DNA of 64,000 nt from Lampropedia cohaerens (GTDB taxonomy: Bacteria; Pseudomonadota; Gammaproteobacteria; Burkholderiales; Burkholderiaceae_C). The stretch covers positions 124,001 through 188,000 of the forward strand of contig NZ_LBNQ01000019.1 of the NCBI RefSeq assembly GCF_001005215.1. Reading direction: 5' to 3'. Below are positions 1 through 64,000 of this stretch, piece by piece (the first letter of the stretch is position 1; the number at the start of each line of letters is the position of its first letter). Position numbers and translations under genes: made by a program. The notes beneath the pieces are model-generated. The model saw only the letters and a program-made list of their open reading frames with translations, was not told the origin of the DNA and made no database searches.

Positions 1-2
1 TG

Positions 3-860
3 CTCACACAGGCCGGCGTTGCATTCGGGCACGGCACCGACAATGCCTGGGATGAAGCCGCCTGGCTGGTGCTCTGGCAGCTGGGACTGCCGCTGGATAC
101 CGATCTGCAAGGCGCGCAGGGACAGCAGGCCATCAACGCCGCCCAATGGCAGGCAATCTTGGCACTGCTGGCGCGGCGCATCCATGAGCGCGTGCCAGCG
201 GCCTACCTCACCGGCGAGGCGTGGCTGCACGGCGTGCCGTTTTACATCGATGCCCGCAGCATCGTGCCGCGCAGCCTGATCGCAGGCCCTATCGTCGATG
301 GCACACTGGACATCTGGCTGAGTGATCGGACCCGCCGCGTTCTGGATCTGTGCACCGGCAACGGCAGCCTGGCCGTGCTGGCGGCGCTGGCCTGGCCCGA
401 TGTGACGGTCGATGCACTGGACCTGAGTGCCGACGCGCTAGCCGTTGCCGCCATCAACGTGCAGCGCCATGACCTGCAGTCGCGCATACGCTGCATCCAG
501 TCCGATGCCCTGGGCGCACTGCAGCCAGGCGTCGATTGCTACGACCTGGTACTGTGCAACCCGCCCTACGTCAACAGCCAGAGCATGGCGACCTTGCCAG
601 CAGAATACCGCGCCGAGCCGGCACTGGCGCTGGCCGGTGGCGACGATGGGATGGACTTCATTCGCCCGGTCCTGCGTCAATTGCCCCATTTCATGACCGA
701 ATCGGCCGTGCTGGTGCTGGAAGTCGGCCATGAAGCCGAGCATTTCGAGCGCGCCTTTCCCGATCTGGTGGGCCATTGGCTGGCGACGCCGGACGGCACC
801 CGCCAGGTTATCGTGCTCGAACGTGACGCCTTGCTGCAGGGAATAGCGCAGAGACCCTGA
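3..860 (+). CDS. prmB: PrmB, ribosomal protein L3 N5-glutamine methyltransferase (5' truncated by window)
   Basis: The open frame runs unbroken from the window edge, so the true start lies upstream; a GTG at 69 is an internal codon, because the residues before it (TDNAWDEAAWLVL) already match the PrmB N-terminal helical region. The protein is an SAM-dependent methyltransferase of the HemK/PrmA-like family that methylates a glutamine of ribosomal protein L3. SAM-binding motif I is LDLCTGNGSLA, and the substrate-glutamine motif NPPY is encoded at 558-569. PrmC shares NPPY, but the GTDNAWDEAA segment is typical of PrmB, so I favour PrmB. The C-terminal end is intact. Upstream neighbours are not visible. 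Confidence 0.9.
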   Translation, partial: LTQAGVAFGHGTDNAWDEAAWLVLWQLGLPLDTDLQGAQGQQAINAAQWQAILALLARRIHERVPAAYLTGEAWLHGVPFYIDARSIVPRSLIAGPIVDGTLDIWLSDRTRRVLDLCTGNGSLAVLAALAWPDVTVDALDLSADALAVAAINVQRHDLQSRIRCIQSDALGALQPGVDCYDLVLCNPPYVNSQSMATLPAEYRAEPALALAGGDDGMDFIRPVLRQLPHFMTESAVLVLEVGHEAEHFERAFPDLVGHWLATPDGTRQVIVLERDALLQGIAQRP

Positions 861-1466
861 ACGCCATCACACTGCGCGTCTGAGCGTCACACTGGCGCGC
901 AAGTCCGGCCCCTGGGCTTCTGGCCAACTCCGGACACCAGATACCGCCCCGGGGACCAATCCCGCGCCATAGGTGGCGTCGTCGCATCGCACTCCTGCCT
1001 GGTCAGCACCATCGCGCGCAGCGGCACCTTGCCGGGCACCTTCTTGTCAGTATCCCCATAACGACGCATCACCTCGGCAACGCGAAGCAGCCCCATGGCG
1101 AAGGATGCCAGTGACACGAGCGCCGTCACGAATGCCGTCGGGAGACGCCCACGCATTAGGCGCTGCAGCGAATACCTGGATGCTGACAACGTACCGGGAA
1201 GATGCCTGCACTGCAGCTGCATGGCCCCGCCTTTCCCGTCATTCGACAGACATGCAAGCCGACACGCCGAACAGGAAATCGCTGCCACGGCGAAGAAAAT
1301 TGGCTGACCAGAATGTGGCCTGAAGCCGTTTCGAGGCAATCTCGCGAAACGCTTGAACAGGCCGCGCCAAGGACCCATGCCCCGCCATGCCCTGGAGGAC
1401 AAAAGCAAACGGGCGCCCTGTCAGGCGCCCGTTCACGAAAAGGTCATGCAAAAAGCTCAGTGGACG
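861..1466. other. 606-bp gap between convergent genes, no gene recognised
   Basis: This stretch separates the prmB 3' end from the M23 peptidase 3' end. It holds one hairpin terminator at its right end and otherwise only short open frames without family resemblance. One minus-strand frame (about 887-1408) contains a hydrophobic, signal-peptide-like segment, but it has no clear ribosome binding site and no recognisable domain. I treat the region as non-coding or as decayed sequence. Confidence 0.5.
1409..1432 (-). terminator. Hairpin terminator of the M23 peptidase gene
   Basis: Perfect 9-bp arms (ACGGGCGCC / GGCGCCCGT) surround a 6-nt loop. Read on the minus strand the stem is followed by TTGCTTTTG, a reasonable U-rich tail, about 35 bp after the stop codon of the M23 peptidase. 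Confidence 0.75.
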
Positions 1467-2855
1467 CTATTCAGCGCTGGCCTGCACCATCAGCGGCGCC
1501 TGCTCGAACATGATGCGGGTCGACTGAGCCAGCGCATCGAAACGCTCACGCACCGCTTTGGACACTGGCGAGGCCGCTGCACTTTGTTGTGCGATGGTGC
1601 GCGGATCCTTGAACTGGCCGTTGACCCGCAGCTCGAAGTGCAGGTGGGGCCCGGTGGACATGCCGGTCGATCCCACCGCGCCGATTTGCTGCCCTTGCGA
1701 GACGCGCTCGCCAGTCTTGACATCGCGTCGACTCATGTGTGCGTACACCGTTACGCGCCCCTCGCCATGATCGATGTAGACCACATTGCCATAGCTGTTA
1801 CTCCAGCCGGACTTCTGCACCACGCCATCGCCGATGGTGCGCACAGGCGTTCCGGTGCGCGCCGCGTAATCAATGCCGTTGTGGTTGCGCCAGGTCTTGC
1901 GGATGGGGTGGAAACGCCGGCCAAAATTGCTCGATACCCGCGAAAACTCCAGCGGCGAAGCAAGAAATGCACGACGCAGGTTGGAGCCGTCCAGCGCGTA
2001 GTAGGCCCCCTTGTCGTTCTCATTCTCCTGGAACCACAACGCCTGATGCACCTGGCCCTTGTTGACAAACTCGGCACTGAGCACGCGGCCACTGCGCAGC
2101 GGCTCACCGTCGGCCTCCAGGGTCTCGTAGACCACGGTAAAGGTGTCTCCCTTGCGCAGGTCGCGGTGGAAGTTGACCTCCGTGGAGAAGATCTCAGCGA
2201 GCTGCACGGCCACCGGATCAGGCAGATTGGCGGCATCCGTTGCTGCAAACAGTGAGCTCTCGATCACCCCACTGGCCAGACGGGTCGACCGCTGCAGATC
2301 GCCCTGCTGAACTTCGGCACTGAAGGACGTGCCGTCGTCGCTGCGCGAAACGACCAGACGGTTGAACTTGCCGCTGTCGTCACTCACCCAACGGGCCGTG
2401 AGTTTCTCCAACTCGTAAAGGCCGTTGACTTCCACGGTGACAAAGCGCCCATGTCGCCCCCAGAGATTCTGGTGCGCCAGCGGATCACGACGCAGGAATG
2501 CGGCCGCCGCCGGGTCGCTCACCCCCAGGCGTTCGAGCAGGCTTTCGGCGGTGTCGCTGTCGCGCAGGCGGTCACTGCGGTAAAGCCGGTAATCGGGATC
2601 TGCCAGCAGACTCGGGAGGGTCCCCCCCATCGCCAGCGACGGAATTTCGTGTTGCACCAGCTTGGGATACACCACTTGCGCATTGCTTTGAAAGTTGGCT
2701 ACGGCAAAGGCGCCGCCGCCACCGAGCAGCAGCAGCCCGCAGAAGGCAGCCATCAGTTTCCGCGCGGTGGCGCCCGCAGGTGCGGATTCAATGGGCGAGG
2801 TGTGCGGCAACGCCGCCGAAGGGGATTGCGAGGTATCAGGTTGCACGGGATTCAA
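1467..2855 (-). CDS. M23-family metallopeptidase, membrane-anchored (murein endopeptidase-like)
   Basis: 462 aa. A short cytoplasmic N-terminus is followed by one hydrophobic segment (about residues 33-53, LMAAFCGLLLLGGGGAFAVA) that should anchor the protein in the inner membrane. The C-terminal LytM/M23 domain carries the zinc ligands of the active family: HNGID, and HLHFE at residues 404-408. A region of OapA/MepM-like character lies between. With both metal motifs intact, a peptidoglycan endopeptidase cutting peptide cross-links is the likely role. It is divergent from tyrS across a 267-bp intergenic region that must hold both promoters, and this pairing is common in beta- and gammaproteobacteria. 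The MepM subfamily is probable but not proven. Confidence 0.88.
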   Translation of the reverse strand: MNPVQPDTSQSPSAALPHTSPIESAPAGATARKLMAAFCGLLLLGGGGAFAVANFQSNAQVVYPKLVQHEIPSLAMGGTLPSLLADPDYRLYRSDRLRDSDTAESLLERLGVSDPAAAAFLRRDPLAHQNLWGRHGRFVTVEVNGLYELEKLTARWVSDDSGKFNRLVVSRSDDGTSFSAEVQQGDLQRSTRLASGVIESSLFAATDAANLPDPVAVQLAEIFSTEVNFHRDLRKGDTFTVVYETLEADGEPLRSGRVLSAEFVNKGQVHQALWFQENENDKGAYYALDGSNLRRAFLASPLEFSRVSSNFGRRFHPIRKTWRNHNGIDYAARTGTPVRTIGDGVVQKSGWSNSYGNVVYIDHGEGRVTVYAHMSRRDVKTGERVSQGQQIGAVGSTGMSTGPHLHFELRVNGQFKDPRTIAQQSAAASPVSKAVRERFDALAQSTRIMFEQAPLMVQASAE

Positions 2856-3122
2856 GGGGTGTCCTGCTACTAAATCTTGCCCGCCAGGGATCGCTCACCA
2901 CGTGCTACGGACCAGGCCGCAAGGCACGCGCCCCGCACAGCAGGAAAAACGAACGCCAAAGACCCCTGACCGCACTGGGTCATGCAGCCGATCAAGGGAA
3001 CGGGAAAAGCCAAAAAATGCGAACTTTGCTTACGCCGGGCCTTAGCTTACCTACAATAAGCCCGCATAAACGCTGGCAGTATAACGATTTTCATTGCCGC
3101 GCCAAATTTTGGAATTGCTCCC

Positions 3123-4367
3123 ATGCCGGTCACCGATCTCGATCCCTCGTCCTACAACGCTCTGAGTCCAGTCGTGCAAGAGGCTCTTGCCATTACCCTG
3201 CGCGGGGTCGATGAGCTGCTGCCGCAGCAGGAGTGGGCCCGCAAGCTGCAACGTGCCGAACGGACCGGAACGCCGCTGCGCATCAAGCTGGGACTGGATC
3301 CCACCGCACCAGACATCCATCTCGGCCACACCGTGGTGCTCAACAAGATGCGCCAGCTGCAGGACCTGGGTCACCAGGTGATCTTTCTGATCGGCGACTT
3401 CACAGCCCTCATTGGCGACCCGTCGGGGCGTAACAGCACACGCCCGCCATTGACGCGCGAACAGGTCGAGGCCAACGCCAGGACCTACTATCAGCAGGCC
3501 AGCCTGGTACTGGATCCGGCAAAGACGGAAATCCGCTACAACAGTGAATGGTGCAACCAACTTGGTGCCTCGGGGCTGATTCAGCTGGCTGCCAAGTACA
3601 CCGTTGCCCGCATGATGGAGCGTGACGACTTTCACAAACGCTTTCACAGCGGGCAATCCATCAGCGTGCACGAGTTTCTCTACCCGCTGCTGCAGGGCTA
3701 CGACTCGGTGGCGCTCAAGGCCGATCTGGAGCTGGGCGGCACCGACCAGAAGTTCAACCTGTTGATGGGCAGGCACCTGCAACAGGAGGAAGGACAGGAG
3801 CCGCAGTGCGTGCTGACCATGCCCTTGCTGGTCGGCCTCGACGGCGTGGACAAGATGTCCAAGTCCAAGAATAACTACATCGGCATCACCGAAGATGCCA
3901 ACAGCATGTTCGCCAAGGTGCTGTCGATATCCGACGACCTGATGTGGGACTGGTACACACTGCTGTCGTTTCGCTCGCTGGCGGAGATCGACGCACTGCG
4001 GCAGGAGGTTGCTGCCGGCCGCAATCCCAAGGAGGTCAAGGTACTGCTGGCCAAGGAAATCACCACACGCTTTCATTCGGCGCAGGCGGCCGATGCAGCC
4101 GAGCAGGATTTCATCAACCGCAGCAAGGGCGGCGTGCCGGACGTGCTCGACGAAGTCACGCTCGGCGGCGCCCCGCTGGGTATTGGGGTACTGCTCAAGC
4201 AGGCCCGCCTGGCCGCCTCGACCAGCGAAGGCAACCGCCTCATCGATGGCGGCGGCGTACGCATCGATGGCAGCACGGTTACCGACAGAGGCCTCAAGCT
4301 GGCTGCCGGCACCTACGTCGTGCAGGTCGGCAAGCGCAAGTTCGCGCGCGTCACACTGACTGCCTGA
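3123..4367 (+). CDS. tyrS: Tyrosyl-tRNA synthetase
   Basis: 414 aa class I aminoacyl-tRNA synthetase that charges tRNA-Tyr. The HIGH-type signature is HLGH at residues 66-69 and the KMSKS loop is present exactly (residues 244-248). A C-terminal S4-like RNA-binding domain ends the protein ([12 protein letters not shown]...). The length fits the long TyrS type. The ATG at 3123 has only a poor Shine-Dalgarno sequence, but it places the start where the family begins. The gene is monocistronic and followed by a strong bidirectional terminator shared with serA. Confidence 0.97.
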
Positions 4368-4391
4368 CTGTTCGAGTCCCGCAGCGACCGC

Positions 4392-4419
4392 AAAAAAGCC
4401 GGCAGTTGCCGGCTTTTTT
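4392..4419. terminator. Bidirectional intrinsic terminator between tyrS and serA
   Basis: A GC stem (GCCGGC, 4398-4403 and 4408-4413, 4-nt loop) is flanked by six A on the left and six T on the right, so it gives a U-tract in both directions. It lies 25 bp after the tyrS stop and about 60 bp beyond the serA stop, serving the convergent pair. Confidence 0.9.
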
Positions 4420-4481
4420 CATTCACGCCTATCGCGATAGCCTGCGGCCGCACGACGCGTGGAAAGATCATAAACAGGTTC

Positions 4482-5711
4482 TCAGAACAGCACGCGCGTG
4501 CGAATGGTCCCCGGCACCGCCTTGAGTTGCTCCAGCACCTTGGCGGCACCGCCAGCCTCCGTGTCGATAACGACATACCCGACTGCCTCGTCGGTCTGCA
4601 GGAACTGCGCAGCCACGTTGATATGGGCCTGCGAGAATACCTGGTTGATGGCCGACATCACGCCCGGCACATTCTTGTGGATGTGCAGGATGCGATCCCG
4701 CCCCGGGTGAGCCGGCAGGGCCACTTCCGGAAAGTTGACAGACGTGATTGTGGTGCCGTTATCCGAATAGCGCACCAGCTTCTCGGCCACTTCCAGACCG
4801 ATGTTGGCCTGTGCCTCCATCGTCGAGCCGCCAATGTGCGGCGTGAGAATCACGTTGTCCAGCCCGCGCAGCGGCGACTGGAACTCCTCCTTGTTGGACT
4901 TGGGCTCGACCGGAAACACGTCGATGGCCGCGCCCAGCAGCTTCTTGGACTTGATGGCCTCTGCCAAGGGCTCGATCTCCACCACCGTGCCGCGCGAGGC
5001 GTTGATAAGGATGGCCCCCTCCTTCATCTGCGCGATCTGCTTGGCGCCGATCATCCACTTGGTCGAGGGCAGCTCGGGCACGTGCAGGGTCACGATGTCG
5101 CTTTGCGCCAGCAACTCATCAAGGCTGCCCACCTGGTGGGCATTGCCCAGCGGCAGCTTGGTCACCACATCGTAAAAAACCACATGCATGCCCAACGCCT
5201 CAGCCAGCACCGACAGCTGCGAACCGATTGAGCCATAGCCGACAATGCCCAGCGTCTTGCCGCGCGTCTCGAACGAGTTGGTCGCCGACTTGAGCCAGCC
5301 GCCACGGTGCGCCACCGCATTCTTCTCGGGAATGCCGCGCAGCAGCAAAATGGCCTCGCCCAGCACCAGTTCCGCCACCGAGCGCGTATTGGAATAGGGC
5401 GCATTGAAAACCGCCACACCCTTTTCACGCGCGGCCTGCAGATCAATCTGGTTGGTGCCAATGCAGAACGCTCCCACCGCCACCAGCTTCTTGGCCGCCT
5501 CGAACACCTCCGCCGTCAGCTGCGTGCGCGAACGGATACCGATGAAGTGCACATCCGCAATGCGCGCCTTGAGCTCCTCACCTTGCAGGGCCGCGGGCAG
5601 CGTCTCGACATTGGTGTAACCCGCCGCCGCCAGCACGTCGACCGCGGAAGGGTGAATGCCCTCCAGCAATAGAAACTTGATCTTGCTCTTGTCCAGTGAG
5701 GTTTTGCTCAT
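4482..5711 (-). CDS. serA: D-3-phosphoglycerate dehydrogenase
   Basis: 409 aa, the length of the E. coli-type enzyme that oxidises 3-phosphoglycerate in the first step of serine synthesis. The N-terminal half is the D-2-hydroxyacid dehydrogenase fold with an NAD-binding GYGSIGSQ motif. Catalytic residues sit in NASRGTVV (Arg), DVFPVEP (Glu) and TPHIGGST (His). The C-terminus (about residues 335-409) is an ACT domain, the usual serine feedback site. A substrate-binding motif of the type seen in E. coli SerA (GAFCIGTNQ) is present. It stands alone on the minus strand, divergent from panB. Confidence 0.95.
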   Translation of the reverse strand: MSKTSLDKSKIKFLLLEGIHPSAVDVLAAAGYTNVETLPAALQGEELKARIADVHFIGIRSRTQLTAEVFEAAKKLVAVGAFCIGTNQIDLQAAREKGVAVFNAPYSNTRSVAELVLGEAILLLRGIPEKNAVAHRGGWLKSATNSFETRGKTLGIVGYGSIGSQLSVLAEALGMHVVFYDVVTKLPLGNAHQVGSLDELLAQSDIVTLHVPELPSTKWMIGAKQIAQMKEGAILINASRGTVVEIEPLAEAIKSKKLLGAAIDVFPVEPKSNKEEFQSPLRGLDNVILTPHIGGSTMEAQANIGLEVAEKLVRYSDNGTTITSVNFPEVALPAHPGRDRILHIHKNVPGVMSAINQVFSQAHINVAAQFLQTDEAVGYVVIDTEAGGAAKVLEQLKAVPGTIRTRVLF

Positions 5712-6078
5712 GATCGTTGCCCGGTACAGATAAACGGCGAAGCCGCTGAGAAAAGACCGGCGATGTTAGCACTAACGCGTGCACGAGGTGGCACGCCTGC
5801 GCTGACGAAAACCGCCATCACCACCAAGGTTTCACCACTTTGCAAGCTGCGGGGAAACCCGGCACTGGGCCGTCATGGAACCATCTTGACGCTCGCCCTG
5901 CCGCTTCTCGTGCGTCGTTTCTCCCCTGCTCCTGCCCATGCACAGGTTCTTGGCGGGATGAAGCGGCACCCGAGAGCCTATTCCCACCCGGCAGGGTGGC
6001 CATGCGGAAGGTTTTCCGGGTTAGGATGTTCCTGCAACCGCATAGACCAGAACATTCCCATCAGGAGACCTTCTTGCC
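5712..6078. other. 367-bp divergent region between serA and panB
   Basis: The region must contain the promoters of both flanking genes. An AGGAG sequence about 10 nt before the panB ATG acts as its ribosome binding site. I see no ORF with family resemblance and no recognisable riboswitch. Several GC-rich short inverted segments occur, but none has a diagnostic structure. Confidence 0.4.
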
Positions 6079-6969
6079 ATGGCGCAGTCCGTCCCAAAAA
6101 CAGCCACAGCCACTGCCTACGGCACGCTGCCACCCGCAACCACGCCGGCGCAGCGCAAGCCCGTCAGCCTGCCAAGGCTGATGGACATGCACCAGCGTGG
6201 CGAGAAAATTGTCATGCTCACGGCCTACGACGCCACATTTGCCGCCGTTGCCGACCATGCCGGCGTGGACTGCATTCTGGTCGGTGACTCGCTGGGTATG
6301 GTCTGCCAGGGCCGCCACAGCACCGTGGGCGTGTCACTGGAGCATATGCGCTACCACACCGAATGCGTTGCCCGCGGCCTGCGCCGGGTGCAGGGCACGA
6401 CCTGGATCGTGGCAGATCTGCCCTTTGGCAGCTACCAGCAATCGAAAGAGCAGGCATTGGCCAGTGCCGTGACGCTGATGGAGGCGGGCGCGCACATGGT
6501 CAAACTCGAAGGCGGCGGCTGGACGGCACCAGTCGTGCAGTTTCTCACTGAGCGCGGCATCCCCGTCTGCGCCCATCTGGGGCTGACGCCGCAGACCGTG
6601 CACGCGCTCGGCGGCTTTCGGGTACAGGGCCGCGACGCGCAGACCGCCCAAGCGCTGCGCAGCCACGCCCACGCACTGGCCGATGCCGGTGCTCGGCTAA
6701 TGGTGCTGGAGATGGTCCCTGCGGCGCTGGCGGCGACGCTGACGCAGGAGCTACCCGACTGCGCCACCATCGGCATCGGCGCAGGTGCCGCCACTGCCGG
6801 CCAGGTACTGGTTCTGCATGACATGCTGGGCATGAATCTTGGCAAGATGCCACGCTTTGTGCACAACTTCATGGCCGGCCAGGACAGCATCGCCGGCGCC
6901 ATGCGCGCCTATGTCCAAGCGGTCAAGCAAGGCCAGTTCCCAGTCGATGCCGAGCACGCCTGGGCCTGA
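6079..6969 (+). CDS. panB: 3-methyl-2-oxobutanoate hydroxymethyltransferase (ketopantoate hydroxymethyltransferase)
   Basis: 296 aa. The enzyme transfers a hydroxymethyl group from methylene-THF to alpha-ketoisovalerate, making ketopantoate for pantothenate and CoA. Family motifs include [23 protein letters not shown] (metal-binding Asp), KLEGG and CAHLGLTPQ (catalytic Glu region is replaced by the usual GHLGLTPQ-like context). The protein carries about 30 extra N-terminal residues rich in Ala, Thr and Pro before the conserved KPVSLPRL, so a downstream start is possible, although the ATG at 6079 has the better ribosome binding site. panC follows after 27 bp. Confidence 0.94.
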
Positions 6970-6996
6970 GTTCCTGTCAGCAGGCATTTTCCTACC

Positions 6997-7848
6997 ATGC
7001 AAATCCATCACACCATCGCCCCATTGCGCGCAACACTTGCTGCACGCGCGCAGCCACGCGTACTGGTGCCCACCATGGGCAACCTGCACGAAGGCCATCT
7101 TGCGCTGATACGCCAGGCCAAGGCGCTGGGCGGCACCACCGTCGCAAGCATCTTTGTCAATCGCCTGCAGTTTCTCCCCCACGAGGACTTCGCCACCTAT
7201 CCGCGCACGCTGCAGGAGGACTGCGCCAAACTGCAGGCCGAAGGCTGCGACATCGTCTTTGCGCCTGACGAACAGACGCTCTACCCTGACCCGCAGACTT
7301 TCCGGATCCAGCCCGATCCGGCACTGGCCGACATCCTGGAAGGCCATTTCCGCCCGGGATTCTTCACTGGCGTGTGCACGGTCGTCATGAAACTGTTACA
7401 GATCGTTCAGCCCAGCCACGCCGTCTTTGGCCAGAAGGACTACCAGCAGCTGGAAATCATCCGCCGCATGGTGCAGCAGTTCGCCATGCCGGTGCAGATC
7501 ATCGCCACCCCGATACAGCGGGCCTCCGACGGGTTGGCGCTGTCCTCGCGCAACCAGTACCTCGATGCGTCCGCGCGCCAGCAGGCCACGCAACTGCACG
7601 CGGAGCTGGTGCGCACCGCACAGCTGGTGCAGCAGGGCCGGCGCGATTGGTCCGCGCTGCAGACAGAGGCGATGCAGCGCCTGACCATCCAGGGCTGGCA
7701 GCCTGATTACCTGACCGTGCGCGAGCAGCGCAGCCTGCAGGAGCCTCCCGCCGACGGCGCCCTGCCACCACTGGTCGTGCTAGGCGCAGCGCGCATTGGC
7801 ACTGCCCGCCTGATCGACAATCTGGAGTTCGACTTCGGACGGCCGTGA
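6997..7848 (+). CDS. panC: Pantothenate synthetase (pantoate-beta-alanine ligase)
   Basis: 283 aa, family length. It condenses pantoate and beta-alanine using ATP. Motifs seen: PTMGNLHEGH near residue 25 (HIGH-like nucleotide-binding site), GQKDYQQL (pantoate/ATP contacts) and DGLALSSRNQYL (KMSKS-equivalent loop). It lies 27 bp downstream of panB and 7 bp upstream of a kinase-like fusion gene, so the three are probably one transcript. No panD or panE is in the window. Confidence 0.95.
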   Translation: MQIHHTIAPLRATLAARAQPRVLVPTMGNLHEGHLALIRQAKALGGTTVASIFVNRLQFLPHEDFATYPRTLQEDCAKLQAEGCDIVFAPDEQTLYPDPQTFRIQPDPALADILEGHFRPGFFTGVCTVVMKLLQIVQPSHAVFGQKDYQQLEIIRRMVQQFAMPVQIIATPIQRASDGLALSSRNQYLDASARQQATQLHAELVRTAQLVQQGRRDWSALQTEAMQRLTIQGWQPDYLTVREQRSLQEPPADGALPPLVVLGAARIGTARLIDNLEFDFGRP

Positions 7849-7855
7849 CGAACTG

Positions 7856-9367
7856 ATGATGACCCAGCCTTCCGCCAGCCCGCTGACCACTGCCGACATG
7901 GCCGCCTGGGCCGACCGGCTACGCCAGCAGGGACATGTCCGCGTCCGCCAGATCGAGACGCACATTTCCTGGCTCGTGATGGCCGCCGATCGGGTCTGGA
8001 AAGTCAAAAAGCCCGTCAGGCTGCCATTCGTGGATTTCTCCACGCTCGCGCTGCGCCGCCACTTCTGCGAGGAGGAGCTGCGCCTCAGCCGCCGCCTGGC
8101 GCCGCAGATCTACCGGCGCGTCGTGCCACTGTGGCGCGATGCGCACGGAGTGCCGGACACCCACCGCCTGGCGCGCCCTGCCGATGAATGGGCCGTCGAG
8201 ATGCTGCGCTTTGCCGATGACGCCCTGCTGGCGCAGCAAGTCCACGCGGGCCAGCTCGCACCGACAGCGCTGCACGCACTGGGCGTGCAGATGGCGCGCT
8301 TTCACAGCGCCACAGCTGCGCAATGCCCGGACGCGCACTATGGCTCGGCCGACCTCATCGCCAGCGACGTACGCGCGCTGTTTGCGCCACTGTGCGGCGG
8401 GCCGTTTGCCGAGCGCGTGCCCATCTGGCAGGAATGGGTAGCGCAGCAGGTCGCGCGGCTGACGCCGCTGTGGCGGCAACGCCACCGCCAAGGCTTTGTG
8501 CGCGAAGGCCATGGCGACCTGCACATGGGCAACCTGGTTGTGCTGGACGGGCGTATCGTTCCGTTTGACTGCATCGAGTTCGACCCTGCCAAGCGATGGA
8601 TCGATCCGGTCAACGACATCGCTTTTCTGACCATGGATTTGCAGGCTGCCGGCCACACCGGGCTGGCGGCACAGGTGCAGGACGGCTGGCTGCAGCAAGG
8701 CGGCGATTTCGCCGGCCTGGCGACCTGGCGGTTCTATGAGGTCTACCGCGCCATGGTGCGCGCCATGGTGACGGGGCTGTCACCTGCCAGCGGCAGTGAT
8801 GGCACGGCCCCAGGTGCACACTACGCGGATCTGCTCGATGGCTGGACAGGCCGCAGTTCCCGGCCACAGCTGGCCATCACCTGTGGCCTGTCCGGCTCGG
8901 GCAAGTCCACGATCGCTGCGGCCTGGTTGGCGCAAGGCAATGCCGTGCGCCTGCGCTCGGACGTGGAGCGCAAGCGCCTGTTCGGCCTGGACGCGCTGGA
9001 CGACTCGCAGGCGCTGGGCCAGTCGATCTACACCGAAGAGGCCACCACGAAGACCTTTGCCCGTCTTGCGCAACTGGCCGAACAGGCGCTGCGCTGCGGC
9101 TGGTCGGTGGTGGTCGACGCGGCCTTTCTGCGCCAGCGCCAGCGCGCCGCCTTTCGCCTGCTGGCACAGCGGCTGCAGCTGCCCTTTACCATCCTCTGGT
9201 GCGAAGCGCCACCCGAAGTGCTGCGCCAGCGCATTGCCAAACGCCGCGCGCAATCGCAGGATCCATCGGAAGCGACACCCGAACTGGTTGCTGCCCAGCA
9301 GCAGTGGCTCGAGCCCTTCACCGATGAGGAGCGGCCATTCGTGCAGCCGACCAGTACCGGTGCATAG
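7856..9367 (+). CDS. Fusion protein: APH-like phosphotransferase domain plus P-loop kinase domain
   Basis: 503 aa in two parts. Residues about 20-310 resemble aminoglycoside/choline-type phosphotransferases: the catalytic loop HGDLHMGN starts at H219 with Asp221, and a metal-binding region follows (VPFDCIEFD). Residues about 335-490 form a P-loop kinase with a perfect Walker A (GLSGSGKST, Lys350), a lid-like RSDVERKR segment and VVVDAAF as a Walker B-like strand. Proteins of this layout are widespread and usually annotated as bifunctional aminoglycoside phosphotransferase/ATP-binding protein, without a known substrate. The 7-bp distance from panC suggests co-transcription with the pantothenate genes; that it acts on a pantothenate-related compound is only an inference. 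Confidence 0.85.
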   Translation: MMTQPSASPLTTADMAAWADRLRQQGHVRVRQIETHISWLVMAADRVWKVKKPVRLPFVDFSTLALRRHFCEEELRLSRRLAPQIYRRVVPLWRDAHGVPDTHRLARPADEWAVEMLRFADDALLAQQVHAGQLAPTALHALGVQMARFHSATAAQCPDAHYGSADLIASDVRALFAPLCGGPFAERVPIWQEWVAQQVARLTPLWRQRHRQGFVREGHGDLHMGNLVVLDGRIVPFDCIEFDPAKRWIDPVNDIAFLTMDLQAAGHTGLAAQVQDGWLQQGGDFAGLATWRFYEVYRAMVRAMVTGLSPASGSDGTAPGAHYADLLDGWTGRSSRPQLAITCGLSGSGKSTIAAAWLAQGNAVRLRSDVERKRLFGLDALDDSQALGQSIYTEEATTKTFARLAQLAEQALRCGWSVVVDAAFLRQRQRAAFRLLAQRLQLPFTILWCEAPPEVLRQRIAKRRAQSQDPSEATPELVAAQQQWLEPFTDEERPFVQPTSTGA

Positions 9368-9385
9368 CTACCTTGCCAAACGCAA

Positions 9386-10570
9386 TTACGGCGCGTCACC
9401 CCAGACTTCGCGCGCGATCTCGACAATGTGTTCGATCTTGGCCCACTGCTGCGCCTCGGTCAGTGCATTGCCCTCTTCCGTGGAGGCGAACCCGCATTGC
9501 GTGCTCAGGCACAGGCGCTCCAGCGGCAGATACAGCGTGGCCTCGCGGATGCGGCCAATGATGGCCTGCTTGTCCTCCAACTCGCCCACCTTGGAAGACA
9601 ACAGGCCCAGCACCACCAGCTTGTCGCCCGAAACCTCGGCCAGCGGCGAGAAATCGCCAGCGCGATCGGTGTCGAATTCCAGGTAGTAAGCGCTGACATT
9701 TTCCTTGCCAAAGAGAAATGGAGCGATCGGCCCATAGCCGCCTTGCGCGGCCCAGGTCGAGCGGTAATTGCCGCGGCACACGTGTGTGGTGATGACGAGA
9801 TCGGCCGGCGCGCCTTCGATGGCCTTGTTGTTGACCTGCAGCAGCTCCAGGGCCAGCGCCTCGACGCTGTCGCTGATGACGGTCGCCTCACCATGACTGC
9901 AGCAACCATCTGCCTGACTGACGTTGGCTGCCGCGATGCCCGCGTTGTTGTAGCGTGGATCGACCATCATGCCCCAGGTACAGTCATCGAGCTGCAGGTT
10001 GCGGCAGCCCTGGGCATACAGCTCGGCAATGAAGGTGCGGTAGGCCGCGGCGATGGCGTCGATCAACGCTTGGCGGTCGGGGTAAATGGCTTGCGTGCTG
10101 GCCAGATTCTCGGGACGGTGCAGCTCCTTGAAGAACTGCGCAGGCGCAGGCACCGTCAGGCGCGGCACGGCATCCGCACCCGCCAGCGACTGCAGAAAGG
10201 CAAAGTGCTGCAGGAAGGGGTGCCCTGATCCACCGATCTCGCCCGTCAGTCGGGCCGTCTCCGGGCGCGTTTCCATCTCCGCAAAGCGGTAGCCGCGCTC
10301 AAGCAGGGCCTTTTCCACGCCCTGCAGACCCCACATGAAGTCCAGGTGCCACCAGCTGCGGCGGAATTCGCCGTCGGTGACGCCACGCAGGCCCACGGCC
10401 TTCTGTCTGGCCACCAGCTCGGTGATGGCACGGTCCTCCACCGCCGTCAGTGCCGCCTGATCGATCGCGCCAGCGGCAAACTGGCGGCGCGCTTCGTGCA
10501 GGTAGTCCGGACGCAGATAGCTGCCCACCACATCGGCACGAAAAGGAGGAATGGCGCGAAAGAGAGTCAT
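9386..10570 (-). CDS. MetE C-terminal-like, cobalamin-independent methionine synthase family protein
   Basis: 394 aa, equivalent to the catalytic C-terminal half of MetE (full-length MetE is about 750 aa). The single TIM-barrel domain keeps probable zinc ligands in TTHVCRGN and STQCGFAS, and substrate-binding stretches such as VVGSYLRP, GVTDGE and LDDCTWG. Family members (for example YxjG-like proteins) are believed to transfer methyl groups to homocysteine or related thiols from small donors rather than folate polyglutamate, but the donor here is unknown. It is convergent with the kinase fusion (18 bp between stop codons) and sits downstream of the carB terminator, so it has its own promoter in 10571-10695. 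Confidence 0.82.
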   Translation of the reverse strand: MTLFRAIPPFRADVVGSYLRPDYLHEARRQFAAGAIDQAALTAVEDRAITELVARQKAVGLRGVTDGEFRRSWWHLDFMWGLQGVEKALLERGYRFAEMETRPETARLTGEIGGSGHPFLQHFAFLQSLAGADAVPRLTVPAPAQFFKELHRPENLASTQAIYPDRQALIDAIAAAYRTFIAELYAQGCRNLQLDDCTWGMMVDPRYNNAGIAAANVSQADGCCSHGEATVISDSVEALALELLQVNNKAIEGAPADLVITTHVCRGNYRSTWAAQGGYGPIAPFLFGKENVSAYYLEFDTDRAGDFSPLAEVSGDKLVVLGLLSSKVGELEDKQAIIGRIREATLYLPLERLCLSTQCGFASTEEGNALTEAQQWAKIEHIVEIAREVWGDAP

Positions 10571-10695
10571 GGAGAAAGCCTTTGAAATACGCGAAAAGGC
10601 GAAAATCCTAGGCAGTCACACCATGAACAGCCAATGGATTATTTTCATCGACCCATGCGCACGATTCATGTGTTTCTGGCACTGCGCCTGCAACG

Positions 10696-10724
10696 AAAAA
10701 GTCCGCCGTGCAGGCGGACTTTTT
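10696..10724 (-). terminator. Intrinsic terminator after carB
   Basis: Stem GTCCGCC / GGCGGAC (10701-10707, 10713-10719) with a 5-nt loop is flanked by A5 and T5 runs, so it can stop transcription in either direction. It closes the carA-ORF-carB operon 21 bp beyond the carB stop and insulates the MetE-like gene. Confidence 0.88.
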
Positions 10725-10744
10725 CGTGTCACAAGCGCGTCGGC

Positions 10745-13700
10745 TTACACCGCCAGACTGGCGTGCATTTCCTGTACCGAGATCACGTCCAGGTTGTGCA
10801 AGGACTTCATCCCTTCGACTGCGGCTTCGGCGCCGAAAATGGTGGTGAACATCGTCACCCTCCCCTGCAGCGCGGAAATGCGAATGGAGCGGGAGTCGGC
10901 GATGGCGTTGCGACGTTCCTCGACGGTGTTGACAATCATGGCAACTTCGCCATTTTTGATCATATCGACGATGTGCGGGCGCCCTTCTGCCACCTTGTTG
11001 ACGACACGCACTGCAATGCCGGCGGCTTCGATGGCCGCTGCCGTGCCACGGGTGGCCGCAATCTCGAAGCCCATGGCCTGCAATTCCTTGGCAATGGCCA
11101 CGGCGCGCGGCTTGTCGGCATCACGCACGGTGAGAAACACCAAGCCACTTTCAGGCAGGCGCGTGCCGGCGCCCAGCTGGCTCTTCACATAGGCTTCGCC
11201 AAAGGTCCTGCCCACGCCCATGACCTCACCAGTGGACTTCATTTCCGGCCCGAGGATGGGATCGACGCCCGGGAACTTCACGAACGGGAACACCGCCTCC
11301 TTGACGCAGAAGTAGGTTGGCACGACTTCCTGCGTCACGCCCTGCTCGGCCAGACTCTGCCCGGCCATGCAGCGCGCGGCGATCTTGGCCAGCGGCAGCC
11401 CGGTGGCCTTGCCAACGAAGGGCACGGTGCGCGAGGCGCGGGGATTGACCTCCAGCACGTAGATCACGTCGCGCTTGTCCGCGCCTTCGCCCACCTCCTG
11501 GATGGCAAACTGCACGTTCATCAAACCGACCACGTTCAGGCCATTGGCCATGGCCGCCGTCTGGCGCTTGAGCTCGTCGACCGTGGCCTTGGAGAGGTAG
11601 TACGGCGGCAGCGAACAGCCAGAGTCCCCGGAATGCACGCCGGCCTGCTCGATGTGCTCCATCACGCCGCCGATGAGCACCTGCCCCGTGGCATCGCGCA
11701 CGCAATCGACATCGCATTCGATGGCGTTGCGCAGAAAGCTGTCGAGCAGTACTGGGGAGTCGTTGCTGACCTTGACCGCCTCGCGCATGTAGCGCTCCAG
11801 GCTGGCGCGCTCGTGCACGATTTCCATCGCACGTCCGCCCAGCACGTAGGAGGGGCGCACCACCAGCGGATAGCCAATCTCCTCGGCCCTTTCCAGCGCC
11901 TCGGCCTCGGTGCGTGCCGTGGCGTTGGGCGGCTGACGCAGCCCCAGATCCTGCAGCAGATGCTGGAAACGCTCGCGGTCTTCGGCGGCGTCGATCATGT
12001 CGGGCGTGGTACCAATGATCTTCACGCCGTTGGCTTCCAACCCCAGTGCTAACTTGAGGGGCGTCTGGCCGCCGTACTGCACGATCACGCCATCGGGTTT
12101 TTCGAGATCGGCGATTTCCAGCACGTCCTCCAGCGTCAGCGGCTCGAAGTACAGACGGTCGGAGGTGTCATAGTCGGTCGAGACGGTCTCCGGATTGCAG
12201 TTGACCATGATGGTCTCGTAGCCATCCTCGCGCATCGCCAGGGCTGCATGCACGCAGCAGTAGTCGAACTCGATGCCTTGGCCAATGCGGTTGGGGCCGC
12301 CGCCGAGCACCATGATCTTCTTCTTGTCGGTGGGCGCGGCCTCGCACTCCTCATCGTAGGTGGAGTACATGTAGGCAGTATTGGTCGCAAACTCGGCTGC
12401 GCAGGTATCCACGCGCTTGTACACCGGGCGCACGCCCAGCGCATGGCGCGCCGTGCGCACGGCCTGCTCGTCGGTGTGCAGCAGCTTGGCCAGGCGCCGG
12501 TCGGAAAAACCCTTTTGCTTGAGCACCCGGAAAGTGTCCCGGTCGATGGTCGCGAGTGCCACCGCGCCCTTTTCCTCGTAGAGCTTGTCGAGCTGCAGCT
12601 CGATCTTGACGATCTCCTCGATCTGGATCAGGAACCACTTGTCGATCTTGGTAATGTTGTGCACTTCGTCAAGCGTCCAGCCGGCCGCGAAGGCATCGCC
12701 CACATACCAGATGCGCGATGGTCCGGGCTCGCCCAGTTCGCGCTCGAGAATCTCGCGGTCCTGGGTCTTCTCGTTCATGCCGTCGACACCTACTTCAAGC
12801 CCGCGCAGGGCCTTCTGGAAGGACTCCTGGAAGGTGCGCCCAATGGCCATGACCTCACCCACGGACTTCATCTGCGTGGTGAGGCGGTCATCGGCGGTCG
12901 GGAATTTCTCGAACGCAAAGCGGGGCACCTTGGTGACGACGTAGTCGATGGTCGGCTCGAAGCTGGCCGGCGTGGCGCCGCCCGTGATGTCGTTGCGCAG
13001 TTCATCCAGCGTGAAGCCCACAGCCAGTTTGGCGGCGATCTTGGCAATCGGGAACCCCGTGGCCTTGGAAGCCAGTGCCGACGAGCGCGAGACGCGCGGA
13101 TTCATCTCGATGACGATCATGCGCCCGTCCTTCGGGTTGACCGAGAACTGCACGTTGGAGCCGCCCGTGTCCACCCCGATCTCGCGCAGCACCGCCAGCG
13201 AGGCATCGCGCATGATCTGGTATTCCTTGTCGGTCAGCGTCTGCGCCGGTGCCACGGTGATGGAGTCGCCCGTGTGCACGCCCATCGGGTCGAGGTTTTC
13301 GATGGAGCAGACGATGATGCAGTTGTCGGCCTTGTCGCGCACGACCTCCATCTCGTATTCCTTCCAGCCCAGCAGCGACTCCTCGATCAGCAGCTCGCTG
13401 GTTGGCGAGGCCTCCAGGCCGCGCTTGCAGATGGTCTCAAACTCCTCGGCGTTGTAGGCAATGCCACCGCCCGTGCCGCCCAGCGTGAAGCTGGGGCGGA
13501 TGATGGTCGGAAATCCCACCACCTTCTGCACTTCCCACGCCTCCTCCAGGCTGTGGGCGATACCCGAGCGCGCCGAGCCCAGCCCGATGCGCGTCATGGC
13601 CTCCTTGAACTTCTGGCGATCTTCGGCCTTGTCGATGGCCTCGGGCTTGGCCCCAATGAGCTCGACCTTGTACTTGTTGAGTACGCCGTTGCGCCACAGG

Positions 13701-14002
13701 TCCAGCGCACAGTTGAGCGCCGTCTGCCCGCCCATCGTGGGCAGGATGGCATCGGGGCGCTCCTTGGCGATGATCTTCTCTACCGTCTGCCACGTGATCG
13801 GCTCGATGTAGGTCACATCCGCCGTGGCCGGATCGGTCATGATCGTTGCCGGATTGCTGTTGATCAGGATGACGCGGTAGCCTTCCTCACGCAGTGCCTT
13901 GCAGGCCTGCACGCCCGAATAGTCGAACTCGCAAGCCTGGCCGATGACAATCGGGCCAGCGCCAATGATGAGAATGGAGGAAAGGTCGGTTCTTTTTGGC
14001 AT
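10745..14002 (-). CDS. carB: Carbamoyl-phosphate synthase large subunit
   Basis: 1085 aa, full length. It makes carbamoyl phosphate from bicarbonate, ammonia delivered by CarA, and two ATP, feeding pyrimidine and arginine synthesis. Two homologous ATP-grasp halves are visible: the first begins [21 protein letters not shown] and the second [30 protein letters not shown] and the matching GGRAMEI are the ATP-binding glycine loops, [17 protein letters not shown] and [17 protein letters not shown] the metal-binding sites. The last about 140 residues form the MGS-like allosteric domain. carB is the last gene of the carA operon, separated from carA by a small unknown gene. Confidence 0.98.
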
Positions 14003-14036
14003 AAGTCAACGAAAAACGGGTAAGCGCGGACGCAGC

Positions 14037-14408
14037 TCAGGCGAGTCCGTGCAGGGTTCGTGCCTGGATGTGTGCAATCAACTTGGCCAACCGCTCGGGC
14101 TGCACCTTCTTCTGCATCAGCTGTAGCAGCCCATCCCCCTCTGCAATTGGGCGAAGCACATCCACCTCGGCCGGGTAGAAATTGGCATCCCAGTCGGCCA
14201 GTTCCTGGTCAAACTCCTCATCCGACCAGTTCTTGCCTTTGGCAATGAACACCACCAGCGGCATGGCCTTTTTCTCGATGAAGGACTTCCGGTACGGCTT
14301 CTGCGCCCACCGCTCGGCAAACCACTCGCGCGAGCCAGCCTCCAGCGTTAACAGGCGCTTAGCAATGGCCTTCTCAAGGGCAGCAGAAGGAAAGCTGAAC
14401 AGTTTCAT
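14037..14408 (-). CDS. Hypothetical protein encoded between carA and carB
   Basis: 123 aa from the ATG at 14408; a TTG at 14423 would add five residues but has no ribosome binding site. The protein is hydrophilic, with no signal peptide or membrane segment, and has a basic N-terminal half (KRLLTLEAGSREWF, KPYRKSFIEKK) followed by an acidic stretch (NWSDEEFDQELADWDANF). I do not recognise a family. It lies 87 bp downstream of carA and 34 bp upstream of carB on the same strand, so it is co-transcribed with the carbamoyl-phosphate synthase subunits. Residue composition and codon use look like a genuine protein. Confidence 0.65.
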   Translation of the reverse strand: MKLFSFPSAALEKAIAKRLLTLEAGSREWFAERWAQKPYRKSFIEKKAMPLVVFIAKGKNWSDEEFDQELADWDANFYPAEVDVLRPIAEGDGLLQLMQKKVQPERLAKLIAHIQARTLHGLA

Positions 14409-14495
14409 ACAGAAGTTCTTCAAAAAACCGCCAAGCCGGGGAGCACTAGCAGCAGCCCACCGGCAAAGACGTATGTGGCCCGCACAACAATCACC

Positions 14496-15677
14496 TCACG
14501 CAGCCTTGCGGTTTCGCATCAGCGCGACGAACTGGTCGAACAGATAGGCAATATCGTGCGGCCCCGGGGACGCCTCCGGATGGCCCTGGAAACAGAACGC
14601 CGGCTGGCTGACGTGGGCGATCCCCTGCACCGTGCCATCAAACAGGCTGGTGTGGGTGATACGTACGGTATCGGGCAGCGAATCGGCATCCACCGCGAAG
14701 CCATGGTTCTGGCTGGTGATGCTCACGCGGCCACTGTCATGATCCTTGACCGGATGGTTGGCGCCGTGATGACCGAACTTCATCTTGAACGTCCGGGCAC
14801 CAAGCGCCAGCGCCATGATCTGGTGGCCCAGACAGATGCCGAACGTAGGCAGTCCGCTGGCAATTGCTTCACGTGCGGCAGCGATGGCGTAATCGCAGGG
14901 CTCAGGATCACCCGGACCGTTGGAGAAGAACACGCCGTCGGGCTCAAGCGCCTGCACTTCAGAGAACGGTGTCTGCGCCGGCACCACTGTAACGCGACAT
15001 CCCTTGCCCGCCAGAATGCGCAGGATGTTGAACTTCACCCCCAGGTCATAGGCGACGACATGAAACGGCGCGCGCGCGGGATCTTGCTCGCCGTAGCCTT
15101 GCCCCAGCACCCAGGGCGTCTGCGACCAGGCATAGGTCTGGCTGGTCGACACCTGCCGCGCCAGATCCAGGCCCGCCATGCTGGGGGCTGCTTGCGCCTT
15201 GGTCACGGCTTCGGCTACCAGCGCCTCGCTCAGCGCCTGGCCGTCAGGCAGCGCCAGAATGCAACCATTCTGCGCGCCATGCGCGCGCAGGTGGCGGGTG
15301 AGCTTGCGGGTATCCACGTTGGCAATGGCCACGATGCCGCGCTGCTGCAGGTATTCCGTCAGGGTTGCCGTGCAGCGGAAGCTGCTGGCCAGCAACGGCA
15401 AGTTCTTGATGACAAGTCCGGCCGCATACGGCCTGGCGGACTCCACATCCTCATCATTGGTGCCGTAGTTACCGATATGCGGATAGGTCAGCGTCACGAT
15501 TTGCTGGCAATAGCTTGGATCGGTCAGGATTTCCTGATAGCCCGTCATCGAAGTGTTGAACACCACTTCTCCGACGGTGCTGCCTGCTGCACCGATTGCA
15601 TTGCCTGTGAAAACCGTGCCATCTGCGAGCGCCAGTACGGCGATGGGGAGAGCCCCTTGCTGGAGAGACAAAAGCAC
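14496..15677 (-). CDS. carA: Carbamoyl-phosphate synthase small subunit (glutaminase)
   Basis: 393 aa, family length. The N-terminal half is the CPSase small-chain domain ([15 protein letters not shown]... [16 protein letters not shown]). The C-terminal half is a class I glutamine amidotransferase: nucleophile Cys in [10 protein letters not shown] and the His/Glu pair in [12 protein letters not shown]. It hydrolyses glutamine and channels ammonia to CarB. It is first in the operon; the 338-bp region upstream is shared with divergent mscL. Confidence 0.97.
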
Positions 15678-16015
15678 GAAGTAACCTCAAGAAGAACGCT
15701 TGGAACGCTTCCACAACCGACCTGGCGGAAAACCGCTGACCCCGGCAGTGCCGGACTGCAGCCAACCACACACCACTGCCATGGCGCCTCGGCAGCCCCT
15801 GGCCGACCTGGCCAATGCGTGCGGCGCACCACCACGCACCGCGCCTGTCCGGCAGGCAGCAGCGCATGTGAAAACGCAAAAGATAAACTTTTCGAGTATA
15901 GCCGATCGCCACCCACGCATCGCGCGCTGCGCGCCGCCCGCGCTTGCAGAAGGGGGCAAAACGGGACGCGGATGCCGCACAATAGCGGCTTTACCCATCT
16001 CACAAAGGACGTGTT
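15678..16015. other. 338-bp divergent promoter region of carA and mscL
   Basis: No ORF with family resemblance. On the minus strand a TATACT hexamer (15895-15900) about 220 bp before carA is a plausible -10 box, leaving a long leader. AAAGGA lies 5 nt before the mscL ATG as its ribosome binding site. I could not identify an attenuator or a PyrR/ArgR-type operator by eye. Confidence 0.4.
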
Positions 16016-16444
16016 ATGAGCTTCATGCAGGAATTCCGCGAATTTGCCATCAAGGGCAATGTGATCGACCTGGCCGTCGGGGTCATCATCGGCAGCGCCT
16101 TTGGCAAGATCGTCGACTCGGTCGTCAAGGATCTGATCATGCCACTGGTCGGCCTGGTGTTTGGCAGGCTGGATTTCTCCAACCTCTTCATCGCACTCGC
16201 CGAGGCTCCGGCCGGCACCGCTCCATCACTGGAAGCCTACCGCGCCGCCGGCGTGCCGGTGTTTGCCTATGGCAACTTCATCACCATTGCGTTGAACTTT
16301 CTGATTCTCGCCTTCATCATCTTTCTGATGATCAAGCAGATCAATCGCCTCAAACGCGAAGAACCTGCGCCTGCACCGGCCGCGCCCCCCGAGGAAGTGG
16401 TGCTGTTGCGCGAGATTCGCGATAATCTGCGCAATAAGTCCTGA
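16016..16444 (+). CDS. mscL: Large-conductance mechanosensitive channel
   Basis: 142 aa. It forms a homopentameric inner-membrane pore that opens under membrane tension and releases solutes on hypo-osmotic shock. The N-terminal amphipathic helix ([20 protein letters not shown]) and the first membrane helix with the pore motif [17 protein letters not shown] are typical. A periplasmic loop separates TM1 from TM2 (about residues 83-107, [21 protein letters not shown]), and a charged C-terminal helix follows. Good AAAGGA ribosome binding site. A terminator follows directly. Confidence 0.97.
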
Positions 16445-16449
16445 AGCAA

Positions 16450-16475
16450 AGGGCGCTCAAGCAGCGCTCTTTTTT
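16450..16475 (+). terminator. Intrinsic terminator of mscL
   Basis: AGGGCGCT (16450-16457) pairs with AGCGCTCT (16463-16470) through one G-U pair, with a 5-nt loop; the T of the arm runs into a T-tract ending at 16475. It begins 6 bp after the mscL stop. Confidence 0.82.
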
Positions 16476-16530
16476 CTGCGCTTTCCTCCCCGCATTCAAC
16501 AGCGCCACGGCAGCTTGAGGAGCAGGCGCA

Positions 16531-17280
16531 TCACGCCGGGTTGTCGATCTCGATGAAAGTGTGCGCAATACCCAGCTGGGAGGCAATCTGTGCGGCGCAC
16601 GCAGGCGCGCCAAAGCGCTCGGTGGCGTGGTGACCGGCAGCAATGAAACTGACACCGCACTCGCGCGCCAGGTGCGCCTGCGGCTCCGAAATTTCTCCCG
16701 TCACAAACGCATCCGCTCCGGCGTCAATGGCCTTTTGAAAATAGCCCTGCGCACCACCCGTACACCAGGCCAATCGGCTGATGGGCCTGCCGGCATCGAT
16801 GCAGGTGACCGCCCTGCCAAGGCGTTGACGCAAATGATCAGCCAACGACTGGCCGCTGGCGTAACCAACCCCATCTGACACAAAGACCAACCCCTTGCCG
16901 CCAACGGGTGCGCCAGCGCCCCAGCCCATGTGCAGCCCCAGCTGCGCGTTGTTGCCCCACTGCGGATGGGCATCAAGCGGCAGGTGATAGGCAAACAGGT
17001 TGATCTCATGCGCCAGCAGTAGCTGCACGCGCTGCTTGAGCCAGCCGGTCAACCGACCATCCATGCCGCGCCAGAACAACCCATGGTGCACGAATACCGC
17101 ATCTGCATCTGCCTCAATCGCTGCCTCAATGAAAGCGCGGCTGGCCGTAACGCCACTGACAATGCGGCGAATGTGTGGCCGCCCTTCCACCTGCAGTCCG
17201 TTGGGGCCATAGTCCTCGAACTCGTGTGGCTGCAGCAGCGCATCGAACGCCCGCAGCACTGCCTCGCGCGAAACCGTCAT
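16531..17280 (-). CDS. Nif3-like dinuclear metal centre protein (YbgI family)
   Basis: 249 aa from the ATG at 17280, which has a strong AAGGGGGG ribosome binding site; an upstream in-frame start at 17325 would add an implausible Arg/Trp-rich tail. Family signatures are GPNGLQVEG near the N-terminus, FVHHGLFW (metal-binding His pair) and AGHHATERFG near the C-terminus with further His/Glu ligands. Members form hexameric toroids with a two-metal site; the exact reaction is not settled (a GTP cyclohydrolase I type 2 label is often copied but weakly supported). It sits between mscL and a GbsR/MarR-type regulator on the same strand as the latter. Confidence 0.9.
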   Translation of the reverse strand: MTVSREAVLRAFDALLQPHEFEDYGPNGLQVEGRPHIRRIVSGVTASRAFIEAAIEADADAVFVHHGLFWRGMDGRLTGWLKQRVQLLLAHEINLFAYHLPLDAHPQWGNNAQLGLHMGWGAGAPVGGKGLVFVSDGVGYASGQSLADHLRQRLGRAVTCIDAGRPISRLAWCTGGAQGYFQKAIDAGADAFVTGEISEPQAHLARECGVSFIAAGHHATERFGAPACAAQIASQLGIAHTFIEIDNPA

Positions 17281-17332
17281 GACACCCCCCTTGCGTGATC
17301 CGTTGCGGCGCCAACGCCAGCGCATGCTCTGT

Positions 17333-17926
17333 TCATGACTCAGCCTTCTTGCCGCCCAGTACCTTGTCCTTAATGGAAAGCAGGCGCGTAACCTTCGAGC
17401 CCATGCCCATCAGTTGCTTGGCCGTCTCCGGTTTGAGGTGCTGAATGTCATCAAACCACTTCATCAGCAGATCAATCAGGTCGTACATCTGCTGCATGCG
17501 CTGCTGCGCATGGCGATCCTGTGGACTTTGAACATCCTCAAGCAGCGCACTGCGCAACATGGAAATGGTGGGTTCGATCTCGCGGCGACGACGCTCTTCG
17601 GCCAGTACCCGAAAAATCTCCCATACATCTTCCGGCGCCTGAAAGTATTCGCGACGATCGCCCGGAAGGTGCTTGAGCTGCACAAGGCGCCAGGATTGCA
17701 ATTCCTTAAGCCCCATGCTGACGTTCGAGCGGGAGAACTCAAGCTTGTGCGCAATCTCGTCGGCATTGAGGGGCTGCTCGGCAATGAACAGCAGGGCGTA
17801 GATCTGCCCGACCGTGCGATTGATCCCCCAGCGGCTGCCCATTTCCCCGAAGTGGGCAACAAACTGCTGCGCAAGCGGTGTCAGGGGTTCGACGGAACTG
17901 GAGGCGGTTCGGGAGTTTTCAGGCAT
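17333..17926 (-). CDS. GbsR/MarR-family winged-helix transcriptional regulator
   Basis: 197 aa. Residues about 25-95 form a MarR-like winged helix: RTVGQIYALLFI, then ADEIAHKLEFSRSNVSMGLKEL as the helix-turn-helix with recognition helix, then a wing (HLPGDRREYF). The pattern GINRTVGQIYALL is typical of the GbsR subgroup, which includes regulators of osmoprotectant uptake. The C-terminal half is a charged dimerisation helix region. A palindromic site (18088-18103) in the divergent region to the protease gene is the likely operator. The regulon is unknown; control of itself and the divergent protease is an inference from position. Confidence 0.85.
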   Translation of the reverse strand: MPENSRTASSSVEPLTPLAQQFVAHFGEMGSRWGINRTVGQIYALLFIAEQPLNADEIAHKLEFSRSNVSMGLKELQSWRLVQLKHLPGDRREYFQAPEDVWEIFRVLAEERRRREIEPTISMLRSALLEDVQSPQDRHAQQRMQQMYDLIDLLMKWFDDIQHLKPETAKQLMGMGSKVTRLLSIKDKVLGGKKAES

Positions 17927-18087
17927 GTTGGAGACAACGAAAGAATCGGAAAAGCGCGGCAGGCTAGCATGCAGCCGCAGCCATGCCCTGCCTCGCCCGA
18001 AAGGCGGGGCACCGGATGCGCGGGCCGCTGCAGAACACCGCCCCGATGCGCGCAGGCCATCGGAGCATCCCGCTCACGTGCTAAACC

Positions 18088-18103
18088 TTCAGTATTTACT
18101 GAA
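18088..18103. promoter_or_regulatory. Inverted repeat, candidate operator of the GbsR/MarR-type regulator
   Basis: TTCAGTATTTACTGAA has 7-bp perfect arms (TTCAGTA / TACTGAA) around a 2-bp centre, in an AT-rich patch of an otherwise GC-rich divergent region. It lies 162 bp upstream of the regulator start and 105 bp upstream of the protease start. MarR-type dimers commonly bind such 16-20 bp palindromes. Binding is inferred. Confidence 0.5.
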
Positions 18104-18207
18104 ACTGCCTGAATCTTCCCGGGCAACGCGCAAAGTCCCCAAAACTATTAGGGATTGGAGTCGATTGCGCGCACAATCCCCGTAGTTTCCACACTCCATT
18201 ACACCCA

Positions 18208-19344
<1,137 letters not shown>

Positions 19345-19530
19345 GCCCCTCGAAAGGCCATCTGCGCGCGAAGAACCTGCTCAGAACCTGTTTACGATCC
19401 TTCTATACGGCGCGCACAGCATTGGCGCCGCATTTCAGCCGAGGCCACCAGGCACGGCCTGCGGCACTAGCCGCCGCATATGGCGCATGCCGCAACAGCC
19501 ATCAAACGTGCCGCGGACAGCGCGGGCCGA

Positions 19531-20316
19531 TCAGACTTTCGCCTGCTCGTCGTCAGGCGCTCGTGCGGTGCGGTAGAACCAGCCCGACAGCAGAATCCCC
19601 AGCTCGTAGAGCAGGCACATGGGGATGGCCAGCGACAGCTGCGAAATCACATCCGGCGGTGTCACCAGTGCGGCCACGACAAACGCCAGCACAATGAAGT
19701 ACCCCCTGAAACTGCGCAGCTTCTCGATCGTGACGATCTCGAACCGCACCAGCAGCATCACCACCACCGGCACCTGGAATGCGAGCGCGAAGGCGATGTA
19801 GAGCGAGAGGATCACACTGACGTAAGAGGCGACGTCCGGGGTTGCGGCCACGCTCTCTGGCGCAAAGTTCTGGATGAAGGCGAACATCTTGTCGAGCACG
19901 AAGAACTGCACGAAGGCGATGCCCACATAGGCCAGCAGACTGCCAATCATGATGAGCGGCAGCGCGAACCGCTTCTCATGGCTGTACAGGCCAGGCGCGA
20001 CAAATGCCCAGATCTGATAGACCAGCCAGGGCAGCGTCAGCAGCACGGCCACCATCAGCAGCACCTTCAGCGGCACCAGAAACGGCGACAGCACGCCGAC
20101 CGCAATGAGCTTGGCGTCAGGCGGCATGTGGGCACGGATCGGCATGGCGATGATGTCGATCATCGCGCTCGGGCCAGGCCAGATGGACAGGGCCACCACT
20201 GCCACCAGCAATCCGATCAGGCAGTACAGGATGCGATTGCGAAGCTCCACCAGATGCTGCACGAAAGGCTGCTCGGTGCCGGCGAGTTCGTCATCGTCGT
20301 GAGAAATTGGGGGCAT
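19531..20316 (-). CDS. tatC: Sec-independent protein translocase TatC
   Basis: 261 aa from the ATG at 20316; a TTG at 20346 would add ten residues without support. Polytopic inner-membrane protein with six predicted helices, the receptor for twin-arginine signal peptides. Family landmarks: QPFVQHLVELRNRILYCL at the N-terminus (conserved Glu/Leu/Arg), PWLVYQIWAFVAPGLYSHEKR in the first periplasmic/cytoplasmic region, and FRGYFIV and TPPDVISQLSLAIPMCLLYE toward the C-terminus. Last gene of tatA-tatB-tatC. A Tat substrate candidate, OpgD, is encoded in this window. Confidence 0.97.
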   Translation of the reverse strand: MPPISHDDDELAGTEQPFVQHLVELRNRILYCLIGLLVAVVALSIWPGPSAMIDIIAMPIRAHMPPDAKLIAVGVLSPFLVPLKVLLMVAVLLTLPWLVYQIWAFVAPGLYSHEKRFALPLIMIGSLLAYVGIAFVQFFVLDKMFAFIQNFAPESVAATPDVASYVSVILSLYIAFALAFQVPVVVMLLVRFEIVTIEKLRSFRGYFIVLAFVVAALVTPPDVISQLSLAIPMCLLYELGILLSGWFYRTARAPDDEQAKV

Positions 20317-20355
20317 CGGAAAACGCCAATAAGGAAACTGGGCCAACCAGACCGG

Positions 20356-20880
20356 TCAGCCACGCACAGGAGACTTGCCGTGCCGGTGGTGCCGCGCGGC
20401 ACTGGAGAGCACATGCGCGCGCACGCGCTGGCGCGCCTTGTACCAGGCAGGAACTGCGGCACGGCGCTTGCGCCAGTTCTTGCGCGGTGGCTGATAGATC
20501 ACCGGTGCCACGGCCGTGACAAACTCGCGCCGGGAAGCATCCTCCAGAGAAGCGCCATCGTCCTTGGCGGCCCCATCTGCATCGAGGCCGCCTTGCAGAT
20601 CTCCGGCAATGCCGTCAATCCCGCTCTTGAACTCGCTGGCATGGGTACGCATGGTCGATTCCAGATCCCGCGCCGCGCCCTCCAGCGAGCTCTTCATCTT
20701 GCGCAGCTCATCAAGCTCCATGGCCTGGTTGACCTCGCGCTTGACGTCGTTGACATAACGCTGCGCCTTGCCCAGCAGCATGCCCACCGTCTTGGCCACG
20801 CGCGGCAACCGCTCAGGGCCAATCACGATCAGCGCCACGACGCCGATCAACACCATCTTGGAAATGCCCAGATCAAACAT
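20356..20880 (-). CDS. tatB: Sec-independent protein translocase TatB
   Basis: 174 aa from MFDLGISKM at 20880; longer frames start with a Cys-rich stretch that is not conserved. The single N-terminal membrane helix and hinge (MVLIGVVALIVIGPERLPRV) are diagnostic, with GPERLP the TatB signature. An amphipathic helix and a charged variable tail follow; here the last 35 residues are strongly basic (KNWRKRRAAVPAWYKARQR). It forms the signal-peptide receptor with TatC, which starts 39 bp downstream. Confidence 0.95.
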   Translation of the reverse strand: MFDLGISKMVLIGVVALIVIGPERLPRVAKTVGMLLGKAQRYVNDVKREVNQAMELDELRKMKSSLEGAARDLESTMRTHASEFKSGIDGIAGDLQGGLDADGAAKDDGASLEDASRREFVTAVAPVIYQPPRKNWRKRRAAVPAWYKARQRVRAHVLSSAARHHRHGKSPVRG

Positions 20881-20964
20881 GCGCGCACACTTCAGGCAAC
20901 ACAAGCTTGCGGCCATTCATGCCATCGCCGGATACGAGGCGACGGCACTGCACGCCAGCGCCCA

Positions 20965-21201
20965 TCAGCGCTTCTCGCGGGCCGAAACGTCGATCGGATA
21001 CTGCTCGGCACTGCGCTGCGCGGCCTCGACCTGGGGCTGCGCCTCAGCCGGCTTGTCTTCGTTGCCGTCGCGCAGGCCCTCCTTGAAGCCCTTGACTGCG
21101 CCCCCCAGGTCACTTCCCATGTTGCGCAGCTTCTTGGTGCCAAAAATCAGCACCACCACCAGCAGCACCACCAACCAGTGCCAAATGGACAAACCACCCA
21201 T
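20965..21201 (-). CDS. tatA: Sec-independent protein translocase TatA
   Basis: 78 aa. N-terminal membrane helix with [16 protein letters not shown], followed by [21 protein letters not shown], the TatA amphipathic helix with the FGTKKLRN signature, then a short acidic tail. It multimerises to form the export pore for folded twin-arginine substrates. First of tatA-tatB-tatC, 84 bp ahead of tatB. The 238-bp gap upstream toward hinT has a TACAAT hexamer on the minus strand that could be its -10 box. Confidence 0.96.
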
Positions 21202-21439
21202 CGTCGTTACTCCTGTGATTTAAGTAAGCACGCACATGCAAGAAGCATACACATCCTGCCTGCGGCCGCCCGTATGAATCCATTGTATGCGTGCCCTCGC
21301 CCAAGCCAGGACGGGCACGCAAAATCCTCAGGGCCAGCTCACGGTCATTGTGTGACCAGGCGCTGCCAGCGCGCATATGCCCAGCGGCCAGATAACCTGG
21401 ACGCACGCGCCGTCAATGGGCCCGTCACAGACGCACCGC

Positions 21440-21808
21440 TTACCCTTTCGCCCAGGGCCTGGGCCCGCCCATGACGTGGACATGCAGGTGATGCACCTCC
21501 TGCCCGCCTTCTGCGCCGGTGTTCACGACGATACGAAATCCCCCTTGCGGATAGGGGTTGCAGCCCTCCTGCGCCGCCAGCTGAGGAGCCAATGCCATGA
21601 TCCTGCCAAGCAAGCCGGCATCCGCTTCGGTCACCTGCGCCATGGAGGGAATGTGCCGCTTGGGTATCAGCAGAAAATGCACCGGCGCCCAAGGGGCGAT
21701 GTCGTGAAAGGCCAGAATCTCGTCGTCCTCGTAGACCTTCTTGCACGGAATTTCTCCGGCAATGATCTTGCAGAAAACGCAGTTTGCATCGTGCATGGCT
21801 GTGGTCAT
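21440..21808 (-). CDS. hinT: HIT-family purine nucleoside phosphoramidase (HinT-like)
   Basis: 122 aa. The histidine triad HHLHVHVMGG is present near the C-terminus, with CVFCKIIAGEIP at the N-terminus (a CxxC zinc-like motif common in this branch) and FLLIPKRHI in the middle. These proteins hydrolyse adenosine phosphoramidates and aminoacyl-adenylates. A second in-frame ATG four codons in (21796) is a possible start. It is upstream of tatABC on the same strand, a neighbourhood common in Burkholderiales, and may be weakly co-transcribed with them. Confidence 0.93.
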   Translation of the reverse strand: MTTAMHDANCVFCKIIAGEIPCKKVYEDDEILAFHDIAPWAPVHFLLIPKRHIPSMAQVTEADAGLLGRIMALAPQLAAQEGCNPYPQGGFRIVVNTGAEGGQEVHHLHVHVMGGPRPWAKG

Positions 21809-21861
21809 GGGATAAACAATACGGTAAGACTAGGAATTGGTTCAAGCGCCCGCTGCAGCAC

Positions 21862-22935
21862 TCACATCGTAGCGCGCACGCCGATATCCTGCCCATGGCG
21901 ATCCAGCCAGTCCTGCGCAGACGCCCGGCCCTGCGCGAACAGGCGCTGGAGAAAGCCGATATCCGCACGCGTCTTGCTGTCCGCGCCGAATTGCTCAAGG
22001 TAGGAACCACCATCGATGCGGTGCATGCGCACGGCCTTGTAGCGATCCTGCTCCAGCCGCCCCTGCTCACGCAGGCGCTTGACGAACTCGATCGCACGCA
22101 GCTCCGAGAGCAGACCGGCATTGAAGGTCACCGCATTGATGCGCTCCTGGATCTCGCTGAGCGTGCGGGGAATGGCGCGCGTCTCGATCGGATTGATTTG
22201 CACCAGCAGCACGTCATCGGTCTGGGTATGGTAGATCAGCGGATACAGGGCCGGATTGCCGGAAAAACCGCCATCCCAGTAGTACTCATCATCGATCTGC
22301 ACCGGGTTGAACAGCTGCGGCAGGCAAGCCGATGCCATCAGTGCATCCAGGCTGACCTCGCCGCCACGAAACACCTTGCCACGCCCGGTGCGGACATTGG
22401 TCGCGCAGATAAAAAGGCGCGGCACCAAGGGGTGCTGCTGGTACTCGCGCAGCAGCGAAAAATCCACGATGCGCTTGAGGATGGAGCGCAGCGGGTTGAT
22501 GTCCATGGGATTGATCTGCGCCGGTGAGAACTGGGCGGCAAAAAAGGGCCGCAGCCACGGCATCCACTGCAAGGCCACCTGGCTCGGGGATGTGGAGGCA
22601 CTCAGAAACACCCCGAGGGTGCCCACGGCCTCCCAGAAATCACGCAACGCCAGTCGCGCAAACGTGCAGCCACAGCGGTGCGCCTCTTCGGCATCCTCCA
22701 AATTCTGCGCGGCCGCCCTGGCAAAGCCATGCGCCACCACGGCTGCATTCATGGCGCCTGCACTGGTGCCGCTGATGCCGTCGATATGGCAGACGCCATT
22801 TTCGAGCAGCGCATCCAGCACGCCCCAGGTAAAGGCGCCGTGCGAGCCACCGCCTTGCAAGGCGAGGTTGAGCGTGTGACAGGTGGCACCGGCGCCTGCT
22901 CCTGCCGCACCATCATGGGAAGCGTCGTGGGGCAT
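21862..22935 (-). CDS. Patatin-like phospholipase (RssA/NTE family)
   Basis: 357 aa, cytosolic or membrane-associated serine lipase. The patatin fold is clear: oxyanion-hole glycines LALQGGGSHGAF, nucleophile Ser in GTSAG (GISGTSAGAMNAA), and the catalytic Asp in WDGGFSGNPAL. The C-terminal third is alpha-helical and charged, as in the bacterial alpha-beta hydrolase-like patatins. A short Ala/Gly-rich N-terminus precedes the domain. The small membrane protein gene ends 19 bp upstream, suggesting an operon. Substrate (phospholipid or lysophospholipid) is not deducible. Confidence 0.9.
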   Translation of the reverse strand: MPHDASHDGAAGAGAGATCHTLNLALQGGGSHGAFTWGVLDALLENGVCHIDGISGTSAGAMNAAVVAHGFARAAAQNLEDAEEAHRCGCTFARLALRDFWEAVGTLGVFLSASTSPSQVALQWMPWLRPFFAAQFSPAQINPMDINPLRSILKRIVDFSLLREYQQHPLVPRLFICATNVRTGRGKVFRGGEVSLDALMASACLPQLFNPVQIDDEYYWDGGFSGNPALYPLIYHTQTDDVLLVQINPIETRAIPRTLSEIQERINAVTFNAGLLSELRAIEFVKRLREQGRLEQDRYKAVRMHRIDGGSYLEQFGADSKTRADIGFLQRLFAQGRASAQDWLDRHGQDIGVRATM

Positions 22936-22954
22936 ACGCGGCCTCTGTAAAAGT

Positions 22955-23365
22955 TCAGCGCACCGGCTGGCGCTGATTCAGTGCCATCATGCCGCGCACG
23001 ATGCGCACCAGGAACCACACCGAGACAAAAAACCACGCTACCTTGCCGGGGAAGTACAGCAGCAGGTAGAACGGACTAGTGACGACATAGAGCACGAGCG
23101 CCCAGGCAACGCTGCGGATGCGCCAGTCGAAATGGCTTTGCTGCCACGTGCCCTGGGCGTCGGAGCGCTTGACCAGATCCAGCACCAGCGCCAGCAACAA
23201 CAGCACCATGCTGGGCTCAAGCATGGGCACCACTGCGCCGATGGCCACCACGAGATGCATGATGTAGCTGATCCAGCCGATCGTGCGCAGCGCATCGTCG
23301 TCCGGACCCTTGCCCGCCGCGCGCGCCTGTACTTCGATGACCTCGTTGTCCTGAGCGTCCTGCAT
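22955..23365 (-). CDS. Small integral membrane protein (DUF4870-like)
   Basis: 136 aa from the ATG at 23365, chosen because GGAGG stands 8 nt upstream; an ATG at 23392 lacks this. An acidic N-terminus (DAQDNEVIEVQARAAGKG) is followed by three to four hydrophobic helices: IGWISYIMHLVVAIGAVVPML, a second around MVLLLLALVLDLV, then VAWALVLYVVTSPFYLLLYF and WFFVSVWFLVRIV. The layout resembles DUF4870/Tic20-like small membrane proteins of betaproteobacteria. Function is unknown. Operon with the patatin gene is likely. Confidence 0.72.
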   Translation of the reverse strand: MQDAQDNEVIEVQARAAGKGPDDDALRTIGWISYIMHLVVAIGAVVPMLEPSMVLLLLALVLDLVKRSDAQGTWQQSHFDWRIRSVAWALVLYVVTSPFYLLLYFPGKVAWFFVSVWFLVRIVRGMMALNQRQPVR

Positions 23366-23827
23366 GCCAACGTCCTCCACTTCAAAGTCCATCTGCCGAC
23401 GAGGCGGCCAAGAGGGAGCGGACCTTGCGAACACTTCATCGAATCCGCTGAAACGCCTCCTGTCCCCATGGCGTGGCCACCTCCACCACACGGCATGCGC
23501 AACTGGCCCCTGCGCCGCATCCACCTGACACACATTCTGCCGCAACTTGGCGCAGGCGCCCACTGGCGCGCGGCACCTCGTTCATGGCGAGGCCGCCCAG
23601 GCAGGCGCGATGACCGCATCCGCGGCCGAGCGCGGCACGGCCACGCACAGCCTGGGCCGCCGCTGCCAAGCGTGTTCGTGCGAGAATATGCGGCGTCGCC
23701 GCTGCCAGTCAATGCGCAACGGCGCGCCCGATGGCATCGCCAGCGGCCTTGGTTTTCCACAAACGTTTTGAAGGCGGCGCACTCCAAGGTGCCGCACGCG
23801 GCAACCACACCGCACTGCCGACCACGC
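23366..23827. other. 462-bp divergent region, no gene recognised
   Basis: The plus-strand frame of the following HAD gene stays open far upstream through this region, but the upstream part is Arg/Pro/His-rich and unlike any family, so it is a high-GC artefact. The area should hold the promoters of the membrane protein (minus) and of the HAD-pcnB-folK operon (plus). A GAGAATAT hexamer-like site near 23690 is a possible -10 box. Confidence 0.4.
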
Positions 23828-24571
23828 ATGAACACATCCTGCGCAGATTCTGCGCCCTCTTCCGACTGCAGGCCACGACTGGCGCTGTTCGACCTTGACC
23901 ACACCCTGCTGCCACTCGACTCGGACTACGAGTGGGGCCAGTTCACGGCGCGAGAAGGGCTGGTCGACGGCGAGGCCTACACCAGGCGCAATGCGGAATT
24001 CTTTGAACAATATCGCGCCGGCACGCTGGATCTGCACGCCTACATCCTGTTTGCCACCGAGGCCATTCGCAAGCTCGGACCGCAGGCCGCACACGCGGCG
24101 CGCGAGCGTTTTCTGCGCGATGTCATTGCACCCGCCATCCAGGCCCCGGCTCTGGCACTGCTAGAGCAGCACCGCAGCCAGGGTGACACCCTCGTGATCG
24201 TCACGGCCACCAATGAATTCATCACCCGTCCGATCGCTGCGCGCCTGGGCGTCGAGCACCTGCTGGCCGTCCAGCTCCAACGCGATGGCAGTGGCTGGTA
24301 CAACGGCCTGATCGACGGCGTGCCCACCCTGCGTGAAGGCAAGGTGCATCGCGTCCAGGCCTGGCTGGGCGAGCGCGGACTCGACTGGCCGCAGGTACAC
24401 ACCACCTTCTACAGCGACTCGACCAATGACCTGGCGCTGCTGGAAAAGGTCGACGTGCCCGTCGCCACCAACCCTGACCCCCACCTGCGCCAGCTCGCCC
24501 GTTCCCGGGGCTGGCAGGTGCTGGATCTGTTTGAACCATCCCCTGAGACCACCGGGGACCTGCCAACATGA
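23828..24571 (+). CDS. HAD-superfamily phosphatase, subfamily IB (phosphoserine phosphatase-like)
   Basis: 247 aa from the ATG at 23828. Motif I LALFDLDHTLLPLD supplies the nucleophile Asp22 and acid Asp24; motif II is LVIVTATNEF (Thr); motif III Lys lies in LREGKVHRV; motif IV is FYSDSTNDLALLEKVD. The cap is small and helical (C1), typical of HAD-IB enzymes such as SerB and CicA. The stop overlaps the pcnB start (ATGA), so the two are translationally coupled. The substrate is unknown. Confidence 0.88.
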   Translation: MNTSCADSAPSSDCRPRLALFDLDHTLLPLDSDYEWGQFTAREGLVDGEAYTRRNAEFFEQYRAGTLDLHAYILFATEAIRKLGPQAAHAARERFLRDVIAPAIQAPALALLEQHRSQGDTLVIVTATNEFITRPIAARLGVEHLLAVQLQRDGSGWYNGLIDGVPTLREGKVHRVQAWLGERGLDWPQVHTTFYSDSTNDLALLEKVDVPVATNPDPHLRQLARSRGWQVLDLFEPSPETTGDLPT

Positions 24572-26256
24572 TCAAGACATTCATCGACAAACTGCTGGGT
24601 AAGCGCAACGGCGACGCCGCACATGGCTCCGGCGCTGGTGACACGCGCAAACGCTTTCCGGTCAAGACCTTCGGCAAACGCGTGGAGGTTCCTGCCAGCG
24701 TCCACCGCATTGACCCCAGCTTGGTGGATCGGCGCGCCATCGAGGTCGTCAAGACCCTGCAGGACAAGGGCTTTGAAGCCTACATCGTCGGCGGCGCGGT
24801 ACGCGACCTGCTGCTCGGCCTGCGCCCCAAGGATTTCGACGTGGCCACCAATGCCACACCCGAGCAGGTCAAGGCCGCCTTTCGCCGGGCCTTCATCATC
24901 GGGCGGCGCTTTCGTATCGTCCATGTCGTGTTCGGGCGCGGGCGTGAGCACGAGGTCATCGAAGTCACCACCTTCCGAGCCTATCTGGACAACCAGGCCG
25001 CCGACCGCATTAAAGGCAACGAAAAGACCAGCCGCCAGGCACTGGCTGGTATGCAGCATGCCGTGGATGCCAGCGGAAGGGTGCTGCGCGACAACGTCTG
25101 GGGCACGCAGCAGGAAGACGCCGCACGGCGCGACTTCAGCATCAATGCGATGTATTACGACCCGCAATCGCAGATCGTCGTCGATTACCACCATGGCATC
25201 GAGGACGCCCGCAAGCGCACCATCCGCATGATTGGCGATGCCACGGCGCGCTACCGCGAGGATCCGGTGCGCATGGTGCGCGCCATCCGCTTTGCAGCCA
25301 AGCTGCACGCACTGGGATTCACGCTGGGCAAGAAAACGGCCGAGCCGCTGGCCGAGTTGCGCCCGTTGCTGGCGGACATTCCGCCCAGCCGCATGTTTGA
25401 CGAGATGCTCAAGCTGCTGCAGACCGGCCACGCCATTGCCTCGGTGCAGCAGTTGCGCGCGCTGGGCCTGTCCGAAGGCATTTATCCGTTGCTGGACCTG
25501 ATCGTCGCGCGCGCCGATACGCCGCTGGTGCGCCTTGCGCTGGAAGACACCGACCGGCGTGTAGCCGAAGGCAAGTCCGTGGCGCCGGCCTTCCTGCTGG
25601 CCTGCGTGCTCTGGGAAGACGTGCTGGCTGTCTGGCAACGGCGCCAGGCCGCGGGCGAGCATCCCAGCCCGGCACTGTCGGAAGCCATCACCGAGGTATT
25701 CGAGCGCCGTGTCGGCGACGTATCCGGGCGCGGCAAGCTGGGCGCCGACATGCGCGAGATCTGGATGCTGCAGCCGCGCTTTACGCGCCGCAGCGGCAAG
25801 ACTCCTGCGAGCATGGTGACGCAGCCGCGTTTTCGCGCCGGGCTGGATTTCCTGCGCCTGCGCAGTCGTGCAGGCGAGCCACTGGCCGAGCTGGCAGACT
25901 GGTGGGAGCGCTTCAGCCTCGCCGACGAAGCCACCCGCGCCGAGTTGCTCGAGTCGGCACGCCGCACCGCGCAACAGACAGGCAAGGCCGATCCGGAGCG
26001 CAAGCCACGCAGGCGCCGCAAACCGGCCTCCGCCACGCCACAGGCCGGTGACATGACGGACGAGCAGGCAGACCCGACGCCAGCACGCGCGCCGCATGCC
26101 CAGGACGCAGCGGATGGCACCGCCGCGCTTGATGATGCCAGTGCCCCCGCGCCAGCCAAGAAACGCCGTCGCCGTCGCCGCAAGAGTGCGGGCGGCAGCG
26201 AAGAGGGGCTCGCAAACGACAGTGCTGCGGAAACCGGCGATGCGCCAGCCCCCTGA
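24568..26256 (+). CDS. pcnB: Poly(A) polymerase I
   Basis: 562 aa. Adds 3' poly(A) tails that promote RNA decay. The nucleotidyltransferase head carries GGAVRDLLLGLRPKDFDVATNATP with the metal-binding DFD, then the RNA- and bundle-binding region (RRDFSINAMYYD, RYREDPVRMVRAIRFAAKL). It is a family of both CCA-adding enzyme and PcnB; the long PcnB-type body with FRRAFIIGRRFRIVHVVF favours poly(A) polymerase. The last about 110 residues form an Ala/Pro/Glu-rich tail with Lys/Arg clusters (KRRRRRRK), probably disordered and RNA-binding. It overlaps folK by 17 bp. Confidence 0.94.
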   Translation: MIKTFIDKLLGKRNGDAAHGSGAGDTRKRFPVKTFGKRVEVPASVHRIDPSLVDRRAIEVVKTLQDKGFEAYIVGGAVRDLLLGLRPKDFDVATNATPEQVKAAFRRAFIIGRRFRIVHVVFGRGREHEVIEVTTFRAYLDNQAADRIKGNEKTSRQALAGMQHAVDASGRVLRDNVWGTQQEDAARRDFSINAMYYDPQSQIVVDYHHGIEDARKRTIRMIGDATARYREDPVRMVRAIRFAAKLHALGFTLGKKTAEPLAELRPLLADIPPSRMFDEMLKLLQTGHAIASVQQLRALGLSEGIYPLLDLIVARADTPLVRLALEDTDRRVAEGKSVAPAFLLACVLWEDVLAVWQRRQAAGEHPSPALSEAITEVFERRVGDVSGRGKLGADMREIWMLQPRFTRRSGKTPASMVTQPRFRAGLDFLRLRSRAGEPLAELADWWERFSLADEATRAELLESARRTAQQTGKADPERKPRRRRKPASATPQAGDMTDEQADPTPARAPHAQDAADGTAALDDASAPAPAKKRRRRRRKSAGGSEEGLANDSAAETGDAPAP

Positions 26257-26758
26257 GACGCTGCCGCAGCCGGCATGGATAGGCCTGGGCGCCAACCTGG
26301 GCGATGCCGCCGCCGCCCTGCGCAAGGCAGTCGAGGCGATCGCAGCGCTGCCCGGCTGCACGCTTGAGGCGGTGTCGCCGCTTTATCGCACCGCCCCCTA
26401 TGAGGCCAGTGGCCCCGACTTCCTGAATGCCGTCATCCGCATTGCCACCACGATGGCGCCCGAACCCCTTCTGCGCGCGCTGCAGGCCATCGAGAATGAC
26501 GCAGGACGCACGCGCCCCTATCGCAATGCGCCCCGCACGCTGGATCTGGACCTTCTATGGTATTGCAGCCCTAGCTACGTGTTTACCAGCGATCTGCTGA
26601 CCCTGCCGCACCCACGCTGGCAAACGCGCGCGTTCGTGCTGCGCCCACTGGCCGATATTGCTCCCGCGATGATTGACGCAGAACTGCTGCAGCACGTCTC
26701 CAGCCAGCAAGCCCAGCGCTTGCCCAGCAGTGCACAGTGGCCCTACGCGGCGGCATAG
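26240..26758 (+). CDS. folK: 2-amino-4-hydroxy-6-hydroxymethyldihydropteridine pyrophosphokinase
   Basis: 172 aa from the ATG at 26240, inside the pcnB 3' end. It transfers pyrophosphate from ATP to 6-hydroxymethyl-dihydropterin in folate synthesis. Signature elements: [10 protein letters not shown] at the N-terminus, [20 protein letters not shown], the conserved [19 protein letters not shown] with the metal-binding Asp pair, and [21 protein letters not shown]. pcnB-folK is a conserved pair in many proteobacteria, here with the HAD phosphatase in front. Confidence 0.95.
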
Positions 26759-26792
26759 CGGGCCGGTCACAAGAGGCGCTGCCCGCAGCCGC

Positions 26793-26798
26793 TATACT
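26793..26798 (+). promoter_or_regulatory. Probable -10 box of fabA
   Basis: TATACT lies 42 bp upstream of the fabA ATG, in the short gap after folK. No good -35 hexamer is at the right spacing, so this is a weak call. Confidence 0.35.
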
Positions 26799-26840
26799 TT
26801 TGGCCTTTTGGGCTCGCACTGGCCACGCACAGATTTTCCC

Positions 26841-27353
26841 ATGGTTGAATCCTTCGATTACGAGCAACTCATCGCCTCCGGCGAGGGCCGTCTTTTCGGC
26901 CCCGACAGTGGCAAGCTTCCACTGCCTCCCATGCTGATGTTCGACCGCATCCCGCACATCAGCAATGAGGGCGGTGCATACAACCTTGGCCGCGTCGTGG
27001 CCGAGCTGGATATCAAGCCTGACCTTTGGTTCTTCCAGTGTCACTTCAAGAATGATCCCGTCATGCCTGGGTGCCTGGGGCTGGACGCCATGTGGCAGTT
27101 GATCGGCTTCTATCTCACCTGGCTGCGCCTGCCAGGCAAGGGGCGTGCCCTTGGCGCCGGCGAGGTGAAGTTCACTGGCGAGGTCAAGCCTGACGTGAAG
27201 CTGGTCACCTACGAAATCGACATCAAACGCGTCATTCGGCGCAAGCTCAACATGGCCATCGGTGACGCGCGTCTGCTGGCTGACGGGCAGGAAATCTACA
27301 CTGCCAACGACCTGCGCGTTGGATTGTTCGAGACCGGCAAAGCAGCCGCCTGA
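26841..27353 (+). CDS. fabA: 3-hydroxydecanoyl-ACP dehydratase/isomerase
   Basis: 170 aa, the FabA length. It dehydrates 3-hydroxydecanoyl-ACP and isomerises trans-2 to cis-3-decenoyl-ACP, the branch point of anaerobic-type unsaturated fatty acid synthesis. The active-site His68 and Asp82 are in [21 protein letters not shown], which distinguishes FabA from FabZ (Asp instead of Glu). Start at 26841 gives the family N-terminus ([12 protein letters not shown]). The usual partner fabB is not adjacent; a terminator follows instead. Confidence 0.96.
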
Positions 27354-27397
27354 ACGCACCGCTTTCACGCACTCCTGTCGCATCGTCGTGCGATCCG

Positions 27398-27428
27398 GCT
27401 GCCCTGTCTGCTAAGGGCAGCTTTTTTT
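27398..27428 (+). terminator. Intrinsic terminator of fabA
   Basis: GCTGCCCT (27398-27405) and AGGGCAGC (27414-27421) form an 8-bp stem with an 8-nt loop, followed by seven T. It has no U-tract on the minus strand, so the convergent GntP gene is not served. Confidence 0.9.
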
Positions 27429-27495
27429 GCTCGACTGCCGGCTTGGGTCGCATCGCCGGGGATCAACCCGCGGCAACGTGCAGGCCAAGATAGGC

Positions 27496-28932
27496 TCAGA
27501 AGCTGCCAAACAGCGTACCCAGCACAATTACGGCGACCAGCGCCAGCAGCGGAAACAGCATCGTGACCGCGGCAATGTTGAGATAGGACTGGCGGTGCGT
27601 GAGCTTGCAGATCGCCAGCAACGTGATGATGGCGCCACAGTGCGGCAGCGTGTCCATCCCGCCTGCGGCCATGACGGCAACGCGATGCAGCAGATCCGGG
27701 CTGATGCCTGCCGCCTCGGCCATGGCCAGATAGTCGGCACCCAGCGCCTGCAGGGCGATGCTGAGTCCGCCGGAGGACGATCCCGTGATGCCTGACAGCA
27801 CGTTCATCGCAATCGCCTCGGAGATCAGCGGATTGCCCGGCGCCAGATTGAGCACCGCATCGCGGATGACGAGAAAGCCCGCCAAACTGGCAATGACAGC
27901 CCCATAGCCCACTTCGGATGCCGTATTAAACAATGGCAACATGAAGCCGAACACCCCCTTGTTGACGCTGGCCTTCAGGTCCGTCCAGTGGCCCAGCCGC
28001 ACGAGCATCAGGGTTGCGCACGCCACTGTCAGCGCGATGATCAGCGCCCATAGCCCCACACGTCCGGATGGGTTGAACGCCGGATAGGATGGCGTCAAAA
28101 ACGACCAGTCCATGCTTGGAAACACCGCGAAGGTAAACACTGCGTTGACGGCCACCACCAGCACCAGCGGCAACAATGCAAGGAACACTGGCATCTCACG
28201 GGTGGCCTGCGCATCTGCGGGCTGCAGGGCGGAGCTCTCCTCCAGTTCGGCCACGCGGTGCTCGCCGAAGCCCTCCCCGGCAGCACGCGCAGCGGCGACA
28301 CGCGTGTGCAGCCACCACAGGCCGCCCAGCAAAATGATGGCCGAGCCAATCAGCCCGAGGCCAGGCGCCGCAAACGCGTTGGTGCCAAAGTACGGAATCG
28401 GAATCGCATTCTGGATCGCCGGCGTGCCCGGCATGGCGGTCATCGTGAAGGTAAAGGAACCCAGTGCGATGGCAGCCGGGATCAAGCGCTTGGGGATGTT
28501 GGCCGAACGAAACAAGTCCTTGGCGATGGGGTAGATGGCAAAGGCCACCACAAACAGCGAAACACCTCCGTAGGTCAACAGCGCGCACGCCACCACGATC
28601 ACCAACACCGCGTGCCGCTGCCCAATCACACGCAGAATCCAGCGCGACAGCGTGTAGGCCGCTCCCGAATCCGCCATGAGCTGTCCGAACAGCGCCCCCA
28701 GCAGGAAAACCGGCAGGAAACTGAGCACATAGCCCCCCAGCGCCGGCATGAAGGTTTCGGTGTAGTACGGCAGCAGCAGCGCCAGCTCGCCCGAGAGCAC
28801 CACTGCCAGCGCTGCCATCAGCGGTGCCAGCAGCAACACTGTGATACCGCGATACGCAAGAAACATCAACAGCGCCAAAGAGACGCCGATAGCCAGAATG
28901 CCCATACTCCTCCCGCGCGCTGTGAGCGCCAT
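27496..28932 (-). CDS. GntP-family permease (gluconate/hydroxy-acid:H+ symporter family)
   Basis: 478 aa with about 12 hydrophobic segments. The start of the transporter, LALLMFLAYRGITVLLLAPLMA, is typical of GntP proteins, as are GGVSLFVVAFAIYPIAKDLF, MPGTPAIQNAIPIPYFGTNAFAAPG and NVLSGITGSSSGGLSIALQALG. The family carries gluconate, 3-hydroxybutyrate and related acids; the substrate here cannot be told. A second ATG nine codons in (28905) matches the family start better, but its GGAGG is only 3 nt away, so the exact start is open. It is convergent with fabA. Confidence 0.88.
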   Translation of the reverse strand: MALTARGRSMGILAIGVSLALLMFLAYRGITVLLLAPLMAALAVVLSGELALLLPYYTETFMPALGGYVLSFLPVFLLGALFGQLMADSGAAYTLSRWILRVIGQRHAVLVIVVACALLTYGGVSLFVVAFAIYPIAKDLFRSANIPKRLIPAAIALGSFTFTMTAMPGTPAIQNAIPIPYFGTNAFAAPGLGLIGSAIILLGGLWWLHTRVAAARAAGEGFGEHRVAELEESSALQPADAQATREMPVFLALLPLVLVVAVNAVFTFAVFPSMDWSFLTPSYPAFNPSGRVGLWALIIALTVACATLMLVRLGHWTDLKASVNKGVFGFMLPLFNTASEVGYGAVIASLAGFLVIRDAVLNLAPGNPLISEAIAMNVLSGITGSSSGGLSIALQALGADYLAMAEAAGISPDLLHRVAVMAAGGMDTLPHCGAIITLLAICKLTHRQSYLNIAAVTMLFPLLALVAVIVLGTLFGSF

Positions 28933-29205
28933 GTGTAGAAACCACCGAATCTAACAGGCGAAAGTGCTGCAGCGATGATCCCCCGACAAAGCTGCGGGCC
29001 TTCAGCGCCCGGGCACAGACCTGCGCACCATCGGCCATTCCCCCGCATCGCGACGGAAACGGGGTCGTCCAGCTACACGCTGCTTCGGGGATGGCGGCAA
29101 TACCAGTGCGGGCGACACACTGGCGCCTTGCCAGTGGCTGCCATGTGGAAAGTGGCCACGATCGGCAGCGCACGGTGAGCAGCCGCCCCTTCGGCCAGCA
29201 ATGGT

Positions 29206-30462
29206 TCAGATACCGGTAAAGGTGAAGCTGACTTCCGGCTTGCGTCCGGAAATGATTTCGGCAATCGCTTTGCCGGAGCCGCAGCCATGCGTCCAGCCCA
29301 GCGTCCCGTGGCCTGTGTTCAAGTACAGCTTGCCAAGTTTGGACTTGCCGATGTAGGGCACATTGCCGGGCGTTGCTGGCCGCAGACCAGTCCAGAAGCT
29401 GGCCAATTCCGGTCTGCTGACGCCCGGAAAGACCTCCAGCGTACGCTTGACGATGGCCTCGCAACGCACCGGGTTGAGTGCCAAGTCATAGCCGTTGAGC
29501 TCGGCCGTGCCAGCGATGCGCAACCGGTCTCCCAGGCGCGAATACACCAGCTTGTAGCCATCGTCGGTCAGGCTCACGGATGGCGCCTTGCTGGCGTCGA
29601 GCACTGGCATGGTGGCCGAATAGCCCTTGGCCGGATAGATGTCCAGATGCACGCCGACCTTGCGCGCCAGCGCGCGGCTGAAACTGCCCAGCGCCAGCAC
29701 GTAGGCGTCGGCCGTGGCGACCTCATATCCGCCCTGCTCGTTGGCGAACTCGACGCCCACCACCTCACCGCCAGCCTCACGCAGGTTCTGGATGCGCACA
29801 CCATAGCGGAACACCACACCCTGCTGGGCCGCACGTTCGGCCAGGGCCGTGGTGAACTTGTGCACATCGCCGGACTCATCGGCAGCCGTGTAGGTGGCAC
29901 CGGCCAGCTGCGGGCGGATATGCGCCATCGCCGGCTCGATCTGCAGCACCTCATCGGGCGAGAGCACGCGCCTGTCACAGCCAAGTTCGCGCATGATGCG
30001 TGCGGGCTCCAGCGCGGCCTGGAACTCCTTGGCATCGGTATAGAAATGCAGGATGCCGCGCTCAAGGTGGTCGTACTCGATGCCGATCTCCGCGCGCAGC
30101 TGCTGCAGCGCCTGGCGGCTGTAAGTGCCCAGGTTGAGCAGCTGGATCATGTTGTGGGTGGAGCGCTTCTTGGTGCACTCGCGCAGAAACTTCAGCCCCC
30201 ACATCCACTGGGCGGGGTCGGCGCGCAGACGAAACAGCAGCGGCGCGTCCTCCCGGCCCAGCCACTTGAGCAGCTTCAGCGGTGCTGCAGGATTGGCCCA
30301 CGGCTCGGCGTGGCTGACCGAGATCTGCCCCCCATTGCCGAAACTGGTCTCGCGCGCAGCGCCCGCGTTGCGCTCAAGCACGGTGACCTCGTGCCCGGCT
30401 TGTGCCAGATACCAGGCCGAGGTAACGCCCAGAACCCCGGCGCCCATGACGATGACTTTCAT
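29206..30462 (-). CDS. dadA: D-amino acid dehydrogenase (DadA family), under a glycine riboswitch
   Basis: 418 aa flavoprotein of the DAO family. The FAD-binding VIVMGAGVLGVTSAWYL is at the N-terminus; ETSFGNGGQISVSHAEPWANP is the DadA signature, and the C-terminus has WTGLRPATPGNVPYIGKS and NTGHGTLGWTHGCGSGK. It oxidises D-amino acids to keto acids with electrons passed to the respiratory chain. The start at 30462 has GGGAGAG 7 nt upstream; longer frames run into the riboswitch. A tandem glycine aptamer upstream implies induction by glycine, so glycine or D-alanine may be the relevant substrate. No dadX racemase is adjacent. Confidence 0.93.
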   Translation of the reverse strand: MKVIVMGAGVLGVTSAWYLAQAGHEVTVLERNAGAARETSFGNGGQISVSHAEPWANPAAPLKLLKWLGREDAPLLFRLRADPAQWMWGLKFLRECTKKRSTHNMIQLLNLGTYSRQALQQLRAEIGIEYDHLERGILHFYTDAKEFQAALEPARIMRELGCDRRVLSPDEVLQIEPAMAHIRPQLAGATYTAADESGDVHKFTTALAERAAQQGVVFRYGVRIQNLREAGGEVVGVEFANEQGGYEVATADAYVLALGSFSRALARKVGVHLDIYPAKGYSATMPVLDASKAPSVSLTDDGYKLVYSRLGDRLRIAGTAELNGYDLALNPVRCEAIVKRTLEVFPGVSRPELASFWTGLRPATPGNVPYIGKSKLGKLYLNTGHGTLGWTHGCGSGKAIAEIISGRKPEVSFTFTGI

Positions 30463-30519
30463 GACGGAACTCTCCCAACATGGCAGCTGCCAGCAACGCA
30501 TGCCTGGCCTGCCTTCCCG

Positions 30520-30731
30520 AGCCGTCCTTTTGCCTGAGAGATTCATCGCACCGCCCTGCTGGCCATGCGACTTGCCCCTTCGGCGGCTGCAGTGCAGAAA
30601 AGATTCCCTGCACCCAGCGCTCTCCAGCCTTTGATGATGTATCCAGTCTCTGGGACCTGAGCGTTGTCGGGCTGCGCCTTCGGTAACCCGCACCACCGAC
30701 CATGCGCCTGCGTGCGGGTTTCTCCTGGATC
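30520..30731 (-). promoter_or_regulatory. Tandem glycine riboswitch upstream of dadA
   Basis: Two glycine-type aptamers are read on the minus strand. The 5' aptamer (about 30731-30650) begins with GGAGAAACCCGCA, contains CCGAAGGCGCAGCCC and ends with CGCTCAGGTCCCAGAGA. The 3' aptamer (about 30630-30520) begins GGAGAGCGCTGGG, contains GCCGAAGGGGCAAG and ends with AATCTCTCAGGCAAAAGGAC. These are the consensus P1, core and closing elements of the class. A TATCTT hexamer at 30737-30742 is a plausible -10 box just before it. There is no U-tract after the aptamer; the gap to dadA holds a TGGCAGCTGCCA hairpin and the ribosome binding site, so translational control is more likely than attenuation. 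Confidence 0.92.
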
Positions 30732-30782
30732 GCGCGAAGATACCACGGCTGCGCCATGCGCAGTGCGGCACAATCTTCTGCA

Positions 30783-31340
30783 ATGACAAATTCCTTAGCG
30801 CCTGTCGCATCGGCGCAGCAGTTGCGCGTCATGGCCATGAAGCAGGACGACCTGCCGGGCGTACTGGCCGTTCAGCAAGCTGCTTACGCGCAGCATCTGC
30901 TAGAGCGCAAAGAGACCTTCCTCAACCGTCTGCAGGTGGCGCCCGCGCATTGCTGGATCGCCACCAGTGCCGAGCTGCCGGTCGCGGGCTATCTGGTCAG
31001 CCACCCATGGAATGCGCCGCTTCCCCCCGCGCTGGATTGCGCGCTGACGATGGACTGCGTGCTGCCGGGCGGCACGGGCACCACGCTCTGGTATCTGCAC
31101 GACTGTGCCGTCCACCCACGCGCACGCGGCCAGGCGGTGGCGCGGACGCTGCTGGCGCACGCCCAGGCGCGCGCGCGTGCCGCGGGCCTGACCGAAAGCC
31201 GCCTCGTTGCGCTCGCCGATGCGGTGCCGTTCTGGCAAAAGCTGGGCTTTGTGCAGGTCATGCCGGCACCAGCTGGGCTGGCAGAGAAGCTGCGCGACTA
31301 TGGCGCAGGTGCGTGCTACCTGCAAAAGCGGCTCACCTAG
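30783..31340 (+). CDS. GNAT-family N-acetyltransferase
   Basis: 185 aa from the ATG at 30783. A GNAT fold is seen: [19 protein letters not shown] (first strand and helices), an [23 protein letters not shown] block with the acetyl-CoA pyrophosphate loop, and [17 protein letters not shown] as the family C-terminal half. The substrate is unknown. It is divergent from dadA and its promoter must overlap that of the riboswitch. It is convergent with tsaD, with the two stop codons sharing the palindrome CTAG at 31337-31340. Confidence 0.85.
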
Positions 31341-32446
31341 TTTTCCGCACTGCTTGCCACCAACGACTCCAGCGGCCAGCGCGGCTTGACGTCAAAGCTC
31401 CAGTCCTTCGTCGGCGGCTGCAGCCCTGCCTGCAGCCGCATCGCGGCAGCCAGCGCAATCATCGCGCCATTGTCGGTGCACAGCGCCAGCTCCGGGTAGT
31501 GCACACGTATGCCCGCGTCGCCACAGGCCGCGTTCAACTGCCTGCGCAGCATCTGGTTGGCGCCGACGCCACCGGCCACGACAAGGCGTTGCAAGCCCGT
31601 TTGCTGCAGCGCCAGCAACGACTTGCGCACCAGCACATCGACAATCGCTGCCTGCGTGCTGGCAGCCAGATCGGCCTTATGGCGCTCCAGCTGTGGGCCC
31701 AGCCGCTGCGCCTGCGTCCACACCGCCGTCTTCAGTCCAGCGAAGGAAAAGTCAAGATTGCCGCCGCGCAGCAGTGGCCGAGGCAGGGCAAACGCCTGCG
31801 GATCCCCGCCTTCGGCGAGCTGCGCCAGCACCGGCCCGCCGGGATAGGGCAGGCCGAGCAGCTTGGCGGACTTGTCGAACGCCTCGCCCGCCGCGTCATC
31901 GATGGTCTCTCCAAGCAGCGCGTAGCGGCCCACGCCGTCCACCCGCATGAGCTGCGTGTGCCCGCCTGACACCAGCAGCGCCACAAACGGGAACTGCGGT
32001 GGATCGGCACTCAGAAAGGGCGACAGCAAATGCCCTTCCAGGTGGTGCACGCCCAGCACCGGCTTGTCCAGCGCCGCAGCCAGTGCGCAGGCCACCCCCG
32101 CGCCCACCAACAGCGCACCGGCCAGCCCCGGCCCCTTGGTGTAGGCGATGACGTCAACCGCAGCGAGACGGCAACCCGCCTGCTGCAGCACCTGTTCGGT
32201 CAGCGGAAGAACCCGGCGGATATGGTCGCGGCTGGCCAGCTCGGGCACCACGCCGCCGTAGTTCCGGTGCATGGCAATCTGGCTGTGCAGCGCTTGCGCC
32301 AGCAGCTTTGGCACTTGCTCGCCGCGGGTCTCAACCAATGCCACGCCGGTTTCGTCGCATGACGATTCGATGCCAAGCACGCGCAGGCCATCGGGCAGCT
32401 CAAGCCGCTCAGGTGCGACACGCGGGGAAGGTGACTCGACGGTCAT
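31337..32446 (-). CDS. tsaD: tRNA N6-threonylcarbamoyladenosine transferase
   Basis: 369 aa, about 25 longer than usual because of an N-terminal extension before [17 protein letters not shown]. It transfers threonylcarbamoyl from TC-AMP to A37 of ANN-decoding tRNAs, with TsaB and TsaE. The metal-binding [10 protein letters not shown] (His pair), VSGGHTQL and [12 protein letters not shown] are family motifs. The ribosome binding site and start at 32446 are not strong, so the first residues are uncertain. Confidence 0.95.
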
Positions 32447-32661
32447 TGTGGTAGGAAATAGTAGAGGCAGTAGATGGGAGAAAAACGCGCCAGCGTGCGC
32501 CTGGCAGCTGGGGCACCACTTTTGCGAACGGGCCCGCCATGCGGCGTCGGTTGCGTTGCAGTCCGACAGCGGGCTGCGCCAGCCTCTGGCACATTACAGG
32601 GCTGTGGCAGACAGCGCCTGCTGCTGCTTCTGTCTTCCATTTTTTCAAGAAAGTGCATGCC

Positions 32662-32910
32662 ATGTCGATTATCTGGACAATCATTGTAGGTTTGGTCGTG
32701 GGCCTGATCGCCCGCATGCTCAAACCCGGTCGTGACGCGATGGGCTGGATCATGACCGCCGTGCTGGGCATTGCCGGCTCCTTCCTGGCCGGGTTCATTG
32801 GCCAGCAGCTGAACTTTTATGCGCCCGGAGAGCCCGCCGGGTTCATTGCTTCCGTTATCGGCGCCATCGTGTTGCTGGTGATCTGGGGCGCTGTTACGGG
32901 CAAAAAATAA
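32662..32910 (+). CDS. GlsB/YeaQ/YmgE-family small membrane protein
   Basis: 82 aa from the ATG at 32662. Three hydrophobic segments with glycines: IIWTIIVGLVVGLIARML, GWIMTAVLGIAGSFLAGFIGQQL and GFIASVIGAIVLLVIWGAV. GxxAR and the PG-rich turns are typical of the transglycosylase-associated / YeaQ family, small proteins often induced by envelope or acid stress. Role is not known. A DUF697-like gene follows after 40 bp and may be co-transcribed. Confidence 0.85.
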   Translation: MSIIWTIIVGLVVGLIARMLKPGRDAMGWIMTAVLGIAGSFLAGFIGQQLNFYAPGEPAGFIASVIGAIVLLVIWGAVTGKK

Positions 32911-32950
32911 GCGCGTCCCGATCGTCATTCGAGCGGGCCTGCTTGCAGAA

Positions 32951-33487
32951 ATGAAAAAACTCCCCTTTTCTCTCATGCCATCGGCGCTGGAGCTTGCGGC
33001 AGGCGACCCGCAGCTGGAAGCGGCCGTGCGGCGCAGCAAGAAGCTGCTGCATCGCAAGGCCTTGCTGGCCGCAGTCGCCAGCTCGGTGCCCGTGCCAGGG
33101 TTGGATTGGGCGGCGGATGCAGCCCTGCTGACCAAGCTCATCCCACAGATCAATCGCGAGTTCGGCCTCTCACCCGAACAGATTGATGCACTGCACCCCG
33201 AAAAGCGTGAACAGGTGCAGCGCGCCGTCGCCATGGTGGGATCGGTGCTCATTGGCAAGGTGGTCACGCGCGAAATGGTCATCAAGCTGGCCTCGGCCAT
33301 CGGCGTGCGCATGACCGGCAAGCAGGTCGCCAAGTTCGTGCCACTGGCCGGGCAGGCGCTCTCGGCCAGCATCGGCTATGCAGCGCTGCGCTATCTTGGC
33401 GAGCAGCATCTGCGCGAATGCGTGGAGGTCGCGCGCAGCGCAAGACTGCCACTTCCGGCCCGCCAAGGGGAGGCGCTTTCTGGTTGA
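32951..33487 (+). CDS. DUF697-like conserved protein
   Basis: 178 aa. A central pattern of small hydrophobic helices (LLHRKALLAAVASSVPVPGLDWAAD, then FVPLAGQALSASIGYAALRYLG) resembles DUF697 domains, which occur in membrane proteins next to GTPases. No long membrane helix stands out. The N-terminus (FSLMPSALELAAGDPQLEAAVRR) and the charged C-terminal end are not recognised. It lies 40 bp after the GlsB-like gene. No function is assigned; the domain label is by eye. Confidence 0.6.
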   Translation: MKKLPFSLMPSALELAAGDPQLEAAVRRSKKLLHRKALLAAVASSVPVPGLDWAADAALLTKLIPQINREFGLSPEQIDALHPEKREQVQRAVAMVGSVLIGKVVTREMVIKLASAIGVRMTGKQVAKFVPLAGQALSASIGYAALRYLGEQHLRECVEVARSARLPLPARQGEALSG

Positions 33488-33695
33488 CGATGATGGGCAC
33501 GTCCGGGCTGTCATCCCGCGAGGGCCCTGCCGCGTTGTGGCGTCTCGGACTGCACGCACACCTGCGCGCAGGGGTTGTGCCCACCCACCGGCGGGACGCG
33601 CGTTGAGAAAATCGCTTTCTGATCGATGGCAAACCATCATCGACCGTTCGATTTGGCGATGACCCGCAGGCAGCGTCCCTACAATATCCGTCACT

Positions 33696-34862
33696 ATGAG
33701 CACCTTGCAACTCACGTTGGTCATCCTGGGCGTTGTCATCATCCTGGCGGTCGTTGCCTACAACCAGTGGTACAGCCTTCGCCACGCCCCACGCAAACCC
33801 CGCAAGGAGCCGGTTGACGCCAGTGCCGCTGCTCCGCTGGAGCGGCGTGAGCCCGACCTTGGTGATGTGCAGGCAGCCAGTTGGGCGCACGACAATCCCG
33901 AACCTCCGCTCGAATCCCCTCCTGCTGCCGCCGCAGCACCGGCCAGCGGACTGTTTGGCCAGGGCAAGAGCGACAGCGTCGCTGCCGCGGCAGCTTCGGA
34001 GGATCCCGCCCACGCCACGGCCAGCGCGCCCTATGGCGCGGGTCAGCCGTTCGACAGCCTGGTCTTCAGTATTGTTCCGCTGGCGCTGGATAAGCCCGTG
34101 TCTGGTGACGCCGCGCTGGCCGCCCTGCCACCAACCCGGCGCATCGGCAAGAAACAGTTTCTCATCCATGGCTTGAACGTCCACACCAGAAGCTGGGAGC
34201 CGCCGCGCGCCGGGGCACGCTACAGCGCCTTCGAGGCAGCAATCCAGCTGGCCAACCGCCAAGGCGCGCTCAACGAAATCGAGTTTTCAGAGTTTGTGCT
34301 CAAGACGCAGGCGTTTGCCGATGAAATCGGCGCCGCGCCCGATTTTCCGGACATGCTGCATGAAGTGGCCCGAGGCCGGGAGGTCGATGCGTTCGCAGCA
34401 CAGAACGATGCGGTGCTCAATCTCATGCTGTCCGCACGGCGCGCCACCTGGAGCCCTGGCTATATCCGCCAGTGCGCGGCGCGCTACGGTTTCAAGCCGT
34501 CCGTCACGCCCGGCAGGCTGACGCTGGCTGCGGCCAACCCCATCGCGCCGCCGGTGCTGACGCTGAACTACGACCCGCAGGCCGCGATGGCCGACGATCT
34601 CGACCACGCGCCCATCCACGAGATCCTGTTCACGCTGGATGTGCCCAACGTTGACCGCGCAGAAAGCGCCTTCCCACGGCTGCGTCAGATCCTAGAGGAA
34701 CTGGCGGAGACCATGGAAGGCACGATCACCGATCCGGAGGGACGCAAGCTTCCGGCGATGGCCATGGATTCGATCGCTGCCGACGTCGAGCGGCTCTACG
34801 ACGCGCTGGAGGCCAGAGGTTTTCCGGCTGGCAGCCCCGCTGCCCTGAAACTGTTCAGCTGA
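33696..34862 (+). CDS. zipA: Cell division protein ZipA
   Basis: 388 aa. An N-terminal membrane helix (LQLTLVILGVVIILAVVAYNQWY) with a short periplasmic tail is followed by a charged, Pro/Ala-rich linker (residues about 30-150) and a C-terminal globular domain (about residues 240-385) that resembles the ZipA FtsZ-binding domain. ZipA tethers FtsZ to the membrane. Placement directly before ligA is the standard arrangement and supports the call, since ZipA sequences are weakly conserved. No other division genes are near. Confidence 0.85.
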   Translation: MSTLQLTLVILGVVIILAVVAYNQWYSLRHAPRKPRKEPVDASAAAPLERREPDLGDVQAASWAHDNPEPPLESPPAAAAAPASGLFGQGKSDSVAAAAASEDPAHATASAPYGAGQPFDSLVFSIVPLALDKPVSGDAALAALPPTRRIGKKQFLIHGLNVHTRSWEPPRAGARYSAFEAAIQLANRQGALNEIEFSEFVLKTQAFADEIGAAPDFPDMLHEVARGREVDAFAAQNDAVLNLMLSARRATWSPGYIRQCAARYGFKPSVTPGRLTLAAANPIAPPVLTLNYDPQAAMADDLDHAPIHEILFTLDVPNVDRAESAFPRLRQILEELAETMEGTITDPEGRKLPAMAMDSIAADVERLYDALEARGFPAGSPAALKLFS

Positions 34863-37112
<2,250 letters not shown>

Positions 37113-37182
37113 GATATATCGGGCTGCCGCAGCGCTTCTGCCCAATGCACCGCTGGCCGCAGGCCGGCGGAAAGTCCGTTCA

Positions 37183-37277
37183 CGGTCATTGAACTGTCCG
37201 TGATCTGTTTGTGCGCAGCTTGCAGGACATGCCGGCGTAGCGCATGCAATCGCGTCGTCCCGTCACAGCCCGGTCAT
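37183..37277 (+). promoter_or_regulatory. Possible Pho-box units upstream of the PAP2 lipoprotein gene
   Basis: Five CTGTCAT-like heptamers stand at multiples of 11 bp: CGGTCAT (37183), CTGTCCG (37194), CTGTTTG (37205), CCGTCAC (37260) and CGGTCAT (37271). Each has one to three mismatches to the PhoB half-site. The last pair lies 48 bp before the ATG, with CAGAAT about 12 bp downstream as a candidate -10 box. Regulation by PhoB is suggested by the gene's phosphatase-like product, but the match is imperfect. Confidence 0.4.
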
Positions 37278-37324
37278 AAAGCCTTTCCAGAATGCGCGCT
37301 TCGCATTTCCCAGGAAACCTTTCA

Positions 37325-39601
37325 ATGACCTATTCCGTGCTGCCTGCCGCCCTGCGTGGCCGCCACCGCCCCTTCGCACTGTCGGCGCTTGCGCTGGCCA
37401 TCACCTTGTCGCTGAGCGCTTGCGGTGGCAGCTCCGAGGAGGAAGCGGCCGTCACCATTCCCGCGCCGCCCGCGGGGCTTGGCGCGCCCGCCGTTGCCGA
37501 AGCGCCTGATGCCACGATTCCGCCCGGTCGCACCGACGTGCCGCCACGCCGCATCCATGCCGCAGTCGATGGTACCAAGCGCGGCGCCGCCAATGGTGGC
37601 ATCAACGTCATCGACCCGGCCACCGGCTACGCACTGAACAACGCCGGCTACCCCTCAGGGTCGGGCGATGCGTGCTATGCCGATGAAAAGACCAACCTCA
37701 GCATCCGTCCGCTCAAGGGTTTCCTGGAAATCTGGCAGCCAGTCACGCCCTACATGGACGCTTACCAGACGGCGCTGCCAGACAGCCGCGTCATCACCAG
37801 GGAAGGGCTGACGTTTTATTGCCCGTCCATTCCGGTATCGATCTGGACCGGCATCCCCGGCGACGGCACCGACGGCACGATTCTCAACCGCGCCCTGCAC
37901 GAGGCCAACCTGCGTTACTCCGGCAAGGTCACGGCTCCCGAATACCGCACGCCTGAGAGAGAGCTGGCAGCCTATCTTGACGACGCCCGCGGCAAGAACT
38001 ACAGCGTCAGCACCGGCCTGGGGCCGCTGGCGCAGGCCTGGCATGCGCTGGCACGGCAGCAGTCGTACATCGACACCATTCCGACATCCGGCGCCTGCCC
38101 GGATGGCAGCACGGAAAAATACCCATTCTGCAGCGCGCCCGGCGGCGAGCAGTACAACGTCGGCGAAGGCGCCAGCCATGACGTGAACGCGGCGCTGGCT
38201 GCCAATCCCGATTTCGGCCTGGCCGTCAACTTCGTGCTGCGCACCACCAACGACGGCACGGCCTCAACCAACCCCACCAAGTACTTCTACAAGTACGCCC
38301 GGCCCTACCGCTGGCACGATGCCGGCCTGAGCCCTGTGCCGATCACCGTGCCCGAGTCACTCAAGAATGCGCGGAAACTACCCGATCTGACCGCCAGCGA
38401 CCCGTACAAGGACGTGCGCAAGGACAGCGACTTCCCAAGTGGTCACACCGCAGAGGGCGTGCGCGGTGCCTTCGCCTATGGCTACCTCGTGCCCCAGCGC
38501 TTTCAACAGATGCTCGCACGCGGGCTGGAGCTGGGCGATAACCGCATCGTCGCTGGCATGCACTCGGCGCTGGCCGTCATGGGCGGGCGCATCAATGGCG
38601 AAATCGCCGCGCTCAATCTCATCAACCGCATTCCGCAGCAGGAGCGCGAGGCCGCCTACGCGCAGGCCCAGCAGCAGCTGCGCGCAAAAGTTGCGGCAAC
38701 CGCTGGTGACGAGCGCCTGGCCTCCGACGAGGGCTTCCTGGCCTACGCGCTGTCCCAGGAAGGCAGGGACACCATTGGCCCTTTCGAGACGCCCTACGCC
38801 GATCACGCCACCAACAAGGCCGAGTACCGCCGCCGACTGACGTTCGGCTTGCCGCAAGACGCCAGCAAGGCAGGCCAGCCTGCGGTGGTGCCCGAGGGCG
38901 CCGAAACGCTGCTGGAAACGCGCCTGCCCTATCTCAGCGCCGAGCAGCGCCGCGTCGTGCTGCAAACCACCGCACTCGACTCGGGCTACCCGGTTCTGGA
39001 TGACGAGGAAGGCTTTGGCCGCCTGAACTACTTCGATGCGGCCGATGGCTATGGCGCGTTCAACGGCGACGTCACCGTCACCATGGACGCGGCACTGGGC
39101 GGCTTTCACGCGTTCGATGCCTGGCGCAACGACATCGGCGGCGCCGGCAAGCTGACCAAGCAGGGAACGGGCACACTCGCGCTGACCGGCAGCAACACCT
39201 ACAGCGGCGGCACCGTGATCAGCGAAGGAACGCTGCTGGCCGCGCACGCACAGGCCCTCGGCGAGGGCATGGTGTACTTGTCGGAGCAAGGGACGTTGCA
39301 GCTCTCGGCACAGGTGCCGACGGTGCACGTCAGGCAGGACTATGTCCAGACTGGCCAGGCCGCGCTGGATGCCGTCCTGGCCTCCGGCGAGGACGCCGTG
39401 CTGCAGGTCGCAGGCCGCGCCGTGCTCGATACCGACAGCGTGCTGCGCGTGCAGTTCGACGCCAAGCCCTCTGCCGGGCAGATCTTCCCGGTGTTGCAGG
39501 CGTCGTCGCTGCAGGGGCGGTTCGGGCGCATCGAGCTGCCCGATGACGTACAGGCAACCGCGCAATACACAGACCATGGCCTGCGCCTGCTGATCCAGTG
39601 A
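37325..39601 (+). CDS. Secreted lipoprotein: PAP2/class A-type acid phosphatase domain plus autotransporter-associated repeat
   Basis: 758 aa from the ATG at 37325 (AGGAA 9 nt upstream). The N-terminal signal ends in a lipobox (LSLSACGG), so the product is a probable lipoprotein. Residues about 230-440 match the PAP2/vanadium-haloperoxidase-type phosphatases: motif 1 K319-x6-R326-P327, motif 2 PSGH at 371-374, and motif 3 NRIVAGMH with Arg407 and His413, but the usual Asp four residues after that His is Ala417. Residues about 610-660 contain one passenger-associated repeat (GTGTLALTGSNTYSGGT). There is no autotransporter beta-barrel at the C-terminus. Phosphate-ester hydrolysis outside the cell is inferred. 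Confidence 0.82.
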   Translation: MTYSVLPAALRGRHRPFALSALALAITLSLSACGGSSEEEAAVTIPAPPAGLGAPAVAEAPDATIPPGRTDVPPRRIHAAVDGTKRGAANGGINVIDPATGYALNNAGYPSGSGDACYADEKTNLSIRPLKGFLEIWQPVTPYMDAYQTALPDSRVITREGLTFYCPSIPVSIWTGIPGDGTDGTILNRALHEANLRYSGKVTAPEYRTPERELAAYLDDARGKNYSVSTGLGPLAQAWHALARQQSYIDTIPTSGACPDGSTEKYPFCSAPGGEQYNVGEGASHDVNAALAANPDFGLAVNFVLRTTNDGTASTNPTKYFYKYARPYRWHDAGLSPVPITVPESLKNARKLPDLTASDPYKDVRKDSDFPSGHTAEGVRGAFAYGYLVPQRFQQMLARGLELGDNRIVAGMHSALAVMGGRINGEIAALNLINRIPQQEREAAYAQAQQQLRAKVAATAGDERLASDEGFLAYALSQEGRDTIGPFETPYADHATNKAEYRRRLTFGLPQDASKAGQPAVVPEGAETLLETRLPYLSAEQRRVVLQTTALDSGYPVLDDEEGFGRLNYFDAADGYGAFNGDVTVTMDAALGGFHAFDAWRNDIGGAGKLTKQGTGTLALTGSNTYSGGTVISEGTLLAAHAQALGEGMVYLSEQGTLQLSAQVPTVHVRQDYVQTGQAALDAVLASGEDAVLQVAGRAVLDTDSVLRVQFDAKPSAGQIFPVLQASSLQGRFGRIELPDDVQATAQYTDHGLRLLIQ

Positions 39602-39617
39602 TCGGCCCCGCCCTGAA

Positions 39618-39647
39618 CACACCAACGCCAGCGCTGGCGTTGGTGTG
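39618..39647. repeat. 30-bp perfect palindrome between the PAP2 gene and lolA
   Basis: CACACCAACGCCAGC followed immediately by its complement gives 15-bp arms with no loop, in the 89-bp gap between two convergent stop codons (17 bp after the PAP2 stop, 44 bp after the lolA stop). It lacks a T-run; as RNA it would fold into a strong hairpin and could act as a bidirectional terminator or mRNA 3' end protector. Confidence 0.75.
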
Positions 39648-39690
39648 GGGGCCATGTCACAACAGGACTGGCACCCCGCAGCAGTGCGAT

Positions 39691-40329
39691 TCAGGGCGTT
39701 TCGTGAATCACGTCGGCATCGGCTGGCGGCGTGAACACAAAACGCTCTGGCGCAACGGACACATTGGCCTGGAAGTTCTCGAACCGCAGCGCCGAATGCT
39801 GGGCAAAGTTATCCTCGATCTCCAGCGCTGCCAGCACGTCCCCGTCAAACCCCATGCGTACACTGCGCAACGCGCCATCGTCGTCCTTGGGGGTGGCAAC
39901 CACCCACTCCAACCCTTGCGCCGCCGGCACCGACCGCAGCGTGAAGCTCTGCTCCAGCGCGCTGCGCGAGGTGGCCGAGGTCAGGATCGCAGCAGGGGTG
40001 CTGTTGAGGGCCTGATCCTGATCACGCGAGGTGGCCTGGTTGAGATCCTCGTCATACACCCAGAGCGTCTGACCATCGCCAACGATCAACTGCGGAAACG
40101 GCTGCTGATAATCGAAGCGGAACTTGCCAGGCCGCTCGAACACGAACGTGCCGCTGGAGACGCTCACCCGGCCCGGTTCACCATCCCGCTCGGGCGCCGT
40201 CACGGTCTGCGTGAACTGCGCCTGACCAGAATGCACATTCTTGAGAAAATGGTCCAGCGCCGTCAACCCATCGGCCATGGCCAAGGGTGCCGCGCAGGCC
40301 AGCGACAGTGCAAAAACAGCTCTTTTCAT
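39691..40329 (-). CDS. lolA: Outer-membrane lipoprotein carrier protein LolA
   Basis: 212 aa. A cleavable signal peptide (RAVFALSLACAAPLAMA) precedes a periplasmic beta-barrel-like domain with the LolA patterns: SGQAQFTQTV, SGTFVFERPGKFRFDYQ, IVGDGQTLWVYDEDLNQ and PAAILTS. It carries lipoproteins from LolCDE to LolB. The common neighbour ftsK is absent here. It is divergent from amn across a 160-bp region. Confidence 0.93.
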   Translation of the reverse strand: MKRAVFALSLACAAPLAMADGLTALDHFLKNVHSGQAQFTQTVTAPERDGEPGRVSVSSGTFVFERPGKFRFDYQQPFPQLIVGDGQTLWVYDEDLNQATSRDQDQALNSTPAAILTSATSRSALEQSFTLRSVPAAQGLEWVVATPKDDDGALRSVRMGFDGDVLAALEIEDNFAQHSALRFENFQANVSVAPERFVFTPPADADVIHETP

Positions 40330-40489
40330 CTCATTTCCATTCGTTCAACTACCGCACTTACCAACGCTGCGACTGCGACGGCGTTGACGGTTCCGCCATT
40401 TGCGTATCTTTGCACACCGTGCAAGCACGGTACGATGCGGGCTGACATCCAGCACCTGTTCGATGCGTAGCGGCATCGTGACGACCATC

Positions 40490-42010
40490 ATGACCGAGAT
40501 TGCGCCAACCAGCAGTCAACATCTCCACGCAGAAGACGCATTGCACGCGGTACGCGCGCTGTATGCAGAGCAACTGGCCTGCCTGCGCGGAAATCTTGCC
40601 CGCTTTCTCGCCGGCGAGGCCACGGGCCGCGTGCGAGCCTTCTACCCCTACGTGCAGATCGAGCCGGCCGACACGGCCGAGAGCGCACTGGCATCCTTTG
40701 ACACGCTGGCCTCCTACGGGTTCGTTGCCGGACCGGGGCGCTACCGCGCTACGCTCACACGGCCCGACCTGTTTGCCGACTATTACCTGGACCAGTTCAC
40801 GCGCCTCATCCAGCACCATCGGGTGCCCCTGCAGGTGGGCCTGAGCGAGGAGCCCATTCCCGTGCACTTTGCCGTCGCCGAACAAGGCCTGACGGACGCC
40901 GATCTCAGCCCCGCGCGCAAGCGCCTGCTCAGCCTGTGGTTCGACGCGCCGGACCTTGCCGCCATGGACGACACCGTGGCCAACGGCACAGCCGACTTCG
41001 CACCCGATTCGCCGCAGCCGCTGTCCTTGTTCAGTGCCCAGCGCGTGGACCTGTCGCTGCAGCGGCTGCGCCATTACACCGGCACATCGGCCGAAGCCTT
41101 CCAACGCTATGTATTGCTGACCAATTACCAGTTCTACGTGGAGGAGTTCGTGCGGCTGGCCCGGCAGGAGCTCGCACGCGAGGACAGCGCCTACGTCGCG
41201 CTCGTCGAGCCGGGCAACCGCATCACCTGGCGCGACGGTCATGTGCCTGCGCCGGATGATCTGCTTGCCGCGATCGCCGGCGCGCCATCCAGTCATGCCG
41301 GCGCCAGCACCGGGCGGCTGCCGCAGATGCCCGCCTACCACCTCGTCAAGCACGACGGAGAAGGCATCACACTGGTCAACATCGGCGTGGGGCCCGCCAA
41401 CGCCAAGAACATCACCGATCACATTGCCGTGCTGCGCCCACATGTCTGGATCATGGTGGGGCATTGCGCCGGCCTGCAAAACAGCCAGCAGCTGGGCGAC
41501 TATGTGCTGGCGCACGGCTACATCCGCGATGATCACGTGCTGGATGACGACCTGCCGACTTGGGTGCCAATCCCCGCCCTGTCCGAGGTGCAGCTGGCGC
41601 TGGAACAGGCGGTGGCGCAGGTCGCAGGCGTCCGTGGCCTGCAGGTCAAACGCATCATGCGCACCGGCTCGGTGGCCAGCACCGACAACCGCAACTGGGA
41701 GTTGCTGGACCATCGCATCCCGCTGCAACGCTTTCGCCAGGGCCGCGCCATTGCGCTGGACATGGAGAGCGCCACCATTGCCGCCAATGGCTATCGCTTT
41801 CGCGTGCCCTATGGCACCTTGCTGTGCGTGAGCGACAAGCCGCTGCACGGCGAGCTCAAGCTGCCGGGCATGGCCAACCATTTCTACCGCGGCCGCGTGC
41901 TGCAGCATCTGCAGATCGGCATCAAGGCCATTGAGATCCTCCAGCAACAGGAAGCGACCCGCCTGCACAGCCGAAAGCTGCGCAGCCATGGCGACGTGGC
42001 GTTCCGCTGA
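40490..42010 (+). CDS. amn: AMP nucleosidase
   Basis: 506 aa from the ATG at 40490; nearby in-frame alternatives upstream are not conserved. It hydrolyses AMP to adenine and ribose-5-phosphate. The N-terminal AMP-binding domain (RFLAGEATGRVRAFYPYVQIE) and the C-terminal phosphorylase-like fold (VNIGVGPANAKNITDHIAVLRPHVWIMVGHCAGL; ALDMESATIAANGYRFRVPYGTLLCVSDKPLHGE) are both family-typical. The FAD oxidoreductase gene starts 41 bp downstream, and the two may be an operon. Confidence 0.95.
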   Translation: MTEIAPTSSQHLHAEDALHAVRALYAEQLACLRGNLARFLAGEATGRVRAFYPYVQIEPADTAESALASFDTLASYGFVAGPGRYRATLTRPDLFADYYLDQFTRLIQHHRVPLQVGLSEEPIPVHFAVAEQGLTDADLSPARKRLLSLWFDAPDLAAMDDTVANGTADFAPDSPQPLSLFSAQRVDLSLQRLRHYTGTSAEAFQRYVLLTNYQFYVEEFVRLARQELAREDSAYVALVEPGNRITWRDGHVPAPDDLLAAIAGAPSSHAGASTGRLPQMPAYHLVKHDGEGITLVNIGVGPANAKNITDHIAVLRPHVWIMVGHCAGLQNSQQLGDYVLAHGYIRDDHVLDDDLPTWVPIPALSEVQLALEQAVAQVAGVRGLQVKRIMRTGSVASTDNRNWELLDHRIPLQRFRQGRAIALDMESATIAANGYRFRVPYGTLLCVSDKPLHGELKLPGMANHFYRGRVLQHLQIGIKAIEILQQQEATRLHSRKLRSHGDVAFR

Positions 42011-42051
42011 CGCGCCCACTGCAGGCCCAATTTGATCCAGAGGACCTCCCC

Positions 42052-43170
42052 ATGCCCACCACAAACACAACCGCCGCAGTCATTGGTGCCGGCGTGGTTG
42101 GCCTGGCCGTGGCACGCGCACTGGCTCAGCGCGGCCACGAGGTGTTCGTTCTGGAGGCCGAGCAGGCCATCGGCACCCAGACCAGCTCGCGCAGCAGCGA
42201 AGTCATCCATGCAGGCATCTACTACCCACCTGGTTCGCTCAAGGCCCGCCTGTGCGTTGAGGGCCGCCATCAGCTCTACGCCTACTGCACACAGCGCAAC
42301 ATCGGCCATCGGCGCACGGGCAAGTTGATCGTCGCCACTGATGCCGATCAACTGGTCGCGCTGCAGGCGCTTGCGCAGCGCGCAGCGGCCAATGGCGTGA
42401 ACGACCTGCAATGGCTGACCGCATCGCAGGCCCAGGCACTGGAGCCCGCGCTGCGGTGCCATGCCGCGCTGCTGTCACCCTCCACCGGCATCATCGACAG
42501 CCATAGCCTGATGCTGGCACTACAGGGGGATCTCGAGCAGGCTGGCGGTGTGCTGGCCTTGTGTTCCCCGGCCGTGCGCATCGAAGCGGATGCGCGGCTG
42601 CTGACGATCATTACGCACGATGGCACGCAATTGCCCGTGGACTTCGTCGTCAACGCCGCTGGCCATGGTGCGATCCCCTTGGCGCGACGCACCGCAGGAC
42701 TGGCTGCTGGGCACATCCCAACCGCCTACTTCGTCAAGGGCCAATACTTCTCGCTGACCGGTAAGGCTCCGTTCCAGCACTTGATCTATCCGATTCCGGT
42801 CCCTGGCGGGCTGGGCATTCACTTAACGCTGGATCTGGGCGGTCAGGCGCGATTCGGGCCCGATGCCCAGTTTGTCGAACGCGCCGACGACCTGCAGGTC
42901 AACCCGGACGACCTGCCACGTTTTGCCGCAGCTATCCGGAGCTACTGGCCGGACTTGCCCGCTGAGCGCCTGCAGCCTGGCTACGCGGGCATGCGCCCCA
43001 ACATCGGTGGGCCTGCGGCAACCTTTTCCGACTTCATCATCCAGGACGCGTGCACCCACGGCATTCCCGGGTTGATCAACCTCTTTGGCATCGAGTCGCC
43101 CGGCCTGACCGCCTGCCTGGCGATCGCTGAGGAGGTCGCGCGCCGCGCCGACCTTCAGCGCCTGCGCTGA
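42052..43170 (+). CDS. FAD-dependent oxidoreductase, LhgO/L-2-hydroxyglutarate oxidase-like
   Basis: 372 aa of the DAO family. An N-terminal Rossmann motif AAVIGAGVVGLAVARALA binds FAD; TSSRSSEVIHAGIYYPPGSLKARLCVEG is the L-2-hydroxyglutarate-dehydrogenase-like signature, and the C-terminus has GYAGMRPNIGGP and GLINLFGIESPGLT. GAGGACC 5 nt before the ATG is a fair ribosome binding site. Members oxidise L-2-hydroxyglutarate, but broader use is known, so substrate is inferred from similarity only. It follows amn after 41 bp and precedes a quinone oxidoreductase. Confidence 0.85.
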   Translation: MPTTNTTAAVIGAGVVGLAVARALAQRGHEVFVLEAEQAIGTQTSSRSSEVIHAGIYYPPGSLKARLCVEGRHQLYAYCTQRNIGHRRTGKLIVATDADQLVALQALAQRAAANGVNDLQWLTASQAQALEPALRCHAALLSPSTGIIDSHSLMLALQGDLEQAGGVLALCSPAVRIEADARLLTIITHDGTQLPVDFVVNAAGHGAIPLARRTAGLAAGHIPTAYFVKGQYFSLTGKAPFQHLIYPIPVPGGLGIHLTLDLGGQARFGPDAQFVERADDLQVNPDDLPRFAAAIRSYWPDLPAERLQPGYAGMRPNIGGPAATFSDFIIQDACTHGIPGLINLFGIESPGLTACLAIAEEVARRADLQRLR

Positions 43171-43325
43171 CACGCAGGCTTGGCCGCGCGCGCCGAGCGC
43201 TGCTTTGCCAGGACTGCCGCATGGGTTACAGCGCCGCCTGCCGCGCTGAGGTCCAATGGCCTGCGTTTCACCATGACGGGCGGCGCTGCCCTGCTGCCGC
43301 CTGCGTCCAACTTGAGGAGGCAGAC

Positions 43326-44306
43326 ATGTTCGCTTGGCTTTGCACCGACCCCGTCGGGACCGACAACCTTCAGTGGCAGGAGTTGCCCACGCCGGCGCCC
43401 GGCAAGGGCGAGGTGCTGGTGCGCATCCGCGCAGCCAGCCTGAATTTTCCCGACGTGCTGATCGTACAGAACAAATACCAGATCAAGCCGGACCTGCCCT
43501 TCGTGCCCGGCTCGGAATATGCCGGCATCGTCGAGGCCGTGGGCGAAGGCGTGACGCACCTGCAGGTCGGCCAGCGCGTGGCGGCGCTCAGCGGCACGGG
43601 CGGCTTTGCCACCCACGCCGTGGTTGCTGCCCAACTGTGCATGCCGCTTGCCGATGCCTTCAGCTTCGAGGATGCCGCTGCCTTCATCATGACCTACGCC
43701 ACCAGCTGCCATGCCTTGCTCGACCGTGGTCAGCTGCAGCCGGATGAAACGGTCCTCGTGCTGGGCGCGGCAGGTGGCGTGGGCACTGCCGCCATCCAGA
43801 TCGCCAAGGCACACGGCGCGCGCGTGATCGCCGCCGCATCGTCCGACGACAAGCTCGCGCTGTGCCGGCAGATCGGCGCCGATGCCACCATCAACTACCA
43901 GACGCAGGATCTGCGCGAGGCTCTGAGGTCACTCACGAAGGGCAAAGGTCCGGACGTGGTCTACGACCCGGTCGGCGGCGACTATGCAGAGCCGGCCTTC
44001 CGCTCCATCGCCTGGCGGGGTCGCTATCTGGTTGTTGGCTTTGCCGCCAGTGCGCAGATTCCTACCCTGCCCATGAACCTGCCACTGCTCAAAGGTGCAT
44101 CGCTGGTGGGCGTGTTCTGGGGTGCCTTCAGCCAAAAGGAGCCAGCGGCCAATGCGGCCATGCTGCAGCAGCTGGCCACCTGGTACGTGCAGGGCCGGAT
44201 CAAGCCGGTGCTGGATGGCACGCTGCCCATGCAGGAGCTCAAGCGCGCCTATGCCCGCATGGGCCAGCGCGCCGTGCGCGGCAAGTTGGTGCTGGTCAAC
44301 GACTGA
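43326..44306 (+). CDS. NADPH:quinone oxidoreductase-like protein (zinc-free MDR family)
   Basis: 326 aa from the ATG at 43326, with a strong GAGGAGG 6 nt upstream. The GroES-like N-terminal domain (PAPGKGEVLVRIRAASLNFPDVLI) lacks catalytic zinc ligands, and the nucleotide-binding domain holds VLVLGAAGGVGTAAIQIAKAHGARVIA. YDPVGGDYAEPAFRSIAWRGRYLVVGFAA is typical of the QOR branch. It reduces quinones or enones with NADPH; the true substrate is unknown. It is preceded by a 155-bp gap from the FAD oxidoreductase and is convergent with opgD (19 bp apart). Confidence 0.88.
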   Translation: MFAWLCTDPVGTDNLQWQELPTPAPGKGEVLVRIRAASLNFPDVLIVQNKYQIKPDLPFVPGSEYAGIVEAVGEGVTHLQVGQRVAALSGTGGFATHAVVAAQLCMPLADAFSFEDAAAFIMTYATSCHALLDRGQLQPDETVLVLGAAGGVGTAAIQIAKAHGARVIAAASSDDKLALCRQIGADATINYQTQDLREALRSLTKGKGPDVVYDPVGGDYAEPAFRSIAWRGRYLVVGFAASAQIPTLPMNLPLLKGASLVGVFWGAFSQKEPAANAAMLQQLATWYVQGRIKPVLDGTLPMQELKRAYARMGQRAVRGKLVLVND

Positions 44307-44325
44307 GCAGCATACAGCAGGGCAA

Positions 44326-45939
44326 TCAGGGCCAGAGGTTGCGCCGGTCGTACTGGTAGAGCCAGGTCTCGGTCAACGGGCGCCCCTCCAGTGCCATGTA
44401 CATGCGCAGCTCGGCAATCGTCTCAGGCGGCAGTGCCAGATCGAAGGTGGCGCGCCAGACGTTGCCGCCAGGCACCGGCTCGGCAAAGCTGCGGATCAGC
44501 TCCCCCGCGGAAGTGCTGACCACCACATCGGGAAACACGCCCCAGGGGATTTGCTGCATCACGGCCGGGCGGTCGAACTCCACAACGAACTTGACCTCGT
44601 TGTCGGGCCGGGGTTTGCCTGGCTCGCCGCCGCGGCCAATGCGCGTGGCAATCGTCTGCGCAATGTTCTCGGCGGGATAGGGCTCGCCATCCTGCCAGTG
44701 CAGCCGGTAATGCAGGCGATGGTGATCCCCCGCCTTGGCCGGGCCTTGCGGCACCCAGAAGGCGCCGATGTTGTCATGGATCTCGTCGTTGGTGGGAATC
44801 TCCAGCAGCTCCACGTGGCCCTTGCCCAATGGCGCCAGCGGCTCGACCCACAGGCTGGGACGCCGGTCATACATCACGCCATCGCGGTAATGGTCGAAAT
44901 TGCGGTCGCGCTGCAACAGGCCAAAGCCCTTGGGGTTCTCGTCGGCAAATGCCGAAACAGTGGTGAAGCTGGGGTTGTTGAGCGGCCGCCAGATGCGCTC
45001 GCCAGTGCCCGTCCACATTGCCAGGCCGTCGGAGTCGTGCACCTCGGGTCGCCAGTCGTTGAGCCGCTCACGCCCATACTCACCATACCAGAACATCGAC
45101 GTCAGCGGCATCAGGCCCAGCCGCGCAACGTCGCGCCGCAGGAACAGCTCGGCTTCAACCTCCATATGCACGCCGTCGCTGCGATCCAGCCCGCGTGTGA
45201 GCGAAAACGCGTAGGCGCCGGTGATGCTGGGGCCATCCAGCAGGGCGTACACCTTGACCGGTGCGCGCGGATCATCGCCCTGCTCGATGTAGAACTCCGT
45301 GAAGTCGGGAAACTCCTCATCCTGCCCGGGCACGGCGGCATTGACCACGACGCCCCGCGCCGACAGGCCGTACTGTCCGGAAGCGCCAATGGCGCGAAAG
45401 TACGACGCGCCCAGAAACGCCACCCAATCCTGGGTGCGCCAGTCGCTGGCGCCATGCCACTCCTGCAGGCGAAAGCCTGCAAATCCGGAATCGCGCGGCA
45501 GTTGGTGCGCCGGGCTGTCCTCGGGCATCTCGAACAGCGCCGGGTCATAGGCGATCTCGCGCGCTACGCCCTCTTGTACCAGGTGCATCTTCACCGCCTT
45601 GGGAAAAAACTCACCAAGATGGAAAAAGGTCACCGGATAGGCGCCCCCCTCGCCCATACGGCCAAATGGTGCGGCGTCCGTGCGGAAGCGCAGCTTGCCG
45701 TGCTCCTCGTAATTGATGCGACGCACCACGTCCGGCGCCGGTCGGTAGGGCGGGACATAGTCCTGCTCTGCAGCAGCTCGGGCACGCGCCACCAACTGGT
45801 CAAAGGAAAAGGCGTGACCGGCACCGGTAAAAGCCACGGCATTGGGCGCCTCGGAGGCACCGCAAATGGCGGGGATGGCCATCAGGCAGGCACTGGCTCC
45901 CATGGTCTGGAAGAATCGGCGTCTTGAATAGCGGTTCAT
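44326..45939 (-). CDS. opgD: Glucan biosynthesis protein OpgD-like (periplasmic osmoregulated glucans)
   Basis: 537 aa from the ATG at 45939. A twin-arginine signal (SRRRFFQTMGASACLMAIP) marks it for Tat export, which favours OpgD over the Sec-exported OpgG; the two share the MdoG fold and cannot be separated with certainty. Family patterns: PYRPAPDVVRRINYEEHGKLRF, FLGASYFRAIGASGQYGLSARGVVV, ALLDGPSITGAYAF, and LLQRDRNFDHYRDGVMYDRRPSLWVEPL. It acts in the periplasm on beta-glucan backbones. Neighbouring tatABC in the same window supplies the export route. No opgH is present here. Confidence 0.88.
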   Translation of the reverse strand: MNRYSRRRFFQTMGASACLMAIPAICGASEAPNAVAFTGAGHAFSFDQLVARARAAAEQDYVPPYRPAPDVVRRINYEEHGKLRFRTDAAPFGRMGEGGAYPVTFFHLGEFFPKAVKMHLVQEGVAREIAYDPALFEMPEDSPAHQLPRDSGFAGFRLQEWHGASDWRTQDWVAFLGASYFRAIGASGQYGLSARGVVVNAAVPGQDEEFPDFTEFYIEQGDDPRAPVKVYALLDGPSITGAYAFSLTRGLDRSDGVHMEVEAELFLRRDVARLGLMPLTSMFWYGEYGRERLNDWRPEVHDSDGLAMWTGTGERIWRPLNNPSFTTVSAFADENPKGFGLLQRDRNFDHYRDGVMYDRRPSLWVEPLAPLGKGHVELLEIPTNDEIHDNIGAFWVPQGPAKAGDHHRLHYRLHWQDGEPYPAENIAQTIATRIGRGGEPGKPRPDNEVKFVVEFDRPAVMQQIPWGVFPDVVVSTSAGELIRSFAEPVPGGNVWRATFDLALPPETIAELRMYMALEGRPLTETWLYQYDRRNLWP

Positions 45940-46102
45940 GCAGGAATTAGAGAGCGCATCCTTGATGCAAGGCAGCGATTTCAGCATGAAACGCAAAACC
46001 CGTTTGAAACGCACTGGTTAATGCGTTGTTCTGCATGCAGGTAACGCAGCAGCTTGGCAGGCCACTCGTAGGCCCTCTTGCGCGTGCCTGCATGTCCAGG
46101 CA

Positions 46103-46951
46103 TCAGATCAGCCGCTTGCGCACTTTGGCAGTGATCCACTCACTGACGATCACCGTCGCGAAGATGGCCAGCAGAATGGTCGTCACGCGCGGCCACGCCA
46201 GTGTGCTGAGCGCCGCATCGAGCTTGAGACCGATGCCGCCTGCGCCAACCAGCCCCAGCACGGTGGATTCGCGGATGTTGATGTCCCAGCGAAACAGCGT
46301 CATGCCAAACAGCGTGGGCGCCACCTGTGGCGCAATGGCCCATGCCATGGTCTGGCTGCGGCTGGCGCCGGTAGCCTCGATGGCTTCGACCTGCCGCGCA
46401 TCGATTTCTTCGATAGCCTCGTAGAGCAGCTTGCCGATGAAGCCGATTGAGCGCAGCGCAATGGCAATGATGCCAGCCAGCACACCCGGGCCCAGGATGG
46501 CCACCAGCAACAAGGCCCAGATCAGCGAATTGATTGAGCGCGAACCAACAATCACCAGCAATGCCAATGGCCGCACCAGCACGCGGCTGGGCGTGGTGTT
46601 GCGCGCGGCCAAGAAGGCCACCGGCACGGCCAGCACCACGCCAAGCAAGGTGCCCAGCGTGGCGATGTTGAGGGTCTCCCACATCGGCTGCAGGATCTCG
46701 AGCGTGAACGCCCAGTCGGGCGGGAGCATGCGCGCGCCAACATCCTGTACCTGCCGCGGCGCATCTGCCACGAAGGCCCAAATGGTCTGCTGCGTCATCA
46801 GCTGAAACGCCCAGGCCAGAAACGCCAGCGCCAGTACCCAGGCCATGAACAGGCCCAGCTCATGGCGCGCGCTCCGCTTGCACCAGTGGTGTGGCGGGGC
46901 ACCGCCCGGTGTCGCCTGTGGCCGCGCCATCGCGAAAGAGTGCATGGTCAT
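46103..46951 (-). CDS. phnE: PhnE-type ABC transporter permease (second)
   Basis: 282 aa. Six predicted membrane helices, with the permease EAA-type loop RSIGFIGKLLYEAIEEIDARQVEAIEATGASRSQTMAWAIAPQ and IRESTVLGLVGAGGIGL, typical of phosphonate/phosphite permeases. It follows the other PhnE gene by 3 bp and ends the phnDCEE cluster; the two permeases are only moderately alike and probably form a heterodimer. Substrate is phosphonate, phosphite or phosphate-like; not decidable. Confidence 0.93.
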   Translation of the reverse strand: MTMHSFAMARPQATPGGAPPHHWCKRSARHELGLFMAWVLALAFLAWAFQLMTQQTIWAFVADAPRQVQDVGARMLPPDWAFTLEILQPMWETLNIATLGTLLGVVLAVPVAFLAARNTTPSRVLVRPLALLVIVGSRSINSLIWALLLVAILGPGVLAGIIAIALRSIGFIGKLLYEAIEEIDARQVEAIEATGASRSQTMAWAIAPQVAPTLFGMTLFRWDINIRESTVLGLVGAGGIGLKLDAALSTLAWPRVTTILLAIFATVIVSEWITAKVRKRLI

Positions 46952-46954
46952 GGC

Positions 46955-47779
46955 TCAGAGAAAGTGTTTGCGAATCCAGCCCGATGTGTACTCGGCGGCC
47001 ATGACGATGGCAATGATCACCAGCAGCACCGCGGCAGCGGAGTGGTATTCATAGCGGTCCATGGCTGTGGCCAACGTGGCGCCGATGCCGCCTGCGCCCA
47101 CGATGCCGATGACGGCCGATTCGCGGAAGTTGATGTCGAGCCGGTACATCGACAACCCCACCAGCCGCGGCAGCACCTGCGGATAGACCGCGTAGAGGAG
47201 CGTCTGCAGGTAGCTTGCGCCCGTCGCCCGCAGGGCTTCGAGCTGGCTGTGCCGGATCTCTTCCATGTCCTCGGCGAGCAGTTTGGCCATGAAGCCGATG
47301 GTGGCAAAGGACAGCGTGAGAAAACCGGCAAAGGGCCCGAAGCCGAACATCACCACCATGAAGATCGCGACGATGAGCTCGTTGAGCGTGCGCGAGACGG
47401 CGATGATGCTGCGACACACCAGATAGACCGGCAACGGCGCAAGGTTGCGCGCCGCACCGACGGCGATCGGCACGGACAGCGCCACCCCCAGCGCAGTAGA
47501 GGTCAGCGCCATTGTCAGGCTCTCGGTAAACCCGGTGACAATCTCGCCCCAGCGGCTGGTGAAATCCGGCTGGGCGAAGGCTGCCGCAAAACGCCAACCG
47601 CGCTCCAGCCCTTCGGCCACGCGTGCCCAGTTGACCTCCAGCGTGCTCAGCGCGGCCACCAGCCACAAAAAAGCGGCCGTCAGCAGACACCGGCGCAGCC
47701 ACGGGTTGGCAATCAGCGGTGGCCGACGCCACTGCCGCCGCGGGCCGTGGTCCATGGATGCGGCAACGGCGTTGCTCAT
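46955..47779 (-). CDS. phnE: PhnE-type ABC transporter permease (first)
   Basis: 274 aa. Membrane helices near residues 32-50 ([18 protein letters not shown]), 80-105 and more; the EAA-type loop [44 protein letters not shown] and [17 protein letters not shown] mark a PhnE-like permease. The start overlaps the phnC stop by 4 bp (ATGA), so they are translationally coupled. It pairs with the second permease for the channel of the importer. Confidence 0.93.
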
Positions 47780-48615
47780 GGCATGACCTCGGGCTCTGGA
47801 TAAGCCGCTGCCCGGGCGCCGTCCGTACCGGCCTGCTGCATCTGGTCACTGTGCTTGCGGGTGATGGCCGTCCAATCCTCATCGCCGTAAATGCGTGTCA
47901 GCGCACCGGCATCCAGCTCCGCGGCCGGGCCGTCGTAGACGATCTGGCCGGCCTGCAGACCAACGATGCGCGGCAGATACTGTGTGGCGAGGACCACGTC
48001 GTGGATGTTGACAATGGCGGCCAGCCCCCGCTCCGCGCACAACTCCATGATCAGCCGCATGATCTGGCGCGACGTCTTGGGGTCCAGACTGGCGGTGGGC
48101 TCATCCACCAGCAGCAGGCGCGGCTGTTGCATCAGCGCACGCGCAATGCCCACGCGCTGGCGCTGCCCGCCCGAGAGCGCATCGGCACGCTTGTTCTCCA
48201 TGCCCGCCAGACCGACACGCGCGAGCAGCTCGAACGCCCGCGCAATGTCCTGGGCATCGAAGCGGCGCGCCCAGCTGCGCCAGAAGCCGACGTAACCAAG
48301 GCGGCCGGAGAGCAGGTTTTCCATCACCGTCAAACGCTCGACCAGCGCGTACTCCTGAAAGATCATGCCGATCTGGCGGCGCACGCGCCGCAGGGCGCTA
48401 CCGGAGACGAGCGCCAGATCCTGCCCATCAAGCGCAATGCGACCGCTGGTGGGTGTCACCAGCCGGTTGACGCAGCGAATCAGCGTGGATTTGCCGGCGC
48501 CCGAGGGCCCGATCAGCCCCACGACCTCGCCGGCACGCAGGTTCAGCGACACCCCCTTGAGGGCGACGTCGCTATTGGAATAACGCTTGGTTAGGGAATC
48601 GATTTGCAGCAGCAT
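47776..48615 (-). CDS. phnC: PhnC, phosphonate-type ABC transporter ATPase
   Basis: 279 aa from the ATG at 48615. Walker [10 protein letters not shown], signature LSGGQRQR and Walker [13 protein letters not shown] are all intact, with the H-loop in VNIHDV. The order phnD-phnC-phnE-phnE and similarity assign it to the phosphonate/phosphite importer group. It lies 98 bp after phnD and is coupled to the downstream permease. It supplies ATP hydrolysis for uptake. Confidence 0.93.
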
Positions 48616-48713
48616 GGTTTTCTTAGCGAGCAGCGCCCCCACTACCCGGGCAGGCGCGGGCGCAAGAACTTGGTCACACCGTCTCACTCCACGCCTGGCC
48701 GGTACACGGCGCG

Positions 48714-49697
48714 TCAGCGGCAGGCATAGTCCACACCCATGGCCTTGTCGATGGCACGCACGACTTCCCAGTGCTGTTTGTAGGTGATCGGGATGAACGT
48801 CTCCTGCGGCGGCTCGGTCGAGCCGAACTCCTTGGCCAGTGCCGAGCCTTCCCAGTTGAAGGTAAAGAAGGCCTGTTTAACCTTCTCGGCCAGCTCCGGC
48901 TTGAGGTTGTAGACGTAGCCATAGCCCGTGGTCGGAAACGTCTGGGACTTGTAAATCGTCTTGGTTTGCTCGGGCTTGACAACCTCGCGCGCCTGCATGC
49001 GCTTGAGCACCGAGTTGGCCACCGCAGCTGCCGGATAATCCTTGTTGGCAACGCCAATGATGGAGTTGTCGTGCTTGCCCGAGAAGACTGGCTCGTAGTC
49101 ACGGCCAGCTTCCATGTCAAACTCCTCGCGCAACAGCGCAGAAGGCGCCTTGTAGCCGGAGTTGGAGGTCTCGGAGGTAAAGGCCAGTTTCTTGCCCTTG
49201 ATGTCCTCAACCTTCTCGATGCCGCTGCCAGGATAGGTGATGATCTCCATCTCGTAGCCGTACTCGCCGTCCTTGGAGGCCATCATCGCAAAGGGCACGA
49301 AGCCGGCACAGTTGACGGCCAGCGGATTGCCGCCCGTATTCACGCCCGCCACGTGCAAGCGTCCAGCGCGCATCGCTTCGTACTGGGCTGCGTTGCTCTG
49401 CACCGGAAAGAACTGTACTTTCTTGCCGGTGGTCGCCGCCAGATGGTCGAGAAAGCCCTTCCACACATCGGCATAGACAGCCGGATCCTCCACCGGGGTG
49501 AACGCAAATACCAACGTGTCAGGATCGATCCAGTCCTTGGGATCGGTTGGCGCATCGGCCACCAGATCACCGTCGGCATCCGTGTAGCGCGCATCCAAAG
49601 CATGGGCGGTACCTGCAGACAGCAAGGCAAATGCCGCCGCGGCAAGCGCCGCCAGCGCGGCAGGTCTGGGAGAGAGGGGCAAACGTTGCATGGTCAT
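48714..49697 (-). CDS. phnD: PhnD-like periplasmic phosphonate/phosphite-binding protein
   Basis: 327 aa from the MTMQRL start (49697). The signal peptide is [22 protein letters not shown]. The mature part starts with [63 protein letters not shown], the phosphate/phosphite/phosphonate-binding fold, with [19 protein letters not shown] and [21 protein letters not shown] contributing the ligand site. A strong Pho box lies 58 bp upstream. No phosphonate-cleaving (phnG-M, phnWX) or phosphite-oxidising (ptxD) gene is in the window, so the true ligand is open. Confidence 0.92.
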
Positions 49698-49754
49698 GGT
49701 CCTGTCAGGGCAAATGCGCATGAGAAATGGAAGCGCGCAGCTTAAAAACTGCGC

Positions 49755-49772
49755 GTGACAGCACCATGACAG
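49755..49772 (-). promoter_or_regulatory. Pho box (PhoB-binding site) upstream of phnDCEE
   Basis: Read on the minus strand the sequence is CTGTCATGGTGCTGTCAC: two CTGTCAY heptamers exactly 11 bp apart, a full match to the conserved half-site pattern. TTTAAG, about 10 bp downstream (minus strand), is a possible -10 box. Location and orientation fit activation of phnD by PhoB under phosphate starvation. Confidence 0.85.
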
Positions 49773-49846
49773 CCCGTGCGGCAACGCATCGCCAAGGATT
49801 GGGCAAAGCCCTTCGTTGCCATGCGCGCACATGCGCTGCCACGAAA

Positions 49847-49876
49847 TTGCCTGCGCCGGCTGCGGGTGTGCATAAT
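49847..49876 (+). promoter_or_regulatory. Candidate sigma-70 promoter before phoH
   Basis: TTGCCT (49847-49852), an 18-bp spacer and CATAAT (49871-49876) give a plausible promoter reading toward phoH. Expected transcript start is near 49884, about 196 bp ahead of the phoH ATG. Confidence 0.5.
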
Positions 49877-49883
49877 GCAGCGA

Positions 49884-50029
49884 TGCTGCGTTTGTTGTGC
49901 GCCTCTACATCCCTCGCAACGCCGTTCCTGGGCGGACATGGCCCACAGCCTCTGCTGCCGCGTAATACGCACCGCAGCGTGTTCCGTTTTCCAGTGCCGC
50001 TTGCGCCCTGCGCGCAAAGCGGCTTTTTT
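49884..50029 (+). ncRNA. Candidate small RNA or attenuated leader ahead of phoH
   Basis: The interval from the predicted transcript start to a strong intrinsic terminator is about 146 nt. It has no convincing ORF. GCTGCG and GTGCG near the 5' end can pair with CGCAC and CGCAGC about 80 nt later, giving a two-part closing stem, and TGGGC/GCCCA forms an inner hairpin. Either this is an independent small RNA or the phoH leader ending in an attenuator. I cannot match it to a known RNA family. Confidence 0.4.
49996..50029 (+). terminator. Intrinsic terminator 51 bp upstream of phoH
   Basis: GCCGCTT-GCGC (49996-50006) pairs with GCGCAAAGCGGC (50012-50023), with one bulged A and a 5-nt loop, followed by six T. 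It precedes, rather than follows, a recognised gene on this strand, which is what makes it notable. Confidence 0.8.
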
Positions 50030-50079
50030 GTGCCGGCGCAGCCGCGGCCTTTGCGACTTTCCGTACCGTCATTCCAGCC

Positions 50080-51795
50080 ATGCCTTTGCCACCAGCCCCC
50101 AAGACGCGCGGTGCACGCGTCGATGTCCGTCTTGCCAGCCAGCGCGCCAAACCCAATGCCGAAAAACTGATCGTGCGCGGACCGGGGCCGGAGTCAGACG
50201 CACGGCGTGCCCCCCGGCAGCAGGCGGCTTTGCTCAGCCCCGTCGAGGCCAGGCCCACCCCCAGCGCGCCTGCAGTGCGCGCGCCGCAAGCGCCCGAACG
50301 CACGTCTGCCACGGCAGTATCGGTAGTGGCATCGCCACGCAAGGCCGTGACGCACAAGACCGCCCAGCCGGCACCCAGCCGGTTGCGCCGCACCCTGTCC
50401 GGCGCGCCACGGCTGTTTGTGCTGGATACCAACGTCCTCTTGCATGACCCCACCGCGCTGTTTCGCTTCGAAGAGCACGACATTTACCTGCCACTGGTCG
50501 TGTTGGAGGAGCTGGATGCCCACAAGAAAGGCACAACCGAAGTTGCCCGCAACGGCCGCCAGGTCAGCCGCAGCCTGGATGCGCTGGTCTCGCTGAGCGC
50601 TGGCGCCGATCTGAGCGGAGGCATTGCGCTGAACGCCTCAGGGCAGAAGCAGGCCGCTGGCAAGCTGCTGTTTCAGACCACCTTGCTGGCCGGTGACCTG
50701 CCCCAGGCGCTGCCACAGGGCAAGGCCGACAACCAGATTCTCGGTGTCGTGCACGCACTGCAGAAATTGCATCCCGAGCGCGAAGTCATTCTGGTCTCCA
50801 AAGACATCAACATGCGCGTGAAGGCGCGTGCACTGGGCATGGCCGCCGAGGACTATCAGAACGACAAGGTGCTCGACGACGATGAGCTGCTCTACAGCGG
50901 CGCTCTGGCCCTGCCGGAAAACTTCTGGATCAAGCAGGGCAAGAAACTCGAGAGCTGGCAATCGCACGGCGACACCTACTACCGCGTGGGCGGGCCGCTG
51001 GTGCAGTCGATGCTCATCAACCAGTTCGTCTACTACGAAACACCGGGCGAGTCGGGCCTTTACACCATTGTTGAGGAACTGCAGGGCGACACCGCCGTGC
51101 TGCGCACGCTGCGCGATTACACCAGCATCAAGAACAACGTCTGGGGCGTGACAGCACGCAACCGCGAGCAGAACTTCGCCCTCAACTTGCTGATGAATCC
51201 GGACATCGACTTTGTCACGCTCACAGGCACGGCCGGCACCGGCAAGACCTTGATGGCACTGGCCGCAGGCCTGACGCAAGTGCTCGACGAGCGCCGCTAC
51301 AGCGAGATCATCATGACCCGCGCCACCGTCAGCGTCGGTGACGATATTGGCTTTCTGCCCGGCACCGAGGAAGAGAAGATGGGACCGTGGATGGGCGCGC
51401 TCGATGACAACCTCGAGTTTCTCAGCAAGGGCAACGGCACCGGTGGCGGGGAATGGGGCCGCGCGGCCAGCAATGACCTGATCCGCAGCCGCATCAAGAT
51501 CAAGAGCATGAACTTCATGCGCGGGCGCACTTTCCTGAACAAGTACGTCATCATCGACGAAGCGCAGAACCTGACCCCGAAGCAGATGAAGACGCTCATC
51601 ACCCGCGCCGGCCCCGGCAGCAAAATCATTTGCATGGGCAACCTGGCGCAGATCGACACGCCCTACCTGACCGAAGGCTCCTCCGGCCTGACCTATGCAG
51701 TCGACCGCTTCAAGGGCTGGGCGCACAGCGGGCACATCACACTGGCGCGCGGCGAGCGCTCGCGCCTGGCCGATTTTGCCAGTGAGGCGCTGTAG
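50080..51795 (+). CDS. PIN domain-PhoH fusion ATPase (YlaK/PhoH2-like)
   Basis: 571 aa. After a Pro/Arg-rich N-terminus of about 105 residues, a PIN domain starts at LFVLDTNVLLHDPTALFRFEEHDIYLPLVVLEELDAHKKG, with acidic residues typical of RNA nucleases. The C-terminal half is the PhoH P-loop ATPase: TLTGTAGTGKTLMALAAG (Walker A), FLNKYVIIDEAQNLTPKQMKTL (Walker B), and RAGPGSKIICMGNLAQIDTPYL. The combination is that of PhoH2-type RNA helicase/ribonuclease. It is preceded by a candidate leader RNA and is divergent from phnD with its Pho box. Confidence 0.93.
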   Translation: MPLPPAPKTRGARVDVRLASQRAKPNAEKLIVRGPGPESDARRAPRQQAALLSPVEARPTPSAPAVRAPQAPERTSATAVSVVASPRKAVTHKTAQPAPSRLRRTLSGAPRLFVLDTNVLLHDPTALFRFEEHDIYLPLVVLEELDAHKKGTTEVARNGRQVSRSLDALVSLSAGADLSGGIALNASGQKQAAGKLLFQTTLLAGDLPQALPQGKADNQILGVVHALQKLHPEREVILVSKDINMRVKARALGMAAEDYQNDKVLDDDELLYSGALALPENFWIKQGKKLESWQSHGDTYYRVGGPLVQSMLINQFVYYETPGESGLYTIVEELQGDTAVLRTLRDYTSIKNNVWGVTARNREQNFALNLLMNPDIDFVTLTGTAGTGKTLMALAAGLTQVLDERRYSEIIMTRATVSVGDDIGFLPGTEEEKMGPWMGALDDNLEFLSKGNGTGGGEWGRAASNDLIRSRIKIKSMNFMRGRTFLNKYVIIDEAQNLTPKQMKTLITRAGPGSKIICMGNLAQIDTPYLTEGSSGLTYAVDRFKGWAHSGHITLARGERSRLADFASEAL

Positions 51796-52034
51796 CCCTA
51801 CCCGTGTGCAGGCCGCTGCGGCGATGCACCGTCCGGTGTCGCCATATGCAAAGCCGCAGTGCCTGCGCGCCACGGGCCCGGGCTTTGGGTATCATTTACG
51901 ATTTACTGCAAAGACAGCTTGCCAAGGGCTGCTCTGCAAGGCTCTGACGGCGGCGCACGCGCTGTGCCGCCCACAGGGCTTGTGGATCATTCGCCGACAA
52001 ACTGCCGCCCTACCCTGACCTTGCCGGAGTTTTC

Positions 52035-53132
52035 ATGCCCACCGCCACAGCGAACGCCCTGACGTTCACCCTGCACCCCACCGACACCCCCACTGCCGAA
52101 GCTGAGCGCGCCGCCATTCTGGCGCAAGGCGGCTTTGGTACAGCCTTCACGGACCACATGGTCACCATCGACTGGCGCGAAGGCAAAGGCTGGCACGACG
52201 CGCAGGTCCGCAAGCGAGCGCCCTTTCAGCTCGATCCCGCCGCTGCGGTGCTGCACTACGCGCAGGAAATCTTCGAAGGGCTGAAGGCCTACCGCGGCGC
52301 CGACGGCAGCATTACATTGTTTCGCCCGGATCAGAACGCCAAGCGCTTCAACGCCTCCGCCACGCGCATGGCTATGCCGACGCTGCCGGAACATGTCTTC
52401 GTCGAAGCGATCGAGGCCCTGGTGCGGGTTGACCGCGACTGGGTGCCTGGCGGCGATGGCAGTCTCTACCTGCGGCCCTTCATGTTCGCCGCCGAGCCCT
52501 TTCTGGGCGTGCGTCCGGCGCACCACTTCATCTTCAGCGTGATTGCCTCGCCAGTCGGCAATTACTTCAAGAGCGGCCCCAAGCCCGTCAAGGTGTGGGT
52601 TTCGCGCGAGTACACGCGCGCCGCCAAGGGCGGCACTGGCGCTGCCAAGTGTGGTGGCAACTACGCTGCCAGCCTGGTGGCGCAGGCGCAAGCTTATGAA
52701 AACGGCTGCGAGCAGGTTATTTTCCTGGATGCGGCCGAGCACCGCTGGATCGAGGAGCTCGGCGGCATGAACATCTTCTTTGTGCGCAAGGATGGTTCGC
52801 TGTTCACCACGCCCCTGGGCACGATTTTGCCGGGCATCACGCGCGCCTCGCTGATCGAGCTGGCGCGCGACAAGGGCATCCAGGTCGAGGAGCGCCGCTA
52901 TGCCTTTGACGAATGGCAGGCCGACGTAGCCCGCGGCGAGGTGACCGAAGCCTTCGCCTGCGGCACCGCCGCCGTGGTCGCAGCCATTGGGGAAGTCCAA
53001 TTCGACGGCGGCAGCTTCACCATCGGCAACGGCGAGACGGGTCCCGTCACCCAGGCCCTGCGGCAGGAACTCACGGCGCTGCAGCGCAACCAGCTGCCGG
53101 ACACGCGTGGCTGGGTGCACAAGATTGCCTGA
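52035..53132 (+). CDS. ilvE: Branched-chain amino acid aminotransferase
   Basis: 365 aa, the longer eukaryote-like (group II) BCAT form. The PLP lysine is Lys205 in [23 protein letters not shown] and [13 protein letters not shown]-type segments (here [15 protein letters not shown]) and [17 protein letters not shown] complete the fold. It transfers the amino group between 2-oxoglutarate and the keto acids of Val, Leu and Ile. The stop codon overlaps the queF start by one base (TGATG), so they are coupled. A TATCAT hexamer about 145 bp upstream could be its -10 box. Confidence 0.96.
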
Positions 53133-53992
53133 TGGCTGCCCCGACACCCACGGACGCCGCCACGGTGCTGGGCCGTGACGTCAGCTACCCGACGCAGTAC
53201 GACCCGACGCTGCTGCACCCCATCCCCCGGCTGGCGGCCCGCCAGCAGCTGGGCATCGGCCTGCAGCGCCTGCCCTTTGTGGGTGCCGACACATGGACGG
53301 CCTTCGAGCTGAGCTGGCTGGGCCCACGCGGCAAACCCCAGGTGGCCATTGCCCAGTTCACCTTTCCCAGCGAAACGGCCAACATCATCGAGAGCAAGTC
53401 GCTCAAGCTCTATCTCAACAGCCTCAACCACACGCGCTTCGAGGACGCTGCCGCCGTGCGCGAGACGCTGCGGCGCGATCTCTCCGAAGCAGCCTGGCGT
53501 GGCAGCGCATCGTCCGCCGCTGTTGGCGTGCGTTTGATCGAGCCTGCGGAGTTTGCCGCCGAACAGGTTGCGGAGCTCGACGGACTTGATCTCGACCGGC
53601 TGGATGTCGACTGCGAGGACTACCTGCCGCAGCCGCAGTGGCTGCGCAGCGCCGCTGGCGAGCCGGCGGTGACGGAGACGCTCACCAGCCGTCTGCTCAA
53701 GAGCAACTGCCCGGTGACTGGCCAGCCTGACTGGGCCAGCATCCAGATCCGCTACCACGGCGCGCCGATCGACCAGGCCGGGCTGCTGCGCTACATCGTG
53801 AGCTTTCGCAATCACACCGGCTTTCACGAAAACTGTGTCGAACGCATCTTCGTCGATATCTGGCAACGCTGCCAACCCGTGCATCTGGCTGTCTATGCGC
53901 GCTACACCCGTCGCGGCGGACTGGACATCAATCCATTTCGCGCCAATGCGCCGCAAGCGCTGCCCCTCAATCGCCGCACCGCCAGGCAGTAG
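53132..53992 (+). CDS. queF: NADPH-dependent 7-cyano-7-deazaguanine reductase
   Basis: 286 aa, the long two-domain (YqcD/E. coli-like) QueF. It reduces preQ0 to preQ1 in queuosine synthesis. The catalytic Cys193 is in [19 protein letters not shown], and [17 protein letters not shown] and [13 protein letters not shown] are the family's substrate-binding and tunnel-fold motifs. The start at 53132 shares its A with the ilvE stop codon. No other queuosine genes are in the window. Confidence 0.96.
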
Positions 53993-54016
53993 GCACGGCG
54001 GGCCGAGCGCGAGGCG

Positions 54017-54340
54017 TCAACCCCGCGCGCCAAACCGATGGTCGCGCAGCAGATAGGCATCCAGTGATGGACGCATCAACGGTTTCTTAATGGCAGGTTG
54101 TGGTGCCAGCGCGGCAGGTTGCGGCTGCCGGCTACGCAAAAGTTTCGCGCGCAGCCGCACCACAAGCACCAGCAACTGCTCATCCTCGGCGCCATTTTCG
54201 ACCGCGCGCAACGTCTCTGCGGCATAGGCGGAGTCCTTTTCCAGGCGCTCCAGATCAATCGGTAGCCCTAACTGCTTGCGAGCCTGCAGTTTCAGCCGTG
54301 CCATCAGCACGGCTGTATCGAAGTCGGTATCTGCTGTCAT
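54017..54340 (-). CDS. Hypothetical protein, helical, charged
   Basis: 107 aa. Hydrophilic and helix-forming throughout (FDTAVLMARLKLQARKQLGLPIDLERLEKDSAYAAETL, then DEQLLVLVVRLRAKLLRSRQ), with a Pro/Ala segment and basic end (KKPLMRPSLDAYLLRDHRFG). No signal peptide or membrane segment. I do not recognise a family. It is convergent with queF (24 bp gap) and lies between that and the S49 peptidase gene; start is an ATG with a weak ribosome binding site. Confidence 0.6.
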   Translation of the reverse strand: MTADTDFDTAVLMARLKLQARKQLGLPIDLERLEKDSAYAAETLRAVENGAEDEQLLVLVVRLRAKLLRSRQPQPAALAPQPAIKKPLMRPSLDAYLLRDHRFGARG

Positions 54341-54438
54341 GCGCCTCTCGCGAGAATAACGGGATGGAGGAACGTGCCCTCACGCAAGCCAGAATCGTGC
54401 CAAATTGTTAACCGACACTGCAGCGCACGCGCATTCGG

Positions 54439-55533
54439 TCAGCGCCACGCCATCCCGTCCTCGTAGGCTTGCCGCAGCAGGCCCTGCCCCACGCCCAACC
54501 CCAGCGCACTGCCGAGGCGATTGGACAGCTGCTCGGCCAGGCCGCGCCGGCGCGTATAGTCCACCACCGTTTCCTGGCCCACCACATCGCGGGCCACGGA
54601 CTGCACGGAGCCAAGATCGTCGGCCAGCCCCAGTGCCACGGCCTCCTCGCCGGACCAGACCAGGCCAGAAAACATGTCTGGCGTTTCCTTCAGGCGGTCG
54701 CCACGGCCTTCGCGCACCACGGCGACGAACTGGTCATGGATTTGCCGCAGCATGCGCTGGGCGTGTGCAACATCGCTCGGATCGAGTGGACTGAACGGGT
54801 CCATGAACCCCTTGTGTTCACCGGCTGTAATGAGACGGCGCTCGACGCCGAGCTTGTCCATCGTGCCGGTAAAGCCAAAGCCGTTGAGCAGCACGCCGAT
54901 GCTGCCCACCAGACTGGCCTTGTCAACGTGAATCTGATCTGCTGCCACGGCGATGTAGTAGGCCGCCGAAGCACCGACATCGCCAATGACCGCATGCACC
55001 GGCTTGTTGTGCTTGGCCTTCAGGCGCAGGATCTCGTCATGCAGGATGCCGGCCTGCACGGGGCTGCCGCCCGGCGAGTTGATGTCCAGCACGACGGCTG
55101 TGGACTGGCTGGATTCAAAGGCTTCCTTGAGCGATCGCATCAGGTAGCGCACACTGGCTTCGCTATCCTGCGCTATGGTGCCATGCACGCGCACCACCGC
55201 GGTGTGGGGGCCGGAGGTGGGGGTGCTGACTGCCGCGCTGCTAAGCACCGTCCACGTCAGAAAGCCGATGTAGCCGAACACCAACAGCGTGAAGAAAATG
55301 CGCCAGCGCCGCGCCCGGCGCTGCTCGCGCAGGCTGGCAAAGGCCAACTTCTCCAGCGTGGCACGCTCCCATTCCCCGGCCTCCTTGCCCTTGCGAGCCT
55401 TGGCTGCGGCCTTGCGCTCGCTGGCGCGCACCTCGTCAGACGCCTCCGGCTCGCCGGGACGTGCGGCCCAAATGTCGCGCTGCTGCGTCTCGTCCGTGCC
55501 GGTATTGGGGGAGGATCCGTCGTGTGGTTGCAT
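54439..55533 (-). CDS. S49-family signal peptide peptidase (SppA-like)
   Basis: 364 aa. A charged cytoplasmic N-terminus of about 75 residues is followed by one membrane helix (IFFTLLVFGYIGFLTWTVL) and a periplasmic S49 domain. The expected Ser/Lys dyad is visible: the Ser in GDVGASAAYYIA and the Lys in VDKASLVGSIGVLL; DINSPGGSPVQAG is the family's substrate loop. The length is that of the single-domain bacterial SppA (type C, 36K). It cleaves remnant signal peptides in the membrane. It precedes a HAD phosphatase downstream of dnaB (same strand, 42 bp). Confidence 0.92.
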   Translation of the reverse strand: MQPHDGSSPNTGTDETQQRDIWAARPGEPEASDEVRASERKAAAKARKGKEAGEWERATLEKLAFASLREQRRARRWRIFFTLLVFGYIGFLTWTVLSSAAVSTPTSGPHTAVVRVHGTIAQDSEASVRYLMRSLKEAFESSQSTAVVLDINSPGGSPVQAGILHDEILRLKAKHNKPVHAVIGDVGASAAYYIAVAADQIHVDKASLVGSIGVLLNGFGFTGTMDKLGVERRLITAGEHKGFMDPFSPLDPSDVAHAQRMLRQIHDQFVAVVREGRGDRLKETPDMFSGLVWSGEEAVALGLADDLGSVQSVARDVVGQETVVDYTRRRGLAEQLSNRLGSALGLGVGQGLLRQAYEDGMAWR

Positions 55534-55575
55534 GGGTAGAAATCCTGAGAGGGAAAATGGCGCCGCAAATGGCCA

Positions 55576-56301
55576 TTACGGGGCGCTGGCGCGTGGCGCT
55601 GGCTCGGCGCACTGCTCCAGCCAGCGGCTGAGTGCAGCCACGGATTCTGCCACTGCCAGCGGCGCATAAGCGCCAAGCCCTTCGCCGGCGTGCGCTCCAT
55701 ACGTCACCGCCAAGCTGGGGCAGCCCGCGTTGCGCGCCATCTGCAGGTCATGGCTGGTGTCGCCGATCATGAGCAACTGCTCGGGCGCGACGTCCCAGCT
55801 CTGCATCAGCTCCTGCAGCATCAGCGGGTGGGGCTTGCCTGCCGTTTCGTCCGCCGTGCGCGAGTCATCAAACAGGTGACGAACGTCCAGGCTGGCGAGC
55901 ACATGATTCAAGCCACGACGGCTTTTTCCGGTTGCCACCGCAAGCACGAAGCCGCGTTGCTTGAGGCGCTGCAGCAGCTCCAGCACGCCATCGAACAACA
56001 CCAGATCATCCTGGTGCTGCAGGTAGTGGTAGCGGTATCGGTTGGCAAGCTCCCGATAGGCGCTGGGCGGCACATCCGGCGCCGCTTTGGCCAATGCCTC
56101 GCCCAGTTCCATGCCGATGACCCAGCGCGCCTGCTCCAGCGTCGGCACGGTGCCGCCCACATCGGCCACGGCCAGCTGCACACAACGGGCAATGCGTGCG
56201 GTGGAGTCAAACAGCGTGCCGTCCCAGTCGAAGGCCAGCATGGCAAAACGGTGACGAGTAGTCTCGGGCATGGGCGGTGATGGGGTATCGACGGGTGGCA
56301 T
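55576..56301 (-). CDS. HAD-superfamily phosphatase (phosphoglycolate-phosphatase-like)
   Basis: 241 aa. Motif I is LAFDWDGTLFDST; the C1 cap follows; motif II LAVATGKSRR, motif III KPHPLML and motif IV MIGDTSHDLQMARNAGC are all intact. The subfamily resembles Gph/YjjG-like nucleotide or phosphoglycolate phosphatases, but the substrate is not fixed by sequence. It starts with an ATG that shares a base with the dnaB stop codon (TGATG), so it is coupled to dnaB. The S49 peptidase gene follows 42 bp later on the same strand. Confidence 0.9.
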   Translation of the reverse strand: MPPVDTPSPPMPETTRHRFAMLAFDWDGTLFDSTARIARCVQLAVADVGGTVPTLEQARWVIGMELGEALAKAAPDVPPSAYRELANRYRYHYLQHQDDLVLFDGVLELLQRLKQRGFVLAVATGKSRRGLNHVLASLDVRHLFDDSRTADETAGKPHPLMLQELMQSWDVAPEQLLMIGDTSHDLQMARNAGCPSLAVTYGAHAGEGLGAYAPLAVAESVAALSRWLEQCAEPAPRASAP

Positions 56302-57731
56302 CAGAACGTCGGTTCCTCGCCGATGGCCAGATTCTCGAAGCGGGTCTGGTCCTTCTGGAAGTACAGGTGGACGGTGCCGGTCGGGCCGTTACGCTGCTTG
56401 CCGATGATGATCTCGGCCTGGTTCGGGGCCTTGCTGTTTTCCTTGTTGTAGTAATCGTCGCGGTAGATGAACATGATGACGTCGGCATCCTGCTCGATAG
56501 CGCCGGACTCGCGCAAATCGCTCATCATGGGGCGCTTGTCGGTGCGCTGCTCGACCGAACGGTTGAGCTGCGATAGCGCAATGACCGGGCATTGCAGCTC
56601 CTTGGCCAGCATCTTCAGGCCCCGCGAGATTTCGCCCAGTTCGGTTGCGCGGTTCTCGTCCGAGGAATTGCCCGAGCCGCTCATCAGCTGCAGGTAGTCG
56701 ACCACGATCAGCCCCAGCCGACCGTACTGGCGCGACAAGCGCCGGGCATTGGCGCGCAGCTCCGTGGGCGTCAGCCCGGGTGTTTCGTCGATGTGCAGCG
56801 AGATGTTGCGCAGGCGCTCCACCGCCTCGGTCAGACGCGGCCACTCCTCGTCATGCAGCTTGCCGGTGCGCAGGCGCTGCTGATTGATGCGGCCGATGGA
56901 GCCGACAATCCGCACCGCCAGCTGCGCTGCGCCCATTTCCATCGAGAAAATGGCCACTGGCAGACTCTCATTGAGCGCCACATGTTCGGCAATGTTGATT
57001 GCAAATGCGGTCTTGCCCATCGATGGGCGTGCCGCCAGCACGATCAGGTCGCCCTTTTGCAGCCCGGATGTCATGCGATCCAGATCCACGAAGCCGGTCG
57101 GCACGCCAGTGATGTCGGTCGTGCTCTGCGCCATTTCCTCGACCTGATCAAGCAGGTCCACCACCAGGCTTTCCATCGACTGAAAGCCCTGCTTCATGCG
57201 CGAGCTTTCCTCGGCAATGCTGAAGATCTTGGCTTCGGCCTCATCGAGGATGCTGCTGACCTCACGCCCGCGCGGGCTGAAGGCGTTGCTGGCGATCTCG
57301 TCGCTGGCGGCAATCAGCTTGCGCAGGATGGCGCGCTCGCGAATGATTTCCGCATAGCGGCGGATGTTGGCCGCGCTGGGCACATACTGCGCCAGCATGT
57401 TGAGATAGGCGATGCCGCCAATCTCCTCGGCCTTGCCGATGCCACGCAAGTGCTCAAAGACCGTCACCACGTCGGCCGGGCGGTCGTTTTCCAGCAGCGC
57501 GGCAATCGCAGCAAAAATCTCCTGATGCTCGGCGCGGTAGAAATCGGTGCGCTTGAGCAGGTCTGATACCCGCTCCCACACCTGGTTGTCCAGCAACAGT
57601 CCACCCAGCACGCTCTGCTCGGCCTCAACCGACTGCGGCGGCAGCCGCAGATCCGCCACAGCCGAGTCCTGGACGCGCCCGGCAGATTCTTCGTTACGCG
57701 CACCGGAAAAGGAAATCACATCAACAGCCAT
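56301..57731 (-). CDS. dnaB: Replicative DNA helicase DnaB
   Basis: 476 aa from the ATG at 57731. N-terminal domain (LPPQSVEAEQSVLGGLLLDNQVWERVSDLL) and the RecA-like helicase domain with Walker A (AARPSMGKTAFAINIAEHVA), VAIFSMEMGAAQL, LIVVDYLQLMSG (Walker B) and RSVEQRTDKRPMMSDLRESGAIEQDADVIMF. It unwinds DNA ahead of the replication fork. Upstream lies rplI with its terminator, and the intergenic region has two perfect DnaA boxes. The stop shares a base with the downstream HAD gene. Confidence 0.98.
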   Translation of the reverse strand: MAVDVISFSGARNEESAGRVQDSAVADLRLPPQSVEAEQSVLGGLLLDNQVWERVSDLLKRTDFYRAEHQEIFAAIAALLENDRPADVVTVFEHLRGIGKAEEIGGIAYLNMLAQYVPSAANIRRYAEIIRERAILRKLIAASDEIASNAFSPRGREVSSILDEAEAKIFSIAEESSRMKQGFQSMESLVVDLLDQVEEMAQSTTDITGVPTGFVDLDRMTSGLQKGDLIVLAARPSMGKTAFAINIAEHVALNESLPVAIFSMEMGAAQLAVRIVGSIGRINQQRLRTGKLHDEEWPRLTEAVERLRNISLHIDETPGLTPTELRANARRLSRQYGRLGLIVVDYLQLMSGSGNSSDENRATELGEISRGLKMLAKELQCPVIALSQLNRSVEQRTDKRPMMSDLRESGAIEQDADVIMFIYRDDYYNKENSKAPNQAEIIIGKQRNGPTGTVHLYFQKDQTRFENLAIGEEPTF

Positions 57732-57818
57732 TGGAATTCTTCTCACCTCACAAAACGCGCCCCGGCAGCTTGCACCCGCCGCACGGCACCCCGTGACAGG
57801 GCGGCGCCCAAACCTCCG

Positions 57819-57848
57819 ATGGTACGCTGCAGGGCCGGGGGATGTCAT
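57819..57848 (-). promoter_or_regulatory. Candidate dnaB promoter
   Basis: On the minus strand ATGACA (57848-57843) and TACCAT (57824-57819) are separated by 18 bp, about 90 bp ahead of the dnaB ATG. The first DnaA box stands about 22 bp upstream of the -35 hexamer. Confidence 0.4.
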
Positions 57849-57869
57849 CGCACAAACCTGTGCCTGACC

Positions 57870-57878
57870 TGTGGATAA
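57870..57878 (-). promoter_or_regulatory. DnaA box 1 upstream of dnaB
   Basis: A perfect TTATCCACA (read on the minus strand; TGTGGATAA on the plus strand), the strong DnaA-binding consensus. It is 139 bp upstream of the dnaB ATG. Confidence 0.7.
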
Positions 57879-57944
57879 CAGGTTGACAACGCCGGGACAC
57901 ATGGCGCGCACAGCCTGTGCGCAACGGCCCCATCGCCCAAACAA

Positions 57945-57966
57945 AAACCGCCCCGAGAGGCGGTTT
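57945..57966 (-). terminator. Intrinsic terminator of the rpsF-rpsR-rplI operon
   Basis: AAACCGCC and GGCGGTTT pair with a 6-nt loop (57953-57958). Read on the minus strand the stem ends in a run of T (57947-57943). It lies 26 bp beyond the rplI stop. Confidence 0.88.
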
Positions 57967-57972
57967 CTGCAC

Positions 57973-57981
57973 TGTGGATAA
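57973..57981 (-). promoter_or_regulatory. DnaA box 2 upstream of dnaB
   Basis: A second perfect TTATCCACA on the minus strand, between the rplI stop and the terminator, 103 bp from box 1. Two perfect copies within about 110 bp are very unlikely by chance. Confidence 0.65.
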
Positions 57982-57992
57982 CGCTGAAAGCG

Positions 57993-58445
57993 TCAGGCTG
58001 TCTCGCCGTACACCGAGACAGTGATCTCCACATCGACATCGGTGTGCAGCGCGATCACTACCTGGGTATCACCGACGACCTTGATCGGGCCGTTGGGCAG
58101 GCGGATCTGCGACTTGTGCACATCGTAGCCCAGCTTGACCAATTCAGCAGCAATGTCGTGGTTGGTCACCGAGCCGAACAGGCGACCATCGACGCCGGCC
58201 TTCTGCGACAGACGCACGGTCGTGCCTGCGAGCTTCTCGCCGGTGGCCTGAGCGGCAGCCAGCTTCTCGGCTGCGGCCTTTTCCAGCTCGGCGCGGCGGG
58301 CCTCGAACTCGGCCTTGGCCTGTGCCGTGGCTCGGCGGGCGCGGCCAGTGGGAATCAGGAAGTTGCGTGCGTAGCCGTCCTTGACGGTCACGATCTCACC
58401 CAGGTTGCCCAGGTTGACGACTTTTTCCAAAAGAATGATTTGCAT
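57993..58445 (-). CDS. rplI: 50S ribosomal protein L9
   Basis: 150 aa. [34 protein letters not shown] is the L9 N-terminal rRNA-binding signature; the long central helix ([23 protein letters not shown]) and the C-terminal domain follow. Third gene of the rpsF-rpsR-rplI operon, 24 bp after rpsR. Confidence 0.98.
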
Positions 58446-58469
58446 GGTGTGTGCTCCCTGTGCAGCCGG

Positions 58470-58754
58470 TTAGATCTTGTGCTGATCCGTATAGGGCAGC
58501 AGTGCCAGAAAGCGCGCACGCTTGATGGCCGTGTTGAGCTGACGCTGGTAAATGGCGCGTGTGCCGGTCAGGCGGGCAGGAATGATCTTGCCATTCTCGC
58601 CGATGAAATCGCGCAAGGTGTCAATGTCCTTGTAGTCGATCTCTTCGACACCGGCAACGGTGAAGCGGCAGAAACGCTTGCGGCGAAACAGCAGGTTCTG
58701 GTTGTTGCGCTTGGGGCGACGGTCTTTGTTGTTGAAACGACGTGGTCCGGCCAT
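58470..58754 (-). CDS. rpsR: 30S ribosomal protein S18
   Basis: 94 aa. The typical C-terminal core [50 protein letters not shown] is preceded by a basic N-terminus with RRFCRF. It assembles with S6. It starts only 50 bp after rpsF, so the gene for PriB, which usually lies between rpsF and rpsR in this group, is not here. Confidence 0.97.
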
Positions 58755-58804
58755 GACTGGCTCCTCGAAAAATCAGATGGGAAATGAGAAGGGGAAGGCG
58801 GCAA

Positions 58805-59212
58805 TCAGTTGGCGCTGGCGCGTTCGCCACGCTCACCGCGGCCCTCGCGCTGCGGCTGCTCGGCAGCCTGCGCCTTGCGCGCTTCCTCACGCTCAACAGA
58901 TTTGGCCATCGCCGAAGGACCGGTCTCGGCCTTCTTGCGCAGCACCGTCAGCTGACGCAGCACGGCGTCGTTGAAGCGGAACGCATGGCTGAGCTCGTCC
59001 ATCACCGCTTGCCCGGCCTCGATGTTCAGGCACACGTAGTGGGCCTTGACCAGCTTGTTGATGGGGTAGGCCAGCTGGCGGCGACCCCAGTCTTCTTCGC
59101 GGTGGATCTTGCCACCACCCTCGACGATCATGCTCTTGTAGCGCTCCAGCATCGCTGGCACTTGCTCGCTCTGATCCGGATGGATGAGCAAAATGATTTC
59201 GTAATGACGCAT
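58805..59212 (-). CDS. rpsF: 30S ribosomal protein S6
   Basis: 135 aa. [29 protein letters not shown] and the [25 protein letters not shown] core are standard for S6. The C-terminal tail is extended and charged ([25 protein letters not shown]), as in many betaproteobacteria. First gene of the operon, with its own strong promoter about 110 bp upstream. Confidence 0.97.
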
Positions 59213-59539
59213 CGCTTAACTCCCTTATGGAAATACCCTTAGCCCAAGCGCAACCCATGCGCCAGGCAACGAATTGCCACGCCGCGAGCGTCACACCAGC
59301 AGCTGTAGCAAGGAAACCCGGCATTCTAGCAGCCGCCTGCGCCTGCGTCAAAGATCGGCACCGCCAGCGTGGCACCAACGGCTACACCAGCTGCGCGGCA
59401 CACGCCATGTCCGATGAGCAAAGCACTCAGGTAAACCCTTAACCCCTGACAGAAGCAAGGACAATGGCTGGATCGCATGCCGCCAGCACGGCTTGGCGCA
59501 TGAAGTCTCGGCCCCGATGGCCTTATCTGCGAGTGATTC
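59213..59539. other. 327-bp divergent region between rpsF and the DASS transporter gene
   Basis: It contains the rpsF promoter (59323-59351) and a leader of about 104 nt before rpsF, which might carry a ribosomal-protein autoregulation site, though I could not confirm the S6:S18 motif. The transporter's promoter must also lie here. No gene is seen. Confidence 0.5.
59323..59351 (-). promoter_or_regulatory. Strong sigma-70 promoter of the rpsF operon
   Basis: On the minus strand TTGACG (59351-59346), an exact 17-bp spacer, then TAGAAT (59328-59323). The expected transcript start is near 59316, about 104 nt ahead of the rpsF ATG. Confidence 0.72.
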
Positions 59540-61084
59540 ATGAACACTACTCTTTCCGCCTCCCCCAGCTCAACCAAGCGAGGGGTGGCGGTCCCTTGGG
59601 GGTTGCTGGCCGCGATCGCCGCCCTGCTGGCGGTGCTGATGCTGCCCACGCCCGAAGGACTGTCCACCTCAGGGCACCGCATGCTGGCGATCCTGGTCTT
59701 TGCCGTCGTGGTCTGGGTGACCGAGACCGTCAGTTACGAAGTCAGCTGCATTGCCATCATGACGCTGATTGCGCTGATGGTCGGCTTCGCCCCGGTCGTC
59801 ACGCTGGACGCATCACGCGGCTTCGTGAGCGAGAACCCGGATGTGCTGCTGGGCACCAGCAAGGCCATGGGCATGGCACTGGCGGGTTTTTCCAATACAG
59901 CGTGGTCGCTGGTGGCCGGCGCCACGTTCCTAGCCGCAGCAATGAGCTACATTGGCCTGGACAGGCGCATTGCGCTGGTGATCCTCAACATTGTTGGCAC
60001 CAGCACCAAGCGCATTCTGATCGGCATTGTGCTGGTGACCATCGTGCTGAGCCTGTTCGTGCCCAGCGCCACCGCGCGCGTGGCCTGCATCGTGCCCATT
60101 ATGTCTGGCGTGGTGGCCGCCTACGGGGTCGAGAAGCGCTCGCGCATTGCGGTGGGCATCTTCATCATGGTCGCGCAGGCCACCAGCATCTGGAATGTCG
60201 GCATCCAGACCGCCGCCGCGCAGAACCTGCTGACAACCGGCTTCATGCAAAGTCACATCGGCCATCAGGTGTCGTGGTTCGACTGGTTGATCGCTGGCGG
60301 ACCCTGGTCCGTGCTGATGTCGATCGTGCTGTTCCATCTGGTGCTCAAGCTGCTGCCGCCCGAGGCCGACGAGGTCCCCGGCGGCAAGGAGGCCATTGCT
60401 GCCGAACTGCGGGCCCTAGGGCCCACGCCGGCCAATCAGTGGCGCCTGCTGATCATCACCTGCGTACTGCTGTTTTTCTGGGCCACCGGTGGCGGCCTGC
60501 TGCACAGCATCGATACGACGACCGTCACCGCTGTGGGATTGACCGTGCTGCTGCTGCCCATCATCGGCGTGATCAACTGGAAGGAAGTGCAAAAGCGTGC
60601 CCCCTGGGGCACGATTCTGGTGTTCGGCGTCGGCATCAGCCTGGGCAGCGCCCTGCTCAACACCGGCGCCGGCAAGTGGCTGGGCGACTGGGTCGTGCAG
60701 AGCGCCGGGCTGGAGACCATGTCGCCATTCATGATCTTCGCGGTTATGACCGCGTTCCTGATCGTGATCCATCTGGGCTTTGCCAGCGCGACCGCAATGG
60801 CCTCGCTGTTCATGCCGATCATGATCGTGATGTTTCATGTCATCGGTGAGAGCAATGCCGCACTGACGCCGCAGGTGCAACTGGGCCTGTCGATGCTGCT
60901 GGGCTTTGCCATCAGCTATGGCTTTATCCTGCCCATCAATGCGCCGCAGAACATGGTCTGCCTGGGCACCGAGACCTTCAACTCACGCGAATTCGCCAAG
61001 GTTGGCGTTCCGCTGACCGTCATCGGCTATCTACTGATGCTGGTGATGGCGCTGACCTACTGGCCTTTGCTGGGCTGGATTTGA
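59540..61084 (+). CDS. DASS-family divalent anion:Na+ symporter
   Basis: 514 aa with 11-13 hydrophobic segments. Family motifs: MLAILVFAVVVWVTETVSYEVSCIAIMTLIALMVGF near the N-terminus, FVPSATARVACIVPIM in the first half (SxxT-type substrate loop region) and, in the second half, NAPQNMVCLGTETFNSREF (substrate loop near the C-terminus). The DASS family (CitT/SLC13) carries dicarboxylates, sulfate or phosphate with Na+; the substrate here is unknown. It is transcribed alone, divergent from rpsF. Confidence 0.9.
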   Translation: MNTTLSASPSSTKRGVAVPWGLLAAIAALLAVLMLPTPEGLSTSGHRMLAILVFAVVVWVTETVSYEVSCIAIMTLIALMVGFAPVVTLDASRGFVSENPDVLLGTSKAMGMALAGFSNTAWSLVAGATFLAAAMSYIGLDRRIALVILNIVGTSTKRILIGIVLVTIVLSLFVPSATARVACIVPIMSGVVAAYGVEKRSRIAVGIFIMVAQATSIWNVGIQTAAAQNLLTTGFMQSHIGHQVSWFDWLIAGGPWSVLMSIVLFHLVLKLLPPEADEVPGGKEAIAAELRALGPTPANQWRLLIITCVLLFFWATGGGLLHSIDTTTVTAVGLTVLLLPIIGVINWKEVQKRAPWGTILVFGVGISLGSALLNTGAGKWLGDWVVQSAGLETMSPFMIFAVMTAFLIVIHLGFASATAMASLFMPIMIVMFHVIGESNAALTPQVQLGLSMLLGFAISYGFILPINAPQNMVCLGTETFNSREFAKVGVPLTVIGYLLMLVMALTYWPLLGWI

Positions 61085-61249
61085 ACGTCTGGGCGCGCGC
61101 ATGCGCCCGGCCAGCAGAATGTGGCCATGGGAGCACATGATTGCACGCACGCAGCCGGCCGATCATCCTCTGCAGCCAGACTGCTGCCGCCTCCTCGCGG
61201 GCGGGAGCGGACCAGACGCAGGCAGCGCCATGCAACCGACCGCACAGCG

Positions 61250-61277
61250 CTTGAAGTTCCGGCAAGCGCCCCCATAT
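61250..61277 (+). promoter_or_regulatory. Sigma-32 (heat-shock) promoter of grpE
   Basis: CTTGAA (61250-61255), a 14-bp spacer and CCCCATAT (61270-61277) match the sigma-32 consensus completely. It lies 73 bp ahead of the grpE ATG. Confidence 0.9.
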
Positions 61278-61350
61278 CCCGGATAGTCGCCTTTGCCGCT
61301 GCAGTCGGCAATGTCCCTTTTCTCCGTACATGCCTTTGACGCGATAGCCC

Positions 61351-61953
61351 ATGTCCCATTCCGACACACCAGAAAACCAAGAGAACACTGAGAAGACTTC
61401 TACGCAGCAGCCCGAGGCTGCTGTGCACAGCAATGGCAGCCAGGACGGCGATGTCAACGAGGAACTCGCTGGCCTTTACGCCGACATCGAGGAACTCAAA
61501 GCCAAGGCCGCCGAAGTCGAGTCCCTGCAGGCCAAGAATGCCGAGCTGTCCGAGCAGTTCCTGCGCGCCAAGGCCGATGCCGAGAATGCCCGCCGCCGCG
61601 CCGAGGAAGATGTGGCCAAGGCGCGCAAGTTCGGCATTGAAAGCTTTGCCCAGGACCTGCTGGCAGTCGCCGACAGTCTGGATGCTGCGCTGGCGATCGA
61701 GTCGGCCACGGCGGAGCAGCTGCTCGAAGGCACCAAGGCCACGCAAAACCAGCTGCTGTCCGTGTTCGAGCGCCACAAGCTCAGCCCGATCAACCCGGAA
61801 GTCGGCAGCAAGTTCGACCCCAATCACCATCAGGCGATCAGCGCCGTGCCTTCGCAGCAAGAGCCCGGCACCATCGTGGCCGTACTGCAAAAGGGCTACG
61901 TCATCGCCGACCGCGTGCTGCGCCCGGCGCTGGTGACGGTCGCCGCGGAGTGA
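61351..61953 (+). CDS. grpE: Nucleotide exchange factor GrpE
   Basis: 200 aa. A long N-terminal coiled coil ([49 protein letters not shown]) leads to the beta-domain with [51 protein letters not shown]. It releases ADP from DnaK. It carries its own heat-shock promoter; dnaK follows 171 bp downstream with a further promoter. No dnaJ lies upstream. Confidence 0.97.
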
Positions 61954-62004
61954 CCGGCACACCCCGGCCCGGGCGGTGGCAGTGGCTTTTTATCCGCCAC
62001 AAGC

Positions 62005-62031
62005 CTTGAAAGCCCGGGCATTGCCCCCTAT
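62005..62031 (+). promoter_or_regulatory. Second sigma-32-type promoter upstream of dnaK
   Basis: CTTGAA (62005-62010), a 13-bp spacer and CCCCCTAT (62024-62031; one mismatch to CCCCATNT) stand in the gap between grpE and dnaK, 93 bp ahead of the dnaK ATG. Confidence 0.7.
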
Positions 62032-62124
62032 GTGACAGACATCGGTTGCTGCAGCGCGCAATTCTCGTGCCCATCAACCCCCCTCTTTTCAGAAAAAATC
62101 TCACGCTTTCAGGAGAAATCAACA

Positions 62125-64000
<1,876 letters not shown>

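Follow-up and report, generated by a model that had tools for sequence, protein, structure and literature searches.

Tandem glycine riboswitch before a DadA-clade flavoprotein gene in Lampropedia cohaerens, a conserved linkage that points to glycine catabolism

The window (the whole stretch of 64,000 nt of Lampropedia cohaerens DNA that was analysed) carries on its minus strand a gene for a dadA-type FAD dehydrogenase of 418 aa (29206..30462, with the ATG at 30462 and the stop at 29206), which is assigned by the NF001933 model, the DAO domain PF01266 and a protein tree to a group called here clade A. The protein reaches 497.7 bits against NF001933, above the DadA cut-off of 383, and stays below the cut-off of NF009074, the model for DadA6-like (PRK12409) proteins (343.9 bits with respect to 494). 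It belongs to the same NF001933 family as DadA from the dadAX operon of E. coli (39.7% of identity), although in E. coli dadA is followed by dadX whereas in the window it is followed by a GntP-like permease. The ThiO glycine oxidases, which are also of the DAO family and provide its best PDB matches by sequence (7cyx and 4ysh), are weakly similar to the window protein, which stays below the cut-off of the ThiO model TIGR02352 (124.4 bits with respect to 250.8). The permease gene (27496-28932, minus strand) is assigned to the GntP family by PF02447 (29.3 bits, cut-off 22.5) and falls far under the gluconate symporter model TIGR00791; on the other side of the dadA leader lies a divergent GNAT gene. 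A conserved gene neighbourhood was rejected, since among 30 loci, inspected with flanks of up to 1.5 kb, the permease and GNAT genes were seen solely at the L. cohaerens locus and in none of the 29 others.

The leader of dadA is a tandem glycine riboswitch of the RF00504 family, in which aptamer 2 is strong and aptamer 1 borderline. This had been proposed in an earlier note made from the sequence, and the covariance search that the note called for bears it out. The downstream aptamer 2 (30512..30637, minus strand) scores 58.6 bits (E 1.5e-9) and was the sole match over the gathering cut-off of 32 in a cmscan of the window. The upstream, weaker aptamer 1 (30634..30737, minus strand) overlaps the aptamer 2 match by 4 nt and surfaced when it was searched separately, with 32.4 bits (E 3.2e-5). 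Both aptamers are above the curated score and lie adjacent to each other, before a single expression platform and a single gene, and the dadA ATG is found 49 nt past aptamer 2, in agreement with dadA as the proposed target. The first pair of P3a, which forms part of the ligand pocket, is A-U in aptamer 1 and G-C in aptamer 2, and the P1 stem of aptamer 2 is weak, with three of its eight modelled pairs being non-standard. No other RF00504 match was found at E up to 0.001 in the 41-contig, 3.16 Mb genome, which is given as 100% complete. The RF00504 tandems of gcvT operons (Bacillus, Burkholderia and Neisseria) are built in the same way, as two adjacent aptamers with the same core before one platform; the window leader differs from them in controlling a flavoprotein dehydrogenase and in having its strong pocket in aptamer 2. 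The riboswitch class is ordinary and its target is unusual yet conserved.

The expression platform (30463..30511, minus strand) has no U-tract, and an intrinsic terminator was searched for on the minus strand between 30380 and 30900 and none was seen, which makes translation the likelier level of regulation, as had been suggested. A sigma-70-like promoter was searched for on both strands of the same interval, and none was seen. The Shine-Dalgarno sequence GGGAGAG lies at 30470..30476 (minus strand), exactly where it had been placed. The palindrome TGGCAGCTGCCA, to which the earlier note had drawn attention, does sit at 30481-30492, and a signal role for it was rejected as its occurrence is at chance level: the window, with 64% GC, holds 36 perfect 12-nt palindromes, and TGGCAGCTGCCA occurs in one of 33 clade A leaders, that of L. 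cohaerens itself. The proposed pairing between GAGAG of the Shine-Dalgarno sequence and a CTCTC strand in P1 of aptamer 2 had to be given up, because CTCTC (30536-30540) lies within the 3' strand of P3 and only five pairs would be formed. In the minimum-energy fold, GACGG in the 3' strand of aptamer 2 (30522..30526, minus strand) is predicted to pair, once P1 is open, with CCGUC immediately 5' of the ATG (30463..30467, minus strand).

The linkage between riboswitch and gene is conserved in the family, where a glycine riboswitch was found in 182 of 200 genomes and some DadA-like protein in 194. Thirty clade A loci were taken as the best DadA matches listed, one per genome (the L. cohaerens locus and 29 others, 63–77% identical), and an aptamer lies upstream of dadA in 28 of these 30 best-matching loci, the two exceptions, without an aptamer upstream, being L042 and L051. 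The tandem was also found before a further clade A locus (G110), and for two more closely related dadA genes, those of G032 (61%) and G140 (56%), a search limited to the motif gave no aptamer. Among the paralogous clade B DadA genes (~53–58% identical), none of the 19 upstream regions contains an aptamer at E up to 0.1. In a tree of 60 proteins three distinct groups are recovered, clade A, clade B and the PRK12409 type, with supports of 95/91, 100/98 and 100/100 (L168 and L169 are left out of the tree, as their rows were empty); the branches of E. coli DadA and of the L. cohaerens paralogue are long and their placement is unsure. In a sample of the order (150 genomes), 29 further loci with 58–75% of identity were scanned and 12 carry an aptamer; 11 of the 12 lie outside the family and are spread over seven families. 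Since L176 starts at a contig edge, without upstream DNA, the share outside the family is given as 11 of 27 readable loci. L172 and L173, the nearest DadA genes of the order sample (75 and 73%), have no riboswitch over gathering. Additionally, in each of the 15 clade A tandems for which the matches listed include both aptamers, the lower score is that of aptamer 1, whose weakness is thus widespread in the clade; in L043 and L062, the exceptions, aptamer 1 is the stronger one.

The targets of glycine riboswitches were counted in a family sample of 40 genomes, where the 100 RF00504 matches listed make up 51 riboswitches, distributed over 37 genomes; 49 of the 51 are pairs. These riboswitches precede gcvT in 30 cases, clade A dadA in 16, a second DadA-like flavoprotein of the PRK12409 type in three, a branched-chain-type ABC binding protein in one and an unclassified gene in one (the 16 clade A genes were assigned by coordinates and the other 35 targets by tblastn with respect to four reference proteins). 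The 30 best-scoring aptamer loci of the 200 genomes stand before the PRK12409-type flavoprotein in 21 cases by blastp, before gcvT in five and before the binding protein in two; L019 and L023, which were read in the wrong frame, very probably also precede the PRK12409-type flavoprotein. A riboswitch before the branched-chain-type ABC substrate-binding protein was observed at L095 and L014 (both in G007) and at L008 (G154); this protein scores 233.3 bits against NF011933, below the cut-off of 477, and is possibly part of a glycine importer. Another tandem, L129 (G028:C131, 3905-4124, minus strand), is followed by 1.5 kb without a match to gcvT, flavoprotein or binding protein, and the closest long ORF (244 aa) gave no hit among the NCBIfam models at E 1e-30.

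The PRK12409-type group probably includes DadA6 of Cupriavidus necator, which is called a glycine oxidase in the available text of PMC11879842, where an engineered formatotroph is described as growing no faster, and with no better yield, after the further deletion of dadA6; in the part available of PMC12421819 the DadA6 observations are cited in support of a ThiO deletion meant to prevent glyoxylate formation from glycine. The reverse primer of the dadA6 deletion was found, with one mismatch, in 10 of 60 sampled genomes of the genus Cupriavidus. In nine of these ten, two aptamer cores followed by the beginning of a PRK12409-type flavoprotein gene are found ~1 kb downstream of the primer site (L085 is without them), and the five loci read at length hold both cores and the gene in all cases; the covariance model, which was run at this locus on C. 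lacunae only, confirms the tandem there. The forward primer was not found at the riboswitch locus within four mismatches, and in C. lacunae the place that matches it exactly is within a different gene on a different contig. DadA6 is accordingly considered riboswitch-linked with fair, not full, confidence, on the strength of one primer site (one mismatch) in relatives of C. necator. In these related genomes the gene beside the primer site encodes, like the window dadA, a DAO-type protein after a tandem glycine riboswitch; it differs in being a member of NF009074/PRK12409 (744.8 bits), in another clade and with ~39% of identity to the window DadA.

GcvP (PF02347) was not found in the L. cohaerens genome by a search that matched 10 of 14 control genomes, which also sets the window leader apart from the gcvT tandems, and malate synthase is present. 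In the family, GcvP is over the cut-off in 173 of 200 genomes (the six genomes without any GcvP match were identified by elimination), and 19 of the 179 well-assembled genomes are without it. Clade A dadA, called at an identity of at least 60% and near full length among the matches listed, occurs in 10 of these 19 genomes compared to 45 of the 160 GcvP-bearing ones (Fisher p 0.037, with kinship ignored). A glycine riboswitch, with two matches each, is kept by 11 of the 19; it precedes clade A dadA in nine and a PRK12409-type enzyme in the other two (G145 and G189, where the second aptamer was recognised by the core motif alone). No riboswitch was found in the remaining eight, in a 200-genome search whose stricter filters mean that weak aptamers may be missed; seven of these are also without clade A dadA, and in the eighth (G130) clade A dadA is present and the aptamer absent. 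From this comparison DadA emerges as a candidate glycine dehydrogenase, which would act in place of or beside the glycine cleavage system. The earlier idea that glycine is a substrate of this DadA becomes plausible, given that GcvP was not found, that the linkage is conserved and that DadA6 is called a glycine oxidase, and in L. cohaerens the finding of no glycine decarboxylase suggests that DadA is a glycine-disposal route replacing the usual one.

The direction of the switch was approached through predicted folding. In N. gonorrhoeae the gcvT tandem is a translational ON switch where, without glycine, a sequence of aptamer 2 masks the ribosome-binding site, as described from experiments in the available portion of PMC13104608. 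Among 12 short-platform clade A leaders, the native duplexes between aptamer and initiation region are stronger than swapped ones (-23.8 vs. -20.6 kcal, p 6e-4), and in 16 long-platform leaders the same swap test fails (p 0.29). Measured against shuffles, the initiation region also becomes costlier to open in the presence of the 3' strand of aptamer 2, with a mean rank of 0.12 in 13 short leaders (5 of 13 at ≤5%) and of 0.31 in 18 long leaders (1 of 18 at ≤5%), ranks that are not independent because the leaders are related. When the longest stretch exactly complementary to the 3' strand of aptamer 2 is considered, its length is reached in under 5% of shuffles in only four of 31 leaders (L036, L040, L054 and L168), and exact complements of 9–10 nt exist in L036, L054 and L168; the latter two contain CUGUCCUUGG, which extends into the Shine-Dalgarno sequence and is exactly complementary to the conserved CCAAGGACAG. 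The unpaired probability of the Shine-Dalgarno sequence was discarded as evidence of switching, since it does not differ between the free state and the closed proxy in 12 short leaders (0.41 vs. 0.43) and is likewise flat in 16 long ones (0.43 vs. 0.45). For some relatives these models support an ON logic, in which the 3' strand of aptamer 2 pairs with the initiation region. In the L. cohaerens leader the opening cost is reached by 38 of 200 shuffles and is not significant, the cost in the full leader is 0.8 kcal below that of the platform alone, and Shine-Dalgarno accessibility is 0.41 vs. 0.40; for this leader we infer an ON switch at about two to one.

The ligand pockets of this leader point in another direction. 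Of 30 gcvT leaders, 26 have G-C as the first P3a pair of aptamer 1 and A-U as that of aptamer 2, whereas in clade A leaders with recognisable motifs it is A-U in both aptamers in 26 of 32, and A-U followed by G-C in four, including that of L. cohaerens. The better pocket shifts between aptamers across gcvT and clade A leaders: a G-C pair is observed in aptamer 1 of L048 and L057, as in the gcvT leaders, and in aptamer 2 of the L. cohaerens leader, L036, L037 and L044. By the rule given in the available portion of PMC13104608, the pattern in the window (A-U in aptamer 1, G-C in aptamer 2) resembles the OFF type. An altered ligand specificity arising from the A-U pocket pair seems unlikely, as this pair is also present in aptamer 2 of most gcvT leaders sampled in the family. 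The ON switch of the earlier note therefore stands in part, through the aptamer-2 3'-strand pairing in some relatives, whereas the folds of the window's own leader are not significant and its pocket leans the opposite way.

Taken together, we favour, with a probability of roughly 0.58, that the tandem riboswitch acts on the translation of a flavoprotein of the DadA clade, which would function in glycine catabolism and be induced by glycine, probably through a translational ON switch. At low glycine, the aptamer-2 3' strand would be free to pair with the ribosome-binding site and the region of the start codon, and with the initiation region paired in this way dadA would be translated poorly. 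At high glycine, both aptamers would bind it and P1 of aptamer 2 would close, which would free the initiation region and allow DadA to be made. The enzyme would then most likely convert glycine to glyoxylate and ammonia, and the glyoxylate could be consumed by malate synthase. The measured activity of E. coli DadA on glycine, although poor (PMC9436414), fits this reading. Both halves of this scheme for L. cohaerens, glycine oxidation by DadA and an ON switch acting on translation, are inferred from sequence comparison and folding.

Glycine might alternatively be a signal only, whose high level marks a surplus of amino acids or peptidoglycan and induces DadA, which would then be a usual dehydrogenase of D-alanine (and of D-amino acids broadly). 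The window protein does satisfy the DadA model NF001933, its immediate neighbours (the GntP-like permease and the GNAT gene) are not telling, and the available text of PMC9436414 describes E. coli DadA as acting on glycine poorly and less efficiently than on D-serine, while treating DadA as a glycine sink. This explanation seems unlikely, as none of the 19 clade B paralogues examined carries the aptamer, the riboswitch stands on clade A dadA in nine of the ten well-assembled GcvP-less genomes that have the gene, and a second DadA-like group, probably including DadA6, is riboswitch-linked as well. Less likely still is an OFF switch by which high glycine would shut DadA off, sparing D-alanine while glycine competes in cell-wall synthesis. 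The A-U/G-C pocket pattern of the window leader is similar to that of the OFF type in the available portion of PMC13104608, and when aptamer 2 is closed a hairpin of the window's own platform is predicted over the Shine-Dalgarno sequence and start codon; against this, in L036, L037, L054 and L168 the initiation region is the predicted partner of the 3' strand of aptamer 2, in keeping with an ON logic, and gene and switch are kept together in GcvP-less genomes. The leader could also be decaying in L. cohaerens, with a barely recognisable aptamer 1 (just 32.4 bits), a non-switching platform and a linkage that is merely inherited. The folds do predict no switch for this leader, but the core of aptamer 2 is intact at 58.6 bits and a weak aptamer 1 is common in clade A tandems, which leaves decay very improbable.

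On a broader scale, and tentatively, at a little below even odds, the glycine-catabolic reading may extend to a Burkholderiales module independent of glycine cleavage, made of a tandem riboswitch and a quinone-linked DadA-type glycine dehydrogenase and recruited in two flavoprotein clades (clade A DadA and PRK12409/DadA6); in lineages that lost GcvP it would form the whole glycine riboswitch regulon, feeding glyoxylate to malate synthase. The accessible parts of three surveys (PMC3766115, PMC6944388 and PMC12452182) describe the targets of glycine riboswitches as glycine metabolism (chiefly cleavage), transport and a little serine metabolism. No paper stating a link between glycine riboswitches and dadA was found in a literature of mostly non-subscription papers, with the supplementary targets of PMC3766115 outside its scope, and dadA may already have been listed as a target; where the literature, in its accessible text, pairs the terms glycine riboswitch and glycine oxidase, the latter is thiO under TPP riboswitches. 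Through its conserved link to DadA-type flavoproteins, the riboswitch proposes a substrate that can be tested for a large and loosely annotated group of enzymes, and hints at a second way by which bacteria dispose of glycine. It is also relevant for Cupriavidus synthetic formatotrophs that use the reductive glycine pathway, in which glycine oxidation has been examined as a possible wasteful sink, as described in the available text of PMC11879842. A last observation concerns the long platforms, many of which (L047, L049, L052, L053, L058, L060, L061, L169, L170 and others) carry a GCTAT...ATAGC hairpin, perhaps a repeated intergenic element that was inserted into the expression platform.
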